Shown: piece after piece, positions 1 through 64,000 of the stretch
How the letters are laid out: each line of letters opens with the position of its first letter
Numbering within the stretch: the stretch's first letter is position 1
From: Pseudomonadota bacterium
GTDB taxonomy: Bacteria > Pseudomonadota > Alphaproteobacteria > Caulobacterales > Caulobacteraceae
NCBI GenBank assembly: GCA_963205025.1
Contig: CAUJHO010000013.1
Span: forward strand, 22,255 to 86,254
DNA: 64,000 nt
Reading direction: 5' to 3'
Program-made: the position numbers and the translations under genes
The notes under the pieces: generated by a model
Told to the model about the DNA's origin: nothing
Seen by the model: only the letters and a program-made list of their open reading frames with translations
Databases searched by the model: none

Positions 1-1797
1 ATGGAGAATGACCCCGACGTTCTGGGCATGGTCGCGGCCTCGGCGGCCCTGACCCTGTCGGGCGTGCCCTTCATGGGCCCGATCGGCGCAGCGCGCGTCG
101 GCTATATCAACGGCGAATATGTGCTGAACCCGCTTCTGGATCAGATGGCCGACAGCCAGCTGGACCTCGTCGTCGCCGGCACCCAGGACGCCCTGATGAT
201 GGTCGAGTCCGAAGCCAAGGAGCTGCCGGATGACGTGATGCTCGGCGCCCTGGTGTTCGCGCACCAGTCGATGCAGCCGGTGATCGACGCCATCATCGAG
301 CTGGCCGAACACGCGGCCAAGGATCCGTTCGAGTTCGAGCCGGCTGACGTCTCGGACATCGTCGCCTCGATCAAGGAACTGGTCGGAGAAGACATCAAGG
401 CCGCCTACGCCCACACCGGCAAGTACGACCGCCACACCGCCGTCGGGGCCGCCAAGAAGAAGGCCGCGGAGGCCCTGGTCGCCTCGGATGCCAATCCGGA
501 CGGCGTCGATGCGACCAAGTTCGGCACTGCCTTCAAGGAATGTGAAGCCGACGTCCTGCGCCGTGACATCATCGAGAACAGCCACCGCGTCGACGGTCGC
601 GCGCTCGACAAGGTCCGCGCCATTGTTTCGGAAGTCGGCATCCTGCCGCGGACCCATGGTTCGGCCCTGTTCACCCGGGGTGAAACCCAGGCCATCGTCG
701 TCGCCACCCTCGGCACCGGCGAAGACGAACAGTGGATCGACGCCCTGCAGGGCACCTACAAGGAATCCTTCCTGCTGCACTACAACTTCCCGCCCTATTC
801 GGTCGGTGAAGCGGGCCGCATGGGCTCGCCGGGCCGTCGCGAAATCGGCCACGGCAAACTGGCCTGGCGCGCCATCCGCCCGATGCTGCCGTCCAAGGAA
901 GACTTCCCCTACACCGTCCGCCTGGTCTCCGAGATCACCGAGTCCAACGGCTCGTCCTCGATGGCCACGGTCTGTGGTTCTTCGCTGGCCCTGATGGATG
1001 CCGGCGTGCCGCTGGCCCGGCCGGTCTCGGGCATCGCCATGGGTCTGATCCTGGAGCCGTCGGGTGAATACGCCATCCTGTCGGACATTCTGGGTGACGA
1101 AGATCACCTGGGCGAAATGGACTTCAAGGTCGCCGGCACCCGCGAAGGCATCACCTCGCTGCAGATGGACATCAAGGTCCCTGGCATCACCGAGGAGATC
1201 ATGCGCAAGGCCATCGCCCAGGCCTCGGCCGGTCGTCTGCATATCCTGGACGAAATGGACAAGGCCATCGACGGTGCCCGCACCGAACTGGGCGAATATG
1301 CGCCCAAGATCGAGACCATCAAGATCGCCACCGACAAGATCCGTGAAGTCATCGGCTCGGGCGGCAAGGTGATCCGCGAGATCGTCGAAAAGACCGGAGC
1401 GAAGGTCGACATCGGCGATGACGGCACGATCAAGATCGCCGCCTCGGAACAGTCCAAGATCGACGCGGCCCGCGACTGGATCAAGTCGATCGCGTCGGAG
1501 CCGGAAGTCGGTGCCATCTACACCGGCAAGGTGGTCAAGGTTGTCGACTTCGGGGCCTTCGTGAACTTCTTCGGTGCCAAGGACGGTCTGGTTCACATCA
1601 GCCAACTGGCCCCGCGCAAGGTCGCCAAGGTCTCGGATGTGGTCAATGAAGGCGACCAGGTGAAGGTCAAGTTCCTGGGCTTCGACGATCGCGGCAAGAC
1701 CAAGCTGTCGATGAAGGTCGTCGATCAGGAGACCGGCGAAGACCTGACCGAGAAGTTGGCGGCTGAACGTGAATCCGCCAAGGCCGACGCCGAATAG
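1..1797 (+). CDS. pnp: Polyribonucleotide nucleotidyltransferase (PNPase), 5' truncated by window edge
   Basis: RNase PH-like domain ([16 protein letters not shown]), KH domain ([15 protein letters not shown]) and C-terminal S1 domain ([20 protein letters not shown]). N-terminal ~100 aa expected for PNPase are missing. Confidence 0.97.
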
Positions 1798-1822
1798 GCA
1801 TTGGTCGATCAGATCGGTGTTT

Positions 1823-1847
1823 GAAAGGGGCCCTTGCGGCCCCTTTC
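1823..1847 (+). terminator. Intrinsic-type terminator hairpin downstream of pnp
   Basis: Perfect 10-bp stem GAAAGGGGCC-cttgc-GGCCCCTTTC, 25 bp after the pnp stop. Confidence 0.8.
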
Positions 1848-1859
1848 TCATATCGCCAC

Positions 1860-1875
1860 TGTTTCACGTGAAACA
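1860..1875. promoter_or_regulatory. parS centromere site (ParB-binding), copy 1
   Basis: Perfect 16-bp palindrome TGTTTCACGTGAAACA, identical to the universal chromosomal parS consensus; parAB lie ~4-6 kb downstream. Confidence 0.95.
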
Positions 1876-1887
1876 CGGAGCCCTGCC

Positions 1888-2127
1888 ATGAAGATCAATA
1901 TCGAGATCGACTGCACCCCGACCGAGGCCCGGACCTTTCTCGGCCTGCCGGATGTGACCCCCCTGAACGAACATCTCGTCGGCGAGATGCAACGACGTAT
2001 GGACGAGAACATGGCCCGGATGCAGCCTGAAGAGCTGATGAAGACCTGGGCCTCCTTCGGGGTTCAGGCCACCGAACAGTTCCGCAGCATGATGGGGATG
2101 GCGGCAACCGGTGCCACCAAACCCTGA
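1888..2127 (+). CDS. Small conserved protein, DUF6489-like
   Basis: MKINIEIDCTPTEARTFLGLPDVTPLNEHLV; ATG with upstream GGAG. Family assigned from memory. Confidence 0.7.
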   Translation: MKINIEIDCTPTEARTFLGLPDVTPLNEHLVGEMQRRMDENMARMQPEELMKTWASFGVQATEQFRSMMGMAATGATKP

Positions 2128-2166
2128 GCCGCGCCCCTCCAGCCGCGAACGACCGGTGCCACCGCC

Positions 2167-3453
2167 ATGACTGACACCATCTTTGCCCTGGCCACCCCGC
2201 CCGGCCGGGGGGCTGTCGCGGTCCTGCGAATCAGCGGCCCCCAAACCGCTGACATTCTGTCGTCGTTGGGGGCCGGCGGCCTGACGCCTCGCCGCGCCGG
2301 TCTCCGGTCGCTCAAGGACGCCCGAGGCGGCAAAATCGATCAGGCCCTGGTCCTTCGTTTCATCGCGCCGAACAGCTTTTCAGGCGAAGACCTGGCCGAA
2401 CTGCACCTTCACGGCGGCTTCGCCGTCGTGGAAGCCGTAGTCGAGCGTCTGCTTCAGCTCGGGCTGCGCCTGGCCGAGCCCGGCGAATTCACCCGTCGCG
2501 CCTTCGAAAACGGCAAGCTCGACCTGACCCAGGCCGAGGCCGTCGCCGACCTTATCGATGCGGAAACCAGTGCCCAGCGCGACCAGGCGCTGCGCCAACT
2601 CGATGGCGCCCTCAGCCGCCGCTATGACGGCTGGCGCAATCAACTGATTCACATCCTGGCCATGCTGGAGGCCGCCGTCGATTTCCCGGACGAAGAGTTG
2701 CCGGAGAATGTGGCCGAACGCGCCCTGCCCGGTATCGACGGACTGATCGCCGATCTGGAAGCCGCTCTCACCGACGGCCAACGGGGCGAGCGCATCCGTA
2801 CCGGCTTTCGGATCGCCCTTACCGGCGCCCCCAACGCCGGCAAGTCGTCCCTCTTCAACGCCCTGATCGGACGCGACGCCGCCATCGTCACCCCGATTGC
2901 TGGTACCACCCGCGATATTATCGAGGCTTCTCTGGTCTTGGGCGGTCGCAAGGTCCTGATCGCCGATACTGCAGGCTTGCGCGAAACCGATGACATCATC
3001 GAGGCCGAAGGCGTCGCCCGCGCCCGCGCCTGGGCCGAAGCGGCCGATCTGACGCTGCTGCTTTCCCCTGTCGATGAGGCGATGCCGGACCGACCGCCTG
3101 GCGTCTGGCAGATCCGGACCAAGGCCGACCTCGGCCTCGAAGCCGGTGCCGTCAGCGCCGCCACGGGCCAAGGCATCCCGGAGCTGATCGAACGACTAGA
3201 GGCTGCCGTCATCGCGGCGACCACCGGAGACGATTTCCCGGTCGCAACCCAGGCCCGCCACCGGGGCCGCCTGGTTGAAGCACATGGCCACCTGTTACGG
3301 GCGAGACAGAACCTCGGCGATAGCGGCGCTTCCCCTGAGCTGGCAGCGGAAGACGTGCGCCTGGCGATCCGGGCTCTGGAGGCGATTACCGGCCGGGTCG
3401 ATGTCGAATCGGTTCTGGACGTCATCTTTTCCAGCTTCTGCATCGGAAAGTGA
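2167..3453 (+). CDS. mnmE: tRNA uridine-5-carboxymethylaminomethyl(34) synthesis GTPase MnmE
   Basis: [22 protein letters not shown] start, G1 motif [15 protein letters not shown]-terminal CIGK. Confidence 0.97.
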
Positions 3454-3458
3454 TCGCC

Positions 3459-3474
3459 TGTTTCACGTGAAACA
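3459..3474. promoter_or_regulatory. parS centromere site (ParB-binding), copy 2
   Basis: Perfect TGTTTCACGTGAAACA, extended to an 18-bp palindrome CTGTTTCACGTGAAACAG (3458-3475), in the mnmE-mnmG spacer. Confidence 0.95.
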
Positions 3475-3540
3475 GACCGCCCCCGGTTCCGCCACTCCCG
3501 ACGGTCTGCTATAGGCCGCTTCCTTCTTTCGGAGCCCGCC

Positions 3541-5418
3541 TTGAGCCTGCATTGGGATGTGATCGTGATCGGCGGCGGCCATGCCGGCTGCGAGGCGGCC
3601 CACGCCGCCTGGCGCGCCGGCGCCCGCACCCTGCTGCTCACCCACAAGCTCGAGACCATTGGCGAAATGAGCTGCAATCCCGCCATGGGCGGTCTCGGAA
3701 AAGGCCATCTGATCCGCGAGATCGATGCCCTGGACGGTCTGATGGGCCGGATTACGGACCAGGCCGCCATCCAGTATCGCCTGCTCAACCGGTCCAAGGG
3801 CCCGGCTGTCCGCGGACCCCGCGCCCAGATCGATCGTGGCCTCTATCGCGCGGCGATGCAGGCCGCCCTTGCCGAAAGCGAAGGCCTGGCCCTTGAGGCC
3901 GCCGCGGTCGAGGACCTGATCGTCGAGAACGGCCGCGTCGTCGGGGTTTCCGATGATCGCGGTCGCGCCTGGCGCGCCGGGGCCGTCATCCTGACGACCG
4001 GGACCTTCCTGAAGGGGGTCATCCATCGCGGCAATGAGAGGATCCCCGCCGGCCGCATTGGAGATCAACCCTCGGTCGGCCTGTCGGAACGACTGTACAG
4101 CCTCGATCTCAGGATGGGGCGACTGAAGACCGGTACGCCCGCACGGCTGGAGTATGACTCCATCGGCTGGGCCCAGCTGGAAATGCAGGACGCTGACAGT
4201 TCGCCGTCGCGCTTCTCCTTCCTGGCGGACGGAGCCACCCTCCCCCAGATCGCCTGCGGTGTAACCGCCACGAACGAAAGAACGCACCGGATCATCGCCG
4301 AGAACCTCGACGAATCCGCAGTCTACGGCGGCCGCTTGTCCGGCAAGGGGCCGCGCTACTGCCCGTCGATTGAGGACAAGGTCGTCCGCTTCGCCGACAA
4401 GACGAGCCATCAGGTCTTTCTGGAGCCCGAGGGCCTGCCGGGCAATCCCGACGGTCAGACCGTCTATCCAAACGGGGTCTCGACCTCGGTCTCGGAAGCG
4501 ACCCAGCTGGCCTTTCTGCGAACCCTTCCGGGCCTCGAGGCCGTGCGCGTGCGCCGGTATGGCTACGCCATCGAGTATGACTACGTCGACCCCACCAGCC
4601 TGCATCCCACGCTCGAGCTTCGGGCCCTGCCGAGTCTCTATCTCGCCGGCCAGATCAACGGCACGACCGGCTATGAGGAGGCGGGCGCACAAGGTCTGAT
4701 CGCCGGTCTGAACGCCGCCCGCGCCGTCGCCGGTCAGGACGGAATCGTGCTCGGGCGCGACCAGGCCTATATCGGCGTGATGATCGACGACCTGGTCACA
4801 CGCGGTGTGACCGAGCCCTACCGCATGTTCACCAGTCGAGCCGAGTTCCGTCTGTCCCTGCGCGCCGACAATGCTGATCAACGATTGACGCCGCTGGCGA
4901 TGCAGGTTGGTCTGGTTGGATCTGCGCGCCGTCAGGCGTTTGACGTCAAAGCCGGAATCCTGACGCGGGCGCGCCGACTGATGACGGAGACGGAACTGAC
5001 GCCCAATGCGGCCAACCGCTTGGGATTAAAGGTCAATCAGGATGGTCAGCGCCGGTCGCTGAGCCAGCTTCTGACCTATCCGGGCGCCTCGCTGGAGATC
5101 TTTGCCGCGACCTGGCCCGAGATTCACACCTGGTCACCAGAGGTCGCCGAGCAGATCGAGATCGACGCGGCCTATGCCGGCTACCTCGGCCGCCAGGCGG
5201 CCGATGCCGACGCCCTGCGACGTGATGAGGCCCTGGTCATACCGGACGATCTCGACTTTTCGATCGTCGGAGGCCTATCCCATGAGGTGCGGGAAAAGCT
5301 GAGCTCGGTTCGACCGCGCACGCTCGGCCAGGCGGGGCGTATCGAGGGTGTCACGCCGGGGGCTCTGACGGCGCTGCTGGCCCACGTCCGTCGTGGCCGA
5401 TCAGACGCGGCCGCGTGA
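3541..5418 (+). CDS. mnmG: tRNA uridine-5-carboxymethylaminomethyl(34) synthesis enzyme MnmG (GidA)
   Basis: FAD motif VIVIGGGHAGCEAAHAAWRAGA, SCNPAMGGLGKGHLIREIDALDG; TTG start. Confidence 0.97.
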   Translation: MSLHWDVIVIGGGHAGCEAAHAAWRAGARTLLLTHKLETIGEMSCNPAMGGLGKGHLIREIDALDGLMGRITDQAAIQYRLLNRSKGPAVRGPRAQIDRGLYRAAMQAALAESEGLALEAAAVEDLIVENGRVVGVSDDRGRAWRAGAVILTTGTFLKGVIHRGNERIPAGRIGDQPSVGLSERLYSLDLRMGRLKTGTPARLEYDSIGWAQLEMQDADSSPSRFSFLADGATLPQIACGVTATNERTHRIIAENLDESAVYGGRLSGKGPRYCPSIEDKVVRFADKTSHQVFLEPEGLPGNPDGQTVYPNGVSTSVSEATQLAFLRTLPGLEAVRVRRYGYAIEYDYVDPTSLHPTLELRALPSLYLAGQINGTTGYEEAGAQGLIAGLNAARAVAGQDGIVLGRDQAYIGVMIDDLVTRGVTEPYRMFTSRAEFRLSLRADNADQRLTPLAMQVGLVGSARRQAFDVKAGILTRARRLMTETELTPNAANRLGLKVNQDGQRRSLSQLLTYPGASLEIFAATWPEIHTWSPEVAEQIEIDAAYAGYLGRQAADADALRRDEALVIPDDLDFSIVGGLSHEVREKLSSVRPRTLGQAGRIEGVTPGALTALLAHVRRGRSDAAA

Positions 5419-6037
5419 TCCCGTGGACGCGCGTGCCTTTCAAAACCTGACCGGAGCCTCTGACCAGGCCATCGCTGATCTGGATCGCTATCGCCAGATG
5501 CTCGAGGCCGGCAATGCCGTGATGAACCTCGTCGGCCCGGCCAGCCTGCCCGACTTCTGGAACCGCCATGCGCTCGATAGCGCCCAGCTTCTGCCCCTGG
5601 CCCCCGACGCCCGGGTCTGGGCGGATCTGGGTGCCGGGGCCGGCCTGCCCGGCGTGGTTCTGGCTGTTCTCCTGAAGGAGGCCCCCGAGGCGAAGGTCTG
5701 GCTGATCGACAGCCAGACCAAACGTTGTCGTTTCCTTTCAGACGTTGTCAGCGCCCTGTCTCTACCAGCCGAAGTCGTCAATGCTCGGGCCGAATCCCTG
5801 TCGATCAAGGCGGATGTGGTGACGGCCCGAGCCTGTGCCCCGCTTGACAGGCTACTGCAATTTGCCGAGCCCTATCGTCGCAGGGGAGCCGAAGCGCTGT
5901 TCCTGAAAGGCGAGAAGGCCGAAGACGAAATCGCCGAGGCCCGCCGGCATCATCGCTTCGATGCCGAGGTCCTGCCGTCCGCCAGCGATCCCCGAGGTCG
6001 CATCCTTCGTATCCGGAGCCGCCAAGTTGCCGCGTGA
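5393..6037 (+). CDS. rsmG: 16S rRNA (guanine527-N7)-methyltransferase RsmG (GidB)
   Basis: GAGAGLPGVVLAVLL and ARACAPLDRLLQFAEPY motifs; position between mnmG and parA. Start uncertain; overlaps the mnmG end. Confidence 0.93.
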   Translation: MADQTRPRDPVDARAFQNLTGASDQAIADLDRYRQMLEAGNAVMNLVGPASLPDFWNRHALDSAQLLPLAPDARVWADLGAGAGLPGVVLAVLLKEAPEAKVWLIDSQTKRCRFLSDVVSALSLPAEVVNARAESLSIKADVVTARACAPLDRLLQFAEPYRRRGAEALFLKGEKAEDEIAEARRHHRFDAEVLPSASDPRGRILRIRSRQVAA

Positions 6038-6863
6038 AGTTCCCCCCCCTCGCATTCTCGCCGTCGCCAACCAGAAGGGTGGCGTTGGCAAGACAACCAC
6101 GGCCATCAATCTGGGCACCGCCCTGGCTGCGGTCGGAGAGCGGGTGCTGCTGATCGACATGGACCCCCAGGGCAATGCCTCGACCGGCCTGGGTGTGCCA
6201 CGCGAACACCGGCGGGTGACGATCTATGATTCCATCGTCGACGGTCGCCCCCTGCACGAGGCTGCGGTCGCCACCCAGGTTCCGAACCTGTGGCTGGTGC
6301 CGTCCGATCCGGACCTGTCCGGCATCGAAATCGAACTCGGCCAGGCCGACCGTCGCTCGTTCCGCCTGCGCGATGCCATAGATCGGCTCAAGCAGCTAAA
6401 GGACAGCCTGAAGCCGACCTATGTGCTGATCGACTGTCCGCCGTCGCTGAACCTGCTGACCGTCAATGCCATGTCGGCTGCCGATGCCGTGCTGGTCCCG
6501 CTGCAGTGTGAGTTCTTCGCCCTGGAGGGCCTGACCCAGCTGATGCGGACCATCGATCTGGTCCGGTCCAGTCTCAACCCCCGCCTCGACATCCAGGGCA
6601 TCGTCCTGACCATGTACGATCGCCGCAACGCCCTGTCCGGCCAGGTCGAGGCCGATGTCCGGGGCCATTTCGGCGACAAGGTCTATCAGACGGTGATTCC
6701 GCGAAACGTGCGGGTGTCGGAGGCCCCCTCCTTCGGCAAACCGGCCCTGATCTATGATTTGAAATGCGCGGGCAGCCAGGCCTATCTGAACCTGGCGCGC
6801 GAGCTGGTCCGGCGCGAAAGGGCGCGTCGTCGGTCAGAGCAACTTCTTGAGAAAGCTGAATAA
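6027..6863 (+). CDS. parA: Chromosome partitioning ATPase ParA
   Basis: Deviant Walker A KGGVGKTTTAINLGTALA, LIDMDPQGNASTGLG; TTG start at 6027 inferred by family length (the ORF extends in frame to 5961). Confidence 0.96.
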   Translation: MPREVPPPRILAVANQKGGVGKTTTAINLGTALAAVGERVLLIDMDPQGNASTGLGVPREHRRVTIYDSIVDGRPLHEAAVATQVPNLWLVPSDPDLSGIEIELGQADRRSFRLRDAIDRLKQLKDSLKPTYVLIDCPPSLNLLTVNAMSAADAVLVPLQCEFFALEGLTQLMRTIDLVRSSLNPRLDIQGIVLTMYDRRNALSGQVEADVRGHFGDKVYQTVIPRNVRVSEAPSFGKPALIYDLKCAGSQAYLNLARELVRRERARRRSEQLLEKAE

Positions 6864-7733
6864 ATGTCTGAGCGTCACCGAGGACTGGGTCGAGGCCTCT
6901 CGGCCCTTCTGAGCGAGGCGGGGGCTGATGTACCCGACGCGCCGCCGCCATCGGCTCCGACCGATATTCCGATCGAGTTGATCCGGCGCAATCCCGAGCA
7001 GCCGCGACGGACCTTCACGGAGGCCGAACTCGACTCCCTGACCGCCTCGGTCAAGGAACGTGGCGTGCTGCAGCCGATCCTGATCCGGCCCGCCCCCGAT
7101 GGCGACGGCTATCAGATCGTCGCCGGCGAACGTCGCTGGCGGGCAGCCCAGAAGGCCAGCCTGGCGACCATCCCGGCAGTCATCCGGGAGCTCGACGACC
7201 GCCAGGTCCTCGAGATCGCGATCATTGAAAATGTTCAGCGCGCCGATCTGAACCCGATTGAAGAGGCCCTGGGCTATCGCTCCCTAATCGAGCGTTTCGG
7301 GCGCACCCATGAGGCGCTTGGTGAAATCGTCGGCAAGAGCCGCAGCCATGTCGCCAACACCCTGCGTCTGCTCACCCTGCCCGACAGCGTGCGCGTCCAT
7401 GTCGAGGAAGGCCGGATCTCCGCCGGCCACGCCCGCGCGCTTCTGACCGCCGACAATGCCGAAGGCCTGGCGCAACGGATCATCGATGAAGGCCTGAGCG
7501 TCCGTCAGGTTGAAGCCCTGGCCAAGGGGCCGGAAGAACGCCCCGCTCGCGCCGGTACCCGCCGCGATGCGGCGGGGCGCAATCCCGACATCGCGGCGCT
7601 GGAGAGCGATCTCTCCGACACCCTGGGGCTTAAGGTCGACCTGGCCGACAAGGGAGGCAAGGGTGCCCTCACGCTGCGCTACGTCACGCTCGAACAGCTC
7701 GATGAACTGTGCCGGCGACTGATGCGCGGTTGA
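6864..7733 (+). CDS. parB: Chromosome partitioning protein ParB
   Basis: RGLGRGLSALL N-terminus, NPEQPRRTF, GERRWRAAQKA, HTH region SHVANTLRLLTLP; directly follows parA. Confidence 0.97.
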   Translation: MSERHRGLGRGLSALLSEAGADVPDAPPPSAPTDIPIELIRRNPEQPRRTFTEAELDSLTASVKERGVLQPILIRPAPDGDGYQIVAGERRWRAAQKASLATIPAVIRELDDRQVLEIAIIENVQRADLNPIEEALGYRSLIERFGRTHEALGEIVGKSRSHVANTLRLLTLPDSVRVHVEEGRISAGHARALLTADNAEGLAQRIIDEGLSVRQVEALAKGPEERPARAGTRRDAAGRNPDIAALESDLSDTLGLKVDLADKGGKGALTLRYVTLEQLDELCRRLMRG

Positions 7734-7758
7734 TCCAAGGTCGATCGCAGGGGCGGCG

Positions 7759-8811
7759 TTAAAGCCCCAGCCGGCGCGCCCGAGCCGCCACCGACAGCAG
7801 CGCCCGTTCGGCAATCAGACCATCGGGCGATCCGGCGCGCTTGCAGGCGCGATCCGCCTCGAGCAGGTCAGACTGCACCGTATCAAGCTCGGCCAGTGAC
7901 CACGACCGCGCCTGACGCAGCATCTCCCGTTCCTGTTTCCAGAAGACGCCGGCGGCCTTGGCCGCCTCCTTCATGTCGGCCCCGCTGCGCGACAGGGTGA
8001 CGATCCGGCGCAGCTTGCCGAGGTGCTGACTGGCGGCACGCACAGCCGAAGGGCCGGTTTCGCCCTCCTCCAGGGCCCGCACCAGTCCGCTGCGCGCGGG
8101 ACCGGGCCGGCCACCGAAGGCGTCATTGGCAGCCTCGAACAGGGAGGCATCCGGTTCGACTCCCAGGAAATCCTCTAGTTCGGCAACGCCCAGAGTCGAC
8201 CCGGATCCTGGCCCGATAAACAGGGCCAGACGCTCGATCTCCTGGCGCGCGACGCCGCGTTCCTTGGGCAAACGCCCCAAGAACACCTCCAGCGCCTCCG
8301 AACTCAGCGACACATTGTCGGCCCTGAGCACCTCTCGGGTCATGCGCGCAATATCGCCGACCTCATCCTCATAACAGGGGATGACCCAGGCGGCGTCGCC
8401 CTTCTCCGCCGCCTTTCTGAGCGCCGAGTCGCGCCCGAGATTGCCGGCTTCAATGACCAGACCGGCGTCTGGATTGAGCCGACCGTCCAGGTGCGCCACC
8501 AGGGCCTCTGCAGCCAGGCGATCGACAGACGCCTTCTCCCCATGCAGGCGCAGCCGCACCAGCCGCTTGCCGCCGAGCATCGACTGCGCCGCCAGCTCCT
8601 CCTCGAGCCGCGCCGGATCGGCCTCCAGGTCGCCGTCGGTGAGAAGGGCGGTATCAAACGGATCGTCGATGTTGGGGACCAGGGCCCGGGCCAGCTGCTC
8701 GCCGCGCTCGCGCACGACGCCGCGATCGCGCCCATAGATCAGGGTCGCCCGCATGGCCGGATCGGGCTTGGCCAGAAAGCGGTCGATATCCGGCCGCCGC
8801 TTGAGGATCAT
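7759..8811 (-). CDS. holA: DNA polymerase III subunit delta (HolA)
   Basis: LIYGRDRGVVRERGEQLARAL, delta-subunit-like architecture; order holA-lptE-leuS matches alphaproteobacteria. Confidence 0.9.
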   Translation of the reverse strand: MILKRRPDIDRFLAKPDPAMRATLIYGRDRGVVRERGEQLARALVPNIDDPFDTALLTDGDLEADPARLEEELAAQSMLGGKRLVRLRLHGEKASVDRLAAEALVAHLDGRLNPDAGLVIEAGNLGRDSALRKAAEKGDAAWVIPCYEDEVGDIARMTREVLRADNVSLSSEALEVFLGRLPKERGVARQEIERLALFIGPGSGSTLGVAELEDFLGVEPDASLFEAANDAFGGRPGPARSGLVRALEEGETGPSAVRAASQHLGKLRRIVTLSRSGADMKEAAKAAGVFWKQEREMLRQARSWSLAELDTVQSDLLEADRACKRAGSPDGLIAERALLSVAARARRLGL

Positions 8812-9314
8812 CCCCCCACGGCTCCGGCCTGGTCGGCGAACACCTGGGCGAGATCTGAGCGAATCCGGTCAGCCACCTGGGCCGCCGCACGCTCGGATCC
8901 GTCCTCGCCGGCGACCACCCCGGCATAAGGTTGGGCCGAGGCCGCATAGGTGGTCGACACCGTGATGACATCCTCGTGGACGCGCCGGTTGGTCCGGATT
9001 TCCGTCAGGGTATAGGCGACCGTCAGGGTCAGTTCATACCGCGTCGCGGTATCGTCGGCGCGTCGGCCGAGCGGGGACCGCTGTTCCGACAGCCGGGTCG
9101 TCAACCGATAGATCGGTTCGGCCGTCCCGTCCCGACCGAACGCATCCTCCAGCCGCTCGCGGAGCGCGAAACCGGCCCGATTGTTCGGAACCTGAACCGA
9201 GATCCGCTCAAGACCCGCCACCACGCCCGGCTCGGCATACAGGGGCGTAAAGCCCACACAGGCCGAAAGCAGGATCGCCATCGCCCCCAGAATCGGTCCG
9301 GCCAGGCGGTTCAT
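8808..9314 (-). CDS. lptE: LPS assembly lipoprotein LptE
   Basis: Lipobox-like ILLSACVGFTPLY; downstream of leuS, ATGA-type overlap with holA. Confidence 0.85.
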   Translation of the reverse strand: MNRLAGPILGAMAILLSACVGFTPLYAEPGVVAGLERISVQVPNNRAGFALRERLEDAFGRDGTAEPIYRLTTRLSEQRSPLGRRADDTATRYELTLTVAYTLTEIRTNRRVHEDVITVSTTYAASAQPYAGVVAGEDGSERAAAQVADRIRSDLAQVFADQAGAVGG

Positions 9315-9317
9315 GCG

Positions 9318-11885
9318 TCACCCCGTGACAATATTGATGATCCGGTCCGGCACGACGATGATCTTGCGAACCGACAGGCCCTCCAGTTTGGACTGAACCT
9401 CCGCGTCTGCAAGTGCGATCTGTTCGACCTCGGCCGGAGCCAGGCCGCGCGCCACGCTCAGTTCACCGCGGCGCTTGCCGTTCACCTGAATCGGCAGAAC
9501 CACCTGATCATCCATGGCCAGGGCCGGATCGAACGCCGGCCACGGCGCATTGACCGCCAGGCCCGACTGCCCCAGCCGCTCCCAGCATTCCTCAGCCAGA
9601 TGGGGAACAAAGGGTTGAATCAAAAGCGTCAGGGCGACCAGGCCATCATGCTTGGCCGCCCGCAGGGCCGGCGATGCTGCCCCGGTCTGCACGGCCCGCA
9701 GCGTATTCAGATATTCGTACAGGCGCGCGATGGCCGCATTGAAGTGAAAGCCCTCGACACCCTCGGTGACGGCCTTGATGGCCTTGTGCGTAGCTCGGCG
9801 CAGCGCCAGGGACTCGGCGTCGTCCCCGACCGCCGACATCTCCGTTTCGGACGGAAAGCCGTCAACCTCGACCCAGACGCGCTGGACGAAACGACCCGCT
9901 CCTTCCAGACCCCCGGCCGTCCATTGCACATCGCGCTCCGGCGGACTGTCGGACAGGACGAACAGGCGACCGGCATCGACCCCGTACTGGTCGACGATCT
10001 CCTGGGGCGCCACCACGTTCTTCTTGGACTTCGACATCTTTTCGATGTCGCCGACCGTGACCGGCTGGCCGAATTGGCGGTCGACCCACATCCCGTCGCG
10101 CTTCTCGACCTCATCGGGCGAAAGCCAGTTGCCGGCCTGGGATCGGTAGGTCTCGTGGACGACCATCCCTTGTGTAAACAGCCCTGAGAAGGGCTCGCGG
10201 ATCGACATCAGGCCGGCATCGGTCAGGGCCCGGGTGATGAAGCGAGCGTAGAGCAAGTGCAGGACCGCGTGCTCCACCCCCCCGATATATTGATCGACGG
10301 GCAGCCAGTAGTCGGCCGCCGCCTTGTCGATGGGGGCCTCGGTCCAGGGATCGGCGAAGCGGGCAAAGTACCAACTGGAATCCACGAAGGTATCCAGAGT
10401 ATCGGTTTCGCGTTCAGCCGGAGCCCCGCATTTCGGACAATCGACGTGTTTCCAGGTCGGGTGCCGCGCCAGCGGGTTGCCGGGCACATCAAACGTCACA
10501 TCATCCGGCAGTTTGACAGGGAGCTGCGCTTGCGGAACCGCGACGGTTCCGCAGCTCGGACAGTGGATGATCGGGATCGGGCAACCCCAGTAGCGCTGGC
10601 GGCTGACGCCCCAGTCCCGCAGGCGATAGACGGTCGCACCTTGGCCCTGACCGGTCGCCTCAATGCGCCGGATCGCCTCGGCCTTGGCGGCCTCGATATC
10701 GAGACCGTCGAGGAAGTCGGAATTGAACAGGGTGCCTGATCCCGTAAAGGCCTCTTCGCCGATGGTGACGTCCCCGACAGCGCCGATGGGGCGAACCACC
10801 GGGAGCACCGGCAGGCCGTATTTCCGGGCAAAATCCAGGTCGCGCTGGTCGTGGGCCGGACAGGCGAAGATGGCCCCCGTGCCGTAGTCCGACAGGATGA
10901 AATTGGCGATCCAGACCGGCACCTCAACCCCGGTAAAGGGGTGAATCACCTTCAGGCCGGTGTCCCAGCCGATCTTTTCGGCCTGTTCGATATCGGCCTG
11001 GCTCGACCCGCCCTTGCGGCATTCGGCCACGAAGGCTGCAATCTCGGCATTGTCGGCGGCCAGCGCCGTCGCCACCGGGTGGTCCGGGGCCAGGCCCATG
11101 AACGACGCGCCGAACAGGGTGTCGGGCCGGGTCGTATAGATGGTCAGGCCGTCGGGGGCTGCGGGCGGGGCCTCTGCGGCCCATGCCCAGGTCAGGGTCA
11201 GGCCCTTGGAGCGCCCGATCCAGTTCTCCTGCATCAGGCGGACCTTGTCCGGCCAGCGGGCCAGGGTGGTCAGGCCGTCGATAAGGTCATCGGCATAGTC
11301 GGTGATACGCAGAAACCACTGGGTCAGCTTGCGCTTCTCGACGATCGCGCCCGAGCGCCAGCCCCGGCCGTCGATCACCTGCTCATTGGCGAGCACCGTG
11401 TTGTCGACCGGATCCCAGTTGACCACCCCCTCCTTCTGGTAGGCCAGACCACGCTCCCACAGCTTGAGGAACCAGGCCTGCTGCTTGCCATAATAGGCCG
11501 GGTCGCAGGTGGCGAGCTCGCGCGACCAGTCCAGCGACAGGCCAAGCAGTTTCAGCTGATCGCGCATGGTGGCGATGTTGGACCAGGTCCATTCCCCGGG
11601 GTGCACCCCGCGCTCCATGGCGGCATTCTCGGCCGGCATGCCGAAGGCGTCCCAGCCCATGGGATGGAGCACCTCGAATCCGCGGGCGCGCTTATAGCGC
11701 GCCACGACGTCTCCCATCACATAGTTGCGGGCATGCCCCATGTGGATGTTCCCACTGGGATAGGGAAACATTTCAAGGACATAATATTTCGGGCGGCCCG
11801 AGTTCGGATCGGCCCGAAAGACGTTTTCGGATTCCCACTGGGCGCGGCGGCGTGGTTCCGCCGTCCGGGGATCATATCGGGACAT
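9318..11885 (-). CDS. leuS: Leucyl-tRNA synthetase
   Basis: [24 protein letters not shown] (HIGH region), [10 protein letters not shown] signature. Confidence 0.98.
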
Positions 11886-11896
11886 GGGTCGGTCGA

Positions 11897-12358
11897 TCAG
11901 TCTCCGGTCCCGGCCAGGCGCAGCTGGCGGGCACGGGTCAGGATGGCGTTCTCGAGATCCGTTTCAGTCTGGGCGGAGACCTGGGCTTCCACCCACTCTC
12001 CGGCCTCGTTACGAACCTGGCGGTTGACGGTGACGTTCAGGGCATCGGCCCGAAGTCGGGAATCCAGGATATAGACCGTGGCCTTGATCCGTTCGTTCGG
12101 CGAGGCCGCCGTCGAATGCCAGCCGTAGTTGATGATCCCGCCCCACGGATCAGCCGTATCCAGCGGCAGGAACGACAGAGTGTCCAGCGAGGCGCGCCAC
12201 AGATAGCCGTTCACGCCGATACCGACCGGCGCGGCCGCCGGCTGAGAATCGTCGTTCCCGACCATCCGGCTGACGGTCCCGCACGCGGACAGGCCGGAAA
12301 CCAGCCCCAGGGCCAGGGTCACGCCGAGAAGGCCGCGCGCAAAGTTCATGGGGGTCAT
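11897..12358 (-). CDS. DUF3576-type lipoprotein
   Basis: [14 protein letters not shown] lipobox, [29 protein letters not shown]; start at 12358 or 12349. Confidence 0.8.
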
Positions 12359-12664
12359 CTCCACCTGAATTCCAAGGCCAGCTGGCCGCATCGCTCCTAT
12401 AGCACGCGCCCTTAGCCGTCTGACAAGCGGCTCGCAAAGGGGCAGAACGATGACCGGCCCGATCGCAGCCTGCGGCCGCGTGTCGCAGGGGACACAGCGG
12501 TCGGATGATTCGCCTTTTGGACGAACCGCCAGGCCGATCAGCGTTGACCTTGGGGACAAGCGGAGTCTTTAGTTGCCTTATTGGCGTCATGACGGACAAC
12601 TATTTCTCCGTCTGAACCGCGACTTGCCATCAGGAAACCCCGGTGGCGCAGGACAGTGAGGCGA

Positions 12665-13048
12665 ATGGGCCACAAGACGATCATCGCAGCCTTGGCTGTC
12701 GGCCTGACCCTGACGGGACTGGCTTCGGTGACGCACGCCCAAACCCGCTCCCGTCCGGAGGCCGTTTCCGGCAGCCAGATCGTCGATTCCACCGCCCAGC
12801 GCCAGGGCCGCCGCGGCCTGCAATGGAACGGTGAGGGCCGTTGGGGCCTGAATCTCGACGTCGACCAGCCCGTCGGACGCGAGGCTGACTGGAACGATGT
12901 CGATGCTTCGGCCTCCTTCCGCCTGTCGCCCTCCCTGCGGCTGCAGGGAACTGTCGGCCTGGGCGAACGTCGCCCCGATCCGGCCCGTCCTCAGTCGACT
13001 GACCGCGACCAGCCGCGCGTCCGGCTCGAGACGATTTTCCGCTTCTAG
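12665..13048 (+). CDS. ntrZ: NtrZ-like periplasmic regulatory protein
   Basis: Signal peptide MGHKTIIAALAVGLTLTGLASVTHAQ and short secreted body ending RVRLETIFRF; genomic place next to DUF3576/leuS matches my recollection of Caulobacter ntrZ (CCNA_03863). Confidence 0.65.
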   Translation: MGHKTIIAALAVGLTLTGLASVTHAQTRSRPEAVSGSQIVDSTAQRQGRRGLQWNGEGRWGLNLDVDQPVGREADWNDVDASASFRLSPSLRLQGTVGLGERRPDPARPQSTDRDQPRVRLETIFRF

Positions 13049-13067
13049 TTCCGGTTTCTATTCGGGA

Positions 13068-14177
13068 TCAGGCCGCCTCTTCGCGGGCAGGGCCGTTGTT
13101 GCGTGCGAGCGACACTTCGAAATCCGAGAAGATGTCGAGCATTTCGTCGACCGTGATCGGCCCACCGCTGACCCGATAGCGCCAGAAGCTCACGATATGG
13201 CGCAGCGCAGCCACCTGCTCGCCCAGCCGGACAAACAGCAGCGGTGCATCCAGCAGGAATTCGCGGAAGGCCGTCGGGCGGCCATTGCCGGTGAGATGGC
13301 CGTAGGCGGTGTCATAGACCTTCAAGGTCTCGGCGGCATCGCCGAGCGTCAGCTTGATCCAGCCGACCAGATTCTCCCGGATCTGGGTCAGTTCGGCCCG
13401 TTCCTCCAGCGTGGTCGGACCAAAGGGCCTGGCACGCGCAATCTCGGCGGCGACCGGCCCGATTTCGGCCATCACGCTGGCCAGGGACCACTTGTAGTAG
13501 AGGAAGCCCTTCCAGCAGAAGACGCCCTCGGCATAGTCCTCCGGGGCCAGCCGCAGCGTCAGTCGCAGCGGCTCCATCTCGTCCCCATCGGCATTGGACA
13601 GAATCTTGCCGACCAGAACGGCGGCGCGCTGAGCCGTCTGTTCATCGCGCCCCATGCTGGCCGCCACGAGGGGCGCGATCTCGGCCTGGGCAAAGGCAAA
13701 CATCCGCCTCCGGTCGGCCTCCGTCAGGTCGAAATAGGCGGGGTCGGGCGTACGACCGCCCCGGGCCAGCTGTTCGCGCAGCAGAAACGGATCGAGCGAC
13801 GGCAGCTGATCGATCAGGCGCAGGGTTTCCAGGTCGGATTCCGGCATCGACGTCCCGAAGACGTCCCGGATCACGCGTGAAAAGTCTGACTGATCCACGA
13901 AGACATAGCGACCGCCCAGCTTCAGGTCCGAGGGATCGATCGGAATCACCACCTTGGTAGCCACCTGACGTCGGCGGCGAAACAGATCCAGCTCGTCACG
14001 GCGAAGGCGATGCTTGATGATCAGGGAGCGGTTGAGATGGGGATTGGCAAACAGCGGCCGTTCCGACCAGCCCGGAAGCTCGCGGAAATTCCGCCAGACC
14101 ATCATCAGGTTCAGGACCCGTGACGTCGACGCCGAGGCCTGAAGCCGTGCCAGATTACGAACATGAGGTTGTGACAC
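13068..14177 (-). CDS. Conserved hypothetical protein (369 aa)
   Basis: Full-length ORF with consistent coding bias; no recognised motif. Confidence 0.75.
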   Translation of the reverse strand: MSQPHVRNLARLQASASTSRVLNLMMVWRNFRELPGWSERPLFANPHLNRSLIIKHRLRRDELDLFRRRRQVATKVVIPIDPSDLKLGGRYVFVDQSDFSRVIRDVFGTSMPESDLETLRLIDQLPSLDPFLLREQLARGGRTPDPAYFDLTEADRRRMFAFAQAEIAPLVAASMGRDEQTAQRAAVLVGKILSNADGDEMEPLRLTLRLAPEDYAEGVFCWKGFLYYKWSLASVMAEIGPVAAEIARARPFGPTTLEERAELTQIRENLVGWIKLTLGDAAETLKVYDTAYGHLTGNGRPTAFREFLLDAPLLFVRLGEQVAALRHIVSFWRYRVSGGPITVDEMLDIFSDFEVSLARNNGPAREEAA

Positions 14178-14292
14178 GCGGTCCGGGTCTCCCTTTGTCA
14201 GGGCAACCTAGGCGCAATCTCTCACCAACCGGTTAGTCAATTCGGAATTTTGCTGACTGGACAGCGACGTAACCAGGGCCTAGCCCGGCAGA

Positions 14293-15417
14293 ATGGTCGA
14301 GATCACCGGTTCCAGCCCCTCTGAATTCGCTGTCGTGCGGGACCGTTTTGCGGCCCAGTTCGATCAGGATGAGGCCCTCGGCGCGCGTTTCACCGCCTGC
14401 GTGGATGGCCAGGTCGTCCTGGATCTGATCGGCGGCAGCGCCGATCTAGCCGGGACGACGCCCTTTGGCCCGGACACTCTGACGCCTGTCTTCTCGACCA
14501 CCAAGGCCGTCATGGCCCTGATGATGGCGCGGCTGGTCGATCAAGGATTGATCACCTACGACACCCCGGTCGCCGAGATCTGGCCGGCGTTCGCCCAGGC
14601 CGGAAAGGAACCGGTCACCCTGGCCCAGATGATGAGCCACCAGGCCGGCTTGCCCGGCTTCTTGCCGCCGGCCGAGCCCGAGATCTGGTTCGACCCGCCG
14701 GCGGTCTGTGAGCGGCTGGCGGCCCAGGCCCCGCTGTGGCCGCTCGGAACCGGCTCCGGCTATCACCCCATCACCATCGGCTATCTGGCGGGTGAAGTGT
14801 TCCGGCGCCTTGATGGCCGTACCCTCGGTGCCGCCCTGCGTGAAGACATCTGTGTTCCGCTCGGCCTCGACCTCTGGATCGGCCTGCCGGATAGCGAACA
14901 CGGCCGCGTTGCCCAGATGCGCAAGCCCCCGGCGGCCCCCGACCTCGGCCAGATCGACGACATCAAGCGCGCGGCCTTCCTCGACCGGGGCTCGGCCCCC
15001 GGTGGCCGCGGCTCTGGCGATTGGCGGCGCATGGAGATCCCCTCCGCCAATGGTCATGCCACCGCCGCAGCTCTGGCCCGGCTGATGGCGGTTATCGCCG
15101 GGGACGGCTCACTCGACGGTCGGGCGGTGGTATCGCGCGAGACGCTGACCGCACTGACGCGGGAGCAGGTGCGGGGGCCGGACAAGGTCCTGCCCTTTGA
15201 TCTGATCTGGGCGGCGGGCCTAATGAAAAACACCGGTTCCAACGGGCTTGGGCCGGGGCATCAGGCCGTCGGCCATTATGGATGGGGCGGCTCCATGGCC
15301 ATGGCGGATCCTGAACGCCGTCTCTCGGTGGCCTATGTGATGAACAAACAGTCGGTGCATCTGGTCGCCGACCCCCGCCCGGTCGCCCTGATCGAGGCGC
15401 TTTACGCCAGCTTTTAG
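14293..15417 (+). CDS. Serine hydrolase, beta-lactamase/EstB-like family
   Basis: SxxK motif FSTTKAVMALMMARL, SGYHPITIGYLAGEV, HYGWGGSMAMADPERRLSVAYVMNK. Confidence 0.9.
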   Translation: MVEITGSSPSEFAVVRDRFAAQFDQDEALGARFTACVDGQVVLDLIGGSADLAGTTPFGPDTLTPVFSTTKAVMALMMARLVDQGLITYDTPVAEIWPAFAQAGKEPVTLAQMMSHQAGLPGFLPPAEPEIWFDPPAVCERLAAQAPLWPLGTGSGYHPITIGYLAGEVFRRLDGRTLGAALREDICVPLGLDLWIGLPDSEHGRVAQMRKPPAAPDLGQIDDIKRAAFLDRGSAPGGRGSGDWRRMEIPSANGHATAAALARLMAVIAGDGSLDGRAVVSRETLTALTREQVRGPDKVLPFDLIWAAGLMKNTGSNGLGPGHQAVGHYGWGGSMAMADPERRLSVAYVMNKQSVHLVADPRPVALIEALYASF

Positions 15418-16373
15418 GGCCGCTCCGCCGGCGGATCGATCAGGCCGGGTTCGGGGGCCAGAACCCGCGCCGCCCGCGTCCGTCTGACGGCTCCGGCGGC
15501 ATAGACCAGGGCTCCGACCCAGATGAAGGCGAAGCTGACCACCCTGAGGTCGCCCAGCGGCTCTCCCTGGATCGTGCCGATGATAAAGGCGATCGACGGG
15601 GCCATAAATTGAAGGAATCCCATCGTTGACAGCGGCATGCGTCTGGCAGCCCAGGCAAACAGCGCCAGCGGCAGGACGGTGATCGGCCCGGCTGCCATCA
15701 GCCAGAAGACACTGGCCGCGCTATCGGTGAAATGGCCGGTCCCCTGCACCTGCAGCCAGATTGCCCAGCCAAGGCCGAGCGGGGCCAGCAACAGGCATTC
15801 GACAAACAGGCCCGCCTGGGCATCGGCCGACACCCGCTTGCGGATCACCCCATAGGCCGCGAACGAAAGGGCCAGGACCAGCGAGATCCACGGCAGGTGT
15901 CCGAGCGCCAGGGCCTGAAGCACCACCCCGACCGCTGCCAGAGCGATGGCCGTCAGACCCCACCGATCCAGCCGCTCGCTGAAGAACCAGGCCCCCGCCG
16001 CCATGCTCAAAAGCGGATTGAGGTAATAGCCGAGCGAGGCGTCCAGCAGCCGCCCAGACGTCACCGCCAGCACGAAGATCGTCCAGTTGACGGCAATCAG
16101 GGCCGTCGAAAGCGCCAGCCAGCCCAGGGTGCGGCGGTCGCTCAATATGGCCCGCACCTGTCCGGACTGGTGCGCCATCAGAACCAGCAGCCCAGCCCAG
16201 ACGACGCCCCAGATCGCCCGGTGCGCCATCACCTCTAGCGGATCGGCCCCGACCGCACCCATCTGCTGAAAGGCCAGGGGCGCAAACCCCCAGATCAGGT
16301 AGCAACTGATCCCGGCCGCAAGCGCCGTGCGGGCCTCGGTTGGCGCGGGGGGGACACCGCCGGAGCCTGACAT
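15414..16373 (-). CDS. rarD: EamA family transporter RarD
   Basis: Ten-TM pattern, SCYLIWGFAPLAFQQM, HRAIWGVVWAG, LDASLGYYLNPLLSMAAG. Confidence 0.88.
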   Translation of the reverse strand: MSGSGGVPPAPTEARTALAAGISCYLIWGFAPLAFQQMGAVGADPLEVMAHRAIWGVVWAGLLVLMAHQSGQVRAILSDRRTLGWLALSTALIAVNWTIFVLAVTSGRLLDASLGYYLNPLLSMAAGAWFFSERLDRWGLTAIALAAVGVVLQALALGHLPWISLVLALSFAAYGVIRKRVSADAQAGLFVECLLLAPLGLGWAIWLQVQGTGHFTDSAASVFWLMAAGPITVLPLALFAWAARRMPLSTMGFLQFMAPSIAFIIGTIQGEPLGDLRVVSFAFIWVGALVYAAGAVRRTRAARVLAPEPGLIDPPAERP

Positions 16374-16376
16374 GGC

Positions 16377-17426
16377 CTAGACCGTGATCGAACGATAGCC
16401 GCCCTGGGGGGTGATGATCCCCTGCTCGTCCAGCAACTGGGCGATCTGGACGGCATTGAGGGCTGCGCCCTTCCTCAGATTGTCCGATACCACCCACAGA
16501 TTGAGGCCATGCTCGACCGTCGGATCATTGCGAATGCGCGAAACGAAGACGGCAAAATCGCCCGCCGCCTCGACCGGCGAGACCCAGCCGTCGACCTCTT
16601 CGGGCTTGTCGACCACCATGATCCCGGGGGCCTCGCGCAGCAGGTCGCGGGCGTCTTCGGCGTCCAACGGCTCCTCGAACTCCAGGTTCACGGCCTCGGA
16701 ATGACCGACGAAGACCGGCACTCGCACGCAGGTGACCGTCAAGCGGATCTCCGGGTCGAGGATCTTGTGGGTCTCGCGCCACATCTTCTCTTCCTCGGAC
16801 GTATAGCCCTCGTCCTTCAGTTCGCCGGCGAAGGGCAGCACGTTGAAGGCGATCTGTTTCGGATAGACCTTGGGGGTGGCGTCCCCCAGGCCATAGAGGG
16901 CCTTGGTCTGGTTCCACAGTTCGTCCATGGCCGCCTTGCCGGTGCCCGAGACGGACTGATAGGTCGCGACCACCGCGCGCTTGATCCGGGCTGCGTCGTG
17001 AAGCGGCTTGAGCGCCACCACCAGTTGGGCCGTCGAACAGTTCGGATTGGCGATAATGTTCTTCTTCTTCGCCAGATGGACCGCGTCCGGGTTCACCTCC
17101 GGTACGATCAGCGGCACATCCGGGTCCATCCGGAAGGCCGAGGAGTTGTCGATGACGATCGGACCCTGCTGGCCGATCTTTTCCGACCAGGCCCGGCTGA
17201 CGTCACCGCCCGCAGACATCAGCACGATGTCAACTTTTGAAAAGTCGAATGTTTCCAGGTTCAGACACTTCAGGGTCTGGTCACCGAAGGCCACCTCGAC
17301 GCCCTGCGAGCGCCGCGAGGCGACCGCGTACATCTCGTCGACCGGGAAGTTCAGCTCTTCCAGAATGGCCATCATCTCACGGCCAACGTTGCCGGTGGCG
17401 CCTACGACAGCGACGCGATAGCCCAT
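16377..17426 (-). CDS. asd: Aspartate-semialdehyde dehydrogenase
   Basis: MGYRVAVVGATGNVGREMMAIL, NPNCSTAQLVVALKPLHDAARIKRAVVATYQSVSGTGKAAMDEL. Confidence 0.97.
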   Translation of the reverse strand: MGYRVAVVGATGNVGREMMAILEELNFPVDEMYAVASRRSQGVEVAFGDQTLKCLNLETFDFSKVDIVLMSAGGDVSRAWSEKIGQQGPIVIDNSSAFRMDPDVPLIVPEVNPDAVHLAKKKNIIANPNCSTAQLVVALKPLHDAARIKRAVVATYQSVSGTGKAAMDELWNQTKALYGLGDATPKVYPKQIAFNVLPFAGELKDEGYTSEEEKMWRETHKILDPEIRLTVTCVRVPVFVGHSEAVNLEFEEPLDAEDARDLLREAPGIMVVDKPEEVDGWVSPVEAAGDFAVFVSRIRNDPTVEHGLNLWVVSDNLRKGAALNAVQIAQLLDEQGIITPQGGYRSITV

Positions 17427-17544
17427 GCTCATCTCCTGAATCCGGCGGGGAAGCTGGCAGGCCCGCCGTGCCCTCGCATTTAGGCCGATCCGGCCAAAGC
17501 GCAATCGGCTTGCGCGATTCAAATCTGCCGCTAATCCCCGATCC

Positions 17545-18651
17545 ATGCCCATCGATGTGGCCGAGGCCTATCAATCGCTGATCAATCAGAACCGGCTAAG
17601 GCCTGATCCCAGCCAGCGCCCGGCGCTGGATGCACTCGGCGAGGTCGAGGCCGCCATCGAGGCCCGCCCGAAGCTGTGGTCGTTCGGAGCCGAACCGGTG
17701 CGCGGGCTTTACCTGTGGGGCCCGCCCGGTCGCGGCAAGTCGCTGCTGATGGATTTGTTCTTCCAGACGGTCGACGAGCCGAAGAAGCGCCGCGCCCACT
17801 TCCATGCCTTCATGGCCGAGGTCCAGGCCCGCATCCAGACCTGGCGGACCGGCGACAGGATGACGCGCAAGCGGGTGTTCGGAACCTCGCGCGGAGACGA
17901 TCCGATCGCGCCCCTGGCCCGGCTGATCGCGTCGGAGGCCCGGCTGCTCTGTTTCGACGAGCTGCAGGTGACGGACATTGCCGACGCCATGATCCTGGGA
18001 CGGTTGTTCGAGGCCCTGTTTGCCGAAGGGGTGGTGCTGGTCTGTACGTCCAACCGACCACCGGTCGATCTCTACAAGGACGGGATCAATCGCCAGCTGT
18101 TCGTGCCCTTCATCGAGATAATCCAGGCCCGCTGCCGGGTGCTGGAGCTGAAAGGTGCCCAGGACTGGCGGCTGGAACACCTGAAATCGGCCACGGTCTG
18201 GTTCTCGCCGGATCAAAGGGAAGGCTTCGACACCCTGTGGGATCGGCTGAAAGGACAGGCCCAGGAAGCTCCGGCCACCCTCGACATCTCCGGACGCAAG
18301 GTCGTCATCGCCCGCTCGGTGGGAGCCATGGCCCGCGACACTTTCAAGGACCTGTGCGACCGACCGCTCGGTCCTTCGGACTATCTGGCGCTCGCCGAGC
18401 GGTTTGATACCCTGTTCCTGGAAGATGTGCCGCAACTGACGCCGGATCGGCGCGAGGCAGCCCGTCGCTTCGTCACCCTGATCGACGCCCTCTATGAGGC
18501 ACGGGGGCGCCTGGTCGTCCTGGCCGAGGCCGAGCCCGATGACCTCTATCCCGCCGGGCCGGGGGCTTTCGAGTTCGAACGCACCGCCTCGCGTCTGCAC
18601 GAGATGCGCTCTAGCGACTGGCTGAAAAACAAGAGCCGCCGACAGCCCTGA
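17545..18651 (+). CDS. zapE: Cell division protein ZapE (AFG1-like ATPase)
   Basis: Walker A GPPGRGKSLLMDLFF, LCFDELQVTDIADAMIL, TSNRPPVDLYKDGINRQLFVPFI. Confidence 0.94.
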   Translation: MPIDVAEAYQSLINQNRLRPDPSQRPALDALGEVEAAIEARPKLWSFGAEPVRGLYLWGPPGRGKSLLMDLFFQTVDEPKKRRAHFHAFMAEVQARIQTWRTGDRMTRKRVFGTSRGDDPIAPLARLIASEARLLCFDELQVTDIADAMILGRLFEALFAEGVVLVCTSNRPPVDLYKDGINRQLFVPFIEIIQARCRVLELKGAQDWRLEHLKSATVWFSPDQREGFDTLWDRLKGQAQEAPATLDISGRKVVIARSVGAMARDTFKDLCDRPLGPSDYLALAERFDTLFLEDVPQLTPDRREAARRFVTLIDALYEARGRLVVLAEAEPDDLYPAGPGAFEFERTASRLHEMRSSDWLKNKSRRQP

Positions 18652-18666
18652 GGTCATCGGCGGCTC
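18633..18666 (+). terminator. Hairpin overlapping the zapE stop codon, possible terminator
   Basis: 10-bp inverted repeat GAGCCGCCGA...TCGGCGGCTC spanning the last zapE codons; only a weak T-tract follows. Confidence 0.5.
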
Positions 18667-18828
18667 CATTCTGGCGTCCGACCCGACAAGGGGACGGGGC
18701 GGATCGTCATGCGGTGACCGGATCGGGGGGACGGGTCCTGGTCACCTGACCGGCGGCTCCAAGGGGAGGGGGATGAGCCACCGTTGAGACAGATGTAGGA
18801 AGCCCTGCCCCGGATGTAAGGGGGATGA

Positions 18829-20031
18829 TCACGAAAACTTGATCGGCGCCGTCGCCTTTCGTCGCGCCTTGGCCTCGGCGATCAGTTTTCGCTGTTCCGG
18901 CGGCACCGGATAGGGATTGCCGTCCCCCGACAACAGCACCGCGATCCAGCGTGTGCCACCGAACTGAGCCGTGATGGCCATGACCATCACCGCGATCGGC
19001 GTCGACAGGAAGGCTCCCGGAATTCCCCACAGCGCACTCCACAGCGCCAGAAACAGCATGACCGTCACCGGATCGATATTCTGGTTGTCACCCTGCATCC
19101 GCGGCTGAATGAAATTGCCCGAAACCTGTAGAATGACCTGCAGCCCGGCAAACAGGACAATGGCCTGCCAGTAGGAATCGAACTGGACCAGGGCATAGAG
19201 CGGCGGACCGACCGCCGCGATGGCCCCGCCGACCACCGGAATGTAGCCGACCAGAAAGATCAGGAAGGCCCAGAACAGCGGGTTCTCCAGCCCGACGATC
19301 ACCATGATCAGCCAGGCCGTGGCCGAGATCATCAGGCCCGTCACCGTCTGAACCATCAGATAGCCCTCGACGCCGCCCCGTACCCGCTCGAAAATCTGGG
19401 CGGCCTGGTAGCGCTCGCGCTTCAACGGGAACAGCGCCACCACCTTCTTCAGGAAGCTGCGCTTGGAGGCCATCATGAAGCCCAGATAGACGAGGGTGAA
19501 GAAGGCGGCACTGAAGACCGACTGGGTCGTCAGGGCGGCACGCGCCGCATAACCGGTCAGATCGAGATCGGAGACCAGATCTCGCAGGGCCGGCGGCGTG
19601 GTGATGCCGAACAGGCTGGCGATATCGGCAATGATCTGATCCAGCCGCTCGCCAATCCCCTGCCCCTGGGCAATGATGCCCGACAGGCCATCGACGATCA
19701 CCCAGATCGCCCCAAACAGGCCCAGAAAGACGAGGATGGCCGAAACCCAGCCCACCGCGCTGCGGGGAATCGGCAGGCGGCTCGCCACCCAGCGCGTCAG
19801 GCCCTCGATCATGATCAGGAGAAACAGCGCCATGGCCAGCGGCGTGACGATCCCCCTGAGCCAGTACAGAGCACCGCCGGCCAGGATCACCGCGATGATG
19901 GCTACCGAGTTTCGGGTGACCGTCGATCCCTCATGCGGCGGGCGCGCCGGCGGCAGGCTTGCATCGACCCCTTCTTGCACACCGTCCGGGGAGGCCTTGC
20001 GGCGGCTGAGTTTTGGCATCTTGATCGGCAT
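18829..20031 (-). CDS. AI-2E family transporter
   Basis: PerM/AI-2E-like: multi-TM, SAAFFTLVYLGFMM, LIFLVGYIPVVGGAIAAVGPPLYALVQF; ATG at 20031. Confidence 0.92.
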   Translation of the reverse strand: MPIKMPKLSRRKASPDGVQEGVDASLPPARPPHEGSTVTRNSVAIIAVILAGGALYWLRGIVTPLAMALFLLIMIEGLTRWVASRLPIPRSAVGWVSAILVFLGLFGAIWVIVDGLSGIIAQGQGIGERLDQIIADIASLFGITTPPALRDLVSDLDLTGYAARAALTTQSVFSAAFFTLVYLGFMMASKRSFLKKVVALFPLKRERYQAAQIFERVRGGVEGYLMVQTVTGLMISATAWLIMVIVGLENPLFWAFLIFLVGYIPVVGGAIAAVGPPLYALVQFDSYWQAIVLFAGLQVILQVSGNFIQPRMQGDNQNIDPVTVMLFLALWSALWGIPGAFLSTPIAVMVMAITAQFGGTRWIAVLLSGDGNPYPVPPEQRKLIAEAKARRKATAPIKFS

Positions 20032-20132
20032 GGTCGCAGCTTTGCGGCCTGTCCGGTCGCGGGTCAATCACGCTGGCTTCCGGCGATGACGCACGCTAGG
20101 TCTGGGGGTCTGAAATTCGGAGAGATCTGGGC

Positions 20133-21674
20133 ATGAGCGATCAGGACCAAGCGGGCGTCTATCTGGGCCAGTCGACCAAGGCCGAGACCCTGTTGTTCCG
20201 GCGGACCAATCGCCATGGCGTCGTCGCCGGCGCGACCGGTACGGGCAAGACCGTTACCCTGCAGATCATGGCCCAGGGCTTTGCCGACGCCGGCGTTCCC
20301 GTCTTTGCCGCCGATGTGAAGGGGGATCTGTCGGGCATCTGCCAGATCGGCACGCCGAATGAAAAGCTGTTGGCCCGCGCCCAGCAGATTGGACTGGAGC
20401 TGGTGCCCGAGGCCGCGCCAACGATCTTCTGGGACCTGTTTGGTCGCAAGGGGCACCCGATCCGCACCACCATGTCGGAGGTCGGCCCGCTGTTGCTGGC
20501 CCGTATGCTGGAGCTGAACGACGTCCAGGAAGCGGTCCTGTCAGTGACGTTCCGGGTCGCTGACGACGAAGGCCTGCTGCTGCTCGACATCGAGGACCTG
20601 CGGGCGGTCCTGGCCTATGTTTCCGAACACGCCGACGAAATCGGGCGGCGTTACGGCAATGTCGCTCCGGCCACGGTCGCGGCCATCCAGCGCGCCCTGC
20701 TGCAGGTCGAGGACCAGGGCGGGGCGGGCTTCTTCGGCGAGCCGGCGCTGCAGCTGTCGGATCTGATGCGGACCACCCCAGAGGGCAAGGGTATCGTTTC
20801 GGTGCTGGACGCCACCACGCTGATCAACAGTCCCCGGCTCTATTCGACCTTCCTCCTGTGGCTGATGTCCGAACTGTTCGAACAGCTCCCGGAGGTCGGG
20901 GATCCGGACAAGCCCAAGCTGGTCTTCTTCTTCGACGAGGCCCATCTCCTGTTCCGCGACACACCCAAGGCCCTAATGGAGAAGGTCGAACAGGTGGTGC
21001 GGCTGATCCGGTCCAAGGGCGTCGGCATCTATTTCGTCACCCAGAACCCGGCGGACATTCCCGACACGGTGCTGGCGCAACTCGGCAACCGCATCCAGCA
21101 TGCCCTGCGCGCCTATACCCCGAGCGAACAGCGCGGCCTGAGAGCCGCGTCCGACAGCTTCCGCCCCAATCCCGATTTCGATACGGCCACGGCCATCCAG
21201 GAGCTCGGCGTCGGCGAGGCCCTGGTCTCGACGCTGGACGAAAAGGGGGCCCCGACCGTCGTGCAGAAAACCCTGATCCGGCCGCCGGCGTCGCGGCTGG
21301 GTCCGGTGACCGATGCGGAACGCGCCGCGGTCATGGCCGCCAGCCCCGTTCGTGGCGTCTATGACACGCCCGCCAATCGTCAGTCGGCCCACGAGCTGCT
21401 GCAGCAACGAGCCGAGGCAGCGATCGCCCAGGCCGATGCGCGTGACGCCCAGCAGGATAGGCTGGACCGCGCCGAACAGGATCGCACGCCGCCGGCCCCG
21501 CGCTCGCGTTCGACCCCATCTGGCGGATCGCGGGCCCGCACCCCGGCCGCGCCCCGTCGCTCCAATCGCCAGTCGACGGCAGAGGCCTTCGGCAAGTCCG
21601 TGGCGCGGTCGGTCGGGTCCCAGATCGGCCGGGCCCTGGTGCGCGGAATTCTCGGTAGCCTGACGCGGCGCTAG
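20133..21674 (+). CDS. HerA-like ATPase (DUF853)
   Basis: GVVAGATGTGKTVTLQIMAQGFADAGVPVFAADVKGDLSGI; FFFDEAHLLF; C-terminal QIGRALVRGILGSLTRR. Confidence 0.92.
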   Translation: MSDQDQAGVYLGQSTKAETLLFRRTNRHGVVAGATGTGKTVTLQIMAQGFADAGVPVFAADVKGDLSGICQIGTPNEKLLARAQQIGLELVPEAAPTIFWDLFGRKGHPIRTTMSEVGPLLLARMLELNDVQEAVLSVTFRVADDEGLLLLDIEDLRAVLAYVSEHADEIGRRYGNVAPATVAAIQRALLQVEDQGGAGFFGEPALQLSDLMRTTPEGKGIVSVLDATTLINSPRLYSTFLLWLMSELFEQLPEVGDPDKPKLVFFFDEAHLLFRDTPKALMEKVEQVVRLIRSKGVGIYFVTQNPADIPDTVLAQLGNRIQHALRAYTPSEQRGLRAASDSFRPNPDFDTATAIQELGVGEALVSTLDEKGAPTVVQKTLIRPPASRLGPVTDAERAAVMAASPVRGVYDTPANRQSAHELLQQRAEAAIAQADARDAQQDRLDRAEQDRTPPAPRSRSTPSGGSRARTPAAPRRSNRQSTAEAFGKSVARSVGSQIGRALVRGILGSLTRR

Positions 21675-22774
21675 CTCCGAGGGACCAGCCGCCACATCCT
21701 CAAGGGATGCCTGACCCGCCCGGCCTGAAGCCCGGCGGCCTCGCCCCGACCGACGTAGAAATCGGCGCGGACCGGACCCCGGATCGCGCCGCCGGTGTCC
21801 AGCGCCACCACCAGCCCCTGATAGCCCCGGTCAGCACCGACCAGATCGCCTTGCGGGGCCACGATCCAGACCAGGTCGCCATAGGACCAGTGCGCCGGGT
21901 CCACTGCGATCGAACGACCCGCCACAAGGGGCAGGCCCGCCGCCCCCATGGGGCCACGGCCGTCATCCGGCTCAAGTCGGAAAAAGACATAGCGCGGATT
22001 GAGATTCATGATGGTCTGCGCCTCGGCCCCGCGATGCCTGGCTAACCAGCCCCGGATCGCCTCGCCGGAGGTGCCGTTGGCCGGCAGAAGACCCCGCTCC
22101 ACCATCGGTCGTGCGATCCCCACAAAGGTCTGTCCGTTGTGAGCGGCATAGGCCGCGCGCCGCGTCGTGCCGTCTTCGAAGGTCAGATAGCCGGACCCCT
22201 GGATCTGCAGGAAGAACAGGTCTTCGGGCCGCATCCAGGCGATGGGCGCTGCATCCGTCTCGTCGATTTCAGCGCGCGCCGGATACGGAACCAGGCGCCG
22301 ATCGGCCAGCCGCTGTTGCACGGTCGCCCCATCGGCGACCAGATCGAGCGGTCGCGCCAGGACGGGGGCCGAGAATTCTTCGGTGCGATACAGGCGCGCT
22401 GCATATTCGGGGGCGAAATAGGCCGTCAGCAGGCCCTGCTCATCGCCCCGCTCGACGACGAACCAGGCCTCGAGGAACCGTCGTGCCGCCTCGGCCTGTC
22501 CAGAGGGCAGGACGCGGGCCGCCTGGCAAGCCGCCGCATAGGCGGCATCCTGTGCCGCGTGGCAGGTCTCAGCCCAGGCCTCGACCGCAGCCAGGTGGTT
22601 TTCCTCGGCCCAGCCCGGCAAGGTCGCCGGACTGAGGCCGGGCCCCGCCGGCGGGATCACGGATGCGCCCCCGCCCGGTTGCGGCTCGGGTCTCGTCGGC
22701 ACCGAAGCGGTCGTGCAGGCCGCCAGAACCGAGGCTGTGACCAGGCTAGCCGCCAGGGCGGTGAGGCGCCTCAC
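21671..22774 (-). CDS. mltA: Membrane-bound lytic murein transglycosylase A (MltA)
   Basis: LFFLQIQGSGYLTFEDG, YVFFRLEPDDGRGPMGAAGLPLVAGRSIAVDP, GDLVGADRGYQGLVVALDTGGAIRGPVRADFYVGRG (3D-like domain); lipoprotein signal. Confidence 0.95.
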   Translation of the reverse strand: MRRLTALAASLVTASVLAACTTASVPTRPEPQPGGGASVIPPAGPGLSPATLPGWAEENHLAAVEAWAETCHAAQDAAYAAACQAARVLPSGQAEAARRFLEAWFVVERGDEQGLLTAYFAPEYAARLYRTEEFSAPVLARPLDLVADGATVQQRLADRRLVPYPARAEIDETDAAPIAWMRPEDLFFLQIQGSGYLTFEDGTTRRAAYAAHNGQTFVGIARPMVERGLLPANGTSGEAIRGWLARHRGAEAQTIMNLNPRYVFFRLEPDDGRGPMGAAGLPLVAGRSIAVDPAHWSYGDLVWIVAPQGDLVGADRGYQGLVVALDTGGAIRGPVRADFYVGRGEAAGLQAGRVRHPLRMWRLVPRS

Positions 22775-23400
22775 GCGCGCGCCTCCTCCACCCGGGCCAG
22801 GACCCAGTTCGGATCGCCAGAGCCGATGCGGCGCTCGAAGGTCCAGAGCTCGGCGGTGCGGCGCTCTTCGTTGGTGGAAACACCGTCGTGAGTGACCTCG
22901 CTCTTCACCTCGGCCAGAAAGCGGACGCGGGCGCTGGCAAGATCACCCCGGGCCTCAACCCGATCCAGATCGGCGCGCGGCGGATGCGCCAGTTCGACCG
23001 TCTCCGACCGTCCGCTGGCCTCGCGGGCGGCGATTCCCTGTTCGAACGAAACCATGACCGGGCCAGCCAGAAGCGGCCTGAGCGTCTCGCGGTCGCCCGC
23101 AGCATAGGCCCGAACGATGGTTTCATAGGCATGGCGAGCCCCGTCGAGGAACCGCGCCGGATCGAAGGCTGGATCGCTCCTGCGCAACTGGGCAACACCT
23201 TCAGCGGCAGCCGGGTCCAGCCCCAGGCCGAAATCCTGACGTCCCGGCTCGGCCGGGGCCTCGGAACCGCCCGGCAAGGCCGGGGCGGGGCGGTCCTCGG
23301 GCTGGCGACCGACCTTCTTGCCGAGCACATTGTACAACAGCACCAGCAAGACTGCCGCCACGGCGGCAAAGACAACCATCTGGATAAGCGCGGGGTCCAA
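22771..23400 (-). CDS. Tim44/TimA domain-containing protein
   Basis: Single N-terminal TM followed by the Tim44-like fold signature ([32 protein letters not shown]). Confidence 0.9.
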
Positions 23401-23545
23401 AACGACGGGATTCCTTATTCTGCAGGCCCTATCGAGTAAGCATCGCGGCCCCGATGCGCAAGGTCGCTCGGCCGCGCGACGTTGCGCCCGAGGGCCTGTC
23501 GTGATAGGCGCCGCCGCCTCGATTTCCTTCTTTCAGAGACCTCCG

Positions 23546-24064
23546 ATGACCGATCAACCGCCCGCCGACGCCGGAAACGCCCCTGACGGTGCGCCGCAAG
23601 GAACGCCGATGGGGCCGCAGATGCGGGTCCTGGTGCAGTATGTGCGCGACCTGTCCTTCGAAAACCCGCGGGCGCCGGATTCGCTGCGGGTCGACGGCAA
23701 GCCCGCCATCGACCTGGCGGTCGAGATGAATGCGCGCGGGCGTCGCGACGACCTGTACGAAGTCGAGCTCAAGCTGTCGGTCGGCGCTTCGATCGAGCAG
23801 CAGGCGGTCTTCCAGATCGAGCTGGTCTATGGCGGCGTCTTCCAGATCGCCGGTGTGGCCGAGGCCGACATGGAGCCGTTCCTGCTGATCGAATGCCCGC
23901 GCTACCTGTTCCCCTATGCGCGCGAGATCATTTCGCGGGCGTCGTCGGATGGTGGCTTCTATCCGCCGTTCCAGCTCGATCCGCTGGACTTCGCCGGCAT
24001 CTATCACGCCCGCAAGGCCCAGGCGGCCCAGCTCAACCAGGCCGAACCCGCCGGCGAGGCCTGA
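23546..24064 (+). CDS. secB: Protein-export chaperone SecB
   Basis: [68 protein letters not shown]. Confidence 0.97.
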
Positions 24065-24070
24065 ACAAAG

Positions 24071-24217
24071 CGCGTCCCGATACGTGGGAACCGGTTATCG
24101 GATCAAGACGCGCGCCCACGACAAGCCGCGTCCCGATAAGTGGGAACCGGTTATCGGATCAAAACGCGCGCCCACGACAAGCCGCGTCCCGATAAGTGGG
24201 AACCGGTTATCGGATCA
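24071..24217. repeat. Tandem array of 56-bp repeats (2 full copies + 35-bp partial) with an internal inverted repeat
   Basis: Copies 24071-24126, 24127-24182, 24183-24217. Unit CGCGTCCCGATAAGTGGGAACCGGTTATCGGATCAAAACGCGCGCCCACGACAAGC; full copies differ at 2 positions; CCGATAA/TTATCGG arms in copies 2 and 3. Confidence 0.95.
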
Positions 24218-24922
24218 GTCGGCCAGGTCCGATGCCAGGCGTGCCCACAGACTGGTATCGGCCAGCGTCGTCTTCAGAAAGGCGGCGTGACGCGCCCGCT
24301 CGGCCGGGGTCGAGCGCGCGGCCAGCGGCCGCGGTCGATCACCATGGGCTGACTGTCCGACCTCCGTGCGGGCGCGCGCGATTTCCGGGCTGGACAGGTC
24401 CAGGGCGCGCTCCCGGCCCCCTTTAAGCTCCAGATAGACCGACGACAGCAGGCGCGCATCGATCAAGGCGCCGTGTAGCGTCCGCTCGACCAGCGACACC
24501 TTGAAGCGCTTGCACAGGGCGTCGAGCGAATTGGCCATGCCCGGAAATCGCTTCTGGGCCAGCTGCAACGTATCGATCCACCGGTCGTCGGCGATAATCG
24601 GCCGACCGGCCGCCTCCAGTTCAAAATTGACGAAGTTGCGGTCGAACCCAGCGTTGTGGGCGACCACCGGCGCATCGGCGATAAAGGCGTGCAGGTCGTC
24701 GGCAATATCGGCAAACCTGGGGGCGTCCTTGACCTTTTCATTGGTGATGCCGTGTACCCGCACGACCTCCGGGCCGATGATCCGGCCCGGGTTGATCAGG
24801 GTGTGAAAAGTCCGGCCGGTCGGCGTCAGATTTTCCAGCTCGATACAGCCGATTTCGACCATCCGGTCGCCGCCACGGGGGTCAAAGCCGGTGGTTTCCG
24901 TATCCAGGACAATTTCGCGCAT
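24215..24922 (-). CDS. dnaQ: DNA polymerase III subunit epsilon
   Basis: MREIVLDTETTGFDPRGGDRMVEIGCIEL exonuclease motif I, VHGITNEKV, VVAHNAGFDRNFVN. Confidence 0.97.
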   Translation of the reverse strand: MREIVLDTETTGFDPRGGDRMVEIGCIELENLTPTGRTFHTLINPGRIIGPEVVRVHGITNEKVKDAPRFADIADDLHAFIADAPVVAHNAGFDRNFVNFELEAAGRPIIADDRWIDTLQLAQKRFPGMANSLDALCKRFKVSLVERTLHGALIDARLLSSVYLELKGGRERALDLSSPEIARARTEVGQSAHGDRPRPLAARSTPAERARHAAFLKTTLADTSLWARLASDLAD

Positions 24923-24927
24923 GGCCC

Positions 24928-25575
24928 TTACTCGCCCGGTTCGTCCGGCCTGTGAAGGGTGCCCGCGCGCCGCGCCTGCCATTCGGGTGTGGACAGCCGC
25001 CAGAGCACCGCCTTGACCTCGGCCCGGCTGTCCTCAAGGGTCCCGTCGGTTGCGATCACGAAATCCGCTCGGGTGCGCTTGTCCTCATCGGGCATCTGGC
25101 GCGCCAGGATCTGCTCGAACCGAGCCGCCGACATCCCCGGACGGGACAGCACCCTCTGCCGCTGGATCGCAGCCGGGGCTGACACCACCACCACCACATC
25201 AACCTCGGCTTCGGCCCCGGTCTCAAACAGAAGCGGGACATCGACCACAGCCACCTCGGTGCCCTGATCCCGGGCCGTCGCCAGAAAAGCCGCTCGATCC
25301 CGCCGAACCAGCGGATGAACCAGGGCTTCCAGCTTGGCAAAACCCTCTGGGGCGGCCCGCAGGCATTCGGCCAGGGCGCGGCGGTCGACGCCGCCGTCTG
25401 GTGATGTCGTTCCGGCAAACAGAACTTCAACCCCGGCGACCGCCGCTCCCCCCGGCCCATAGAGACGATGGACAGCCGCATCAGCATCCCAGACCGCACA
25501 ACCCTCGTCGGCAAAAAAGCCGAGCACCGTCGACTTGCCCATGCCGATCGACCCGGTCAGTCCGATCACGATCAT
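24928..25575 (-). CDS. coaE: Dephospho-CoA kinase
   Basis: MIVIGLTGSIGMGKSTVLGFF, VWDADAAVHRLYGPGG, VDVPLLFETGAE. Confidence 0.97.
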   Translation of the reverse strand: MIVIGLTGSIGMGKSTVLGFFADEGCAVWDADAAVHRLYGPGGAAVAGVEVLFAGTTSPDGGVDRRALAECLRAAPEGFAKLEALVHPLVRRDRAAFLATARDQGTEVAVVDVPLLFETGAEAEVDVVVVVSAPAAIQRQRVLSRPGMSAARFEQILARQMPDEDKRTRADFVIATDGTLEDSRAEVKAVLWRLSTPEWQARRAGTLHRPDEPGE

Positions 25576-26396
25576 CCGTTCGCCTCCAGAACCTTCAAAC
25601 ACAGGCTTCGGACATCCACGTCCGGTACAGCGCATCCGAACAGGGCCGAAAAGCTCGGACGGGCCTGTCCGATCAGCATGGCCAGGCCGTCGACAGTGGT
25701 TAGGCCTTCGGCCTCGGCGGCGGCCAGCAGCGGCGTCATTAGCGGGCGATAACTCATGTCCATGACGATGGCGTCACGGGCCATGCCACCCAGATTTGGG
25801 GAATCAACGTGCGATGCAGCATTGATCAACATATGCGCCTCCTCGAGCGCTCCTGCCACCGCATCCAGCGACCAGGCCGAGACGCCTGACCCGAAATGGG
25901 ACGCCTGGGCCGCCGCCCGCCCCAGGGTCCGATTGACCAGACGGATATCGGTTGAGCCCTCGGACCTGAGGGCGTGCACCGCCGCGCTCGCAGCCCCGCC
26001 TGCCCCCAGTATGACGATCGGGCCACGGCTGAAATCATGATCGGGCACGCGGGCTCGGATGGCCGCAATCAGCCCTTGCCCGTCGGTGCTGCGGGCCTCG
26101 GGACGCTTTCCCAGAAGCAGCAGATTGACTGATCCGGTGGCTCGGGCCTCCGGCCCTATCCCCGCCCCGCGTTCTTCAGCCCAGCGAAAGGCGTGAGGCT
26201 TGTACGGGGCCGTCACATTGCAGCCGACCAGGTCTGCGGAGTCCAACAGGGCCATCAGTTCCTCAGGCGAGGCCGGGGCCAGAGCCAGATAACGGCCGTC
26301 GATCCCGGCGGCCTCCAGCCAGGCGGTATGGATCACCGGGCTGAGCGAATGATCGATGGGAAGGCCGACCACGGCGGCCGTCCGGGTTGACCTCAC
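25572..26396 (-). CDS. aroE: Shikimate dehydrogenase
   Basis: VVGLPIDHSLSPVIHTAWL, GCNVTAPYKPHAFRW, ILGAGGAASAAVHALRS. Confidence 0.95.
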   Translation of the reverse strand: MRSTRTAAVVGLPIDHSLSPVIHTAWLEAAGIDGRYLALAPASPEELMALLDSADLVGCNVTAPYKPHAFRWAEERGAGIGPEARATGSVNLLLLGKRPEARSTDGQGLIAAIRARVPDHDFSRGPIVILGAGGAASAAVHALRSEGSTDIRLVNRTLGRAAAQASHFGSGVSAWSLDAVAGALEEAHMLINAASHVDSPNLGGMARDAIVMDMSYRPLMTPLLAAAEAEGLTTVDGLAMLIGQARPSFSALFGCAVPDVDVRSLCLKVLEANG

Positions 26397-26986
26397 GACA
26401 CCATCACTCCACGCCCCCGAAGCTCGGCCAGCAGGGGCAGCAGGGGCAGGCCCAGGATGGTGAAATAGTCGCCCTCGATCCGTTCAAACAGCTGAACCCC
26501 CTCTCCCTCGAGCCAGTAGCCGCCCACCGCCGACAGGGCGGCCTCGGCATTCGTCGCCACATAGGCGTCGATATAGGTCCGGCTCAGAGACCGAACGGTC
26601 AATTCCGCTGTGTCGCAGACACTCCAGACCAGCTGGCCGTCGCAGGCGAGTGCGGCCCCGGAGTGAAGCCGGTGGGTTCGACCCGAAAACTGCCCCAGTC
26701 GCGCGCGCGCCTCGTCCAGGCTGGCAGCCTTGTCATAGAGGGTACCGTCCAGCTCCAGGGTCTGGTCCGAACCCAGCACCAGGGCACCGGGTCGGCGGCT
26801 CGAGACGGTCAGGGCCTTTTGGCCGGCCAGGGCCTCGGCGACTGCGGCCGCCGTCGCCCCTTCGCTCAGAAGCCGCCCCTTGAACGCGCTCTCGTCCAGA
26901 TCGGCCGGATCGAGCGACACCTCGACGCCCGCAGCCTGGAGCATCTGGCGTCGGGCCGAACTTCGGCTGGCGAGGATCAGGGTCAT
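26393..26986 (-). CDS. Maf family nucleotide pyrophosphatase
   Basis: LILASRSSARRQMLQAAGVEV, VLGSDQTLELDG, YWLEGEGVQLFERIEGDYFTILGLPLLPLL. Confidence 0.95.
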   Translation of the reverse strand: MTLILASRSSARRQMLQAAGVEVSLDPADLDESAFKGRLLSEGATAAAVAEALAGQKALTVSSRRPGALVLGSDQTLELDGTLYDKAASLDEARARLGQFSGRTHRLHSGAALACDGQLVWSVCDTAELTVRSLSRTYIDAYVATNAEAALSAVGGYWLEGEGVQLFERIEGDYFTILGLPLLPLLAELRGRGVMVS

Positions 26987-27831
26987 TGCGAGGCTCCCAG
27001 CTTGCCGGACCGACGCTCATTGATCAGATTGATGACCTGGGCAGCTGTCTCCTCGACGGATCGACGCGACACATCGATTACCGGCCAGCCCAGTCTTTCG
27101 AACAGACGGCGGGCCCGCACCGTTTCCTCGCGGACGCGGTCCGTATCGACATAGTCGGTGGTGGGGTCGACCCCCAGATGCTGCAGACGATTGCGACGGA
27201 TGGACACCAGCCGGTCCGGCGAGACGACCAGTCCGACCACCAGCGGGTGCTTCAGCTGTGAAAGAAGCTCGGGCGGGTCCTGGGTCGGGACCAGGGGCAC
27301 ATTGGCCGCCCGGATTCCCCGATGAGCCAGATAGACGCAGGTCGGCGTCTTGGACGTCCGGCTGACCCCCACCAGCACCACATCGGCGCGCTCCAGTTCG
27401 TCCAGGCCCTGGCCGTCATCATGGTGCATGGCGAAATCCAGGGCCCCCATGCGTTCGAAATAGTCGCTGTCCAGGGCGTGCTGGGCCCCGATCTTCCTTG
27501 ACAGGGCCGCCCCCAGATAGCCGCCGACCACCTTCACCAGCGGATCCAGGGCCCCGAGCTGGGGGGCGCCGACACGGCGACATCCCGCCTCCAGCATCTG
27601 ACGAAGCTCGGGGTCCACCAGCGTATGCAGGACGATCCCGGGGGCCGCCTCGATCTCCTCCAGCACCCGCTCGAGCTGTCGGGGCGTCCGGACCAGGGCA
27701 TAGATGTGCTCGATCGGAATGACGCCCTCGAAACGGGCCACCACGGCCTTGGCCATGGCGTTCAGGGTCTCGCCGGTGGAATCCGACACCAGATGAACAT
27801 GGAAATAGGTCGAGAACCTGCGGGGAGGCAT
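26983..27831 (-). CDS. ppsR: Pyruvate, water dikinase / PPDK regulatory protein (DUF299; RP001 homologue)
   Basis: YFHVHLVSDSTGETLNAMAKAVVARFEG, DVVLVGVSRTSKTPTCVYLAHRGIRAANVPL; ATG at 27831. Confidence 0.95.
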   Translation of the reverse strand: MPPRRFSTYFHVHLVSDSTGETLNAMAKAVVARFEGVIPIEHIYALVRTPRQLERVLEEIEAAPGIVLHTLVDPELRQMLEAGCRRVGAPQLGALDPLVKVVGGYLGAALSRKIGAQHALDSDYFERMGALDFAMHHDDGQGLDELERADVVLVGVSRTSKTPTCVYLAHRGIRAANVPLVPTQDPPELLSQLKHPLVVGLVVSPDRLVSIRRNRLQHLGVDPTTDYVDTDRVREETVRARRLFERLGWPVIDVSRRSVEETAAQVINLINERRSGKLGASQ

Positions 27832-28286
27832 CACGACTTTCGGGGGAAGGGATGTGGACAATCGGGTCTCGGTTGGGGGCGGGAAATGCGAAACCGGACC
27901 CTAGCGCGCCTTGACCGGCAACGCACCTGGGACGGAGGTGGACGAATCTTAAGCCTGTCCCCAGGTCTGTGCGTGCCGCCCAGCCCCGAGATTCACAGCC
28001 GGGGACAATTTCAACGGCGTCTCGACTGTACCCAGGTCGATCCCTCGCCATCGTTAAGACTTTGGTAAGGAACTCTTAAGCCTTTCTTAACCATCCCCGC
28101 TGTCCCCAGACCCGTGGACAGATCGCACCGGTCGCCTTCAAACCTGTCGGTGACTTGGGGTCTGGCGGGGAACAGGGCCAGGTTTCCCCCGTGATCCAGC
28201 CCGACTACTGATCTCTTCAATCCTTCTTGAATCCTCTTTTCTTGAGAGGGATTGAGCCTGATCCGGGGACGGCCTAGGACGCCTCC
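27832..28286. other. Candidate chromosomal replication origin (oriC, Caulobacter Cori type)
   Basis: Non-coding gap between divergent ppsR and hemE. Contains TTAA-N7-TTAA (28076-28090), TTAA-N7-GTAA (28054-28068), TTGTCCACA on minus (27853-27861), CTGTCCCCAG twice (27955-27964, 28100-28109), three GANTC sites (27945-27949 region, 27990-27994, 28229-28233) and an AT-richer stretch ~28205-28255. Confidence 0.8.
28076..28090. promoter_or_regulatory. CtrA-binding box (full consensus TTAA-N7-TTAA)
   Basis: TTAAGCCTTTCTTAA exact; near-consensus TTAAGACTTTGGTAA lies 22 bp upstream (28054-28068). Confidence 0.75.
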
Positions 28287-29321
28287 ATGTCTGACCAACC
28301 TGATTTCCTGCGCGCCCTCGCCGGCGAAACCCTGGGCCGTCCGCCAGTCTGGTTCATGCGCCAGGCGGGCCGTTACCTGCCGGAATATCGCGCGCTTCGG
28401 GCCAAGGCCCCGGACTTCATCGGCTTCTGCCTGAATCCCGAGATGGCCGCAGAGGCCACTCTTCAGCCGATGCGGCGGTTCCCGTTCGATGCCGCCATCG
28501 TCTTTGCCGACATCCTGCTGATTCCAAAGGCGCTGGGCCAGGAGGTCTGGTTCGAGGCCGGCGAAGGGCCCAGGCTCGGTGCCCTACCGGACTTGACCCA
28601 GATGCGGGATCTGGCCCCCCGATCCGGTGAAACCCTGTCCCAGGTTGGAGAAACCCTCTCGCGGGTCCGGGCCGAGCTGCCGATCGACAAGGCCCTGATC
28701 GGCTTTTGTGGAGCTCCCTGGACGGTCGCGACCTATATGTTGGACGGGGTCGCGCGCACCATCGGCAAGGGCGAGCGCGCCAATGCCCGCACCTATGCCT
28801 ATGCTGATCCCGAGGGGGTGGATGCCCTTCTGGCCATTCTGGTTGAGGCCAGCGCCTGGTACCTCAAGATGCAGGCCGACGCCGGGGCCCAGGCCTTGCA
28901 GGTCTTCGAAAGCTGGGCCGAGGGCCTACCCGACGATCTGTTCGAGCGGTTGGTGGTCAATCCGCACCAGATGTTGCTGGCGCGTCTGTCCGAGCTGGGC
29001 GTTCGCGTGCCGATCATCGGGTTTCCGCGCGGCTCCGCGGCCCTTGTCGAGGACTATGCGGCGCGGGTCCCGGTCCAGGCCATTGGCCTGGACACTGCCT
29101 GTCCACTGGCCGTAGGGCGGCGGGTCCAGGCGCTCAAACCCATCCAGGGGGCGCTCGATCCTCTGGTCCTGAGGGCTGGAGGCGCGGCCCTAGACCGCCG
29201 GATCGATCAACTACTCGACAGCTGGGGGAACGGCCCTTGGGTGTTCAACCTCGGCCACGGCATTCTGCCGGATGTGCCCATCGCCCATGTCGAACAGGCC
29301 CTCAAGCGGATCAAGGGCTGA
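28287..29321 (+). CDS. hemE: Uroporphyrinogen decarboxylase
   Basis: FLRALAGETLGRPPVWFMRQAGRYLPEYR, DAAIVFADILLIPKALG, FNLGHGILPDVPIAHVE. Confidence 0.98.
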   Translation: MSDQPDFLRALAGETLGRPPVWFMRQAGRYLPEYRALRAKAPDFIGFCLNPEMAAEATLQPMRRFPFDAAIVFADILLIPKALGQEVWFEAGEGPRLGALPDLTQMRDLAPRSGETLSQVGETLSRVRAELPIDKALIGFCGAPWTVATYMLDGVARTIGKGERANARTYAYADPEGVDALLAILVEASAWYLKMQADAGAQALQVFESWAEGLPDDLFERLVVNPHQMLLARLSELGVRVPIIGFPRGSAALVEDYAARVPVQAIGLDTACPLAVGRRVQALKPIQGALDPLVLRAGGAALDRRIDQLLDSWGNGPWVFNLGHGILPDVPIAHVEQALKRIKG

Positions 29322-30346
29322 TGGGCCGCCTGGCCGTCGTTCTGTTCAATCTCGGCGGACCGGATGGTCCGGCCGATGTTCGACCGTTCCTGCAGAACCT
29401 GTTTTCCGATCCGGCGATCATTGGCCTGCCTGGGTTTCTGAGGTTGCCCCTGGCCCGGCTCATTTCGACACGCCGGGAAAAACCGGCGCAGGCCAACTAT
29501 GCCCTGATGGGCGGCGGTTCCCCCCTTTTGCCGCAAACCTATAAACAGGCAGGAGCTCTTCAGGACGCCTTGACCGGGGCTGCCGATGACGTTCGGGTTT
29601 TCGTTGCCATGCGCTACTGGCGGCCCCTCACCGAGGATACGGCGCTGGAGGTGGCGGCCTATCAGCCTGACGATGTGGTGCTGCTGCCGCTCTATCCGCA
29701 GTATTCGACGACCACGACGGCCTCATCCCTGAAGGCCTGGGCCGAGGCCTATGACGGCTCCGGACAGGTCCACACCGTCTGTTGCTATCCGGAGGCGGAG
29801 GGGTGGGTTGCTGCCCAGGTCACGGCTATCCGCGCCAGGCTGACAAAAGCCGGGGGCCGCCCGGTACGGGTGCTGTTTTCGGCTCACGGCGTGCCCGAAA
29901 GCGTCATCAAGCGTCGCGGCGACCCCTATCAGGCTCAGGTCGAAGCCGGAGCCACCGTCCTCGCTGAAGCCGCCGGCCTGACGGATTGGTCGATCTGCTA
30001 CCAGAGCCGGGTCGGGCCGATGAAATGGCTCGGCCCCTCGACACCGGAGGCCATCGAACAGGCCGCCCGTGACGGGGTCGGGGTGATCATCGTGCCCATC
30101 GCCTTTGTCTCCGAACACATTGAAACCCTGGTAGAGCTGGACATCGAATACGCGCACCTGGCCCGAGAGCTGGGAGTTGCGCCCTATCTTCGCTGTCCGA
30201 CGCCCTCGACCGATCCAGCCTTCATCTCTGCCTTGTCGCGAGCTGTGAGAAACGCCCTGACCGGGCCGTCACCGGCCCCTTACGGGCCTGGATGTCGCAG
30301 CGATTTCGCCGCCTGTCCCTGTCGCGAATCCGGAGCCGCCGCATGA
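29321..30346 (+). CDS. hemH: Ferrochelatase
   Basis: VVLFNLGGPDGPADVRPFLQNLFSDPAII, FSAHGVPESVIKRRGDPYQ, PIAFVSEHIETLVELDIEY; ATGA overlap with hemE. Confidence 0.97.
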   Translation: MGRLAVVLFNLGGPDGPADVRPFLQNLFSDPAIIGLPGFLRLPLARLISTRREKPAQANYALMGGGSPLLPQTYKQAGALQDALTGAADDVRVFVAMRYWRPLTEDTALEVAAYQPDDVVLLPLYPQYSTTTTASSLKAWAEAYDGSGQVHTVCCYPEAEGWVAAQVTAIRARLTKAGGRPVRVLFSAHGVPESVIKRRGDPYQAQVEAGATVLAEAAGLTDWSICYQSRVGPMKWLGPSTPEAIEQAARDGVGVIIVPIAFVSEHIETLVELDIEYAHLARELGVAPYLRCPTPSTDPAFISALSRAVRNALTGPSPAPYGPGCRSDFAACPCRESGAAA

Positions 30347-30810
30347 CCGCCTATGACCTGGCCCGGGGCCTTCATATCCTCGCAGTGATCGCCTGGATGT
30401 CAGGCATGCTCTATCTGCCGCGTCTGTTCGCCTATGACGTCGAACAGAATGACAAGCCCGAGCCCCTCCGTTCCGAAATGCAGGGCCTGTTGCGGACCTG
30501 GCAGGTTCGCCTGCTTCGCATCATCATCAATCCGGCCATGTTCCTGGCCTGGGGGTTCGGCCTGTGGCTGATCCATCTGGATGTGCAGGCGCGCGGCTGG
30601 GGCTTCCTTGCGGAACCGTGGATGATCACCAAATTGTCTGGAGTGATGCTGCTCAGCGCCTGGCACGGCTACCTTGCCGGCGAGCGCAAGCGGATCGCCG
30701 CCGGTACATCGCGGAGATCGGCCCGCTACTGGCGCATGACCAATGAAATCCCGTTCCTTCTGGCGATCATCATGGTGATGTCCGTGACGACGGAGTGGAC
30801 CTTCGGCTAG
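30343..30810 (+). CDS. hemJ: Protoporphyrinogen oxidase HemJ
   Basis: LHILAVIAWMSGMLYLPRLFAYDVE, WMITKLSGVMLLSAWHGYLAGERKR, RYWRMTNEIPFLLAIIMVM. Confidence 0.93.
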   Translation: MTAYDLARGLHILAVIAWMSGMLYLPRLFAYDVEQNDKPEPLRSEMQGLLRTWQVRLLRIIINPAMFLAWGFGLWLIHLDVQARGWGFLAEPWMITKLSGVMLLSAWHGYLAGERKRIAAGTSRRSARYWRMTNEIPFLLAIIMVMSVTTEWTFG

Positions 30811-31038
30811 CGCGCCAGCCTTGACGGGCGGCGGCGGGTGTGGTTCCGCTAGGCCCAGGCGACGGATACTGCTTCGGCGGTCTGGCGCTTTCCCACCTTT
30901 CTCAAGGCCCGCTCCGTTCCCTTTCGGCGCGGCCTCATCTTGAAAATCCTTGGCGCGACCTCAGCGCCTCCATCCAGGTCTCACCCGGAATCCGTGTTTC
31001 GCGGCTCCGGGCGCGAGGCTTCAAGTCCAAGATACCCC

Positions 31039-32376
31039 ATGACTGACGAAACCCTGATCGACCACGACCTCGACCCGGCTGCAGAGGGCGACGAAGACGG
31101 CCAGGCGGCCAACCAGCGCATTGCCCTGTCGGAGCTGAAGGACAAGACCGCCGCCGAGCTGGTCGCCTTCGCCGAAGATCTGGAGGTCGAAAACGCCTCC
31201 AACCTTCGCAAGCAGGACCTGCTGTTCGCCATCCTCAAGACCCTGGCCGACGAAGAGGTCGAGATCTCCGCCGGCGGCGTGCTGGAAGTGCTCCAGGATG
31301 GCTTCGGCTTCCTCAGAAGCGCCGACGCCAACTACCTGTCGGGACCCGATGACATCTATGTCTCGCCGTCCCAGATCAAGCGCTTCGGCCTTCGCACCGG
31401 CGACACGGTTGAGGGCACGGTGCGTGGCCCGCGTGAGGGCGAACGCTATTTCGCCCTGCTCAAGGTCGATTCGATCAACTTCGAAGATCCCGAAAATGTC
31501 CGCCACAAGGTCAATTTCGACAATCTGACGCCGCTCTATCCCGATGAGCGGCTGCATATGGAAATCCAGGATCCGACCCTGAAGGACCGGTCGGGCCGGG
31601 TCATCGACATCGTCGCGCCGCTCGGCAAGGGCCAGCGCTGCCTGATCGTGGCACCGCCGCGCGTCGGCAAGACCGTGATGCTGCAAAACATCGCCAAGTC
31701 GATCGAGGCCAACCACCCCGAGGTCTTTCTGATGGTTCTGCTCATCGACGAGCGGCCCGAAGAAGTCACCGACATGCAGCGCACCGTGAAGGGCGAGGTT
31801 GTGGCCTCGACCTTCGACGAGCCTTCGACCCGCCACGTCGCCGTGGCCGAAATGGTCATCGAGAAGGCCAAGCGCCTGGTCGAGCACAAGAAGGATGTCG
31901 TCATCCTGCTGGACTCGGTCACCCGCCTGGGCCGGGCCTATAACGCCACGGTCCCGTCCTCGGGCAAGGTTCTGACCGGTGGTGTCGATGCCAATGCCCT
32001 GCAGCGGCCCAAGCGCTTCTTCGGGGCGGCCCGAAACATCGAAGAGGGCGGCTCCCTGACCATCATCGCTACGGCCCTGATCGACACGGGCTCGCGCATG
32101 GACGAGGTCATCTTCGAAGAGTTCAAGGGCACCGGTAACTCGGAAATCGTGCTGGACCGCAAGGTGGCGGACAAGCGCATCTTCCCGGCTATCGATGTGC
32201 TGAAGTCCGGCACCCGCAAGGAAGATCTGATCACGCCCAAGGACCAGCTGACCAAGACCTATGTTCTGCGCCGGATCCTGAACCCCATGGGACCGCAGGA
32301 CGCCATCGAATTCCTGCTCGACAAGCTCAGACAGTCCAAGAACAACGCCGACTTCTTCCAGTCGATGAACACCTAA
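31039..32376 (+). CDS. rho: Transcription termination factor Rho
   Basis: [67 protein letters not shown]-terminal [10 protein letters not shown]. Confidence 0.98.
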
Positions 32377-32386
32377 GGGCCCTGGC

Positions 32387-33136
32387 GTGGCGGGGTTCGT
32401 ACACATCGGCTTGGCGGGCGCGCGCGGGCGCATGGGCCGCGCCGTCTCCGAAATCCTTGACCAGCGCAAGGATGTCGTCACGGCCGCCCGCTTTGACCGG
32501 ACCGATCAGCCGGATCTCAGCGCCTGTGATGTCGTTATCGACTTCACTGAGGCGGATGCCTCGGTTCAGCTGGCGCGGATGTGTGCCGAGGCCGGGAGTC
32601 CGGCCCTTGTCATCGGGGCGACCGGCTTCACGCGCGAACAGGACGCCGAGATCGAGCGCGCCGCCGAGCGCATCGCCATCGTCAAATCCGGAAATTTCTC
32701 TCTCGGCGTCAATATGTTGGTCGGCCTGGTCGCCCAGGCCGCCCGGCGTCTTCCGGCTGCCGACTGGGACATTGAAATCATCGAGGCCCATCACCGCTTG
32801 AAGCGCGACGCGCCGTCGGGCACCGCCCTGATGCTGGGAGAGGCGGCCGCCGATGGGCGTGGGCATGATCTGGCCGACCTCAGGGGCGCGCCGCGCGACG
32901 GGCTCGGCGAAGAGCGGCCGAGCGGCGAGATCGGCTTTGCCGCCATCCGCGCTGGCGGCATCGTCGGCGAACACCAGGTTATCTTTGCGGCCCAGGACGA
33001 AATCCTGACCTTGTCACACTCGGCCCGCGACCGGGCCCTGTTCGCACGCGGGGCGGTGATGGCGGCCCTGTGGGTCAAGGGCCGCAGCCCCGGCCTTTAC
33101 GGCATGCAGGACGTCCTGGGCTTCCAGCAGGCGTAG
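32387..33136 (+). CDS. dapB: 4-hydroxy-tetrahydrodipicolinate reductase
   Basis: IGLAGARGRMGRAVSEI, DVVIDFTEADA, NFSLGVNMLV, EIIEAHHRLKRDAPSGTAL; GTG start. Confidence 0.97.
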   Translation: MAGFVHIGLAGARGRMGRAVSEILDQRKDVVTAARFDRTDQPDLSACDVVIDFTEADASVQLARMCAEAGSPALVIGATGFTREQDAEIERAAERIAIVKSGNFSLGVNMLVGLVAQAARRLPAADWDIEIIEAHHRLKRDAPSGTALMLGEAAADGRGHDLADLRGAPRDGLGEERPSGEIGFAAIRAGGIVGEHQVIFAAQDEILTLSHSARDRALFARGAVMAALWVKGRSPGLYGMQDVLGFQQA

Positions 33137-33147
33137 GTGGAAGGGGC

Positions 33148-33600
33148 TCAGGCTCCCGTCGAGCCGAAACCGCCGGCTCCGCGTGCCGTCTCATCCAGAC
33201 TCGCGACCTCTTCAAAGACGCCGCGCGTGACCGGCGCGATGACCATCTGGGCAATGCGGTCGCCGCGCCGGACGACGAAAGGCTCCGCCCCCAGATTGGC
33301 CAGGATGACCCCGATCTCGCCGCGATAGTCGGCGTCGATGGTGCCGGGGCTGTTCAGGCAGGTAATTCCGAATTTCAGCGCCAGCCCCGAGCGAGGCCTG
33401 ACCTGGGCCTCGTGATCGGTCGGAAGGGCGATCGTCAGGCCGGTCGGAACCAGCGCCCGTCCACCCGGTGGCAGGGTCAAGGGCTGATCTTCAGCCACCG
33501 CAGCCCTCAGGTCCATCCCGGCAGACCCTGGCGTCTCATAGGCGGGAAGGGGCAGCCCTTGCGAATGCGGCAGGCGTGTCAGGCGGATGGAGACGGTCAT
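33148..33600 (-). CDS. dut: dUTP diphosphatase
   Basis: [62 protein letters not shown]. Confidence 0.97.
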
Positions 33601-33725
33601 GGCTGGCCCCTTTCGCTCCGGGCTTAGGGGGCTTCGGGGGTCGGTGTCGAGGCCGACGTAAAGAACATTGCCAGAACATTGATCCGTGGTATAGCGTTGT
33701 TCCGCAACTGAGACGGGAGGATCTC

Positions 33726-34244
33726 ATGCGGGTGATGACGTTTGCGGCCGTGGCGGCCCTGGTGCTGACGGGCGGCTGCGGCAATGGTGGTTCGGCGGTC
33801 GAGACGCGGGATCGAGCGGAATCCGGGACGCCCACAGCACAGGGCGAAGCCGTTGGCCTGGCCTCATCAGCAGTCGACGCCGGTTCAGACGCCTCGGCAC
33901 CGGTGACCGAGGCCGAGCGTGGCCGGGCCGTCTGGTCGACGGCGCGCAATCGCACCGCCGAAGAAGGGGCGCAGCGGTCGTTCGAGCGCAATGGCGCGGA
34001 TTTCGGGGCTGCGACCCAGGAGGCCTATGTCCAGTCCGTTCATGCCTTCCTTGCCAATCCACCGCCGGGCACCGAGACGGTGCGTCGCCGCAACGGCGAC
34101 ATCCTGTACTACCACGCGCCCACGAACACCTTTGCGGTGGCTACGCGCGACGGGGCCCCCCGGACCATGTTCAAGCCCCGGGAAGGGGCCGCCTACTGGG
34201 CCGATCAACAGGCTCGCGCCGCGCGCCGCTCCGGCGAGGGATAG
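33726..34244 (+). CDS. Putative lipoprotein with polymorphic-toxin-tail-like C-terminus
   Basis: Lipobox LVLTGGC; C-terminal NGDILYYHAPTNTFAVATRDGAPRTMFKPREGAAYWADQ. Similarity from memory only. Confidence 0.7.
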   Translation: MRVMTFAAVAALVLTGGCGNGGSAVETRDRAESGTPTAQGEAVGLASSAVDAGSDASAPVTEAERGRAVWSTARNRTAEEGAQRSFERNGADFGAATQEAYVQSVHAFLANPPPGTETVRRRNGDILYYHAPTNTFAVATRDGAPRTMFKPREGAAYWADQQARAARRSGEG

Positions 34245-34411
34245 CGTCGGCAATGGTGTCGGCGTCCCCGCCTTGGGGTCGGGGAAAGCGTTGACGAGGT
34301 CGGGTCAGTCGACGCACGGGCGTCAGGGCATCCCCGCCTGGGCGAAGGGGGCTATTCTGATTGAGGGCGGTGGCGGTTTCTGACCGGTCGTTGCAAGGGC
34401 CAGAGGGTCGG

Positions 34412-34487
34412 GACGGTTCAGACGGTTCAGACGGTTCAGACGCTGTTTTCCGGCCTGAACGACCGTCCAGACCGTCCAGACCGTTTG
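34412..34487. repeat. Nonamer-periodic imperfect inverted repeat
   Basis: GACGGTTCA x3 (34412-34438), spacer, then GACCGTCCA x2 + GACCGTTTG; arms are partially complementary in 9-nt register. Confidence 0.8.
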
Positions 34488-34523
34488 GGCCGGCCTGACC
34501 CGGAGGCGACCAGGCCGGCCGAC

Positions 34524-34560
34524 AAAAAACCCCGGCGCGACTGTCGCCGCGCCGGGGTTC
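34524..34560 (-). terminator. Rho-independent terminator of ahcY
   Basis: On minus strand: AACCCCGGCGCG-GCGACAGT-CGCGCCGGGGTT followed by TTTT; ends just downstream of the ahcY stop. Confidence 0.9.
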
Positions 34561-34586
34561 TCAATCTTGGTCGCCCGGGCGGTCGC

Positions 34587-35984
<1,398 letters not shown>

Positions 35985-36027
35985 GGTGGGCCTCCTGGGG
36001 CGCGAACTGTCTGGGAATTCAGCCGCG

Positions 36028-36056
36028 CCTATAGCCGTCCCCAGGGAGACGGGCAA
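36028..36056 (-). promoter_or_regulatory. Candidate sigma-70-type promoter of ahcY
   Basis: Minus strand TTGCCC-N17-TATAGG, about 44 bp between -10 and the GTG start. Confidence 0.5.
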
Positions 36057-36060
36057 CCAT

Positions 36061-36082
36061 CATATAAGGATATCCTTATATG
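36061..36082. promoter_or_regulatory. 22-bp perfect palindrome, candidate operator upstream of ahcY
   Basis: CATATAAGGATATCCTTATATG is self-complementary and sits 4 bp upstream of the -35-like element. Confidence 0.7.
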
Positions 36083-36083
36083 C

Positions 36084-37589
36084 CTACCGACCGGACAGGC
36101 GCTGTTGGCAGCTCTGCGTGCCCTTTCCGATCAGGCCGGGGCCGGGTTCGAGGTACAGGCGGTCGGGTCTCTCGATCACGCGGATACAGTCGCCCAGGCC
36201 GTCTGTTGAGACCCCGATCGGCCAGCCGAGGTCGAGGTGGCGGTGCAGGTCTGGCGCGATATCGCCGCCTCCCATGTCGCTGTAGGCCCGGATCAGTCGC
36301 TGCGGAGCCATGCCCTGGCCGCTTCGCATGGCCAGGATCACATCGTCCAGGTCGCGCGTGCCGCCAGAGGTCGTTCTCAGCCGACTGTCGAGGCTGAGCG
36401 CCAGTAACAGACCTCGATGGTAGGGGACGGCCAACGCTCCGGGCCGGTTGAAAAAAGCGTTCGCATTCGAGGCATTGGTCCAGCCCGGCGGTGTGCGGGC
36501 CTGCAGGGCCAGGGCCTCATCCAGGGCTGCCACATAGGCCTCGGGCGAGATCAGGCCGAGCCTGAGCGCCATCCGATAGGCATAGAAATCGGTGAAGCCT
36601 TCGGAGAACCAGAAATCCAGCACCTGCGACGGACCGTCCGCCAGGCCCCCGACCCGCGCCGGCAGCCAGGCGTGCTGTTGCTCATGGATGAGGACATGGC
36701 TGGCCTCGTCCAGGGTCTGATTGGGCGTCAGCCACACCGCGATCCCGTCGCCCAGACCCAGGCCGCTCTGGACCCTGGCCGACGGATCACCCGCCAGCGG
36801 TGTCAGGGCCAGGAAGGTCGGCTGGCCATCATCGCCCCAGAATTCAGCTGAGCCCTCGCCAATCTCGACGAACCGATCCGCCAGGTCATCGGGTGAAAAG
36901 CCCCAGGCGCCGAGGACGGCTATCCTGACCGGACCGGCCGACGACTGGCGGGTGCGGAGCGTCAGGTCCGGTCCACCGATCAGAACGCTGTCGGCCAGGG
37001 TGTCGAAGTCGATGAAGGTTCCCTCCAGCGGATCAAGGTCCGAGGCGTAGTGCCAGGCGGGGGCCGGCTCGCCCCAGTGGAAGCGGACTGGGTCAGGGTC
37101 GCGGCCTTCGACCCGGGCGAAGACCGTCCGGCCGATCAGGGTGAAGCCGTCGCGGAGCGTCGAGGGGCGATAGGGCCGGTCGAAGCCGACGCGAGGGGGG
37201 CCAGCATAATCCTGACGCACGCGATAGGTCACACGGATGGGGGCCCCGCCCCGATGTCGGAGCCGCAGCCCCGACCGGCGGCGCTGGAGGCGAGCCCCTT
37301 CGACCCGGACATCGGTGATGATGCGGTCGAGCCGCTGTGTCCCGGCCCAACGGGTTGGAAGGCCGACCTCGGTGCGGCCGTCTCGGTCCCCCAAAAAGCT
37401 CAGGGAGATGTCGATGCCGTCCAGTCCGCCGGGGCCGACCACAGGCGTAACCTCATAGGAGACGGCGTCCCGGGCCGCGTCCGGTGCGCCCTGGGCCAAG
37501 ACCAACCCCAGCGCCATGATCATGCCGGACCCAAACACCGACCGCCCCCTCTCGAGCCGTCGCCCCCGCCGCGACCCTCTCACGGACAT
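36084..37589 (-). CDS. M61-like metallopeptidase (glycyl aminopeptidase-like)
   Basis: HEQQHAWLPARVGG with downstream FWFSEGFTDFYAYRMALRLGL matching the gluzincin HExxH...E layout; start uncertain. Confidence 0.75.
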   Translation of the reverse strand: MSVRGSRRGRRLERGRSVFGSGMIMALGLVLAQGAPDAARDAVSYEVTPVVGPGGLDGIDISLSFLGDRDGRTEVGLPTRWAGTQRLDRIITDVRVEGARLQRRRSGLRLRHRGGAPIRVTYRVRQDYAGPPRVGFDRPYRPSTLRDGFTLIGRTVFARVEGRDPDPVRFHWGEPAPAWHYASDLDPLEGTFIDFDTLADSVLIGGPDLTLRTRQSSAGPVRIAVLGAWGFSPDDLADRFVEIGEGSAEFWGDDGQPTFLALTPLAGDPSARVQSGLGLGDGIAVWLTPNQTLDEASHVLIHEQQHAWLPARVGGLADGPSQVLDFWFSEGFTDFYAYRMALRLGLISPEAYVAALDEALALQARTPPGWTNASNANAFFNRPGALAVPYHRGLLLALSLDSRLRTTSGGTRDLDDVILAMRSGQGMAPQRLIRAYSDMGGGDIAPDLHRHLDLGWPIGVSTDGLGDCIRVIERPDRLYLEPGPGLIGKGTQSCQQRLSGR

Positions 37590-37654
37590 GGCGGCCCTGC
37601 CAAGGGCGTCCGGGTCGGCTTGGCGCGGTCCCGGTGCTGGCCTATCTGTGGCCC

Positions 37655-38518
37655 ATGCCCGAGTTGCCCGAGGTCGAGACCGTTCGCCGTGGCCTGGAGC
37701 CGGTCCTGCAGGGGGCGCGGCTGCTTCAGGTGCGCCAGAACCGACCGGACCTGCGGTTCCCCTTTCCAGAGCGATTCGGCGAGCGGCTCGAGGGGGCGGT
37801 CGTCGAACGTCTGGACCGGCGGGCCAAATATCTCCTGTTTGGCCTGTCGACCGGCGAGACCTGGATCACCCACCTAGGCATGACCGGGCGTTTCACCCTG
37901 GACGGCGCTGCGCTGGGCGAATTCGAGGATGCCCCGCCGACCCTCGGCAAGCACGAACATCTGTCGCTGGTGGCCGAGAGGTCCGCAGAGCGACGCCGGA
38001 TCGGCTTCGCCGATGCCCGCCGGTTCGGCTTCATGGGGCTGATTGCGACGCCTGAGGTGCCGGCCCACGCCTGGTTCAGGGACCTGGGGCCTGAGCCCTT
38101 GTCGAACCGGTTTTCCGCCGCTGATCTCAAGGCCGGCTTCGAGGGCCGGACCACGCCCGTGAAATCCGCCCTGCTGGATCAGCGGATCGTGGCGGGCCTG
38201 GGCAATATCTATGTCTGCGAGGCGCTTTATCGGTCGGGTATCTCGCCCCTGACGCCAGCGGGCAAGGTGTCCGGTCCGCGCCTCGAAAAACTGGTCGCCG
38301 CCATCCGTCAGGTTCTGATCGAGGCGGTGGAGGCCGGCGGTTCGACGCTCAAGGATTTTGCCAATGCCGAGGGCGGCCAGGGCTATTTCCAGCACCGGTT
38401 CGACGTCTATGGCCGCGAGGGCGAGGCCTGCCACACGCTCGCCTGTCCGGGCATTGTCCGCCGCATCGTCCTGGCCGGGCGCTCGAGCTTCTACTGTCCG
38501 GCGTGCCAGCGGCGATGA
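37655..38518 (+). CDS. mutM: Formamidopyrimidine-DNA glycosylase
   Basis: MPELPEVETVRRGLEPVL, LLDQRIVAGLGNIYVCEAL, zinc finger CHTLACPGIVRRIVLAGRSSFYCPACQ. Confidence 0.98.
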   Translation: MPELPEVETVRRGLEPVLQGARLLQVRQNRPDLRFPFPERFGERLEGAVVERLDRRAKYLLFGLSTGETWITHLGMTGRFTLDGAALGEFEDAPPTLGKHEHLSLVAERSAERRRIGFADARRFGFMGLIATPEVPAHAWFRDLGPEPLSNRFSAADLKAGFEGRTTPVKSALLDQRIVAGLGNIYVCEALYRSGISPLTPAGKVSGPRLEKLVAAIRQVLIEAVEAGGSTLKDFANAEGGQGYFQHRFDVYGREGEACHTLACPGIVRRIVLAGRSSFYCPACQRR

Positions 38519-39063
38519 GTGACGTCCGTATCATCCTGTTCCGGGGCATGAACACCGGTGGCGTTCGGGCACCTGTGGCCGAGCAGACGTCCATGGCGCT
38601 TGATCTCGGTCTGGCGATGCCGCGAACCGTGCTGGCCTCGGGCAATCTGATCGTGGACAGCGATGCCGATCCGGCTGAGCTGGAAGCACGGGTTGAGTCC
38701 GAAACGGAGCGCCGCTTCGGGCGCCGTATCGAGACTATTGTGCGGTCGGCAGATCAATGGTCCGCCCTGATGGCCGCCAACCCGTTCGCGGACGAGGCCC
38801 GAAAGGACCCCAGCCGGCTGCTGCTCATGGTGATGAAGGCCGGGATCCGGCACGAGGGGGTCCAGACCTTGCGTGCCCATGCCACCCGGGCCGAGGCGGT
38901 CACGGCCGCCGGCGGGGGCCTGTGGTTCTGGCACCCCGACGGCATCGGTCAATCCAAACTGGCCGAAAAGGCCCAGCCCCGCCTGATCGGTTCGGGCACG
39001 GCGCGTAACTGGAATACGGTTCTGAAGATTGCGGCCAGCGCCGGCCTGGGGGAGACGCGATGA
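38515..39063 (+). CDS. DUF1697 domain-containing protein
   Basis: IILFRGMNTGGVRAPVAEQTSMALDLGLAMPRTVLASGNLIVDSD; WNTVLKIA end; ATGA overlap with mutM. Confidence 0.85.
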   Translation: MSDVRIILFRGMNTGGVRAPVAEQTSMALDLGLAMPRTVLASGNLIVDSDADPAELEARVESETERRFGRRIETIVRSADQWSALMAANPFADEARKDPSRLLLMVMKAGIRHEGVQTLRAHATRAEAVTAAGGGLWFWHPDGIGQSKLAEKAQPRLIGSGTARNWNTVLKIAASAGLGETR

Positions 39064-39560
39064 GCAACAAGGAACTCGTGGCCTGGGGCCACCTGATCAC
39101 CACCGCCCTGATCTGGGGCTACTATGGGGTGCAGCTGGTTCAGGCGGTTGCATCCGGCGATCTGGCCGAGGCCGGCTTTGTCAGCACCCTGGGTGTGCCG
39201 CTGGCGATCGCGGTCGGCCTGTCAATTCTGGCCAGCGTCGTGATCGAGTTCGGGGTCAATCTGATCCGCACCGACCGCCCCGGCCGCCGTGAGGTCGATG
39301 CGGAGGCCTGGGCCGGGCTCAGGGCCACGCGCATCGCCCATGGGGTCGTCATTACCCTGATCATGGCCTTGTCGGGCCTGGGACTGGTCCTGGGGGCCTT
39401 TGCCGGACCATCGGTCGCCGCCGAGACCGGAGCCTGGCTGACCGGGCGGTTCGGTAACGGCCTGGTCCTGTTCGCCAACGGCGGCTTGCTGGTGCTGATC
39501 CTGGCCGAGCTTGTCCACTATGGGGCGTTGATCGCCTTCCTCAGTAGGGACCGCCGCTAG
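39060..39560 (+). CDS. Small integral membrane protein
   Basis: About four hydrophobic segments; ATGA overlap with the preceding gene. Confidence 0.75.
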   Translation: MSNKELVAWGHLITTALIWGYYGVQLVQAVASGDLAEAGFVSTLGVPLAIAVGLSILASVVIEFGVNLIRTDRPGRREVDAEAWAGLRATRIAHGVVITLIMALSGLGLVLGAFAGPSVAAETGAWLTGRFGNGLVLFANGGLLVLILAELVHYGALIAFLSRDRR

Positions 39561-40567
39561 TCCAGATCGTCGGGATCACGCGGCAACAGATCAAGGATCG
39601 TCTGTTCCTCTTCGAAGCGGGCACGAACCGGCCAGGATTCAATTCGCCGACGCCAAACAGGCGGCAGGCGGGTCCAGTCCTTCTCGGTCGTGATCAACCC
39701 GGCCCCCAGCCGTTCGGCCTCGCGGGCGAGGCCGGCCAGGGTCTCTTCGGAATAGGTGGCGTGATCGGGAAAGGCGCGAAATCCCTTCAGATCGGCCCCG
39801 GCGGCCCTCAGGCTCTGTTCGACCCGCCAAGGCTTGGCAATGCCGGCAAAGCCCAGTTTCGGACCCGGCGAGGGCGCGCGCAGGGGCTCCAGCCGCGCGA
39901 TCCTGACCGGCAGATCGCCGAACAGGGCCAGCAGCTCGGGATCAGGCGTCGCCAGGTCACTCGGCATCAGCAGGATGATGGCGTCGGCTCGCGCCAGGCC
40001 GGTGGCCAGTGGCTCCCGCATCGGTCCGGCCGGTACGACCGATCCATCGCCGAAAGGCCAGGCTCCGTCGCGGGTTTCGCCATCGACGACGACGACGGAC
40101 CGGGTCTTTCTCACGGATGGATTCTGATGGGCGTCATCGAGGACCAGGAGCTTGGCCCCGCCGGCGACAGCGGCCCGGGCCCCTTCGGCCCGGTCGCGGG
40201 AGATCCAGACGGGATGGTCCTGGGCCAGCATCAGGGGCTCGTCCCCGACGTCCTCGGCGGTGTGCTCGTCCGGATCGACCAGCAGCGGCCCCGTTTCACG
40301 CGCTCCGTAGCCCCGCGACAGGCCGTGGGCGTCGATGCCGTTGCGCGCCAGCATGTGCAGGACCTCGCGCACGACCGGCGTCTTGCCGGAGCCGCCGACC
40401 GTCAGATTGCCGATCGAGATCACGGGCACGCCGGGATCGAAGCCGGTGCCAGCGGCCAGGCGGCGCGCGGTCTGGTCGGCATAGAGGGCCGCCAGCGGCT
40501 TCAGCAGGGCCGCGGCCAGGCCGCCACCGGTGCGGCGGTACCACCAACGGGGTGTGTTCAGCTGCAT
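39557..40567 (-). CDS. lpxK: Tetraacyldisaccharide 4'-kinase
   Basis: VPVISIGNLTVGGSGKTPVV, LSRGYGARE, DDAHQNPSVRKTRSVVVVDGETRDGAWPFGDG. Confidence 0.96.
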   Translation of the reverse strand: MQLNTPRWWYRRTGGGLAAALLKPLAALYADQTARRLAAGTGFDPGVPVISIGNLTVGGSGKTPVVREVLHMLARNGIDAHGLSRGYGARETGPLLVDPDEHTAEDVGDEPLMLAQDHPVWISRDRAEGARAAVAGGAKLLVLDDAHQNPSVRKTRSVVVVDGETRDGAWPFGDGSVVPAGPMREPLATGLARADAIILLMPSDLATPDPELLALFGDLPVRIARLEPLRAPSPGPKLGFAGIAKPWRVEQSLRAAGADLKGFRAFPDHATYSEETLAGLAREAERLGAGLITTEKDWTRLPPVWRRRIESWPVRARFEEEQTILDLLPRDPDDLD

Positions 40568-41820
40568 CGCGGCACCTGCGGGCTGAGGAGAGACCAGGTC
40601 TCGGCGATGACATCCCGCTGCGTCTCGGCAAAGGCCAGGGCACGCCTGCCCAGAGCCTCCCGCGCCTTGGGGTCAGCCATCAGGGCGGCCAGCATCTCAG
40701 CCAGGGCATCAGGCCCGGCCAGCCGGATAGCGTCATCCCTGGCCATGGCCGCAAAGACGCCGGCCCAGTTGCTGACCAGCGGGCCGGAGATCACCGCCCG
40801 GCCCTGCCGGGCCGGCTCCAGCGGATTGTGGCCGCCGACGCCGTCGGCCCAGCCGCCGCCGAGCAGAACCAGATCTGCCAGTTCAAAGAACAGGCCCATT
40901 TCGCCGAGTGTATCGGCCAGATAGATGTCGGTTTGGGGCGTGACCGGATCGCGACGCGAGCGCCGCGCCACTGTCCGGCCGGTCAGGATCAGTTCGGCCT
41001 CGATCTGGTCGGCGCGGTCCGGGTGACGCGGCACGATCAGATGCAGGGGCTCCCCCTCGAGCGCCGCCACGGCAGCATCGGTGATCCGCTCCTCAGGTGA
41101 ATGGGTGCTGGCCGAGACGATGACAGGACGCTGTCCGATTTCAGCCCTCAGCGCCGCCAGGGTGGCGGCATCCCAGGTCAGGGCCGAGCCGGCCAGCTTC
41201 AGATTGGCGCGACCGCCGACCCGGGCCCCAAGATCGCTCAGCCGGATGGCCGAGGCGTCGTCCTGGGGCAGGACCAGATCGAAGCCGGACAACAGTTCAC
41301 GCGCCGCGCCGCGCGCCCTCTGCCAGCCTCTGGCGCTGGCCTCGGTAAAGCGGGCGCTGACCAGGGCCAGACGGCAGCCCCGCGCCCGGGCCTGTCGCAA
41401 CAGATTTGGCCAGAGCTCACCTTCCAGCAGGATCAGGAGATCGGGCCGCCAGTGGTCGAGGAATCGGGTCACGGCCGCCGGGCCGTCCACCGGCACATAT
41501 TGGTGCAGGGCGAAGGGCGGCAGGCGTCGGGCCAGGATCTCGGCCGAGGTCGTGGTGCCGGAGGTGACCAGCACGGTCACGCCCGGCCGCTCGCGTCCGA
41601 TCTGTTCGATCAGCGGCAGGGCCGAGAGGGTTTCGCCGACGCTGGCACCATGGATCCAGACCAGGGGTCCGCCAGGCCGCCCGAGGGTCGCATAGCCGAG
41701 CCGCTCCTCGATACGAGACGGGTCTTCGCGGCCCTTTGCCGCCCGCCGGCGCAGAATCTGTGGAGCCAGGGGCTCCAGCAGACGCATCGTCAGCCCATAG
41801 GCCTTGAGCGCCAGGCTCAC
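40558..41820 (-). CDS. waaA: 3-deoxy-D-manno-octulosonic acid transferase
   Basis: VWIHGASVGETLSALPLI, VLVTSGTTTSAEIL, LGEMGLFFELADLVLLGGGW; GTG start at 41820. Confidence 0.95.
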   Translation of the reverse strand: MSLALKAYGLTMRLLEPLAPQILRRRAAKGREDPSRIEERLGYATLGRPGGPLVWIHGASVGETLSALPLIEQIGRERPGVTVLVTSGTTTSAEILARRLPPFALHQYVPVDGPAAVTRFLDHWRPDLLILLEGELWPNLLRQARARGCRLALVSARFTEASARGWQRARGAARELLSGFDLVLPQDDASAIRLSDLGARVGGRANLKLAGSALTWDAATLAALRAEIGQRPVIVSASTHSPEERITDAAVAALEGEPLHLIVPRHPDRADQIEAELILTGRTVARRSRRDPVTPQTDIYLADTLGEMGLFFELADLVLLGGGWADGVGGHNPLEPARQGRAVISGPLVSNWAGVFAAMARDDAIRLAGPDALAEMLAALMADPKAREALGRRALAFAETQRDVIAETWSLLSPQVPRCS

Positions 41821-42494
41821 AGCATCGCCTCCGCCTGCCGGGTCGCCGCCGACAGCCGCGCGGCCCATTCGGTCTGGAGGGCGACAATATCGGTGTCTCG
41901 GCCAATCCGGATGGGGCCGTCATAGACGATGGCACCGTGCCCGAACGGCATCGGCAGCTGGCTCCTGTCCCAGCTGTCCAGGGTGATGGCCGGCTTGCAG
42001 GCCAGACCGACCAGAAGGACCGGAGCCTCCGACATGCGCGCGAGCATCACGGCCCCCTCGGCCATGGTCTCAACCGGACCGCGCGGCCCGTCCGGTGTCA
42101 GGGCCAGCACGCCGCCCTGGCGGATCCAGCGCAGACCGTCACGAAAGGCGGCGGCCCCGCCCTTGGCCTTGTCCGGGGCCCCTTTTTTGGCCGATGAACC
42201 GCGAATGGCGGGGAAGCCGATGCGTTCGACAGCGCGGGCCAGGAACTCGCCGTCGCGCGACAGGGACACCAGAACCCGAGGCTCCTGGCCGCGTTCGAGC
42301 GACCACGACGCCGGCGCCAGGGTCAGGCGAGAATGCCAGAAACAGACAATGACCCCGCCGCCGGCCGCCCAGATCGCCTCGACCACCTCGCGATTGGGGC
42401 TCTGCCAGCGGATGGTGCTCAGGCATAGCCTGAGCCAGGCGGCCAACAACCAGGCCAGTGAGGTCTGGATCCAGGCAATCCTGAGCGGTCTCAC
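41817..42494 (-). CDS. Lysophospholipid acyltransferase-like protein (DUF374)
   Basis: GGGVIVCFWHSRLTLAP, LVSLSRDGEFLARAVERIGFPAIRGSS, ALTPDGPRGPVETM. Confidence 0.92.
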   Translation of the reverse strand: MRPLRIAWIQTSLAWLLAAWLRLCLSTIRWQSPNREVVEAIWAAGGGVIVCFWHSRLTLAPASWSLERGQEPRVLVSLSRDGEFLARAVERIGFPAIRGSSAKKGAPDKAKGGAAAFRDGLRWIRQGGVLALTPDGPRGPVETMAEGAVMLARMSEAPVLLVGLACKPAITLDSWDRSQLPMPFGHGAIVYDGPIRIGRDTDIVALQTEWAARLSAATRQAEAML

Positions 42495-44257
42495 GCGGGG
42501 GTACCTTCCAGCGACTGGCTCCTGGCCAGACGGGCATAGAGGCCGCCCTTCTTGACCAGCGCGGTATGGGTTCCGCTTTCAACCACCCGCCCCTTGTCGA
42601 TGACATAGATGCGGTCCGCCGATTTCACCGTCGACAGGCGGTGGGCGATCATCAGGGTGGTGCGGCCCGCCATCAGCCGTTCCAGTGCCGCCTGGACCTG
42701 GGCCTCGCTTTCGGTGTCGAGCGCCGAGGTCGCCTCGTCCAGCAGCAGGATCGGCGAATCTTTCAGAAAGGCGCGGGCGATGGCGATGCGCTGGCGCTGC
42801 CCTCCCGACAGGCGCCCCCCCGCCTCGCCGACGCGGGTGTCATAGCCCTCGGGCAGGGCCTGGATAAAATCGTGGGCGGCGGCGTCGCGGGCGGCCGCCT
42901 CGATCTGATCCTGGGTGGCCCCCGGCCGGGCATAGGCGATATTGGCCGCGACCGTGTCGTCGAACAGAAAAGGCTCCTGGGTGACCAGGGCGATCTGGCT
43001 TCTGAGCGAGGCCAGGGTGACGTCGCGCACATTCTGGCCGTTGACGGCCACGCGACCTTCACCGGCATCATAGAAGCGCGGAATCAGGCTGAGGATCGTG
43101 GACTTGCCCCCCCCGGACGGGCCGACCAGAGCGATGCTCTGCCCGCGCCGCGCGGTCAGGCTGACGTCGGCAAGGACGGGCTGATGGGGCCCATAGGCGA
43201 AGGACACGCCTTCGAGCGACAGGTCGCCCGAGCCGGCTTGAAGCGTCTGGGCCCCGGGTTGGTCGGTGATCGTCGGCTGGATGTCCAGCGCCGCAAACAG
43301 GCGGGCGGCGGCGGTCAGGCCCTCGCTCATCACCGTCTGCAGATTGGCCAGCTGGCGCAGCGACTGCGACACGATCATCAGCGAGGCGATGAAGGCGGTG
43401 AACTGGCCGACGGTCAGGCCGCCGTTGGCTGCACGCCAGCCGGCATAGGCCAGGACAGCCGCCACCACGATCATGGTCAGGCTTTCGGTAACGGGGGCGG
43501 CGGCGGCGCGGGCGTTTGCCCCCTTGATCACATGGGTCTGGCGACGCGCCACAACAGCGGCGACCCGAGCTTCCTCATCGGCCTCACGCCCGTCGATCTG
43601 GACGACCCGCACCCCGTCGAGATTCTCCATCACGGCGGTCGACAGGGCCGATGTCTCTTCCATGGCCCCCTGGGCGGCCTTGCGAGTACGTTTGGCGAAA
43701 CGGCGCAGAACCACCCCGGCGACCGGAGCCGCAACGATGACGATGCCGGCCAGAAGCGGGTCCAGGAACACCAGGTAGATCAAGAGGGCGATGACGATCA
43801 GCCCGTGCTGAACATAGTTGACCACCCCCTGGGTGAAGGCCTCGCGGATCAGATTGGCGTCGAACAGGACCGAGGCGACATAGGCCCCTGAATGCTGAGA
43901 GCGCAGCTGGGCCAGGTCGGAGCGGATCATCCGCCCGAACAACTGGACCTGGACCGCGCCGACGACCCCATGGCCGATCCGGTTGACCAGCAGCGCCGAC
44001 ATCACCTGGAAGGCACCCCGGGCAATGGCCAGGACCGCGATGGTCAGCGGAATGACAATCAGGGCGCGCGGGTCGTGATCGACCAGCAGGTGCTGGACCG
44101 CCGGGTCCAGCTCGGCAGCCAGCCGCGCGGTCAGGCCGGCGGCGGCGGCGGCGGCCAACAGGGCCAGCGCCAGCTGACCCCGGCGCGGCTTCAGATAGTC
44201 GCGCCAGATGCGGGCCAGCATCGGGCGTCTGGGCATTTCGGCGGGCGCAGCGCTCAT
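42491..44257 (-). CDS. ABC transporter permease/ATPase, MsbA-like lipid exporter
   Basis: Six-TM domain plus ATPase GPSGGGKSTILSLIPRFYD, LSGGQRQRIAIARAFLKDSPILLLDEATSALD. Confidence 0.94.
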   Translation of the reverse strand: MSAAPAEMPRRPMLARIWRDYLKPRRGQLALALLAAAAAAGLTARLAAELDPAVQHLLVDHDPRALIVIPLTIAVLAIARGAFQVMSALLVNRIGHGVVGAVQVQLFGRMIRSDLAQLRSQHSGAYVASVLFDANLIREAFTQGVVNYVQHGLIVIALLIYLVFLDPLLAGIVIVAAPVAGVVLRRFAKRTRKAAQGAMEETSALSTAVMENLDGVRVVQIDGREADEEARVAAVVARRQTHVIKGANARAAAAPVTESLTMIVVAAVLAYAGWRAANGGLTVGQFTAFIASLMIVSQSLRQLANLQTVMSEGLTAAARLFAALDIQPTITDQPGAQTLQAGSGDLSLEGVSFAYGPHQPVLADVSLTARRGQSIALVGPSGGGKSTILSLIPRFYDAGEGRVAVNGQNVRDVTLASLRSQIALVTQEPFLFDDTVAANIAYARPGATQDQIEAAARDAAAHDFIQALPEGYDTRVGEAGGRLSGGQRQRIAIARAFLKDSPILLLDEATSALDTESEAQVQAALERLMAGRTTLMIAHRLSTVKSADRIYVIDKGRVVESGTHTALVKKGGLYARLARSQSLEGTPA

Positions 44258-44334
44258 GGTCTTCCGGTCGGTCCTTGCGGCGCCTAAGTCAAGCGCGCTT
44301 CAAATGTGGGGCGCATCAAGCTAGTCAGCCACCT

Positions 44335-45000
44335 ATGCCGGGATACGAACTTTCGACCTTCTGGGGGCGCGCCCGCGCCTATTGGGACTTCATCTGGGGG
44401 GATCATGCCTTTCTGAGGCTGGGATTCTCCAATGCCCATTGGGTCGGGCCGGACATGATCCGCACCAACCACCCCTGGCCGTTCCAGCTGGCCTGGTGGA
44501 AGAAACGCGGCCTCAAGACGGTGATCAATCTGAGGGGAGGACCGCACAGCGCCCACTATCAGCTTGAGAAAGACGCCGTGAACCGCCTCGGCATGGCCTG
44601 GGTCGATGCGCCTATGGGATCGCGCGAGGTGCCGAGCCGCGAGCGGGTGCTCCACGCCAAGGAAATCTTTGAAACGATAGAATATCCGGCCCTGATGCAC
44701 TGCAAATCCGGGGCGGACCGGGCTGGGATCATGGCGGTGCTGTACCGGCATTTTCATCTGGGTCACCCGATCCGCGAGGCGGTGTCGGAGCTGGGACTTC
44801 GCACCCTGCACGTCCGCCAGGGCAAGACCGGCGTGCTGGACTATTTTTTCGAACGCTATCTGACCGAGATCGAGCCCCAGGGGATCAGCTTTCTCGACTG
44901 GGTGATGTCGGACGACTTCGATCCCGATGCCATCAAGGCCGACTTCCAGGCCGGCTGGTGGGCGACGCTCCTGACCGACAGGATTCTACGCCGCGAATAG
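44335..45000 (+). CDS. Tyrosine/dual-specificity phosphatase family protein
   Basis: CX5R active site MHCKSGADRAGIMAVLYR; TVINLRGG. Confidence 0.88.
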   Translation: MPGYELSTFWGRARAYWDFIWGDHAFLRLGFSNAHWVGPDMIRTNHPWPFQLAWWKKRGLKTVINLRGGPHSAHYQLEKDAVNRLGMAWVDAPMGSREVPSRERVLHAKEIFETIEYPALMHCKSGADRAGIMAVLYRHFHLGHPIREAVSELGLRTLHVRQGKTGVLDYFFERYLTEIEPQGISFLDWVMSDDFDPDAIKADFQAGWWATLLTDRILRRE

Positions 45001-45006
45001 GCGGCC

Positions 45007-45204
45007 TCAGGACCGGCTGTCCCAGGGCCCGCGTGGCCGGTTGGGATCGTCCGGTTCGGTCGGTCGGGCCGGGCGCGGGGCCTTCGGGTCGCCCTGCTGT
45101 CGCCTTTGCCAGCGTCGCGCCCCGCCAAGCGCGCGAAAACAGATCGCCAGGGCCAGGGCCGCAGACACCAGGGCCGCGATCGTGTCTGGCCCGAGTGCGG
45201 TCAA
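45007..45204 (-). CDS. Small hypothetical protein (one TM, basic/proline-rich tail)
   Basis: 65-aa ORF whose ATG overlaps the stop of the upstream DUF4170 gene. Confidence 0.5.
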   Translation of the reverse strand: MTALGPDTIAALVSAALALAICFRALGGARRWQRRQQGDPKAPRPARPTEPDDPNRPRGPWDSRS

Positions 45205-45461
45205 TCGGCGTCTCCGCGCGGATCGATCAGCCGGTGCGCGTGCAGGATGAAATAGCGCATATGGGCGTTGTCGACCGTAGCCTGAGCCCGGGCCTTCCAG
45301 GCCTTGCGCGCTTCGGCGTAGTTGGGAAAGGCCCCAACGAACTCGATCTTGGACAGGTCGCGGAAGGTCGGTTCGCCGAGATGGCGAAGTTCGCCCCCGA
45401 TGACGATGTGCAGGAGTTGCTCGTCGTCGGCGTGGTCGTGATCGTGGTCGTGCTGGCTCAT
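45201..45461 (-). CDS. DUF4170-like protein with His/Asp-rich N-terminus
   Basis: MSQHDHDHDHADDEQLLHIVIGGELRHLGEPTFRDLSKIEFVGAFPNYAEARKAWKARAQATVDNAHMRYFILHAHRLIDP. Confidence 0.85.
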   Translation of the reverse strand: MSQHDHDHDHADDEQLLHIVIGGELRHLGEPTFRDLSKIEFVGAFPNYAEARKAWKARAQATVDNAHMRYFILHAHRLIDPRGDAD

Positions 45462-46261
45462 GGTTTTCCGTCGTTGGGGTCGGTCAGGGCAATAGGCCGA
45501 CAGCGCTGAATGATCAACGGGTGCAGGCCCGGCGCGGCACAGACCAGGCTGGGCTGTTGCGGCACGCGCTGATTGAACCGGAGCGCCCCGCCGGCGTGGT
45601 CGGTGGCCCGGGCCCCACCCTCGCTGGCGATCAGGGCACCGGCGGCCAGATCCCAGTCCCATTTGGGACCCAGGGAAAGTGCCGCGTCGAAGCCGCCGGC
45701 CCCGACCAGGGCCATGCGGTAGGCGATGGAATTGCGCCGCTCCAGCCGCATGGTCGGCCAGGGCTCTTCCCAGATCGGCCGCTCCAGAAGCGCTGCATCG
45801 GCGAGCATGGAGGCGTCCTCCAGCCGCTCGACGTCCGAGGCCTGGATCCGATGGCCGTTCAGCCAGGCTCCTTCGCCCCGAACAGCGGTGAAGGTCTCGT
45901 TCAGAACCGGGGCGTGGACGACCGATGTGATCGGCTGGCCGTCCTCCACCACCGCCAGGGCCACGGTCCACCACGGGCGGTTCTTGATATAGGCGACGGT
46001 GCCGTCGATGGGATCGACGACGAAGATGCGTTTGCGGTCCAGCCGCTCCGGGTCGTCCAGCGTCTCTTCGGACAGCCAGCCATAGTCAGGGCGCGCCGCC
46101 CTCAGGCCGTCGGTCAGGAATTCATTGACCGCCAGGTCGCCGTCGGTGACGGGCGAGCCGCCGGCCTTGGTCTGGATGTCGAGCCCGTCGCGGCGGTGAT
46201 CCAGGGCGATCAGGCCGGCCAGCCGCGCGGCCTCGATCAGGAGCTCGAGATCCTTGCTCAT
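45458..46261 (-). CDS. 3'(2'),5'-bisphosphate nucleotidase CysQ / inositol monophosphatase family
   Basis: GWLSEETLDD, IFVVDPIDGTVAYIKNRPWWTVALAVVEDG, WDLAAGALIASEGGA. Confidence 0.94.
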   Translation of the reverse strand: MSKDLELLIEAARLAGLIALDHRRDGLDIQTKAGGSPVTDGDLAVNEFLTDGLRAARPDYGWLSEETLDDPERLDRKRIFVVDPIDGTVAYIKNRPWWTVALAVVEDGQPITSVVHAPVLNETFTAVRGEGAWLNGHRIQASDVERLEDASMLADAALLERPIWEEPWPTMRLERRNSIAYRMALVGAGGFDAALSLGPKWDWDLAAGALIASEGGARATDHAGGALRFNQRVPQQPSLVCAAPGLHPLIIQRCRPIALTDPNDGKP

Positions 46262-47604
46262 GCGCCGGCGATGGCGACGGCATCGATCAGCAAGGAGGGA
46301 CTGTTGCTGGCAGAGCGCAGCTCCAGGTCCGATCCGGGCACAAGGCGCTGGTACAACGCCAGAAGATTGCCCGCGATGGTCACTTCGTTGACGGCATGGA
46401 CGATCTGGCCGTTCTCGAACCACTGGCCGCTGACGCCGGCGGACCAGTCGCCGGTATTCGGATTGAGCGACGGCCCGAACATGGAGGTGACCAGCAGCCC
46501 TGACCCGGCGTCGGCCATCAGGCCTGCGAGATCGTGTTCGCCCGGCTCAATAGTCAGGTTGTGGCCTGAAACCCCGGCTGGCCCGGCCAGGCCGCGCGAG
46601 GCGTGGCCGGTGGTCTCCAGGCCGAGCTGGGCTGCCGAGGCGGTATTCAGAAGCCAGCTCTGGAGCACGCCGTCGGCGACGAGGGCGCGACGGGTGACGG
46701 CGACACCTTCGTCGTCGAAGGGGGTCGAGCCCAGGCCGCGCGGGCGCAGGGGATCGTCAATGATGCTGATCGTTTCGGACAGGATGCGCCGGCCCATCTG
46801 GTCCTTGAGAAAGGACACACCGCGGGCCACGGCCGGTCCGGCGATCGCTCCGATCAGCGGCCCGATCAACTGGGTGGCGATGCGGTTCTCGAGAATGATC
46901 GGGGCCGAACGGCTGGTCAGTTTGTGCGCGCCTAGCTGGGACACGGCCCGGCGGCCGGCCTCGGCCCCGATGGCCTCGGGTCCGGCCAGATCCGACAGGT
47001 GGCGGGTCGAGCGGCCCTCGCCGCCGATCTCCATGATGCCGTCCTTCTCGGCAATGACCCCGGCGGCGGTCGAGAAGGCCGAGCCTCGATGCCGACCTTC
47101 AAACCCATGGGAGGTGACCAGGGCCCATTCTCCGGTCGTCAGGCTGGCCTGGCCGCCGTCGGAGTTGGTGACGCCGGGCACGGCGCGGGCCGCGGCCTCG
47201 GCGTCACGGGCGCGGGCCTCCAGGGCGGCGGCATCCAGATCGGTCGGGTCGTAAAGGTCCAGGTCCGGGCGTTGCCGCCCGGCCAGGCGGTCCTGGGGGG
47301 CCAGGCCGGCATAGGGGTCTTCGGGGGCGAGGCGGGCCATGGCCACGGCCCGTTCGACCAGCCGAGCGCGGGTCGGCTCGGACAGATCGGAGGCTGAGAC
47401 GACCGCCTGTTTCTTGCCGATGAAGACCCGTAAGCCGAGGTCGCGCGATTCCTCGCGTTCGACCTCCTCCAGCTCGCCCAGCCGCACCGAGACGGAGAGG
47501 GCGCTGCGGCGCGCCAGCACGGCCTCGGCGGCGTCCGCCCCGGCCCTGAGGGCGCGATCAATCACATCATGGGCGGCGTCGAGGGGCAGGGCGGCGTCGG
47601 TCAT
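46258..47604 (-). CDS. TldD/PmbA family metalloprotease-related protein
   Basis: DLGLRVFIGKKQAVVSASDLS, FDDEGVAVTRRALVADGVLQSWLLNTASAAQLG, NLTIEPGEHDLAGLM. Confidence 0.94.
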   Translation of the reverse strand: MTDAALPLDAAHDVIDRALRAGADAAEAVLARRSALSVSVRLGELEEVEREESRDLGLRVFIGKKQAVVSASDLSEPTRARLVERAVAMARLAPEDPYAGLAPQDRLAGRQRPDLDLYDPTDLDAAALEARARDAEAAARAVPGVTNSDGGQASLTTGEWALVTSHGFEGRHRGSAFSTAAGVIAEKDGIMEIGGEGRSTRHLSDLAGPEAIGAEAGRRAVSQLGAHKLTSRSAPIILENRIATQLIGPLIGAIAGPAVARGVSFLKDQMGRRILSETISIIDDPLRPRGLGSTPFDDEGVAVTRRALVADGVLQSWLLNTASAAQLGLETTGHASRGLAGPAGVSGHNLTIEPGEHDLAGLMADAGSGLLVTSMFGPSLNPNTGDWSAGVSGQWFENGQIVHAVNEVTIAGNLLALYQRLVPGSDLELRSASNSPSLLIDAVAIAGA

Positions 47605-47650
47605 GGGCCGCATATGGCCGACCGGACCGCCGACTGCAAACCGGTCGGGT

Positions 47651-48124
47651 TCAGCCGGGCGGCAGCAGCCGCTGTTCGGCCTCACGCAACAACAGCTCGC
47701 GCCCGTCGGTGCGAACCGTGTCGACCCAGCCATCCAGCCGTGTGCAGCGTTCGGCGTCCGGGCGCGAACGGCGCGTGGCCCGATGGCGATTGAGCGCCGA
47801 CATATAACCGACCACACCCTCGAAGGGATTTTGCCGACCGCGGCTGGCGGCGCTCATGGCCGCCAGCTCCATGGCACCGACGATGGCGGCCTCGCTGACC
47901 GGCCCGACCCCGAGGTCACAGGCATAGGCGTCGGCGATAGCCCGGCCCCAGCGTTCCTCGGCCAGGATCATGTCGTCGTGCGACGGCCGTCCGGCGATCT
48001 GCATGGCGATGACCCCATCCTGGGCCGCGCTGGCATAGCGCACCGACGGGTATTCACCGCTGGTGGTGGCACAGGCCGACAGCCCGGCCAGGGCAGCAAT
48101 CACCAAGCCTATGCGACCGATCAT
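47651..48124 (-). CDS. Hypothetical lipoprotein
   Basis: Signal and lipobox MIGRIGLVIAALAGLSACATTSG. Confidence 0.75.
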   Translation of the reverse strand: MIGRIGLVIAALAGLSACATTSGEYPSVRYASAAQDGVIAMQIAGRPSHDDMILAEERWGRAIADAYACDLGVGPVSEAAIVGAMELAAMSAASRGRQNPFEGVVGYMSALNRHRATRRSRPDAERCTRLDGWVDTVRTDGRELLLREAEQRLLPPG

Positions 48125-48184
48125 GAGCTTTCTCCATGTCTGGGCCCACGACCAGATCACCCGCTGACTAAGGCGATTTCGCGG

Positions 48185-48595
48185 CTAGAGATGCCGGGCG
48201 GCGGTCAGCAACAGGAGGGCGGCTGCCGCCAGCAGGGGCAACCAGGTCAGGGTCATGCCGAGAATCCGTGCCGCATTGGGAGCTTTCGGGGCGGCCAGAC
48301 CGAAGGGATGGATCAGCCGACCGGCAAGCAGCGCCCCGCCGATCAGGTGGACCTCCAGCGCCGAGGCCCCCACCAGGGCCAGCAGGATCAGGGCGGCCAG
48401 GCCCATCGGGACATACTCTGCCGCATTGGCGAAACTGCGGGTCAGGATTTCCATCTCGCGGTTGCCGCCGTCGCCCAGCGACACGCGCAGCCGCCGACGC
48501 CCCATCGTGACCCGGACCGACAGCAGGACCAGGACGATGATGAGCTGGCTGCTCCACAGGGCGGCGGCGGAGAGTGCGGGTGTGAGTTCCATCAA
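48185..48595 (-). CDS. MAPEG family membrane protein
   Basis: NREMEILTRSFANAAEYVPMGLAALILL, GGALLAGRLIHPFGL. Confidence 0.9.
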   Translation of the reverse strand: MMELTPALSAAALWSSQLIIVLVLLSVRVTMGRRRLRVSLGDGGNREMEILTRSFANAAEYVPMGLAALILLALVGASALEVHLIGGALLAGRLIHPFGLAAPKAPNAARILGMTLTWLPLLAAAALLLLTAARHL

Positions 48596-50418
48596 TTCTC
48601 TCGGCCTATGGGATAGAGGCGGTAGTGCTGATCATAGAAGGGGGTGCGCTCATAGAACCAGGCCAGACGCGCATCGCCGTCGGCGGCGAAGCCGGGGTCG
48701 GAGGCCAGTCGTGCCTCGAACTCGGCGCGCAGGGCCGGGTCGGCGGTCAGCATCTGTTCGGCCAGGGGCGCGATGGCATAGGCCTCGATGTACTCGACGC
48801 GGCTGAAGATCTCGGGGAAGAAGCCCCAGGCGAAGAAGCTCTCGGTGGATTGCGGCTCCAGCAGCAAGACCACGATGTCGCCCATGGCCTGGTCCGTCGG
48901 CACCCGCACCGAACCGGTGGGGAAGGTCCAGCGGTGGGTTTCGACCACCGGTTCACCCGACGTCATCGGGACATGGCCCTCATTGGGGCGCGCTGCGAAG
49001 GTGGCGTCGGGCAGGGTCAGCATCTGGACCTCGACCGTGCGGGGCGCATCGAGCGTCTCCATCTGGACGCCGTGCAGGCGCAGCCGCGCGATGATGTCGG
49101 TCCGGTAGGAGGGCACCCAATAGGCCTCGGGCCGGTCCAGCGTCAGGGTTGCGTGCGAGCTGTAGAAAGGCATCTGCCAGACCTCGGGGTCCGGTTCGCC
49201 AAGCCAGCGGATCTCGGTGCGGCCGGAAGCCGGGCTTTCATAGGTCTCGAACCGGATGCCCAGGAATGCGCGCGTGCCGATCGGGCTGTCGTCAGGCTGG
49301 AAGTTGGTCGGGATCTGCTGCGGTCTCAGGGCTGCATCGGCTTGCCAGGCCGCGCGCAACTCCGGGCCCCGCTCGGCCAGTAGCCGCAAGGCCGCTTCGA
49401 GGAAGACATAGGTGCCCAGCACCCGCTGTTCGTGGGGCTTGAGGCTGTGGTTCTCGATCAGGATGGTCGGGATATGGGCCGCCGATCCCCAGCCGTTGGA
49501 AAAGCGTTCTCCCAGGCCGCCGTCATACAGCCCCGTCCGCGGATTGCGGTCATCGAGGGCGAAGACCAGCTCCCCCGGAATATGGCCGCGAGCTGACAAA
49601 GCGCTGTCAATCGTTGGCCTGAAAGCGGAATCCAGCCACCTCGCGGTTGCGGGGCTGCGGCTATAGATGCCGTCCTCGCCGTTGTAGCCATAGGTGACAT
49701 CATACTGGTAATCGATGCCGTCGGTGACGTGGATGTCGACATAGAGGTCGGGCCGATAGCGGTGGATGAAGCCCATCAGGGCCTGCATCTCGGGCTGATC
49801 CAGCTTCATGAAATCGCGGTTGAGGTTCTGGTTGGTGGCGGTGTTGCGCCAGCCCTGGATGCGCGGTCCGCGCTGGTTGGGCCGCGAATAGGCCCCGGAC
49901 CGTTCATGGCCGTCCACCGACAGCACGGGGATCAGGATCAGATTGACCCGGTCCAGCAGGTCATCACGACCATAGAAGGCGATGTCGCGCAGCAGCATCA
50001 TACCGGCGTCCTTGCCGTCGATCTCGCCCGGATGGATGCCGGCCTGGGCCAGCAGCAGCGGCTTGGACGGATCCAGCGTCGCCCCGTCGCGCGAGGCGAT
50101 GACGGCATAGATGGGCCGGCCCTCAGGCGAGGTCCCGAACGCTTCGATGCGGATCAGGTCGGAGGCCGCGTCCAGTCGGTCGAACCAGGCGCGGGTGGCC
50201 GCGTAGTCCGGCGAGAAATCGTGCTCGGGATCCTGTTCAAAGGCGGTGGCCCAGGGATCGCTCGTCGGCCTCAGCAAATCGCGACTGGCCCCATCCCACT
50301 CCGGGGCGGGCGGCAGGAACGGGCGGTCCCACGGCTGGGCATTGGCGGGGCGGTCTTGGGACATGGCGGGACTCGCAAGCAACAGGGCGCCGAGCGCCAG
50401 GCAAATCAGGAAACGCAT
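48592..50418 (-). CDS. M14 family zinc carboxypeptidase, secreted
   Basis: AQAGIHPGEIDGKDAGMMLLRD (HxxE), DLYVDIHVTDGIDYQYD; signal peptide MRFLICLALGALLLASPAMS. Confidence 0.92.
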   Translation of the reverse strand: MRFLICLALGALLLASPAMSQDRPANAQPWDRPFLPPAPEWDGASRDLLRPTSDPWATAFEQDPEHDFSPDYAATRAWFDRLDAASDLIRIEAFGTSPEGRPIYAVIASRDGATLDPSKPLLLAQAGIHPGEIDGKDAGMMLLRDIAFYGRDDLLDRVNLILIPVLSVDGHERSGAYSRPNQRGPRIQGWRNTATNQNLNRDFMKLDQPEMQALMGFIHRYRPDLYVDIHVTDGIDYQYDVTYGYNGEDGIYSRSPATARWLDSAFRPTIDSALSARGHIPGELVFALDDRNPRTGLYDGGLGERFSNGWGSAAHIPTILIENHSLKPHEQRVLGTYVFLEAALRLLAERGPELRAAWQADAALRPQQIPTNFQPDDSPIGTRAFLGIRFETYESPASGRTEIRWLGEPDPEVWQMPFYSSHATLTLDRPEAYWVPSYRTDIIARLRLHGVQMETLDAPRTVEVQMLTLPDATFAARPNEGHVPMTSGEPVVETHRWTFPTGSVRVPTDQAMGDIVVLLLEPQSTESFFAWGFFPEIFSRVEYIEAYAIAPLAEQMLTADPALRAEFEARLASDPGFAADGDARLAWFYERTPFYDQHYRLYPIGREN

Positions 50419-50459
50419 GGCCCTGTTTTGGCCGATCCTCGCCCTATAGCAAGGGCGCT

Positions 50460-51047
50460 CTATGCGGCGACGGGCGGGGTCGCCACGGCCGACAGAACCG
50501 CCAGCGCCAGATAAATCACGATGTGAAGACCTAGGGCGGTGATGATCAGCCAGGCTCGCCGCGTGATGGCCGCCGTGCCGATCAGGACCAGGTAAAGGCC
50601 GATCGGAATCGCATAGGCTGACGCACGAGAGAGGGCGCCGGTCAGGGTCTGGCCGGCCCAGAGCACGACCGCCATCGCCAGCATATTCGTGGTGATCAGC
50701 AGCGTCAGGACGGCCCGGCGATTGGCCCAGAAGTGATCGTCCAGCGAGGTCACCTCGTCGGTTTCATCCGGAAAGATGAGGGCCGCGGCGATGAAATAGA
50801 TCAGGGCCACGATCAGACCGGCGACCAGCAGGCCATAACTGTAGGGGAGGTGCCGAAAATTAGTCCAGGCCGCGTCCCAGAAGGTGGCGATATCCAGGGC
50901 CGCGAAGATCGCCAGCAACGGCGTCATCCAGCCGATCCTGACCGACCGGCGGTGCTTGAAGGCGCGCGCCGCTCCGGTAGCGATTGCGGCCAGGGACAGG
51001 CCCAGCAACAGGCCATAGAAGGAAAAGAAGAACTCGAATGCGGTCAT
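50460..51047 (-). CDS. Six-TM membrane protein, paralogue A of FEFFF family
   Basis: MTAFEFFFSFYGLLLGLS...DIATFWDAAW...SLDDHFWANRRAV. Confidence 0.85.
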   Translation of the reverse strand: MTAFEFFFSFYGLLLGLSLAAIATGAARAFKHRRSVRIGWMTPLLAIFAALDIATFWDAAWTNFRHLPYSYGLLVAGLIVALIYFIAAALIFPDETDEVTSLDDHFWANRRAVLTLLITTNMLAMAVVLWAGQTLTGALSRASAYAIPIGLYLVLIGTAAITRRAWLIITALGLHIVIYLALAVLSAVATPPVAA

Positions 51048-51048
51048 C

Positions 51049-51672
51049 TCAGCTCCCCACGGCCGGAGACCAGCCGCCGGCGGCAATGAGCATCGCGCCA
51101 GCCCGCGCCATGTTCCAGAGCGTGTAACCCAGAACAATCAGCAGGGCGGTGATCACGACCTTGCGGCTGGGCGCGAAGGCGGCTGTGGCGGTGGCCACCG
51201 CAAAAATAACAACCCCCGCCACCAGCCTCGGCGACCAGACGGCCGCCCACTGTGGATCCGCCGCCGCAAGGATGCCGAGCAAGACCCAAACCAGGGCATT
51301 GGCGGCCAGGACACAGCCGAAAACCACGCGCCTGTGCGCCCAGAAGTGCGCATCCAGGTCGATCTGCGCCTCCACACCTTCGGCGCTGACCCGCGGGAAG
51401 GTCACGCTGGCGGCAATGTAGAAGGTGGCGGCGATCACCAGGCCGATCAGCAGCAGCACCGGATTGAACGGCGCTCCACGGAAAAATACCCAGGCCTGGT
51501 TCCAGAAGGTCGCCAGATCCAGGGCCACAAAGATCGCCAGCATCGGCGTCAGCCAGCCGAACCGCACCCGATCGCGTTCATGCAGCACCTGGGCGAACCC
51601 GCTGACCAGCGCCGCCACGGACAGGCCCAGCAACAGGCCGTAGAACGAAAAGAAGAACTCGAACGCGGTCAC
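51049..51672 (-). CDS. Six-TM membrane protein, paralogue B of FEFFF family
   Basis: TAFEFFFSFYGLLLGLSVAALVSGF...DLATFWNQAW...DLDAHFWAHRRVV; GTG start at 51672. Confidence 0.83.
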   Translation of the reverse strand: MTAFEFFFSFYGLLLGLSVAALVSGFAQVLHERDRVRFGWLTPMLAIFVALDLATFWNQAWVFFRGAPFNPVLLLIGLVIAATFYIAASVTFPRVSAEGVEAQIDLDAHFWAHRRVVFGCVLAANALVWVLLGILAAADPQWAAVWSPRLVAGVVIFAVATATAAFAPSRKVVITALLIVLGYTLWNMARAGAMLIAAGGWSPAVGS

Positions 51673-51781
51673 AGGCCCCCCGATAGATCGTTCGCACCAG
51701 AGTAGCCGAGGTTCAGACGGGACGTCATCGACTATCGCCCGCTGGTGACCGCCCGCCGGTCGCATGCTGCCCCTCCCCTTC

Positions 51782-51817
51782 TGGCGCGAAACGCCAATAG
51801 ACTGGCGCGCAACGCCA
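51782..51817. promoter_or_regulatory. Twin 15-bp palindromic operators upstream of the SDR gene
   Basis: TGGCGCGAAACGCCA (51782-51796) and TGGCGCGCAACGCCA (51803-51817), 21 bp start to start; each has TGGCG/CGCCA arms. Confidence 0.65.
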
Positions 51818-51876
51818 TTTCTATCTGGTGGCCGTTGCCTATGTTGGCTCCATCAACACGAACCAAGGAGCCAGTC

Positions 51877-52641
51877 ATGGCCAATCCAGTTGCTCTCATC
51901 ACCGGCGGCGCCAGCGGCATCGGCCTGGAAACGGCCCGCAAGCTGATCGGACGAGGGATCACTGTCGTCATCAGTGGCCGCCGCCAGGACGTAGGCGATG
52001 CCGCCATCGCCGATCTCCAGCCCCGTGCTGCCAATGGTGCCCAGGCCCGCTTCATCCGCAATGACGTCACCGACGAAGCCGCTGCCGAGGCGATGATCGC
52101 CCAGATCGTCGCCGAGTTCGGCCACCTGGATATGGCGGTCAACAATGCCGGCATCTCGAATGAGACGGCGACCCTCGAGGGGTCCGAAACCGACCGCTTC
52201 CGCGCCATGATCGACACCAATATCGTCGGTCTGTACTTCGACATGAAATATGAGCTTCGCCAGATGCTGAAGCAGGGCAAGGGCTCGATCGTGAACCTGG
52301 TCTCTATTGCCGGTCTGAATGGAATGCCGTGGGCCGGGGCCTATTCGGCGACCAAACACGCGGTGGCGGGCCTGACCAAATCGGCGGCGCTTGATCACGC
52401 GGCCCAGGGCGTGCGTGTCAATGGCGTGGCCCCAGGCGCGGTCCGCACCGACATCATCGCCAAGCAGCTGGAAGGCGGCGACGATAACTATAACGAGGCC
52501 AATATCAGCGCCATGCACCCGATGAACCGGCTGGGTCGTCCCGAGGAGATCGCCAACGGCATCGCCTGGCTGTTGTCTGACGAAGCCAGCTTCGTCACCG
52601 GTCATATCCTCAGCATCGACGGCGGGTTCCAGGCCAAGTGA
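51877..52641 (+). CDS. SDR family oxidoreductase
   Basis: ALITGGASGIGLETARKLI, NNAG, YSATKHAVAGLTKSAALDHA, catalytic YxxxK. Confidence 0.95.
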   Translation: MANPVALITGGASGIGLETARKLIGRGITVVISGRRQDVGDAAIADLQPRAANGAQARFIRNDVTDEAAAEAMIAQIVAEFGHLDMAVNNAGISNETATLEGSETDRFRAMIDTNIVGLYFDMKYELRQMLKQGKGSIVNLVSIAGLNGMPWAGAYSATKHAVAGLTKSAALDHAAQGVRVNGVAPGAVRTDIIAKQLEGGDDNYNEANISAMHPMNRLGRPEEIANGIAWLLSDEASFVTGHILSIDGGFQAK

Positions 52642-53624
52642 CGACGCCCGACCGCATCAAGGTGCCAGAGGCCTTCTGGGTCGGTGTGGACCGGCTGAAC
52701 ATCGGGCGGACCGCGATCCTGCGCGGGGCTGAGTTGCCGCTCGGGGTCGCGACCGGGGAGGTGCCGGTGACCACAGAGCAGTTCTTTGCCCTGTGGCGGG
52801 CACTGGAAGCCGTTGTCGGGTCTGAGGCGGGTCTGAGGTTGTCGCGGACCCTGGACAGTTCGGTGATGCCGCCGTCGTTCGTGGTGGCCCACCATGCCCG
52901 CACCCTGGGTGACGCCCTGGAGCGCGTGGCCCGGTTCAAGTCCCTGTGCGCCCCCGAAGTTCTGGAAATCCGCGGGGAAGGTGGCCAGTGCGTCGTCGAG
53001 GGGCGCTGGCCCCATGCGTTCAGTCCGACACCGACCTCATTGGCTGAAGCGACGATCACCTCCCTGGTCGAGCTGGGTCGGGCGGTTTCGGACGGCGAGG
53101 TGCGGCCTCATCGAGTTGAGTTGCGCCGGGCGCGCAATGCCGAGGTCGCAGCCTATTTCGACTGTCCGATCGCCTGGGAAGCTGAGGCGGATCGTCTGAT
53201 CCTGGATGCCGCCGATCTGGAACGCCCGTTCGGAACCTATAATGCCGATCTTCTGGCGATCCTGGATCAGGCCCTGGCCGGGCGGCTGGATGCCCAGACC
53301 CCGGCTGCCTCGCTGTCCGAACAGGTGCGCTGGCTGATCCGTCGCTCGCTGACGGCGGGCCGACCAGAGCTACGCAGCGTCGCGCGCGAGTTGGCCATCA
53401 GCGAACGATCACTGCAACGGCGGCTGGAGGAGGAGGGCAACAGCTTCCAGTCCCTCCTCTCCGACATTCGCCACCAACTGGCGCTGGAGCATCTGCGCGA
53501 TCCTGGCTTGGATGTGGCCGAGATCGCCTATCTGCTCGGCTATGACGACCAGGGGTCCTTCTACCGTGCCTTCCAGAAATGGGAGGGTCAGACCCCCGCC
53601 GCCTGGCGTGGGGCGGAGCGGTAG
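52638..53624 (+). CDS. AraC family transcriptional regulator
   Basis: C-terminal HTH: RSVARELAISERSLQRRLEEEGNSFQSLLSDIRHQLALEHLRDPGLDVAEIAYLLGYDDQGSFYRAFQKWEGQTPAAWR; GTG start overlapping the SDR stop. Confidence 0.95.
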   Translation: MTTPDRIKVPEAFWVGVDRLNIGRTAILRGAELPLGVATGEVPVTTEQFFALWRALEAVVGSEAGLRLSRTLDSSVMPPSFVVAHHARTLGDALERVARFKSLCAPEVLEIRGEGGQCVVEGRWPHAFSPTPTSLAEATITSLVELGRAVSDGEVRPHRVELRRARNAEVAAYFDCPIAWEAEADRLILDAADLERPFGTYNADLLAILDQALAGRLDAQTPAASLSEQVRWLIRRSLTAGRPELRSVARELAISERSLQRRLEEEGNSFQSLLSDIRHQLALEHLRDPGLDVAEIAYLLGYDDQGSFYRAFQKWEGQTPAAWRGAER

Positions 53625-53629
53625 GGGGG

Positions 53630-53660
53630 CCGCCAGATCGGGGTTCCGTCACCGGGCAGG
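53630..53660. repeat. 31-bp direct repeat, left copy
   Basis: CCGCCAGATCGGGGTTCCGTCACCGGGCAGG, identical to 55141-55171. Confidence 0.97.
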
Positions 53661-53769
53661 GGCAGGGCTGCGTGATCTGCTGGCGCACCGGCGGTGATGT
53701 AGAACGCCGGCTGTCTGATAGGCCGGCATCCCGCGCCGACCGTCTTCGGCCATGGCCGGTCCCGTACAC

Positions 53770-54420
53770 TCACTGGCCTGCGGTTGATCGGCGTCCGACC
53801 GGGACTTCCGGCGCGGCGGCGGCGGTCACCGGACCGTTGTTTGCGACGTTGGGGTGCAGGGCCGACATGGCCGCCAAAACGAGATACAGGCTGATCTGCA
53901 GGGCCAACAAAACCGTAACCACCCAGCCGCGGCGACTGAAAGCGGCAAGGCTGTTCAGAACCACATAAAGACCGGCCATTATCCCGTAGCCGGGCAGGTA
54001 CTGTTGACTGTTGGCATGACCTCCATTGGCCAAAAAGGTGGCCCCTGTGCCCAGGAGATTGGCTCCGATCAGCAGCAGCAGTACCGCGCGCTTATTGGCC
54101 CAGAAATGGTCGTCCAGGCTCGACGCCTCATCTTCCGGCTCGGGAAAGATCAGGGATGTCGCAGTGAAATAGACGGTCGCGATCACCAGCCCGGCGACCA
54201 GAAGCCCATAGCTGTAGGACAGGTGCTGAAAATTGTTCCAGGCGGAATCCCAGAAGGTGGCGATGTCCAGGGCTGCAAAAATGGCCAACAGCGGGGTCAA
54301 CCAGCCGACACGAACGGCTTTTCGGTGCTTGAAGGCTCTGGCCGCGCCAGTCGCCATCACCGCCACGGAAAGCCCCAGAATGAGGCCGTAGAAGCTGAAG
54401 AAGAATTCAAACGGACTCAT
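53770..54420 (-). CDS. Six-TM membrane protein, paralogue C of FEFFF family
   Basis: MSPFEFFFSFYGLILGLSVAVMATGAARAFKHRKAV...DIATFWDSAW...SLDDHFWANKRAV. Confidence 0.85.
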   Translation of the reverse strand: MSPFEFFFSFYGLILGLSVAVMATGAARAFKHRKAVRVGWLTPLLAIFAALDIATFWDSAWNNFQHLSYSYGLLVAGLVIATVYFTATSLIFPEPEDEASSLDDHFWANKRAVLLLLIGANLLGTGATFLANGGHANSQQYLPGYGIMAGLYVVLNSLAAFSRRGWVVTVLLALQISLYLVLAAMSALHPNVANNGPVTAAAAPEVPVGRRSTAGQ

Positions 54421-54471
54421 ATCGTCCCCCTGGTCCAGGCCATATGGTCTGCCGGACAATTGCGCATCGGT

Positions 54472-55104
54472 CTATTCATCGGCCAATCCCGCCTCCAGTG
54501 ACGGCTGTGTCGTGTCGCCGGGGTCACCCCAGGCCGGGTTCCAGGCCAATAAGGTGGCCGAGATGACATAGAGCAGAACTTGCAGGCCGATCAGTGTTCC
54601 GACCAGCCAGCGTCGTCGCGACAGGGCTGCCGGAATAGTCAGAAGCAGGAAGGGCACGGCGGTAACGGCGGTCCCGAAAATCGTTACCGCCCGCTCGTCA
54701 GTGAACCAGTGGACGAGGATGGAGGCGGCGTAGCCCAGCAAGTTCGACAGGATGATCAGCGACAGCACCGTTCGCTTGTTGGCCCAGAAATGGGTGTCGT
54801 AATCGGTGACGTTGTCGTCAGGCTCGGGAAAAACCAACGTCGCAGCCAGGAAATAGACGAGGGCAATCGCCAGGCTGATGACCAGCAAGCCATAGCTGAA
54901 CGGTTGGTCCTTGAATTCTGACCAGGCCCCGCCCCAGAAGGTTGTGACGTCCAGGGCAACAAAAGCTGCCAGCAGCGGAGTTAGCCATCCCAGCCGCACC
55001 TTCCGACGAAGTTTGAAGACCCGCGCAGCACCGGTCGCCAACACCGTCAGGGACAGGCCCAGAACCAAGCCGTAGAATCCAAAAAAGAATTCAAACGTAT
55101 TCAT
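54472..55104 (-). CDS. Six-TM membrane protein, paralogue D of FEFFF family
   Basis: MNTFEFFFGFYGLVLGLSLTVLATGAARVFKLRRKV...DVTTFWGGAW...DYDTHFWANKRTV. Confidence 0.85.
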   Translation of the reverse strand: MNTFEFFFGFYGLVLGLSLTVLATGAARVFKLRRKVRLGWLTPLLAAFVALDVTTFWGGAWSEFKDQPFSYGLLVISLAIALVYFLAATLVFPEPDDNVTDYDTHFWANKRTVLSLIILSNLLGYAASILVHWFTDERAVTIFGTAVTAVPFLLLTIPAALSRRRWLVGTLIGLQVLLYVISATLLAWNPAWGDPGDTTQPSLEAGLADE

Positions 55105-55137
55105 GGGCCTCGTCGCAGATGATTCAGGTCGCTGAGA

Positions 55138-56667
55138 CTACCGCCAGATCGGGGTTCCGTCACCGGGCAGGCCCAGGCGGTTCCACATCTCTGAGACCTT
55201 CTCCACCACCGCCTCGTCCATGCGGATTTCCTCGCCCCATTCGCGCTTGGTTTCAGGGGTCCATTTGTCGGTGGCGTCCAGGCCGATCTTGGAGCCGAGG
55301 CCGCTCTCGGGCGACGCAAAGTCGAGATAGTCGATGGGGGTGTTTTCAATGACGGTGATGTCTCGGGCGGGGTCCATCTTGGTGGAGATGGCCCACATCA
55401 CGTCCTTCCAGTCCCGGGCATCGACCGTGTGGTCCACGACGATGATCCACTTGGTGTACATGAACTGTCTGAGGTAGCTCCAGCAGCCCATCATCACCCG
55501 CTTGGCGTGGCCGGGGTAGGCCTTCTTCATCGAGACGACAGCGATCCGATAACTGCATCCCTCGGGCGGCAGCCAGAAGTCGGTGATCTCGGGGAACTGT
55601 TGCTGGAGCAGCGGGATGAAGACCTCGTTCAGCGCCTCGCCCAGCACGCTGGGTTCGTCCGGCGGCCGGCCGGTGAAGGTGGTCAGATAGATCGGGGCCT
55701 TTCGCATGGTGATGGCGGTGGCCACGAACACCGGGAAGGTCTCCACCGAGTTGTAATAGCCGGTGTGGTCGCCATAGGGGCCTTCGGGGGCGTGTTCGTC
55801 CAGCAGGACATGGCCCTCGATGACGATCTCGGCCTGGGCCGGGACCATCAGGGGCACGGTCTTGCAGGCCACCAGCTCGGCCTTGGCCCCGCGCAGCAGG
55901 CCCGCGAACTGATATTCCGACAGGGTGTCCGGCACCGGGGTCACGGCCGCGAGAATGGTGCCTGGGTCCGCGCCCAGGACGATGGCGGCGGGCAGGGGAT
56001 CGCGCTTTCCGGCCTGCTTGTGGCGGGCATAGTGCTGGGCCCCGCCGCGATGGGCCAGCCAGCGCATGATGGCCTTGTCCTTGCCCAGCACCTGCATGCG
56101 ATAGATGCCCAGGTTGAAGTCATCCTCGCGGGCGTCGGACGGGCCTTTGGTCACGACCAGACCCCAGGTGATCAGGGGGGCCGGTTCTCCGGGCCAGCAG
56201 CCCTGGATCGGCAGCTTGGTCAGGTCGATGTCGTCGCCCTTGAGGACCACCTCATGCACGGGGGCCGATTTCTGCACCTTGGGCCGCATGGTCATGGCGG
56301 TGGAGACCATGGGCAGCATTTCGACCGCCCCGGCCATGTCGCGCGGCGGCGTCGGGTTCCTGAGGTCTGCCAGCAGATGCCCCACCTCGCGCATCTCGGC
56401 GGCGGTGGAGCGCGCCTTCTTGCCCAGGGTCACGCCCATGGCCACCCGCTTCACCGTGCCGAACAGATTGGCCAGGCACGGGATGGGGCTGATCGAGCCA
56501 TCGGGCATGACCGGCTTTTCAAAGATCACCGCCGGGCCGCCGTTCCTGAGAAGCCGGGTCTGAATCTCGGTCATTTCCAGATGGGTGGCGACGGGTTCGG
56601 TGACGCGCACCAGCTCGCCCTCGGCTTCGAGGATGTCGATGAAATCGCGCAGGGACTTATAGGCCAT
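55138..56667 (-). CDS. ubiD: UbiD family decarboxylase (3-polyprenyl-4-hydroxybenzoate decarboxylase)
   Basis: [66 protein letters not shown]. Confidence 0.95.
55141..55171. repeat. 31-bp direct repeat, right copy (last sense codons of ubiD)
   Basis: Identical to 53630-53660; encodes ...[10 protein letters not shown] at the UbiD C-terminus. Confidence 0.97.
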
Positions 56668-56796
56668 GTCCCCGGCTTAGGCCGAAGGGCGGCGTCTGTC
56701 ACCTCGGCAGGGTACGCCCGACGATCGCACAGGGTCGGGACTCGCTATACCGGGCAAAAAGTACCCGCTAAAACAAGGATTGGCAGCATCCTGCCT

Positions 56797-58569
56797 TTAC
56801 CAGGCCAGCGCCAGACCGTCCTTGCGCATTTCGGTGGCGGCCCCATAGGTCCAGCCGCCGTCGGCGTTGATCTGGCGGATGATGTTCTGATAGCCGCCGA
56901 AGCCGCCGTCGGGTGGCCCCAGGGTCCAGCCCATGGCTTCAAGGCCGGCCCGGCTCTCGGCGGGAACCCCCGATTCCAGATGCAGCACACCGACTCCTTC
57001 GGCCGGCTGGCCGGTGGGTTCGGACGAGCCATAGTGCTGCCAGCGCGGGGCGTCGCCGGCCTCCTGCGGTCCCAGGCCATAGTCGACCATATTGATGACG
57101 ATCTGGGCCTGGCCCTGGGGCTGCATCCCGCCACCCATGACGCCAAACGCCATCCACGGCTGGCCGTCGCGACAGGCGAATCCGGGGATGATGGTGTGGA
57201 AGGGCCGCTTGCCGGGCTGATACAGATTGGGGTGGCCGTCGCTCAGGTTGAACAGTTCGCCCCGGTCCTGGAACATGAAGCCCAGGGTCGAACCATCGGG
57301 CCCATCCGGTACCAGGCCGGAGCCCATGCCGCGGTAGTTGGACTGGATCCAGCTGACCATCATGCCGTCGGCGTCGGCGACCGAGAAATAGGTGGTGTCC
57401 CCTTGCGTTGGGGCATCGCCGGGGAAGACCCGGTCCATGACGCGGTCCGGCCGGATCAGGGCGGCGCGCTGGGCGGCATAGTCCTTGGAGATCAGCCACT
57501 CGACCGGAATGTCGCTAAAGCGGGGGTCCGAGAACCAGCGCGCGCGATCCTCGAAGGCCAGACGCTTGGCCTCGGCCTGGTGGTGGATGGAGGCGGCGGA
57601 CTGGAAGCCCATACCGGTGATGTCGAACTGTTCGGCGATGTTCAACAGCTGCAGCGTCGAAAGACCCTGGGTGTTGGGGCCCAGCTGATAGATGTCGACG
57701 CCGCGATAGGGGCTCATCAATGGCGTGACCCATTCGGTCTCATGCGCCGCCAGATCGGCGCGGGTCATCCAGCCGCCGATACGCCGGAAATAGGCCTCGA
57801 TATGGTCGGCAATCGGTCCGTCATAGAAGGCGTCGCGGCCGCCCTCGGCGATCCAGCGATAGGTCCGTCCGAGGTCGGGGTTGCGGAACATCTCTCCTTC
57901 GCGCGGCGTGCGGCCGCCGGGCGCATAGACTGACAGCGCATTGTCAATTTCTTCCAAGCCGGCACCAGGGCGTTGAAAGTTCGCCATATTCCGTTCCAGG
58001 TAATAGGCGATCAGTTGCGGTACCGGTGCGCCGCGGTCGCACAGCTCGGCCACCGGCAACAGGACGTCGGACCAGGGCAGCTTGCCGTAGCGCTGGTGGG
58101 CGCTCCACCAGGCGTCGACCGTGCCGGGCACATTGACGGTGACGGCCCCATAGCGCGGGAGATAGCCGTCGACCGCCCGGCTTCGCGCCGTTTCCAGCGA
58201 CAGGCCCATGGGCGACTTGCCCGAGCCGTTGAAGCCGACGACGCGGCCTTGCGCCGGATCCCACATCAGACAGAAGGCATCGCCGCCGATGCCGTTGGCG
58301 ACCGGCTCGAGAAAACCCAGCGCGGCATTGATGGCGATGGCCGCATCAATCGCCGAACCGCCGCGCCGCAGGGTGTCGATGCCGATCAGGGTGGCGATGG
58401 GGTGGGCGGTGGCCGCCGCGCCTTGCGCCCCCCAGACGGTCGAGCGTCCGGCAAAGCGCTCGCCGGTGATCCGGTCGCCCGACCCGACATTCGGATAGGT
58501 CTGGGCCAGGGCGCTGCGGGCTCCCAGCAGGCCGAGCGGCAGGGCTGCGAAAAAGGTGCGGCGTCGCAT
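56797..58569 (-). CDS. ggt: Gamma-glutamyltransferase family protein, exported (Tat-like RRRTFF leader)
   Basis: ATLIGIDTLRRGGSAIDAAIAINAALGFLEPVANGIGGDAFCLMWD, GDTTYFSVADADGMMVSWIQS, FGVMGGGMQPQGQAQI. Confidence 0.92.
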   Translation of the reverse strand: MRRRTFFAALPLGLLGARSALAQTYPNVGSGDRITGERFAGRSTVWGAQGAAATAHPIATLIGIDTLRRGGSAIDAAIAINAALGFLEPVANGIGGDAFCLMWDPAQGRVVGFNGSGKSPMGLSLETARSRAVDGYLPRYGAVTVNVPGTVDAWWSAHQRYGKLPWSDVLLPVAELCDRGAPVPQLIAYYLERNMANFQRPGAGLEEIDNALSVYAPGGRTPREGEMFRNPDLGRTYRWIAEGGRDAFYDGPIADHIEAYFRRIGGWMTRADLAAHETEWVTPLMSPYRGVDIYQLGPNTQGLSTLQLLNIAEQFDITGMGFQSAASIHHQAEAKRLAFEDRARWFSDPRFSDIPVEWLISKDYAAQRAALIRPDRVMDRVFPGDAPTQGDTTYFSVADADGMMVSWIQSNYRGMGSGLVPDGPDGSTLGFMFQDRGELFNLSDGHPNLYQPGKRPFHTIIPGFACRDGQPWMAFGVMGGGMQPQGQAQIVINMVDYGLGPQEAGDAPRWQHYGSSEPTGQPAEGVGVLHLESGVPAESRAGLEAMGWTLGPPDGGFGGYQNIIRQINADGGWTYGAATEMRKDGLALAW

Positions 58570-58631
58570 GGCGGTCCTCCCAGATCCGCCCCCATAGAGC
58601 CCGTGCCGCTGGCAAGGGCAAGTCCGGCGAT

Positions 58632-59057
58632 TCAGTGGGTCTCGGACCGCCGGCGCGGTGACAGGGCGACCGGCAGGGGCGCGCAGGGCACGCCATCGGC
58701 CTGCATGGCCCGCACCTCGGCCGGGGTCGCCTCGCCATAGATCGAGCGCTTCTCGCTCTCGCCCTCGTGGATGGCCCTGGCCTCGCGCGCGAAAGTGTCT
58801 CCGACATAGTCGAAGTCGGTCTCGATCTTGTTCCGGATGGCGGACGCGGCCTCCAGCATCATGTCGCGCGGGGCTGTCTCGGGGGGGGCGGCACTGGTGC
58901 GGACGGCCGGGGCCATGATCTGTTTGCTGATCTGACAGCTGGCGCAGAAGGGGCACTCGACGCGTCCCGCCTTCGCCTGGGCATCATAGTCGTCCGACGA
59001 GCCGAACCAGGCCTCGAAGGTGTGGGTCCGTTCGCACTGAAGGGCATAGCGGATCAC
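58632..59057 (-). CDS. DUF1178 family protein
   Basis: MIRYALQCERTHTFEAWFGSSDDYDAQAKAGRVECPFC. Confidence 0.92.
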   Translation of the reverse strand: MIRYALQCERTHTFEAWFGSSDDYDAQAKAGRVECPFCASCQISKQIMAPAVRTSAAPPETAPRDMMLEAASAIRNKIETDFDYVGDTFAREARAIHEGESEKRSIYGEATPAEVRAMQADGVPCAPLPVALSPRRRSETH

Positions 59058-59899
59058 CGGATCGCCTCCGGGGGTGCAAAGGCACGATCATGTTTCAGGG
59101 CGGGTATGGCGGCGCGTGCGCGGGTGACCGCCGACAGATCGAGCTGGGCGAAGAGGACGCCGGGTTCATCGTGATCCAGCGCCGCGACGACCGCACCCCA
59201 GGGGTCGACCACCAGGGTCCGCCCCCAGGTGGCCCGGCCATCCTCATGGCTGCCGCCTTGCGCCGGGGCGAGGATGAAGGCCCCCGTCTCGATGGCGCGG
59301 GCGCGTAGCAGGGTTTCCCAGTGGGCCTCACCGGTGGGGCGGGTGAAGGCGGCCGGGACACTGATCAGGTCCGCTCCGGCCTGGGCCAGGGCGCGAAACA
59401 GCTGCGGGAAACGCAGGTCGTAACAGACCGTCAGGCCGAGGCCGCCCCAGGGGGTCGGTGCGACCACGGCCGACTCGCCCGGTCGTACTCCGGTCGACTC
59501 GCGGTAGTGCTCCCCTTTCGGCAGATCGACATCGAAGACATGCAGCTTGTCATAGGCGGAGACGATTTCGCCGCGATCATTGATCAAGATTGATCGGTTG
59601 GCCGCGCGCGGATCGGCCGGGTCATCGGAGCGCACCATGGCCGAGCCGATCAGGACCCAGATTCCGGCGTCGGCGGCGACCTGGCAAAGGCCCTGAACGA
59701 CCAGGTCCTCGGCTTGATCCTCGAGAATCAGCGCCTTTCGGTCGGCCCGCTTCTCCATGAAGTTGGAGGCCTCGGGCGTCAGGATCAGCCGGGCCCCGCC
59801 GGCCACGGCATCGGCCAGCAGCGGACGCAGGTGCGCCAGCGCCGCCTGGGGCGTGGCGGGCGACCGGCTCTGGATCAGGGCGACGCGAAGCGGGTCCAT
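59054..59899 (-). CDS. Carbon-nitrogen (nitrilase superfamily) hydrolase
   Basis: LILTPEASNFME, YDKLHVFDVDLP, GLTVCYDLRFPQLFRALAQAGADLISVPAAF. Confidence 0.94.
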   Translation of the reverse strand: MDPLRVALIQSRSPATPQAALAHLRPLLADAVAGGARLILTPEASNFMEKRADRKALILEDQAEDLVVQGLCQVAADAGIWVLIGSAMVRSDDPADPRAANRSILINDRGEIVSAYDKLHVFDVDLPKGEHYRESTGVRPGESAVVAPTPWGGLGLTVCYDLRFPQLFRALAQAGADLISVPAAFTRPTGEAHWETLLRARAIETGAFILAPAQGGSHEDGRATWGRTLVVDPWGAVVAALDHDEPGVLFAQLDLSAVTRARAAIPALKHDRAFAPPEAIR

Positions 59900-60153
59900 C
59901 AGCCGGCCAGCAGCGCGTCCAGCTTGCCGTCGCGCTCGAGAGCGTCGAGGTCGTCAAAGCCGCCGACATGGGTCTCGCCCACAAAGATCTGCGGATAGGT
60001 CATGCGACTGGACCGACGCCGCATCTCCTCACGCTTTTCGGGGTCCATCGAGGCGATGATCTCCTCGAATTCGACGCCCTTTCTGGTCAGCAGGGCCTCG
60101 GCGCGCGCACAGTAGGGGCAGAAGGGCTTGGTATAGATGACGACCTTGGGCAA
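59899..60153 (-). CDS. grxC: Glutaredoxin 3
   Basis: PKVVIYTKPFCPYCARAEALL (CPYC), TYPQIFVGETHVGGFDDLDALE; TTG start. Confidence 0.95.
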   Translation of the reverse strand: MPKVVIYTKPFCPYCARAEALLTRKGVEFEEIIASMDPEKREEMRRRSSRMTYPQIFVGETHVGGFDDLDALERDGKLDALLAG

Positions 60154-60193
60154 ATCGGGCTCCCGGTAGAATGATCCCCTGCAAGATAGGTCG

Positions 60194-60973
60194 TCACGCG
60201 CGAGAACGCACCCGTGCAATAACGGCCACATCCACCGCGCGGGCCCCTGCGTCCAGCAGGACACGGGTACAGCCGTCGGCCGTCGCTCCGGTCGTCAGCA
60301 CATCGTCGACCAGCAGGATGCGCCGGCCGCGGATATCTCTGGCCCCCTCGGGCGGTACGGCAAAGACACCCCTGACGTTCTGGCGACGTCCCCGCGCCGA
60401 CTTGCCGCCCTGGGTCGGGGTGGGCCGCGTTCGGATCAGGGCGTCAGCCAGATAGGCACGGCCCGAGAGCCGGGCCAGGGGCCGGGCGAGCTCGGCGGCC
60501 TGGTTGGCGCGCCGGCGGATCAGGCGGCTCCAGTGCAGGGGGACCGGTACAATCGCGTCCACCGTCTCGATCAGGGGCGCCGCTGCCCGACTGAGCCAAT
60601 GGGTGAAGAGCGGCGCGTGCTCCAGCCGATCAGCGTGTTTGAAGGCCAGGATCAGGTCGCGCGAATGTTCGTCATAGACGCAGGCCGCCCGCGCCCGCGA
60701 AAAGAGGTGGGGCTGGGCCAGACAGGCCGGGCAACGATCCAGGCCGAGCCGGCCCGGCGCATGCTCGAAGGCCAGGCCACAGCCGTCACAGACCGGATCT
60801 TCCAGAAAGTGGATGCGCGACCAGGCTTGGTCCGACAGGCCGGTCGCCAGGGGGTGGGCCCCGCCGTCCAGCGCGACGGGCGGCATCAGGATGTCGAGCA
60901 AGCCCCGCATAACGGCGCGCGAGCGCGCTCCGGGTTTCAATCGTCCGAACAAGGCGGCATCTATGCCGACCAT
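60194..60973 (-). CDS. ComF family protein (phosphoribosyltransferase-like)
   Basis: CDGCG...CPACL zinc motif, VPVPLHWSRLIRRRANQAAELARPLA, ILLVDDVLTTGATADGC PRPP motif. Confidence 0.95.
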   Translation of the reverse strand: MVGIDAALFGRLKPGARSRAVMRGLLDILMPPVALDGGAHPLATGLSDQAWSRIHFLEDPVCDGCGLAFEHAPGRLGLDRCPACLAQPHLFSRARAACVYDEHSRDLILAFKHADRLEHAPLFTHWLSRAAAPLIETVDAIVPVPLHWSRLIRRRANQAAELARPLARLSGRAYLADALIRTRPTPTQGGKSARGRRQNVRGVFAVPPEGARDIRGRRILLVDDVLTTGATADGCTRVLLDAGARAVDVAVIARVRSRA

Positions 60974-61847
60974 GACCGCCCCTCCGCGCCTGTTTGACTG
61001 GCCGCTGCGCCGCCTGCGTCTGGATCGTGCCCTCAGGGCCGGCCTCCCCGCTGACTTCCTGCGTCGGCGGGTGGCCGAGGACATGGCTGCGACCCTTTCC
61101 GGCATCGTGCGGCAGTTTCATGCCGGAGTCGATCTGTCAGCCCGAGACCGCCTTTTCGAACAGGTCCTGGCGGCAGAGGGTCTGGCGGACCGCATTCAAA
61201 TCGTACAGCGGATCGATCAGGTCGGCCCCGGCCTGGATGCCTTTCAGGACAATGAGATACCCGCTCTGGAGGCCGCTACAAGCGATCTTATTGTCAGCAT
61301 CCTGTCGCTACACTGGACCAATGATCTGCCCGGCGCGCTCAGCCAGATCCGGCGGGCGCTGAGGCCCGATGGCCTGTTCATCGGGGCCCTGTTCGGAGGG
61401 TCGAGCCTGCAAGAGCTTCGCTGGGCCCTGGGCCAGGCCGAACTGGAGCTGACCGGCGGCGCGGCGGCGCGGGTCTCGCCCTTTGCCGATGCCTTTGACG
61501 GCGGCGGACTGCTGCAGCGGGCGGGCTTTGCCCTGCCGGTCTCGGACATCGACCGGCTGAAGGTGACCTATGCCGATCCCTTCGCCCTGATCCGGGATCT
61601 CAGGGCCATGGGCGAGACGGCCCTGTTTGCCGAACGGGCGCGGCCGCTGACGCGCGCCGTCGTGGCGCGAATGGCTCAGCTCTATCTCGAACGCTATGGC
61701 GACGCGGAGGGGCGTATCCCGGCGACGTTTGAGATCGTCACCCTGTCGGGCTGGGCCGCGCATCCTGATCAGCAGAAGCCGCTCCGGCCGGGATCGGCCA
61801 AGACCCGGTTGGCCGATGCCCTGGGGGTAAAGGAAGGCAAGCTCTAG
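60972..61847 (+). CDS. Class I SAM methyltransferase, NDUFAF5/BioC-like
   Basis: PPRLFDWPLRRLRLDRAL, LSLHWTNDLPGALSQIRRALRPDGLFIGALFGGSSLQELR. Confidence 0.9.
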   Translation: MTAPPRLFDWPLRRLRLDRALRAGLPADFLRRRVAEDMAATLSGIVRQFHAGVDLSARDRLFEQVLAAEGLADRIQIVQRIDQVGPGLDAFQDNEIPALEAATSDLIVSILSLHWTNDLPGALSQIRRALRPDGLFIGALFGGSSLQELRWALGQAELELTGGAAARVSPFADAFDGGGLLQRAGFALPVSDIDRLKVTYADPFALIRDLRAMGETALFAERARPLTRAVVARMAQLYLERYGDAEGRIPATFEIVTLSGWAAHPDQQKPLRPGSAKTRLADALGVKEGKL

Positions 61848-61851
61848 GGGC

Positions 61852-63918
61852 TCAGTCGCCCGCCAGCTCATCGGCCAGGGCGTCCATGTCATAGATTTCG
61901 CGCAGGGCCAGGGTGATCATCTCGGCGCTGACGGTCACGGCCCGATTGCGCGACCCGTCATAACCATAGGCCCCGCCCAGCGATTCCAGATTGCCATCGA
62001 AAACCGCGCCGATCACTTCGCCATCGGCGTTCAGAAGTGGCGACCCGGAATTGCCGCCGACGATGTCGTTGGTCGACGCGACCGTATAGATCACATCTTC
62101 CGGCAAGCGACCTCGTGCGGCCTCGAGATTCGGCGACAGGTTGAACGGGATGGCCCCTGTCGCCCGTTCCCACAGACCGGCGACGGTCGTGGTCGCGGCG
62201 ATGTCGCGGGTGCCGTTGTTCCAGCCCTCGACCCGGCCATAGGACAGGCGAAGACTGAAGGTCGCATCCGGGTAGGTGTCGGTGCCCAGGACGGCAAAAC
62301 GGGCGGCGGCGATCCGGCCCCCGGCCCGCTCGATGGGGCCGTCGACCTGCTGGGTCCAGCTGCGGCGGATGTTGCGGGCGGCCTGATCGGTTCGCAGGAC
62401 GAACTGGATCAGGGGGTCGTTCGAGGCCTCGACGGCGGCGCGACCGCCTTCGAACAGGGCCATGCGTGCGGCCGGATCGGCCAGGCTCGTGCCCTCGATC
62501 AGGCGCGCGCCGAGCGCTTCGGGGCTTTCGCGGCCGAGCATCTGCTGGACGTCGGGGTCGTCCGTGCCGAGGTTCTCGCGGGTCTTGTTGAGCCAGAATT
62601 GAAGATAGAGGCTCTCCAGTGGTTCATCGATGTTGCGGGTCTGGGCCAGCGTCCTGCCCAGGGCCTCCAGCTGGGCGTCCGAATAGCCGCCCAGGCGGGT
62701 ATCGGCCGGGCGTTCGCGCTCATAGGCCGCGCGTACGATCTGGCGGGCATAGTTGAACAGGACCGAGCCCTGGCCAGCCCCGGCTTCGAGCCAGTAGTTG
62801 CGCGGATACAGAAGGATGTAGTCAGCGTGAGCCGCGGCGATCTCACTCCAGGGATCGCCCTGGACCAGGTCGCGGCTGGAGGCCTGACCGATCAGATCGG
62901 TCTCATTGACCACCAACTCTGTGAAGAAGCTCTGGTCGGCCAGGGCCTGATGCATGCCGGTGTAGCGTTTCAGATTGTTCTCGATGCCGCGCAGGGCGTC
63001 GCGGGCCATGCGCGCATTCTCGGGGCTTTCCTCCGAGAAGCGGATCACGCGCCCGCGCAGCTCGGCCAGCCGGCGCAGTTCGGACGGAATCTGCCAGTCC
63101 CGCTCGATGCGAAGCTGATCCGTCGTCTTGAGACGGGCCGTCGAGCCGGGATTACCGGCGACGAAAACCGGCTGTCCCTCGACGATCCGCTCGGGATTCC
63201 AGGTCAGATGGTTGGGGGTCGTGGCCGGGACCCCGTTCTCATAGACGCGCAGGAAGGCGGCATCGAGGGCAAAGCGCGGGAAGTTGAAATTGTCAGGATC
63301 GCCGCCGAAGACCACGGCCTGATGCTCGGGCGCATAGACCAGGCGCACATCGGAATAGCGCTGGAACCGATAGAGTTTGTACTGGCCGCCGCGATAGAAG
63401 CTGATGACCTGACAGCGCAGGGCCGCATCAGTGCCGCAGCCTTCGCGCTCGATCTCGGCGATGACGCGGGCCCGGGCCGAGGCGAAGGCCGCGCCGGTCA
63501 GGCCCGAACCCGCCGCCTGGACCCGGTCCGTCACATCCTGAATCTCGGTCAGGACCTCAGCGACCTGACCAGGGCAGGTCAGTTCCTCATCGCGGGTGCG
63601 CGCAAAGACACCTTGGGACAACAGGTCCTGCCCCGGTTCGGCGTGGGCCTGAACGCACGACCGGATACAGTGCTGGTTGGTCAGGACTAGGCCTTGCGTC
63701 GACACTAGTGAGGCCGAACAACCCGACAGGCGCACGGCCCCCAGCCGCACCCGGTCCAGCCAGGCCTGGTCGATGTCGGTGCCAAGCGCGGTGTTGATCC
63801 GCTGAAGCGGCACGTTGTCGAAGGTCCACATCCCCTCGTCGGTTCGGGCCGAGGCCGTGGCCGGCAACAAAAGCGACAGGGCCGAGGCCGAGGCGGCGGC
63901 GAGGGTGATCAGACGCAT
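61852..63918 (-). CDS. S46 family peptidase (DPP7/DPP11-like)
   Basis: GCSASLVSTQGLVLTNQHCI (catalytic His), NDIVGGNSGSPLLNADGEVIGAVFDGN (catalytic Ser), signal peptide. Confidence 0.96.
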   Translation of the reverse strand: MRLITLAAASASALSLLLPATASARTDEGMWTFDNVPLQRINTALGTDIDQAWLDRVRLGAVRLSGCSASLVSTQGLVLTNQHCIRSCVQAHAEPGQDLLSQGVFARTRDEELTCPGQVAEVLTEIQDVTDRVQAAGSGLTGAAFASARARVIAEIEREGCGTDAALRCQVISFYRGGQYKLYRFQRYSDVRLVYAPEHQAVVFGGDPDNFNFPRFALDAAFLRVYENGVPATTPNHLTWNPERIVEGQPVFVAGNPGSTARLKTTDQLRIERDWQIPSELRRLAELRGRVIRFSEESPENARMARDALRGIENNLKRYTGMHQALADQSFFTELVVNETDLIGQASSRDLVQGDPWSEIAAAHADYILLYPRNYWLEAGAGQGSVLFNYARQIVRAAYERERPADTRLGGYSDAQLEALGRTLAQTRNIDEPLESLYLQFWLNKTRENLGTDDPDVQQMLGRESPEALGARLIEGTSLADPAARMALFEGGRAAVEASNDPLIQFVLRTDQAARNIRRSWTQQVDGPIERAGGRIAAARFAVLGTDTYPDATFSLRLSYGRVEGWNNGTRDIAATTTVAGLWERATGAIPFNLSPNLEAARGRLPEDVIYTVASTNDIVGGNSGSPLLNADGEVIGAVFDGNLESLGGAYGYDGSRNRAVTVSAEMITLALREIYDMDALADELAGD

Positions 63919-63928
63919 CTTGTTTCTC

Positions 63929-64000
63929 CTCCCCCGCTCCGCGGGGGAGGGGGACCACGACATGGTGGAGGGGGCGCGACGGGGCGCCGGCCTCCGTTAG
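63929..64000. repeat. Candidate interspersed GC-rich hairpin element at window edge
   Basis: CTCCCCCGC-tcc-GCGGGGGAG followed by GGGGGACCACGACATGGTGGAGGGGGCGCGACGGGGCGC; sequence style of dispersed intergenic repeats in Caulobacterales. Single copy seen in the window. Confidence 0.45.

What the first reader, a model, noticed from the sequence alone, without database searches (positions are those of the whole stretch)
27832..28286. Probable chromosomal replication origin between ppsR (RP001 homologue) and hemE
Seen: the main ~0.45-kb gap between divergently transcribed ppsR and hemE, with TTAA-N7-TTAA (28076-28090), a second TTAA-N7-GTAA exactly 22 bp upstream (28054), TTGTCCACA on minus (27853-27861), a repeated 10-mer CTGTCCCCAG (27955, 28100), related GGGGACAATT and GTGGACA motifs, three GANTC sites and an AT-richer stretch near hemE. 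Knowledge: Caulobacter Cori lies between RP001 and hemE and is bound by CtrA and DnaA; GANTC is the CcrM site. Inference: this is oriC, and the two CtrA boxes at 22-bp phasing could give cooperative binding on one DNA face.
Basis: partly seen in the sequence, partly recalled or inferred. Interest (0 to 1): 0.75.

Follow-up and report, generated by a model that had tools for sequence, protein, structure and literature searches.

The report
Chromosome replication origin of a Brevundimonas
This short gap between two genes is very probably where this Brevundimonas bacterium starts copying its chromosome; it is the same kind of origin as in the well-studied relative Caulobacter, with one unusual feature, a row of four evenly spaced docking half-sites for the cell-cycle regulator CtrA.

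Summary
Window 27832-28286 is the divergent ppsR (COG1806/RP001)-hemE gap of a Brevundimonas genome, the position of the experimentally defined Caulobacter origin Cori. The same divergent gap occurs in dozens of relatives. GC skew changes sign within about 4 kb of it, here and in the sister genome; dnaA lies elsewhere, on DNA with no such switch. The gap is enriched in DnaA-box cores (8 against 2.1 expected). It also holds CtrA boxes, as do 49 of 51 Caulobacteraceae gaps, 35 of them with an exact box. CtrA and a RAMA-domain protein, probably CcrM, are encoded.

Corrections: the three GANTC sites are at chance level; no IHF consensus was found; no Caulobacter-type G-box is present (TTGTCCACA instead); the raw skew minimum is at 32.37 kb. 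The "repeated 10-mer" contains the Caulobacter weak DnaA "W-box" TCCCCA. The two CtrA boxes are really one array of four half-sites at exact 11-bp steps (28054-28090). Among 131 Brevundimonas genomes this array occurs twice, here and at the origin of one sister species.

This is a new member of a known kind with a lineage-specific CtrA array. Origin activity and protein binding remain untested.

The parts
27832..28286 (.). Replication origin (Cori-type) in the divergent ppsR-hemE gap, 455 bp
   Evidence: Synteny with Cori, nearby GC-skew switch, motif enrichment
26986..27831 (-). ppsR (kinase/pyrophosphorylase, COG1806/DUF299, RP001 homologue), left boundary gene
   Evidence: PF03618, E 3e-89
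28287..29321 (+). hemE, uroporphyrinogen decarboxylase, right boundary gene
   Evidence: PF01208, E 3.8e-97
27853..27861 (-). DnaA box TTGTCCACA (1 mismatch to TTATCCACA); best DnaA site, at the position of a conserved TGTGGA in other Brevundimonas
   Evidence: 9/9 identical in the sister genome
27937..27945 (-). DnaA-box core TCGTCCACC
27955..27963 (+). W-box-type weak DnaA site CTGTCCCCA (first copy of the 10-mer CTGTCCCCAG)
   Evidence: W-box consensus TCCCCA from PMC4285127
28000..28008 (-). W-box-like DnaA site TTGTCCCCG
   Evidence: near-invariant CTG[TG]GGA in the relatives' alignment
28054..28090 (+). CtrA array: half-sites TTAA-GTAA-TTAA-TTAA at 28054, 28065, 28076, 28087, exact 11-bp steps
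   Evidence: all 16 half-site bases invariant in the sister genome
28091..28099 (+). W-box-like site CCATCCCCG directly after the CtrA array; TCCCC or TCCAC at this place in all aligned relatives
28100..28108 (+). W-box-type weak DnaA site CTGTCCCCA (second copy of the 10-mer)
28113..28121 (-). DnaA-box core CTGTCCACG
28204..28252 (.). AT-richer stretch, candidate DNA-unwinding element
   Evidence: 65% AT over 40 bp against 40% for the gap; AT peak within the last 140 bp before hemE in 45 of 51 Caulobacteraceae gaps
1861..1874 (.). parS site GTTTCACGTGAAAC (origin-linked partition site)
3460..3473 (.). parS site GTTTCACGTGAAAC
5961..7730 (+). parA and parB, chromosome partition genes in the origin neighbourhood
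   Evidence: PF13614; PF02195, PF17762, PF23552

Best explanation
The gap is the chromosomal replication origin, of the Caulobacter Cori type. Proposed working: DnaA first occupies the one good box (TTGTCCACA, minus, 27853) and then, cooperatively, the weak TCCCCA/TCCACG-type boxes spread across the gap, and opens the AT-richer stretch just upstream of hemE (28204-28252). In cells with phosphorylated CtrA, CtrA fills the four in-phase half-sites at 28054-28090, two dimers side by side on one face of the helix. This excludes DnaA from the abutting weak boxes (28091-28108) and so blocks initiation until CtrA is removed. Shown here: location, motif anatomy, enrichment, conservation, nearby skew switch, presence of CtrA and DnaA genes. 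Inferred: protein binding, exclusion, unwinding, and use as an origin in vivo.
For: Divergent ppsR-hemE gap as in Cori (PMC1914354), recovered in 84 distinct relatives' gaps. Window skew is -0.036 left of the gap and +0.032 right of 32.4 kb. The sister contig has its minimum at the same place. B. albigilva sampled at 20 points: -0.017 left against +0.014 right, p 0.017. 51 Caulobacteraceae gaps hold 51 exact CtrA boxes against 0.1 expected, and 313 DnaA cores against 99. The CtrA array is unique in the genome and, among 131 Brevundimonas genomes, occurs only here and at the sister's origin. Putative sites are 62/65 identical to the sister genome against 312/390 elsewhere in the gap, Fisher p 0.0014. 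CtrA 88% identical to the query, RAMA-domain protein present. parS and parAB within 27 kb.
Against: The raw GC-skew minimum is 4.1 kb away at 32,373, after rho. The hemE-rho segment carries left-arm-like raw skew, although its fourfold-site skew matches right-arm leading genes (-0.072 against -0.074, only four genes). No IHF consensus, no TGATCCACA G-box, and GANTC not enriched. No binding or replication data.
Confidence: 0.93

Rival explanations
1. The gap is only a divergent, CtrA- and DnaA-regulated promoter region for ppsR and hemE; the origin lies elsewhere, for example beside dnaA.
For: CtrA and DnaA also regulate promoters. In Caulobacter the strong hemE promoter carries two cooperating CtrA sites (PMC11264516). 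dnaA lies on another contig.
Against: No skew switch at dnaA: own dnaA contig negative in 9 of 10 2-kb bins around the gene; sister contig positive at the samples on both sides of its dnaA at 711 kb. The skew switch is within 4 kb of the gap. dnaA position varies from about 230 to 620 kb from hemE in four Brevundimonas genomes where both are on one contig. No sigma-70-like promoter in the gap.
Confidence: 0.04
2. The origin is a few kilobases away, at the rho-dapB junction near 32.37 kb where raw GC skew turns.
For: The cumulative GC-skew minimum is at 32,373 and a keto-skew minimum at 32,375. The minimum lies 4.5-5.3 kb downstream of the hemE start in several relatives too.
Against: rho ends and dapB starts within about 15 bp, so there is no intergenic space for an origin. 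The junction is lineage-specific: B. albigilva and G073 have rho followed by trmE. Fourfold-site skew of hemE-rho resembles right-arm leading genes.
Confidence: 0.02
3. It is the origin, but the four-half-site array acts mainly as a CtrA-controlled promoter (like Caulobacter hemE Ps) whose transcription through the origin helps initiation, rather than as a DnaA-exclusion block.
For: Caulobacter hemE Ps has CtrA sites at -35 and -10 with cooperative binding and repression (PMC11264516), a layout that a 22-bp step between boxes could match.
Against: No sigma-70-like promoter found (a crude scan). The array abuts W-box-type DnaA sites at 28091-28108, which favours exclusion. The two roles are not exclusive.
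Confidence: 0.25

Closest known systems
Caulobacter crescentus Cori (hemE-CC0001)
   Same: Same flanking genes; CtrA TTAA-N7-TTAA boxes; weak TCCCCA W-box-type DnaA sites; AT-rich element
   Different: Cori has five CtrA sites spread over its length, two TGATCCACA G-boxes and an IHF site (PMC1914354, PMC4285127). Here one compact array of four half-sites, one TTGTCCACA box, and no IHF consensus
Rickettsia and Wolbachia-type alphaproteobacterial origins (hemE/COG1806 or hemE/COG1253)
   Same: hemE-flanked gap with DnaA and CtrA motifs (PMC1914354)
   Different: Host-restricted genomes and, in Wolbachia, a different left boundary gene
hemE Ps promoter CtrA pair of Caulobacter
   Same: Two neighbouring CtrA sites with reported cooperative binding (PMC11264516)
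   Different: Here four half-sites at exact 11-bp steps, three of them TTAA, with no detected promoter

Membership tests
Cori-type alphaproteobacterial origin | Lies between hemE and COG1806 (ppsR/RP001) | tested here: met
Cori-type alphaproteobacterial origin | GC-skew switch at or near the locus | tested here: met
   Switch within about 4 kb in the window and in the sister genome; not exactly at the gap
Cori-type alphaproteobacterial origin | CtrA boxes TTAA-N7-TTAA | tested here: met
   One exact box (p 6e-4); three boxes in all with at most one mismatch (p 5e-5)
Cori-type alphaproteobacterial origin | Cluster of DnaA boxes | tested here: met
   8 cores against 2.1 expected, p 5e-4; only one close to the full 9-mer consensus
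Cori-type alphaproteobacterial origin | Caulobacter-type G-boxes TGATCCACA | tested here: not met
   None present; TTGTCCACA instead. A trait described for Caulobacter rather than for all such origins
Cori-type alphaproteobacterial origin | IHF site | tested here: not met
   No WATCAN5WTR match on either strand, own or sister; a degenerate site is not excluded
Cori-type alphaproteobacterial origin | AT-rich unwinding region | tested here: met
   65% AT over 40 bp near hemE, conserved in position in 45 of 51 gaps
Cori-type alphaproteobacterial origin | Supports autonomous replication; read-depth peak; DnaA and CtrA binding | not testable with these tools
   Needs experiments
Basal unwinding system (DnaA-trios) | Three or more DnaA-trios within about 16 bp of a DnaA box | tested here: inconclusive
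   CTACTGATC at about 28204 reads as three trio-like triplets about 14 bp after a poor box GTTTCCCCC (28182-28190); read by eye, no chance estimate made (definition: PMC8287927)

The most novel reading that the evidence does not exclude
In this Brevundimonas sub-lineage origin control by CtrA has been rebuilt: the upstream CtrA box seen in many other Brevundimonas is lost, and a compact in-phase array of four half-sites has arisen next to the weak DnaA boxes, giving an all-or-none switch by two cooperating CtrA dimers.
Probability: 0.3. Interest if true: 0.5.

Novelty: new member of a known kind. Interest (0 to 1): 0.3.

Why it matters
It places the origin in a draft genome where dnaA would mislead, and adds a comparative set of about 50 Caulobacteraceae origins in which CtrA and DnaA sites are strongly enriched while exact layouts turn over. 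The compact four-half-site array is a clean natural test of whether CtrA cooperates across neighbouring boxes to shut off an origin.

Tried and rejected
GANTC sites as evidence: rejected, chance level. IHF site: none found. Origin at dnaA: rejected on skew. Origin at rho-dapB: rejected, no intergenic space and lineage-specific junction. DnaA-trio unwinding motif: inconclusive. Sigma-70 promoter in the gap: none found. The EMBO J. 2000 paper on CtrA at Cori is not in the library, so the spacing of the Caulobacter boxes could not be checked against it.

Full report
Observation. ppsR and hemE are confirmed by Pfam. The gap from the ppsR ATG to the hemE ATG is 455 bp, 27832-28286. With it, half-sites TTAA 28054, GTAA 28065, TTAA 28076 and TTAA 28087 form one array at exact 11-bp steps, so that three overlapping CtrA boxes can be read.

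Chance. Against 20,000 dinucleotide-preserving shuffles of the gap, an exact CtrA box has p about 6e-4, the four-half-site array was reached in none, and eight DnaA-box cores TCC[AC]C[AG] compare with 2.1 expected, p 5e-4. GANTC (3 against 2.8) is not enriched. The array with (T/G)TAA half-sites occurs once, exactly, in the own genome and once in the sister genome, both times in this gap. In 131 genomes of the genus there is no other exact occurrence.

What genome. The window lies in a 2.54-Mb, 99-contig assembly. Its nearest relative by hemE is a Caulobacterales MAG (88% identity), followed by named Brevundimonas at 75-78%. B. viscosa's hemE gap is identical to that of a 'same genus' genome, so the genus is Brevundimonas.

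Origin evidence. (1) Position: Cori lies between hemE and COG1806 (PMC1914354). The same divergent gap, mostly 330-600 bp, was recovered in 84 distinct sequences. (2) GC skew: -0.036 for window 1-27831, -0.034 for hemE-rho, +0.032 from 32.4 kb on. The minimum is at 32,373, and the sister contig has its minimum at the corresponding place. At fourfold-degenerate sites hemE-rho averages -0.072, like right-arm plus-strand genes (-0.074) and unlike left-arm plus-strand genes (-0.167), so the 4-kb offset is probably coding-strand bias (few genes). Twenty samples of the complete B. albigilva chromosome give mean skew -0.017 on the left of hemE and +0.014 on the right, p 0.017. (3) dnaA is not the landmark: it is on another contig here, about 230-620 kb from hemE in relatives where both are on one contig, and no skew switch is seen around it. 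(4) parS and parAB lie 20-26 kb to the left.

Comparative footprint. In 51 Caulobacteraceae gaps, 35 have an exact CtrA box and 49 at least one with up to one mismatch; totals are 51 and 108 against 0.1 and 2.6 expected. DnaA cores total 313 against 99 expected. In 33 other gaps CtrA boxes are much rarer (5 exact against 0.3) while DnaA cores remain enriched, 138 against 37. CtrA boxes cluster 200-300 bp before hemE. The alignment of 23 near relatives shows a near-invariant CTG[TG]GGA, a CtrA box followed by TCC[AC]C, a TGTGGA or similar near ppsR, and an AT-rich stretch before hemE; the AT peak is within the last 140 bp in 45 of 51. Own against sister: 82% identity over the gap, but 62 of 65 bases in the named sites, Fisher p 0.0014; all 16 half-site bases are unchanged. 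The sites were chosen after seeing both sequences, so that p value is indicative only.

Reading of the motifs. CTGTCCCCAG contains TCCCCA, the W-box consensus for weak DnaA sites in Cori (PMC4285127). TTGTCCACA on minus, one mismatch from TTATCCACA, stands where relatives have TGTGGA. Three Caulobacter-like gaps in the set (L103, L106, L110) carry the G-box TGATCCACA next to a CtrA half-site; the window gap does not.

Mechanism, by analogy with Cori, where CtrA is thought to exclude DnaA from moderate and weak boxes (PMC4468827): CtrA~P would fill the array and cover the abutting weak DnaA sites, and its removal would allow DnaA to assemble and open the AT-rich stretch. The genome encodes a CtrA 88% identical to the Caulobacter sequence that I supplied from memory as query, a RAMA-domain protein as in CcrM, and DnaA. 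Binding and function are not shown. At Caulobacter hemE Ps two CtrA sites bind cooperatively (PMC11264516), so cooperation between neighbouring boxes has precedent, and a promoter role for the array cannot be excluded.

Verdict. A Cori-type origin, ordinary in kind, with a lineage-specific compact CtrA array.

Noticed in passing
window 1-33600; G073 960-1013 kb; G082 1720-1752 kb: The trmE-gidA-parA-parB-holA-leuS block lies on the ppsR side of the origin here and in the sister genome G080, but on the hemE side directly after rho in B. albigilva and G073; dapB-dut, left of the origin in G073, directly follows rho here.
   Followed up: partly
window 32373: The raw GC-skew minimum coincides with the rearranged rho-dapB junction.
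   Followed up: partly
G000 contig C8:23432-23914: dnaA is on a different contig from the origin gap in this assembly and 230-620 kb away in relatives, so dnaA is a poor origin marker in Brevundimonas.
   Followed up: yes
window 27832-27861: The ppsR frame is open upstream to a TTG at 27861, which would place the TTGTCCACA box inside the gene; the ATG at 27831 is preferred.
   Followed up: no
L004: A MAG titled Bordetella sp. carries a Brevundimonas-type ppsR-hemE origin region (hemE 78%, ppsR 73%); probably mislabelled.
   Followed up: no
L090: The gap of genome G009 (another genus of the family) has two adjacent CtrA-like boxes just before ATCCCCG, a possible independent compact arrangement.
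   Followed up: no
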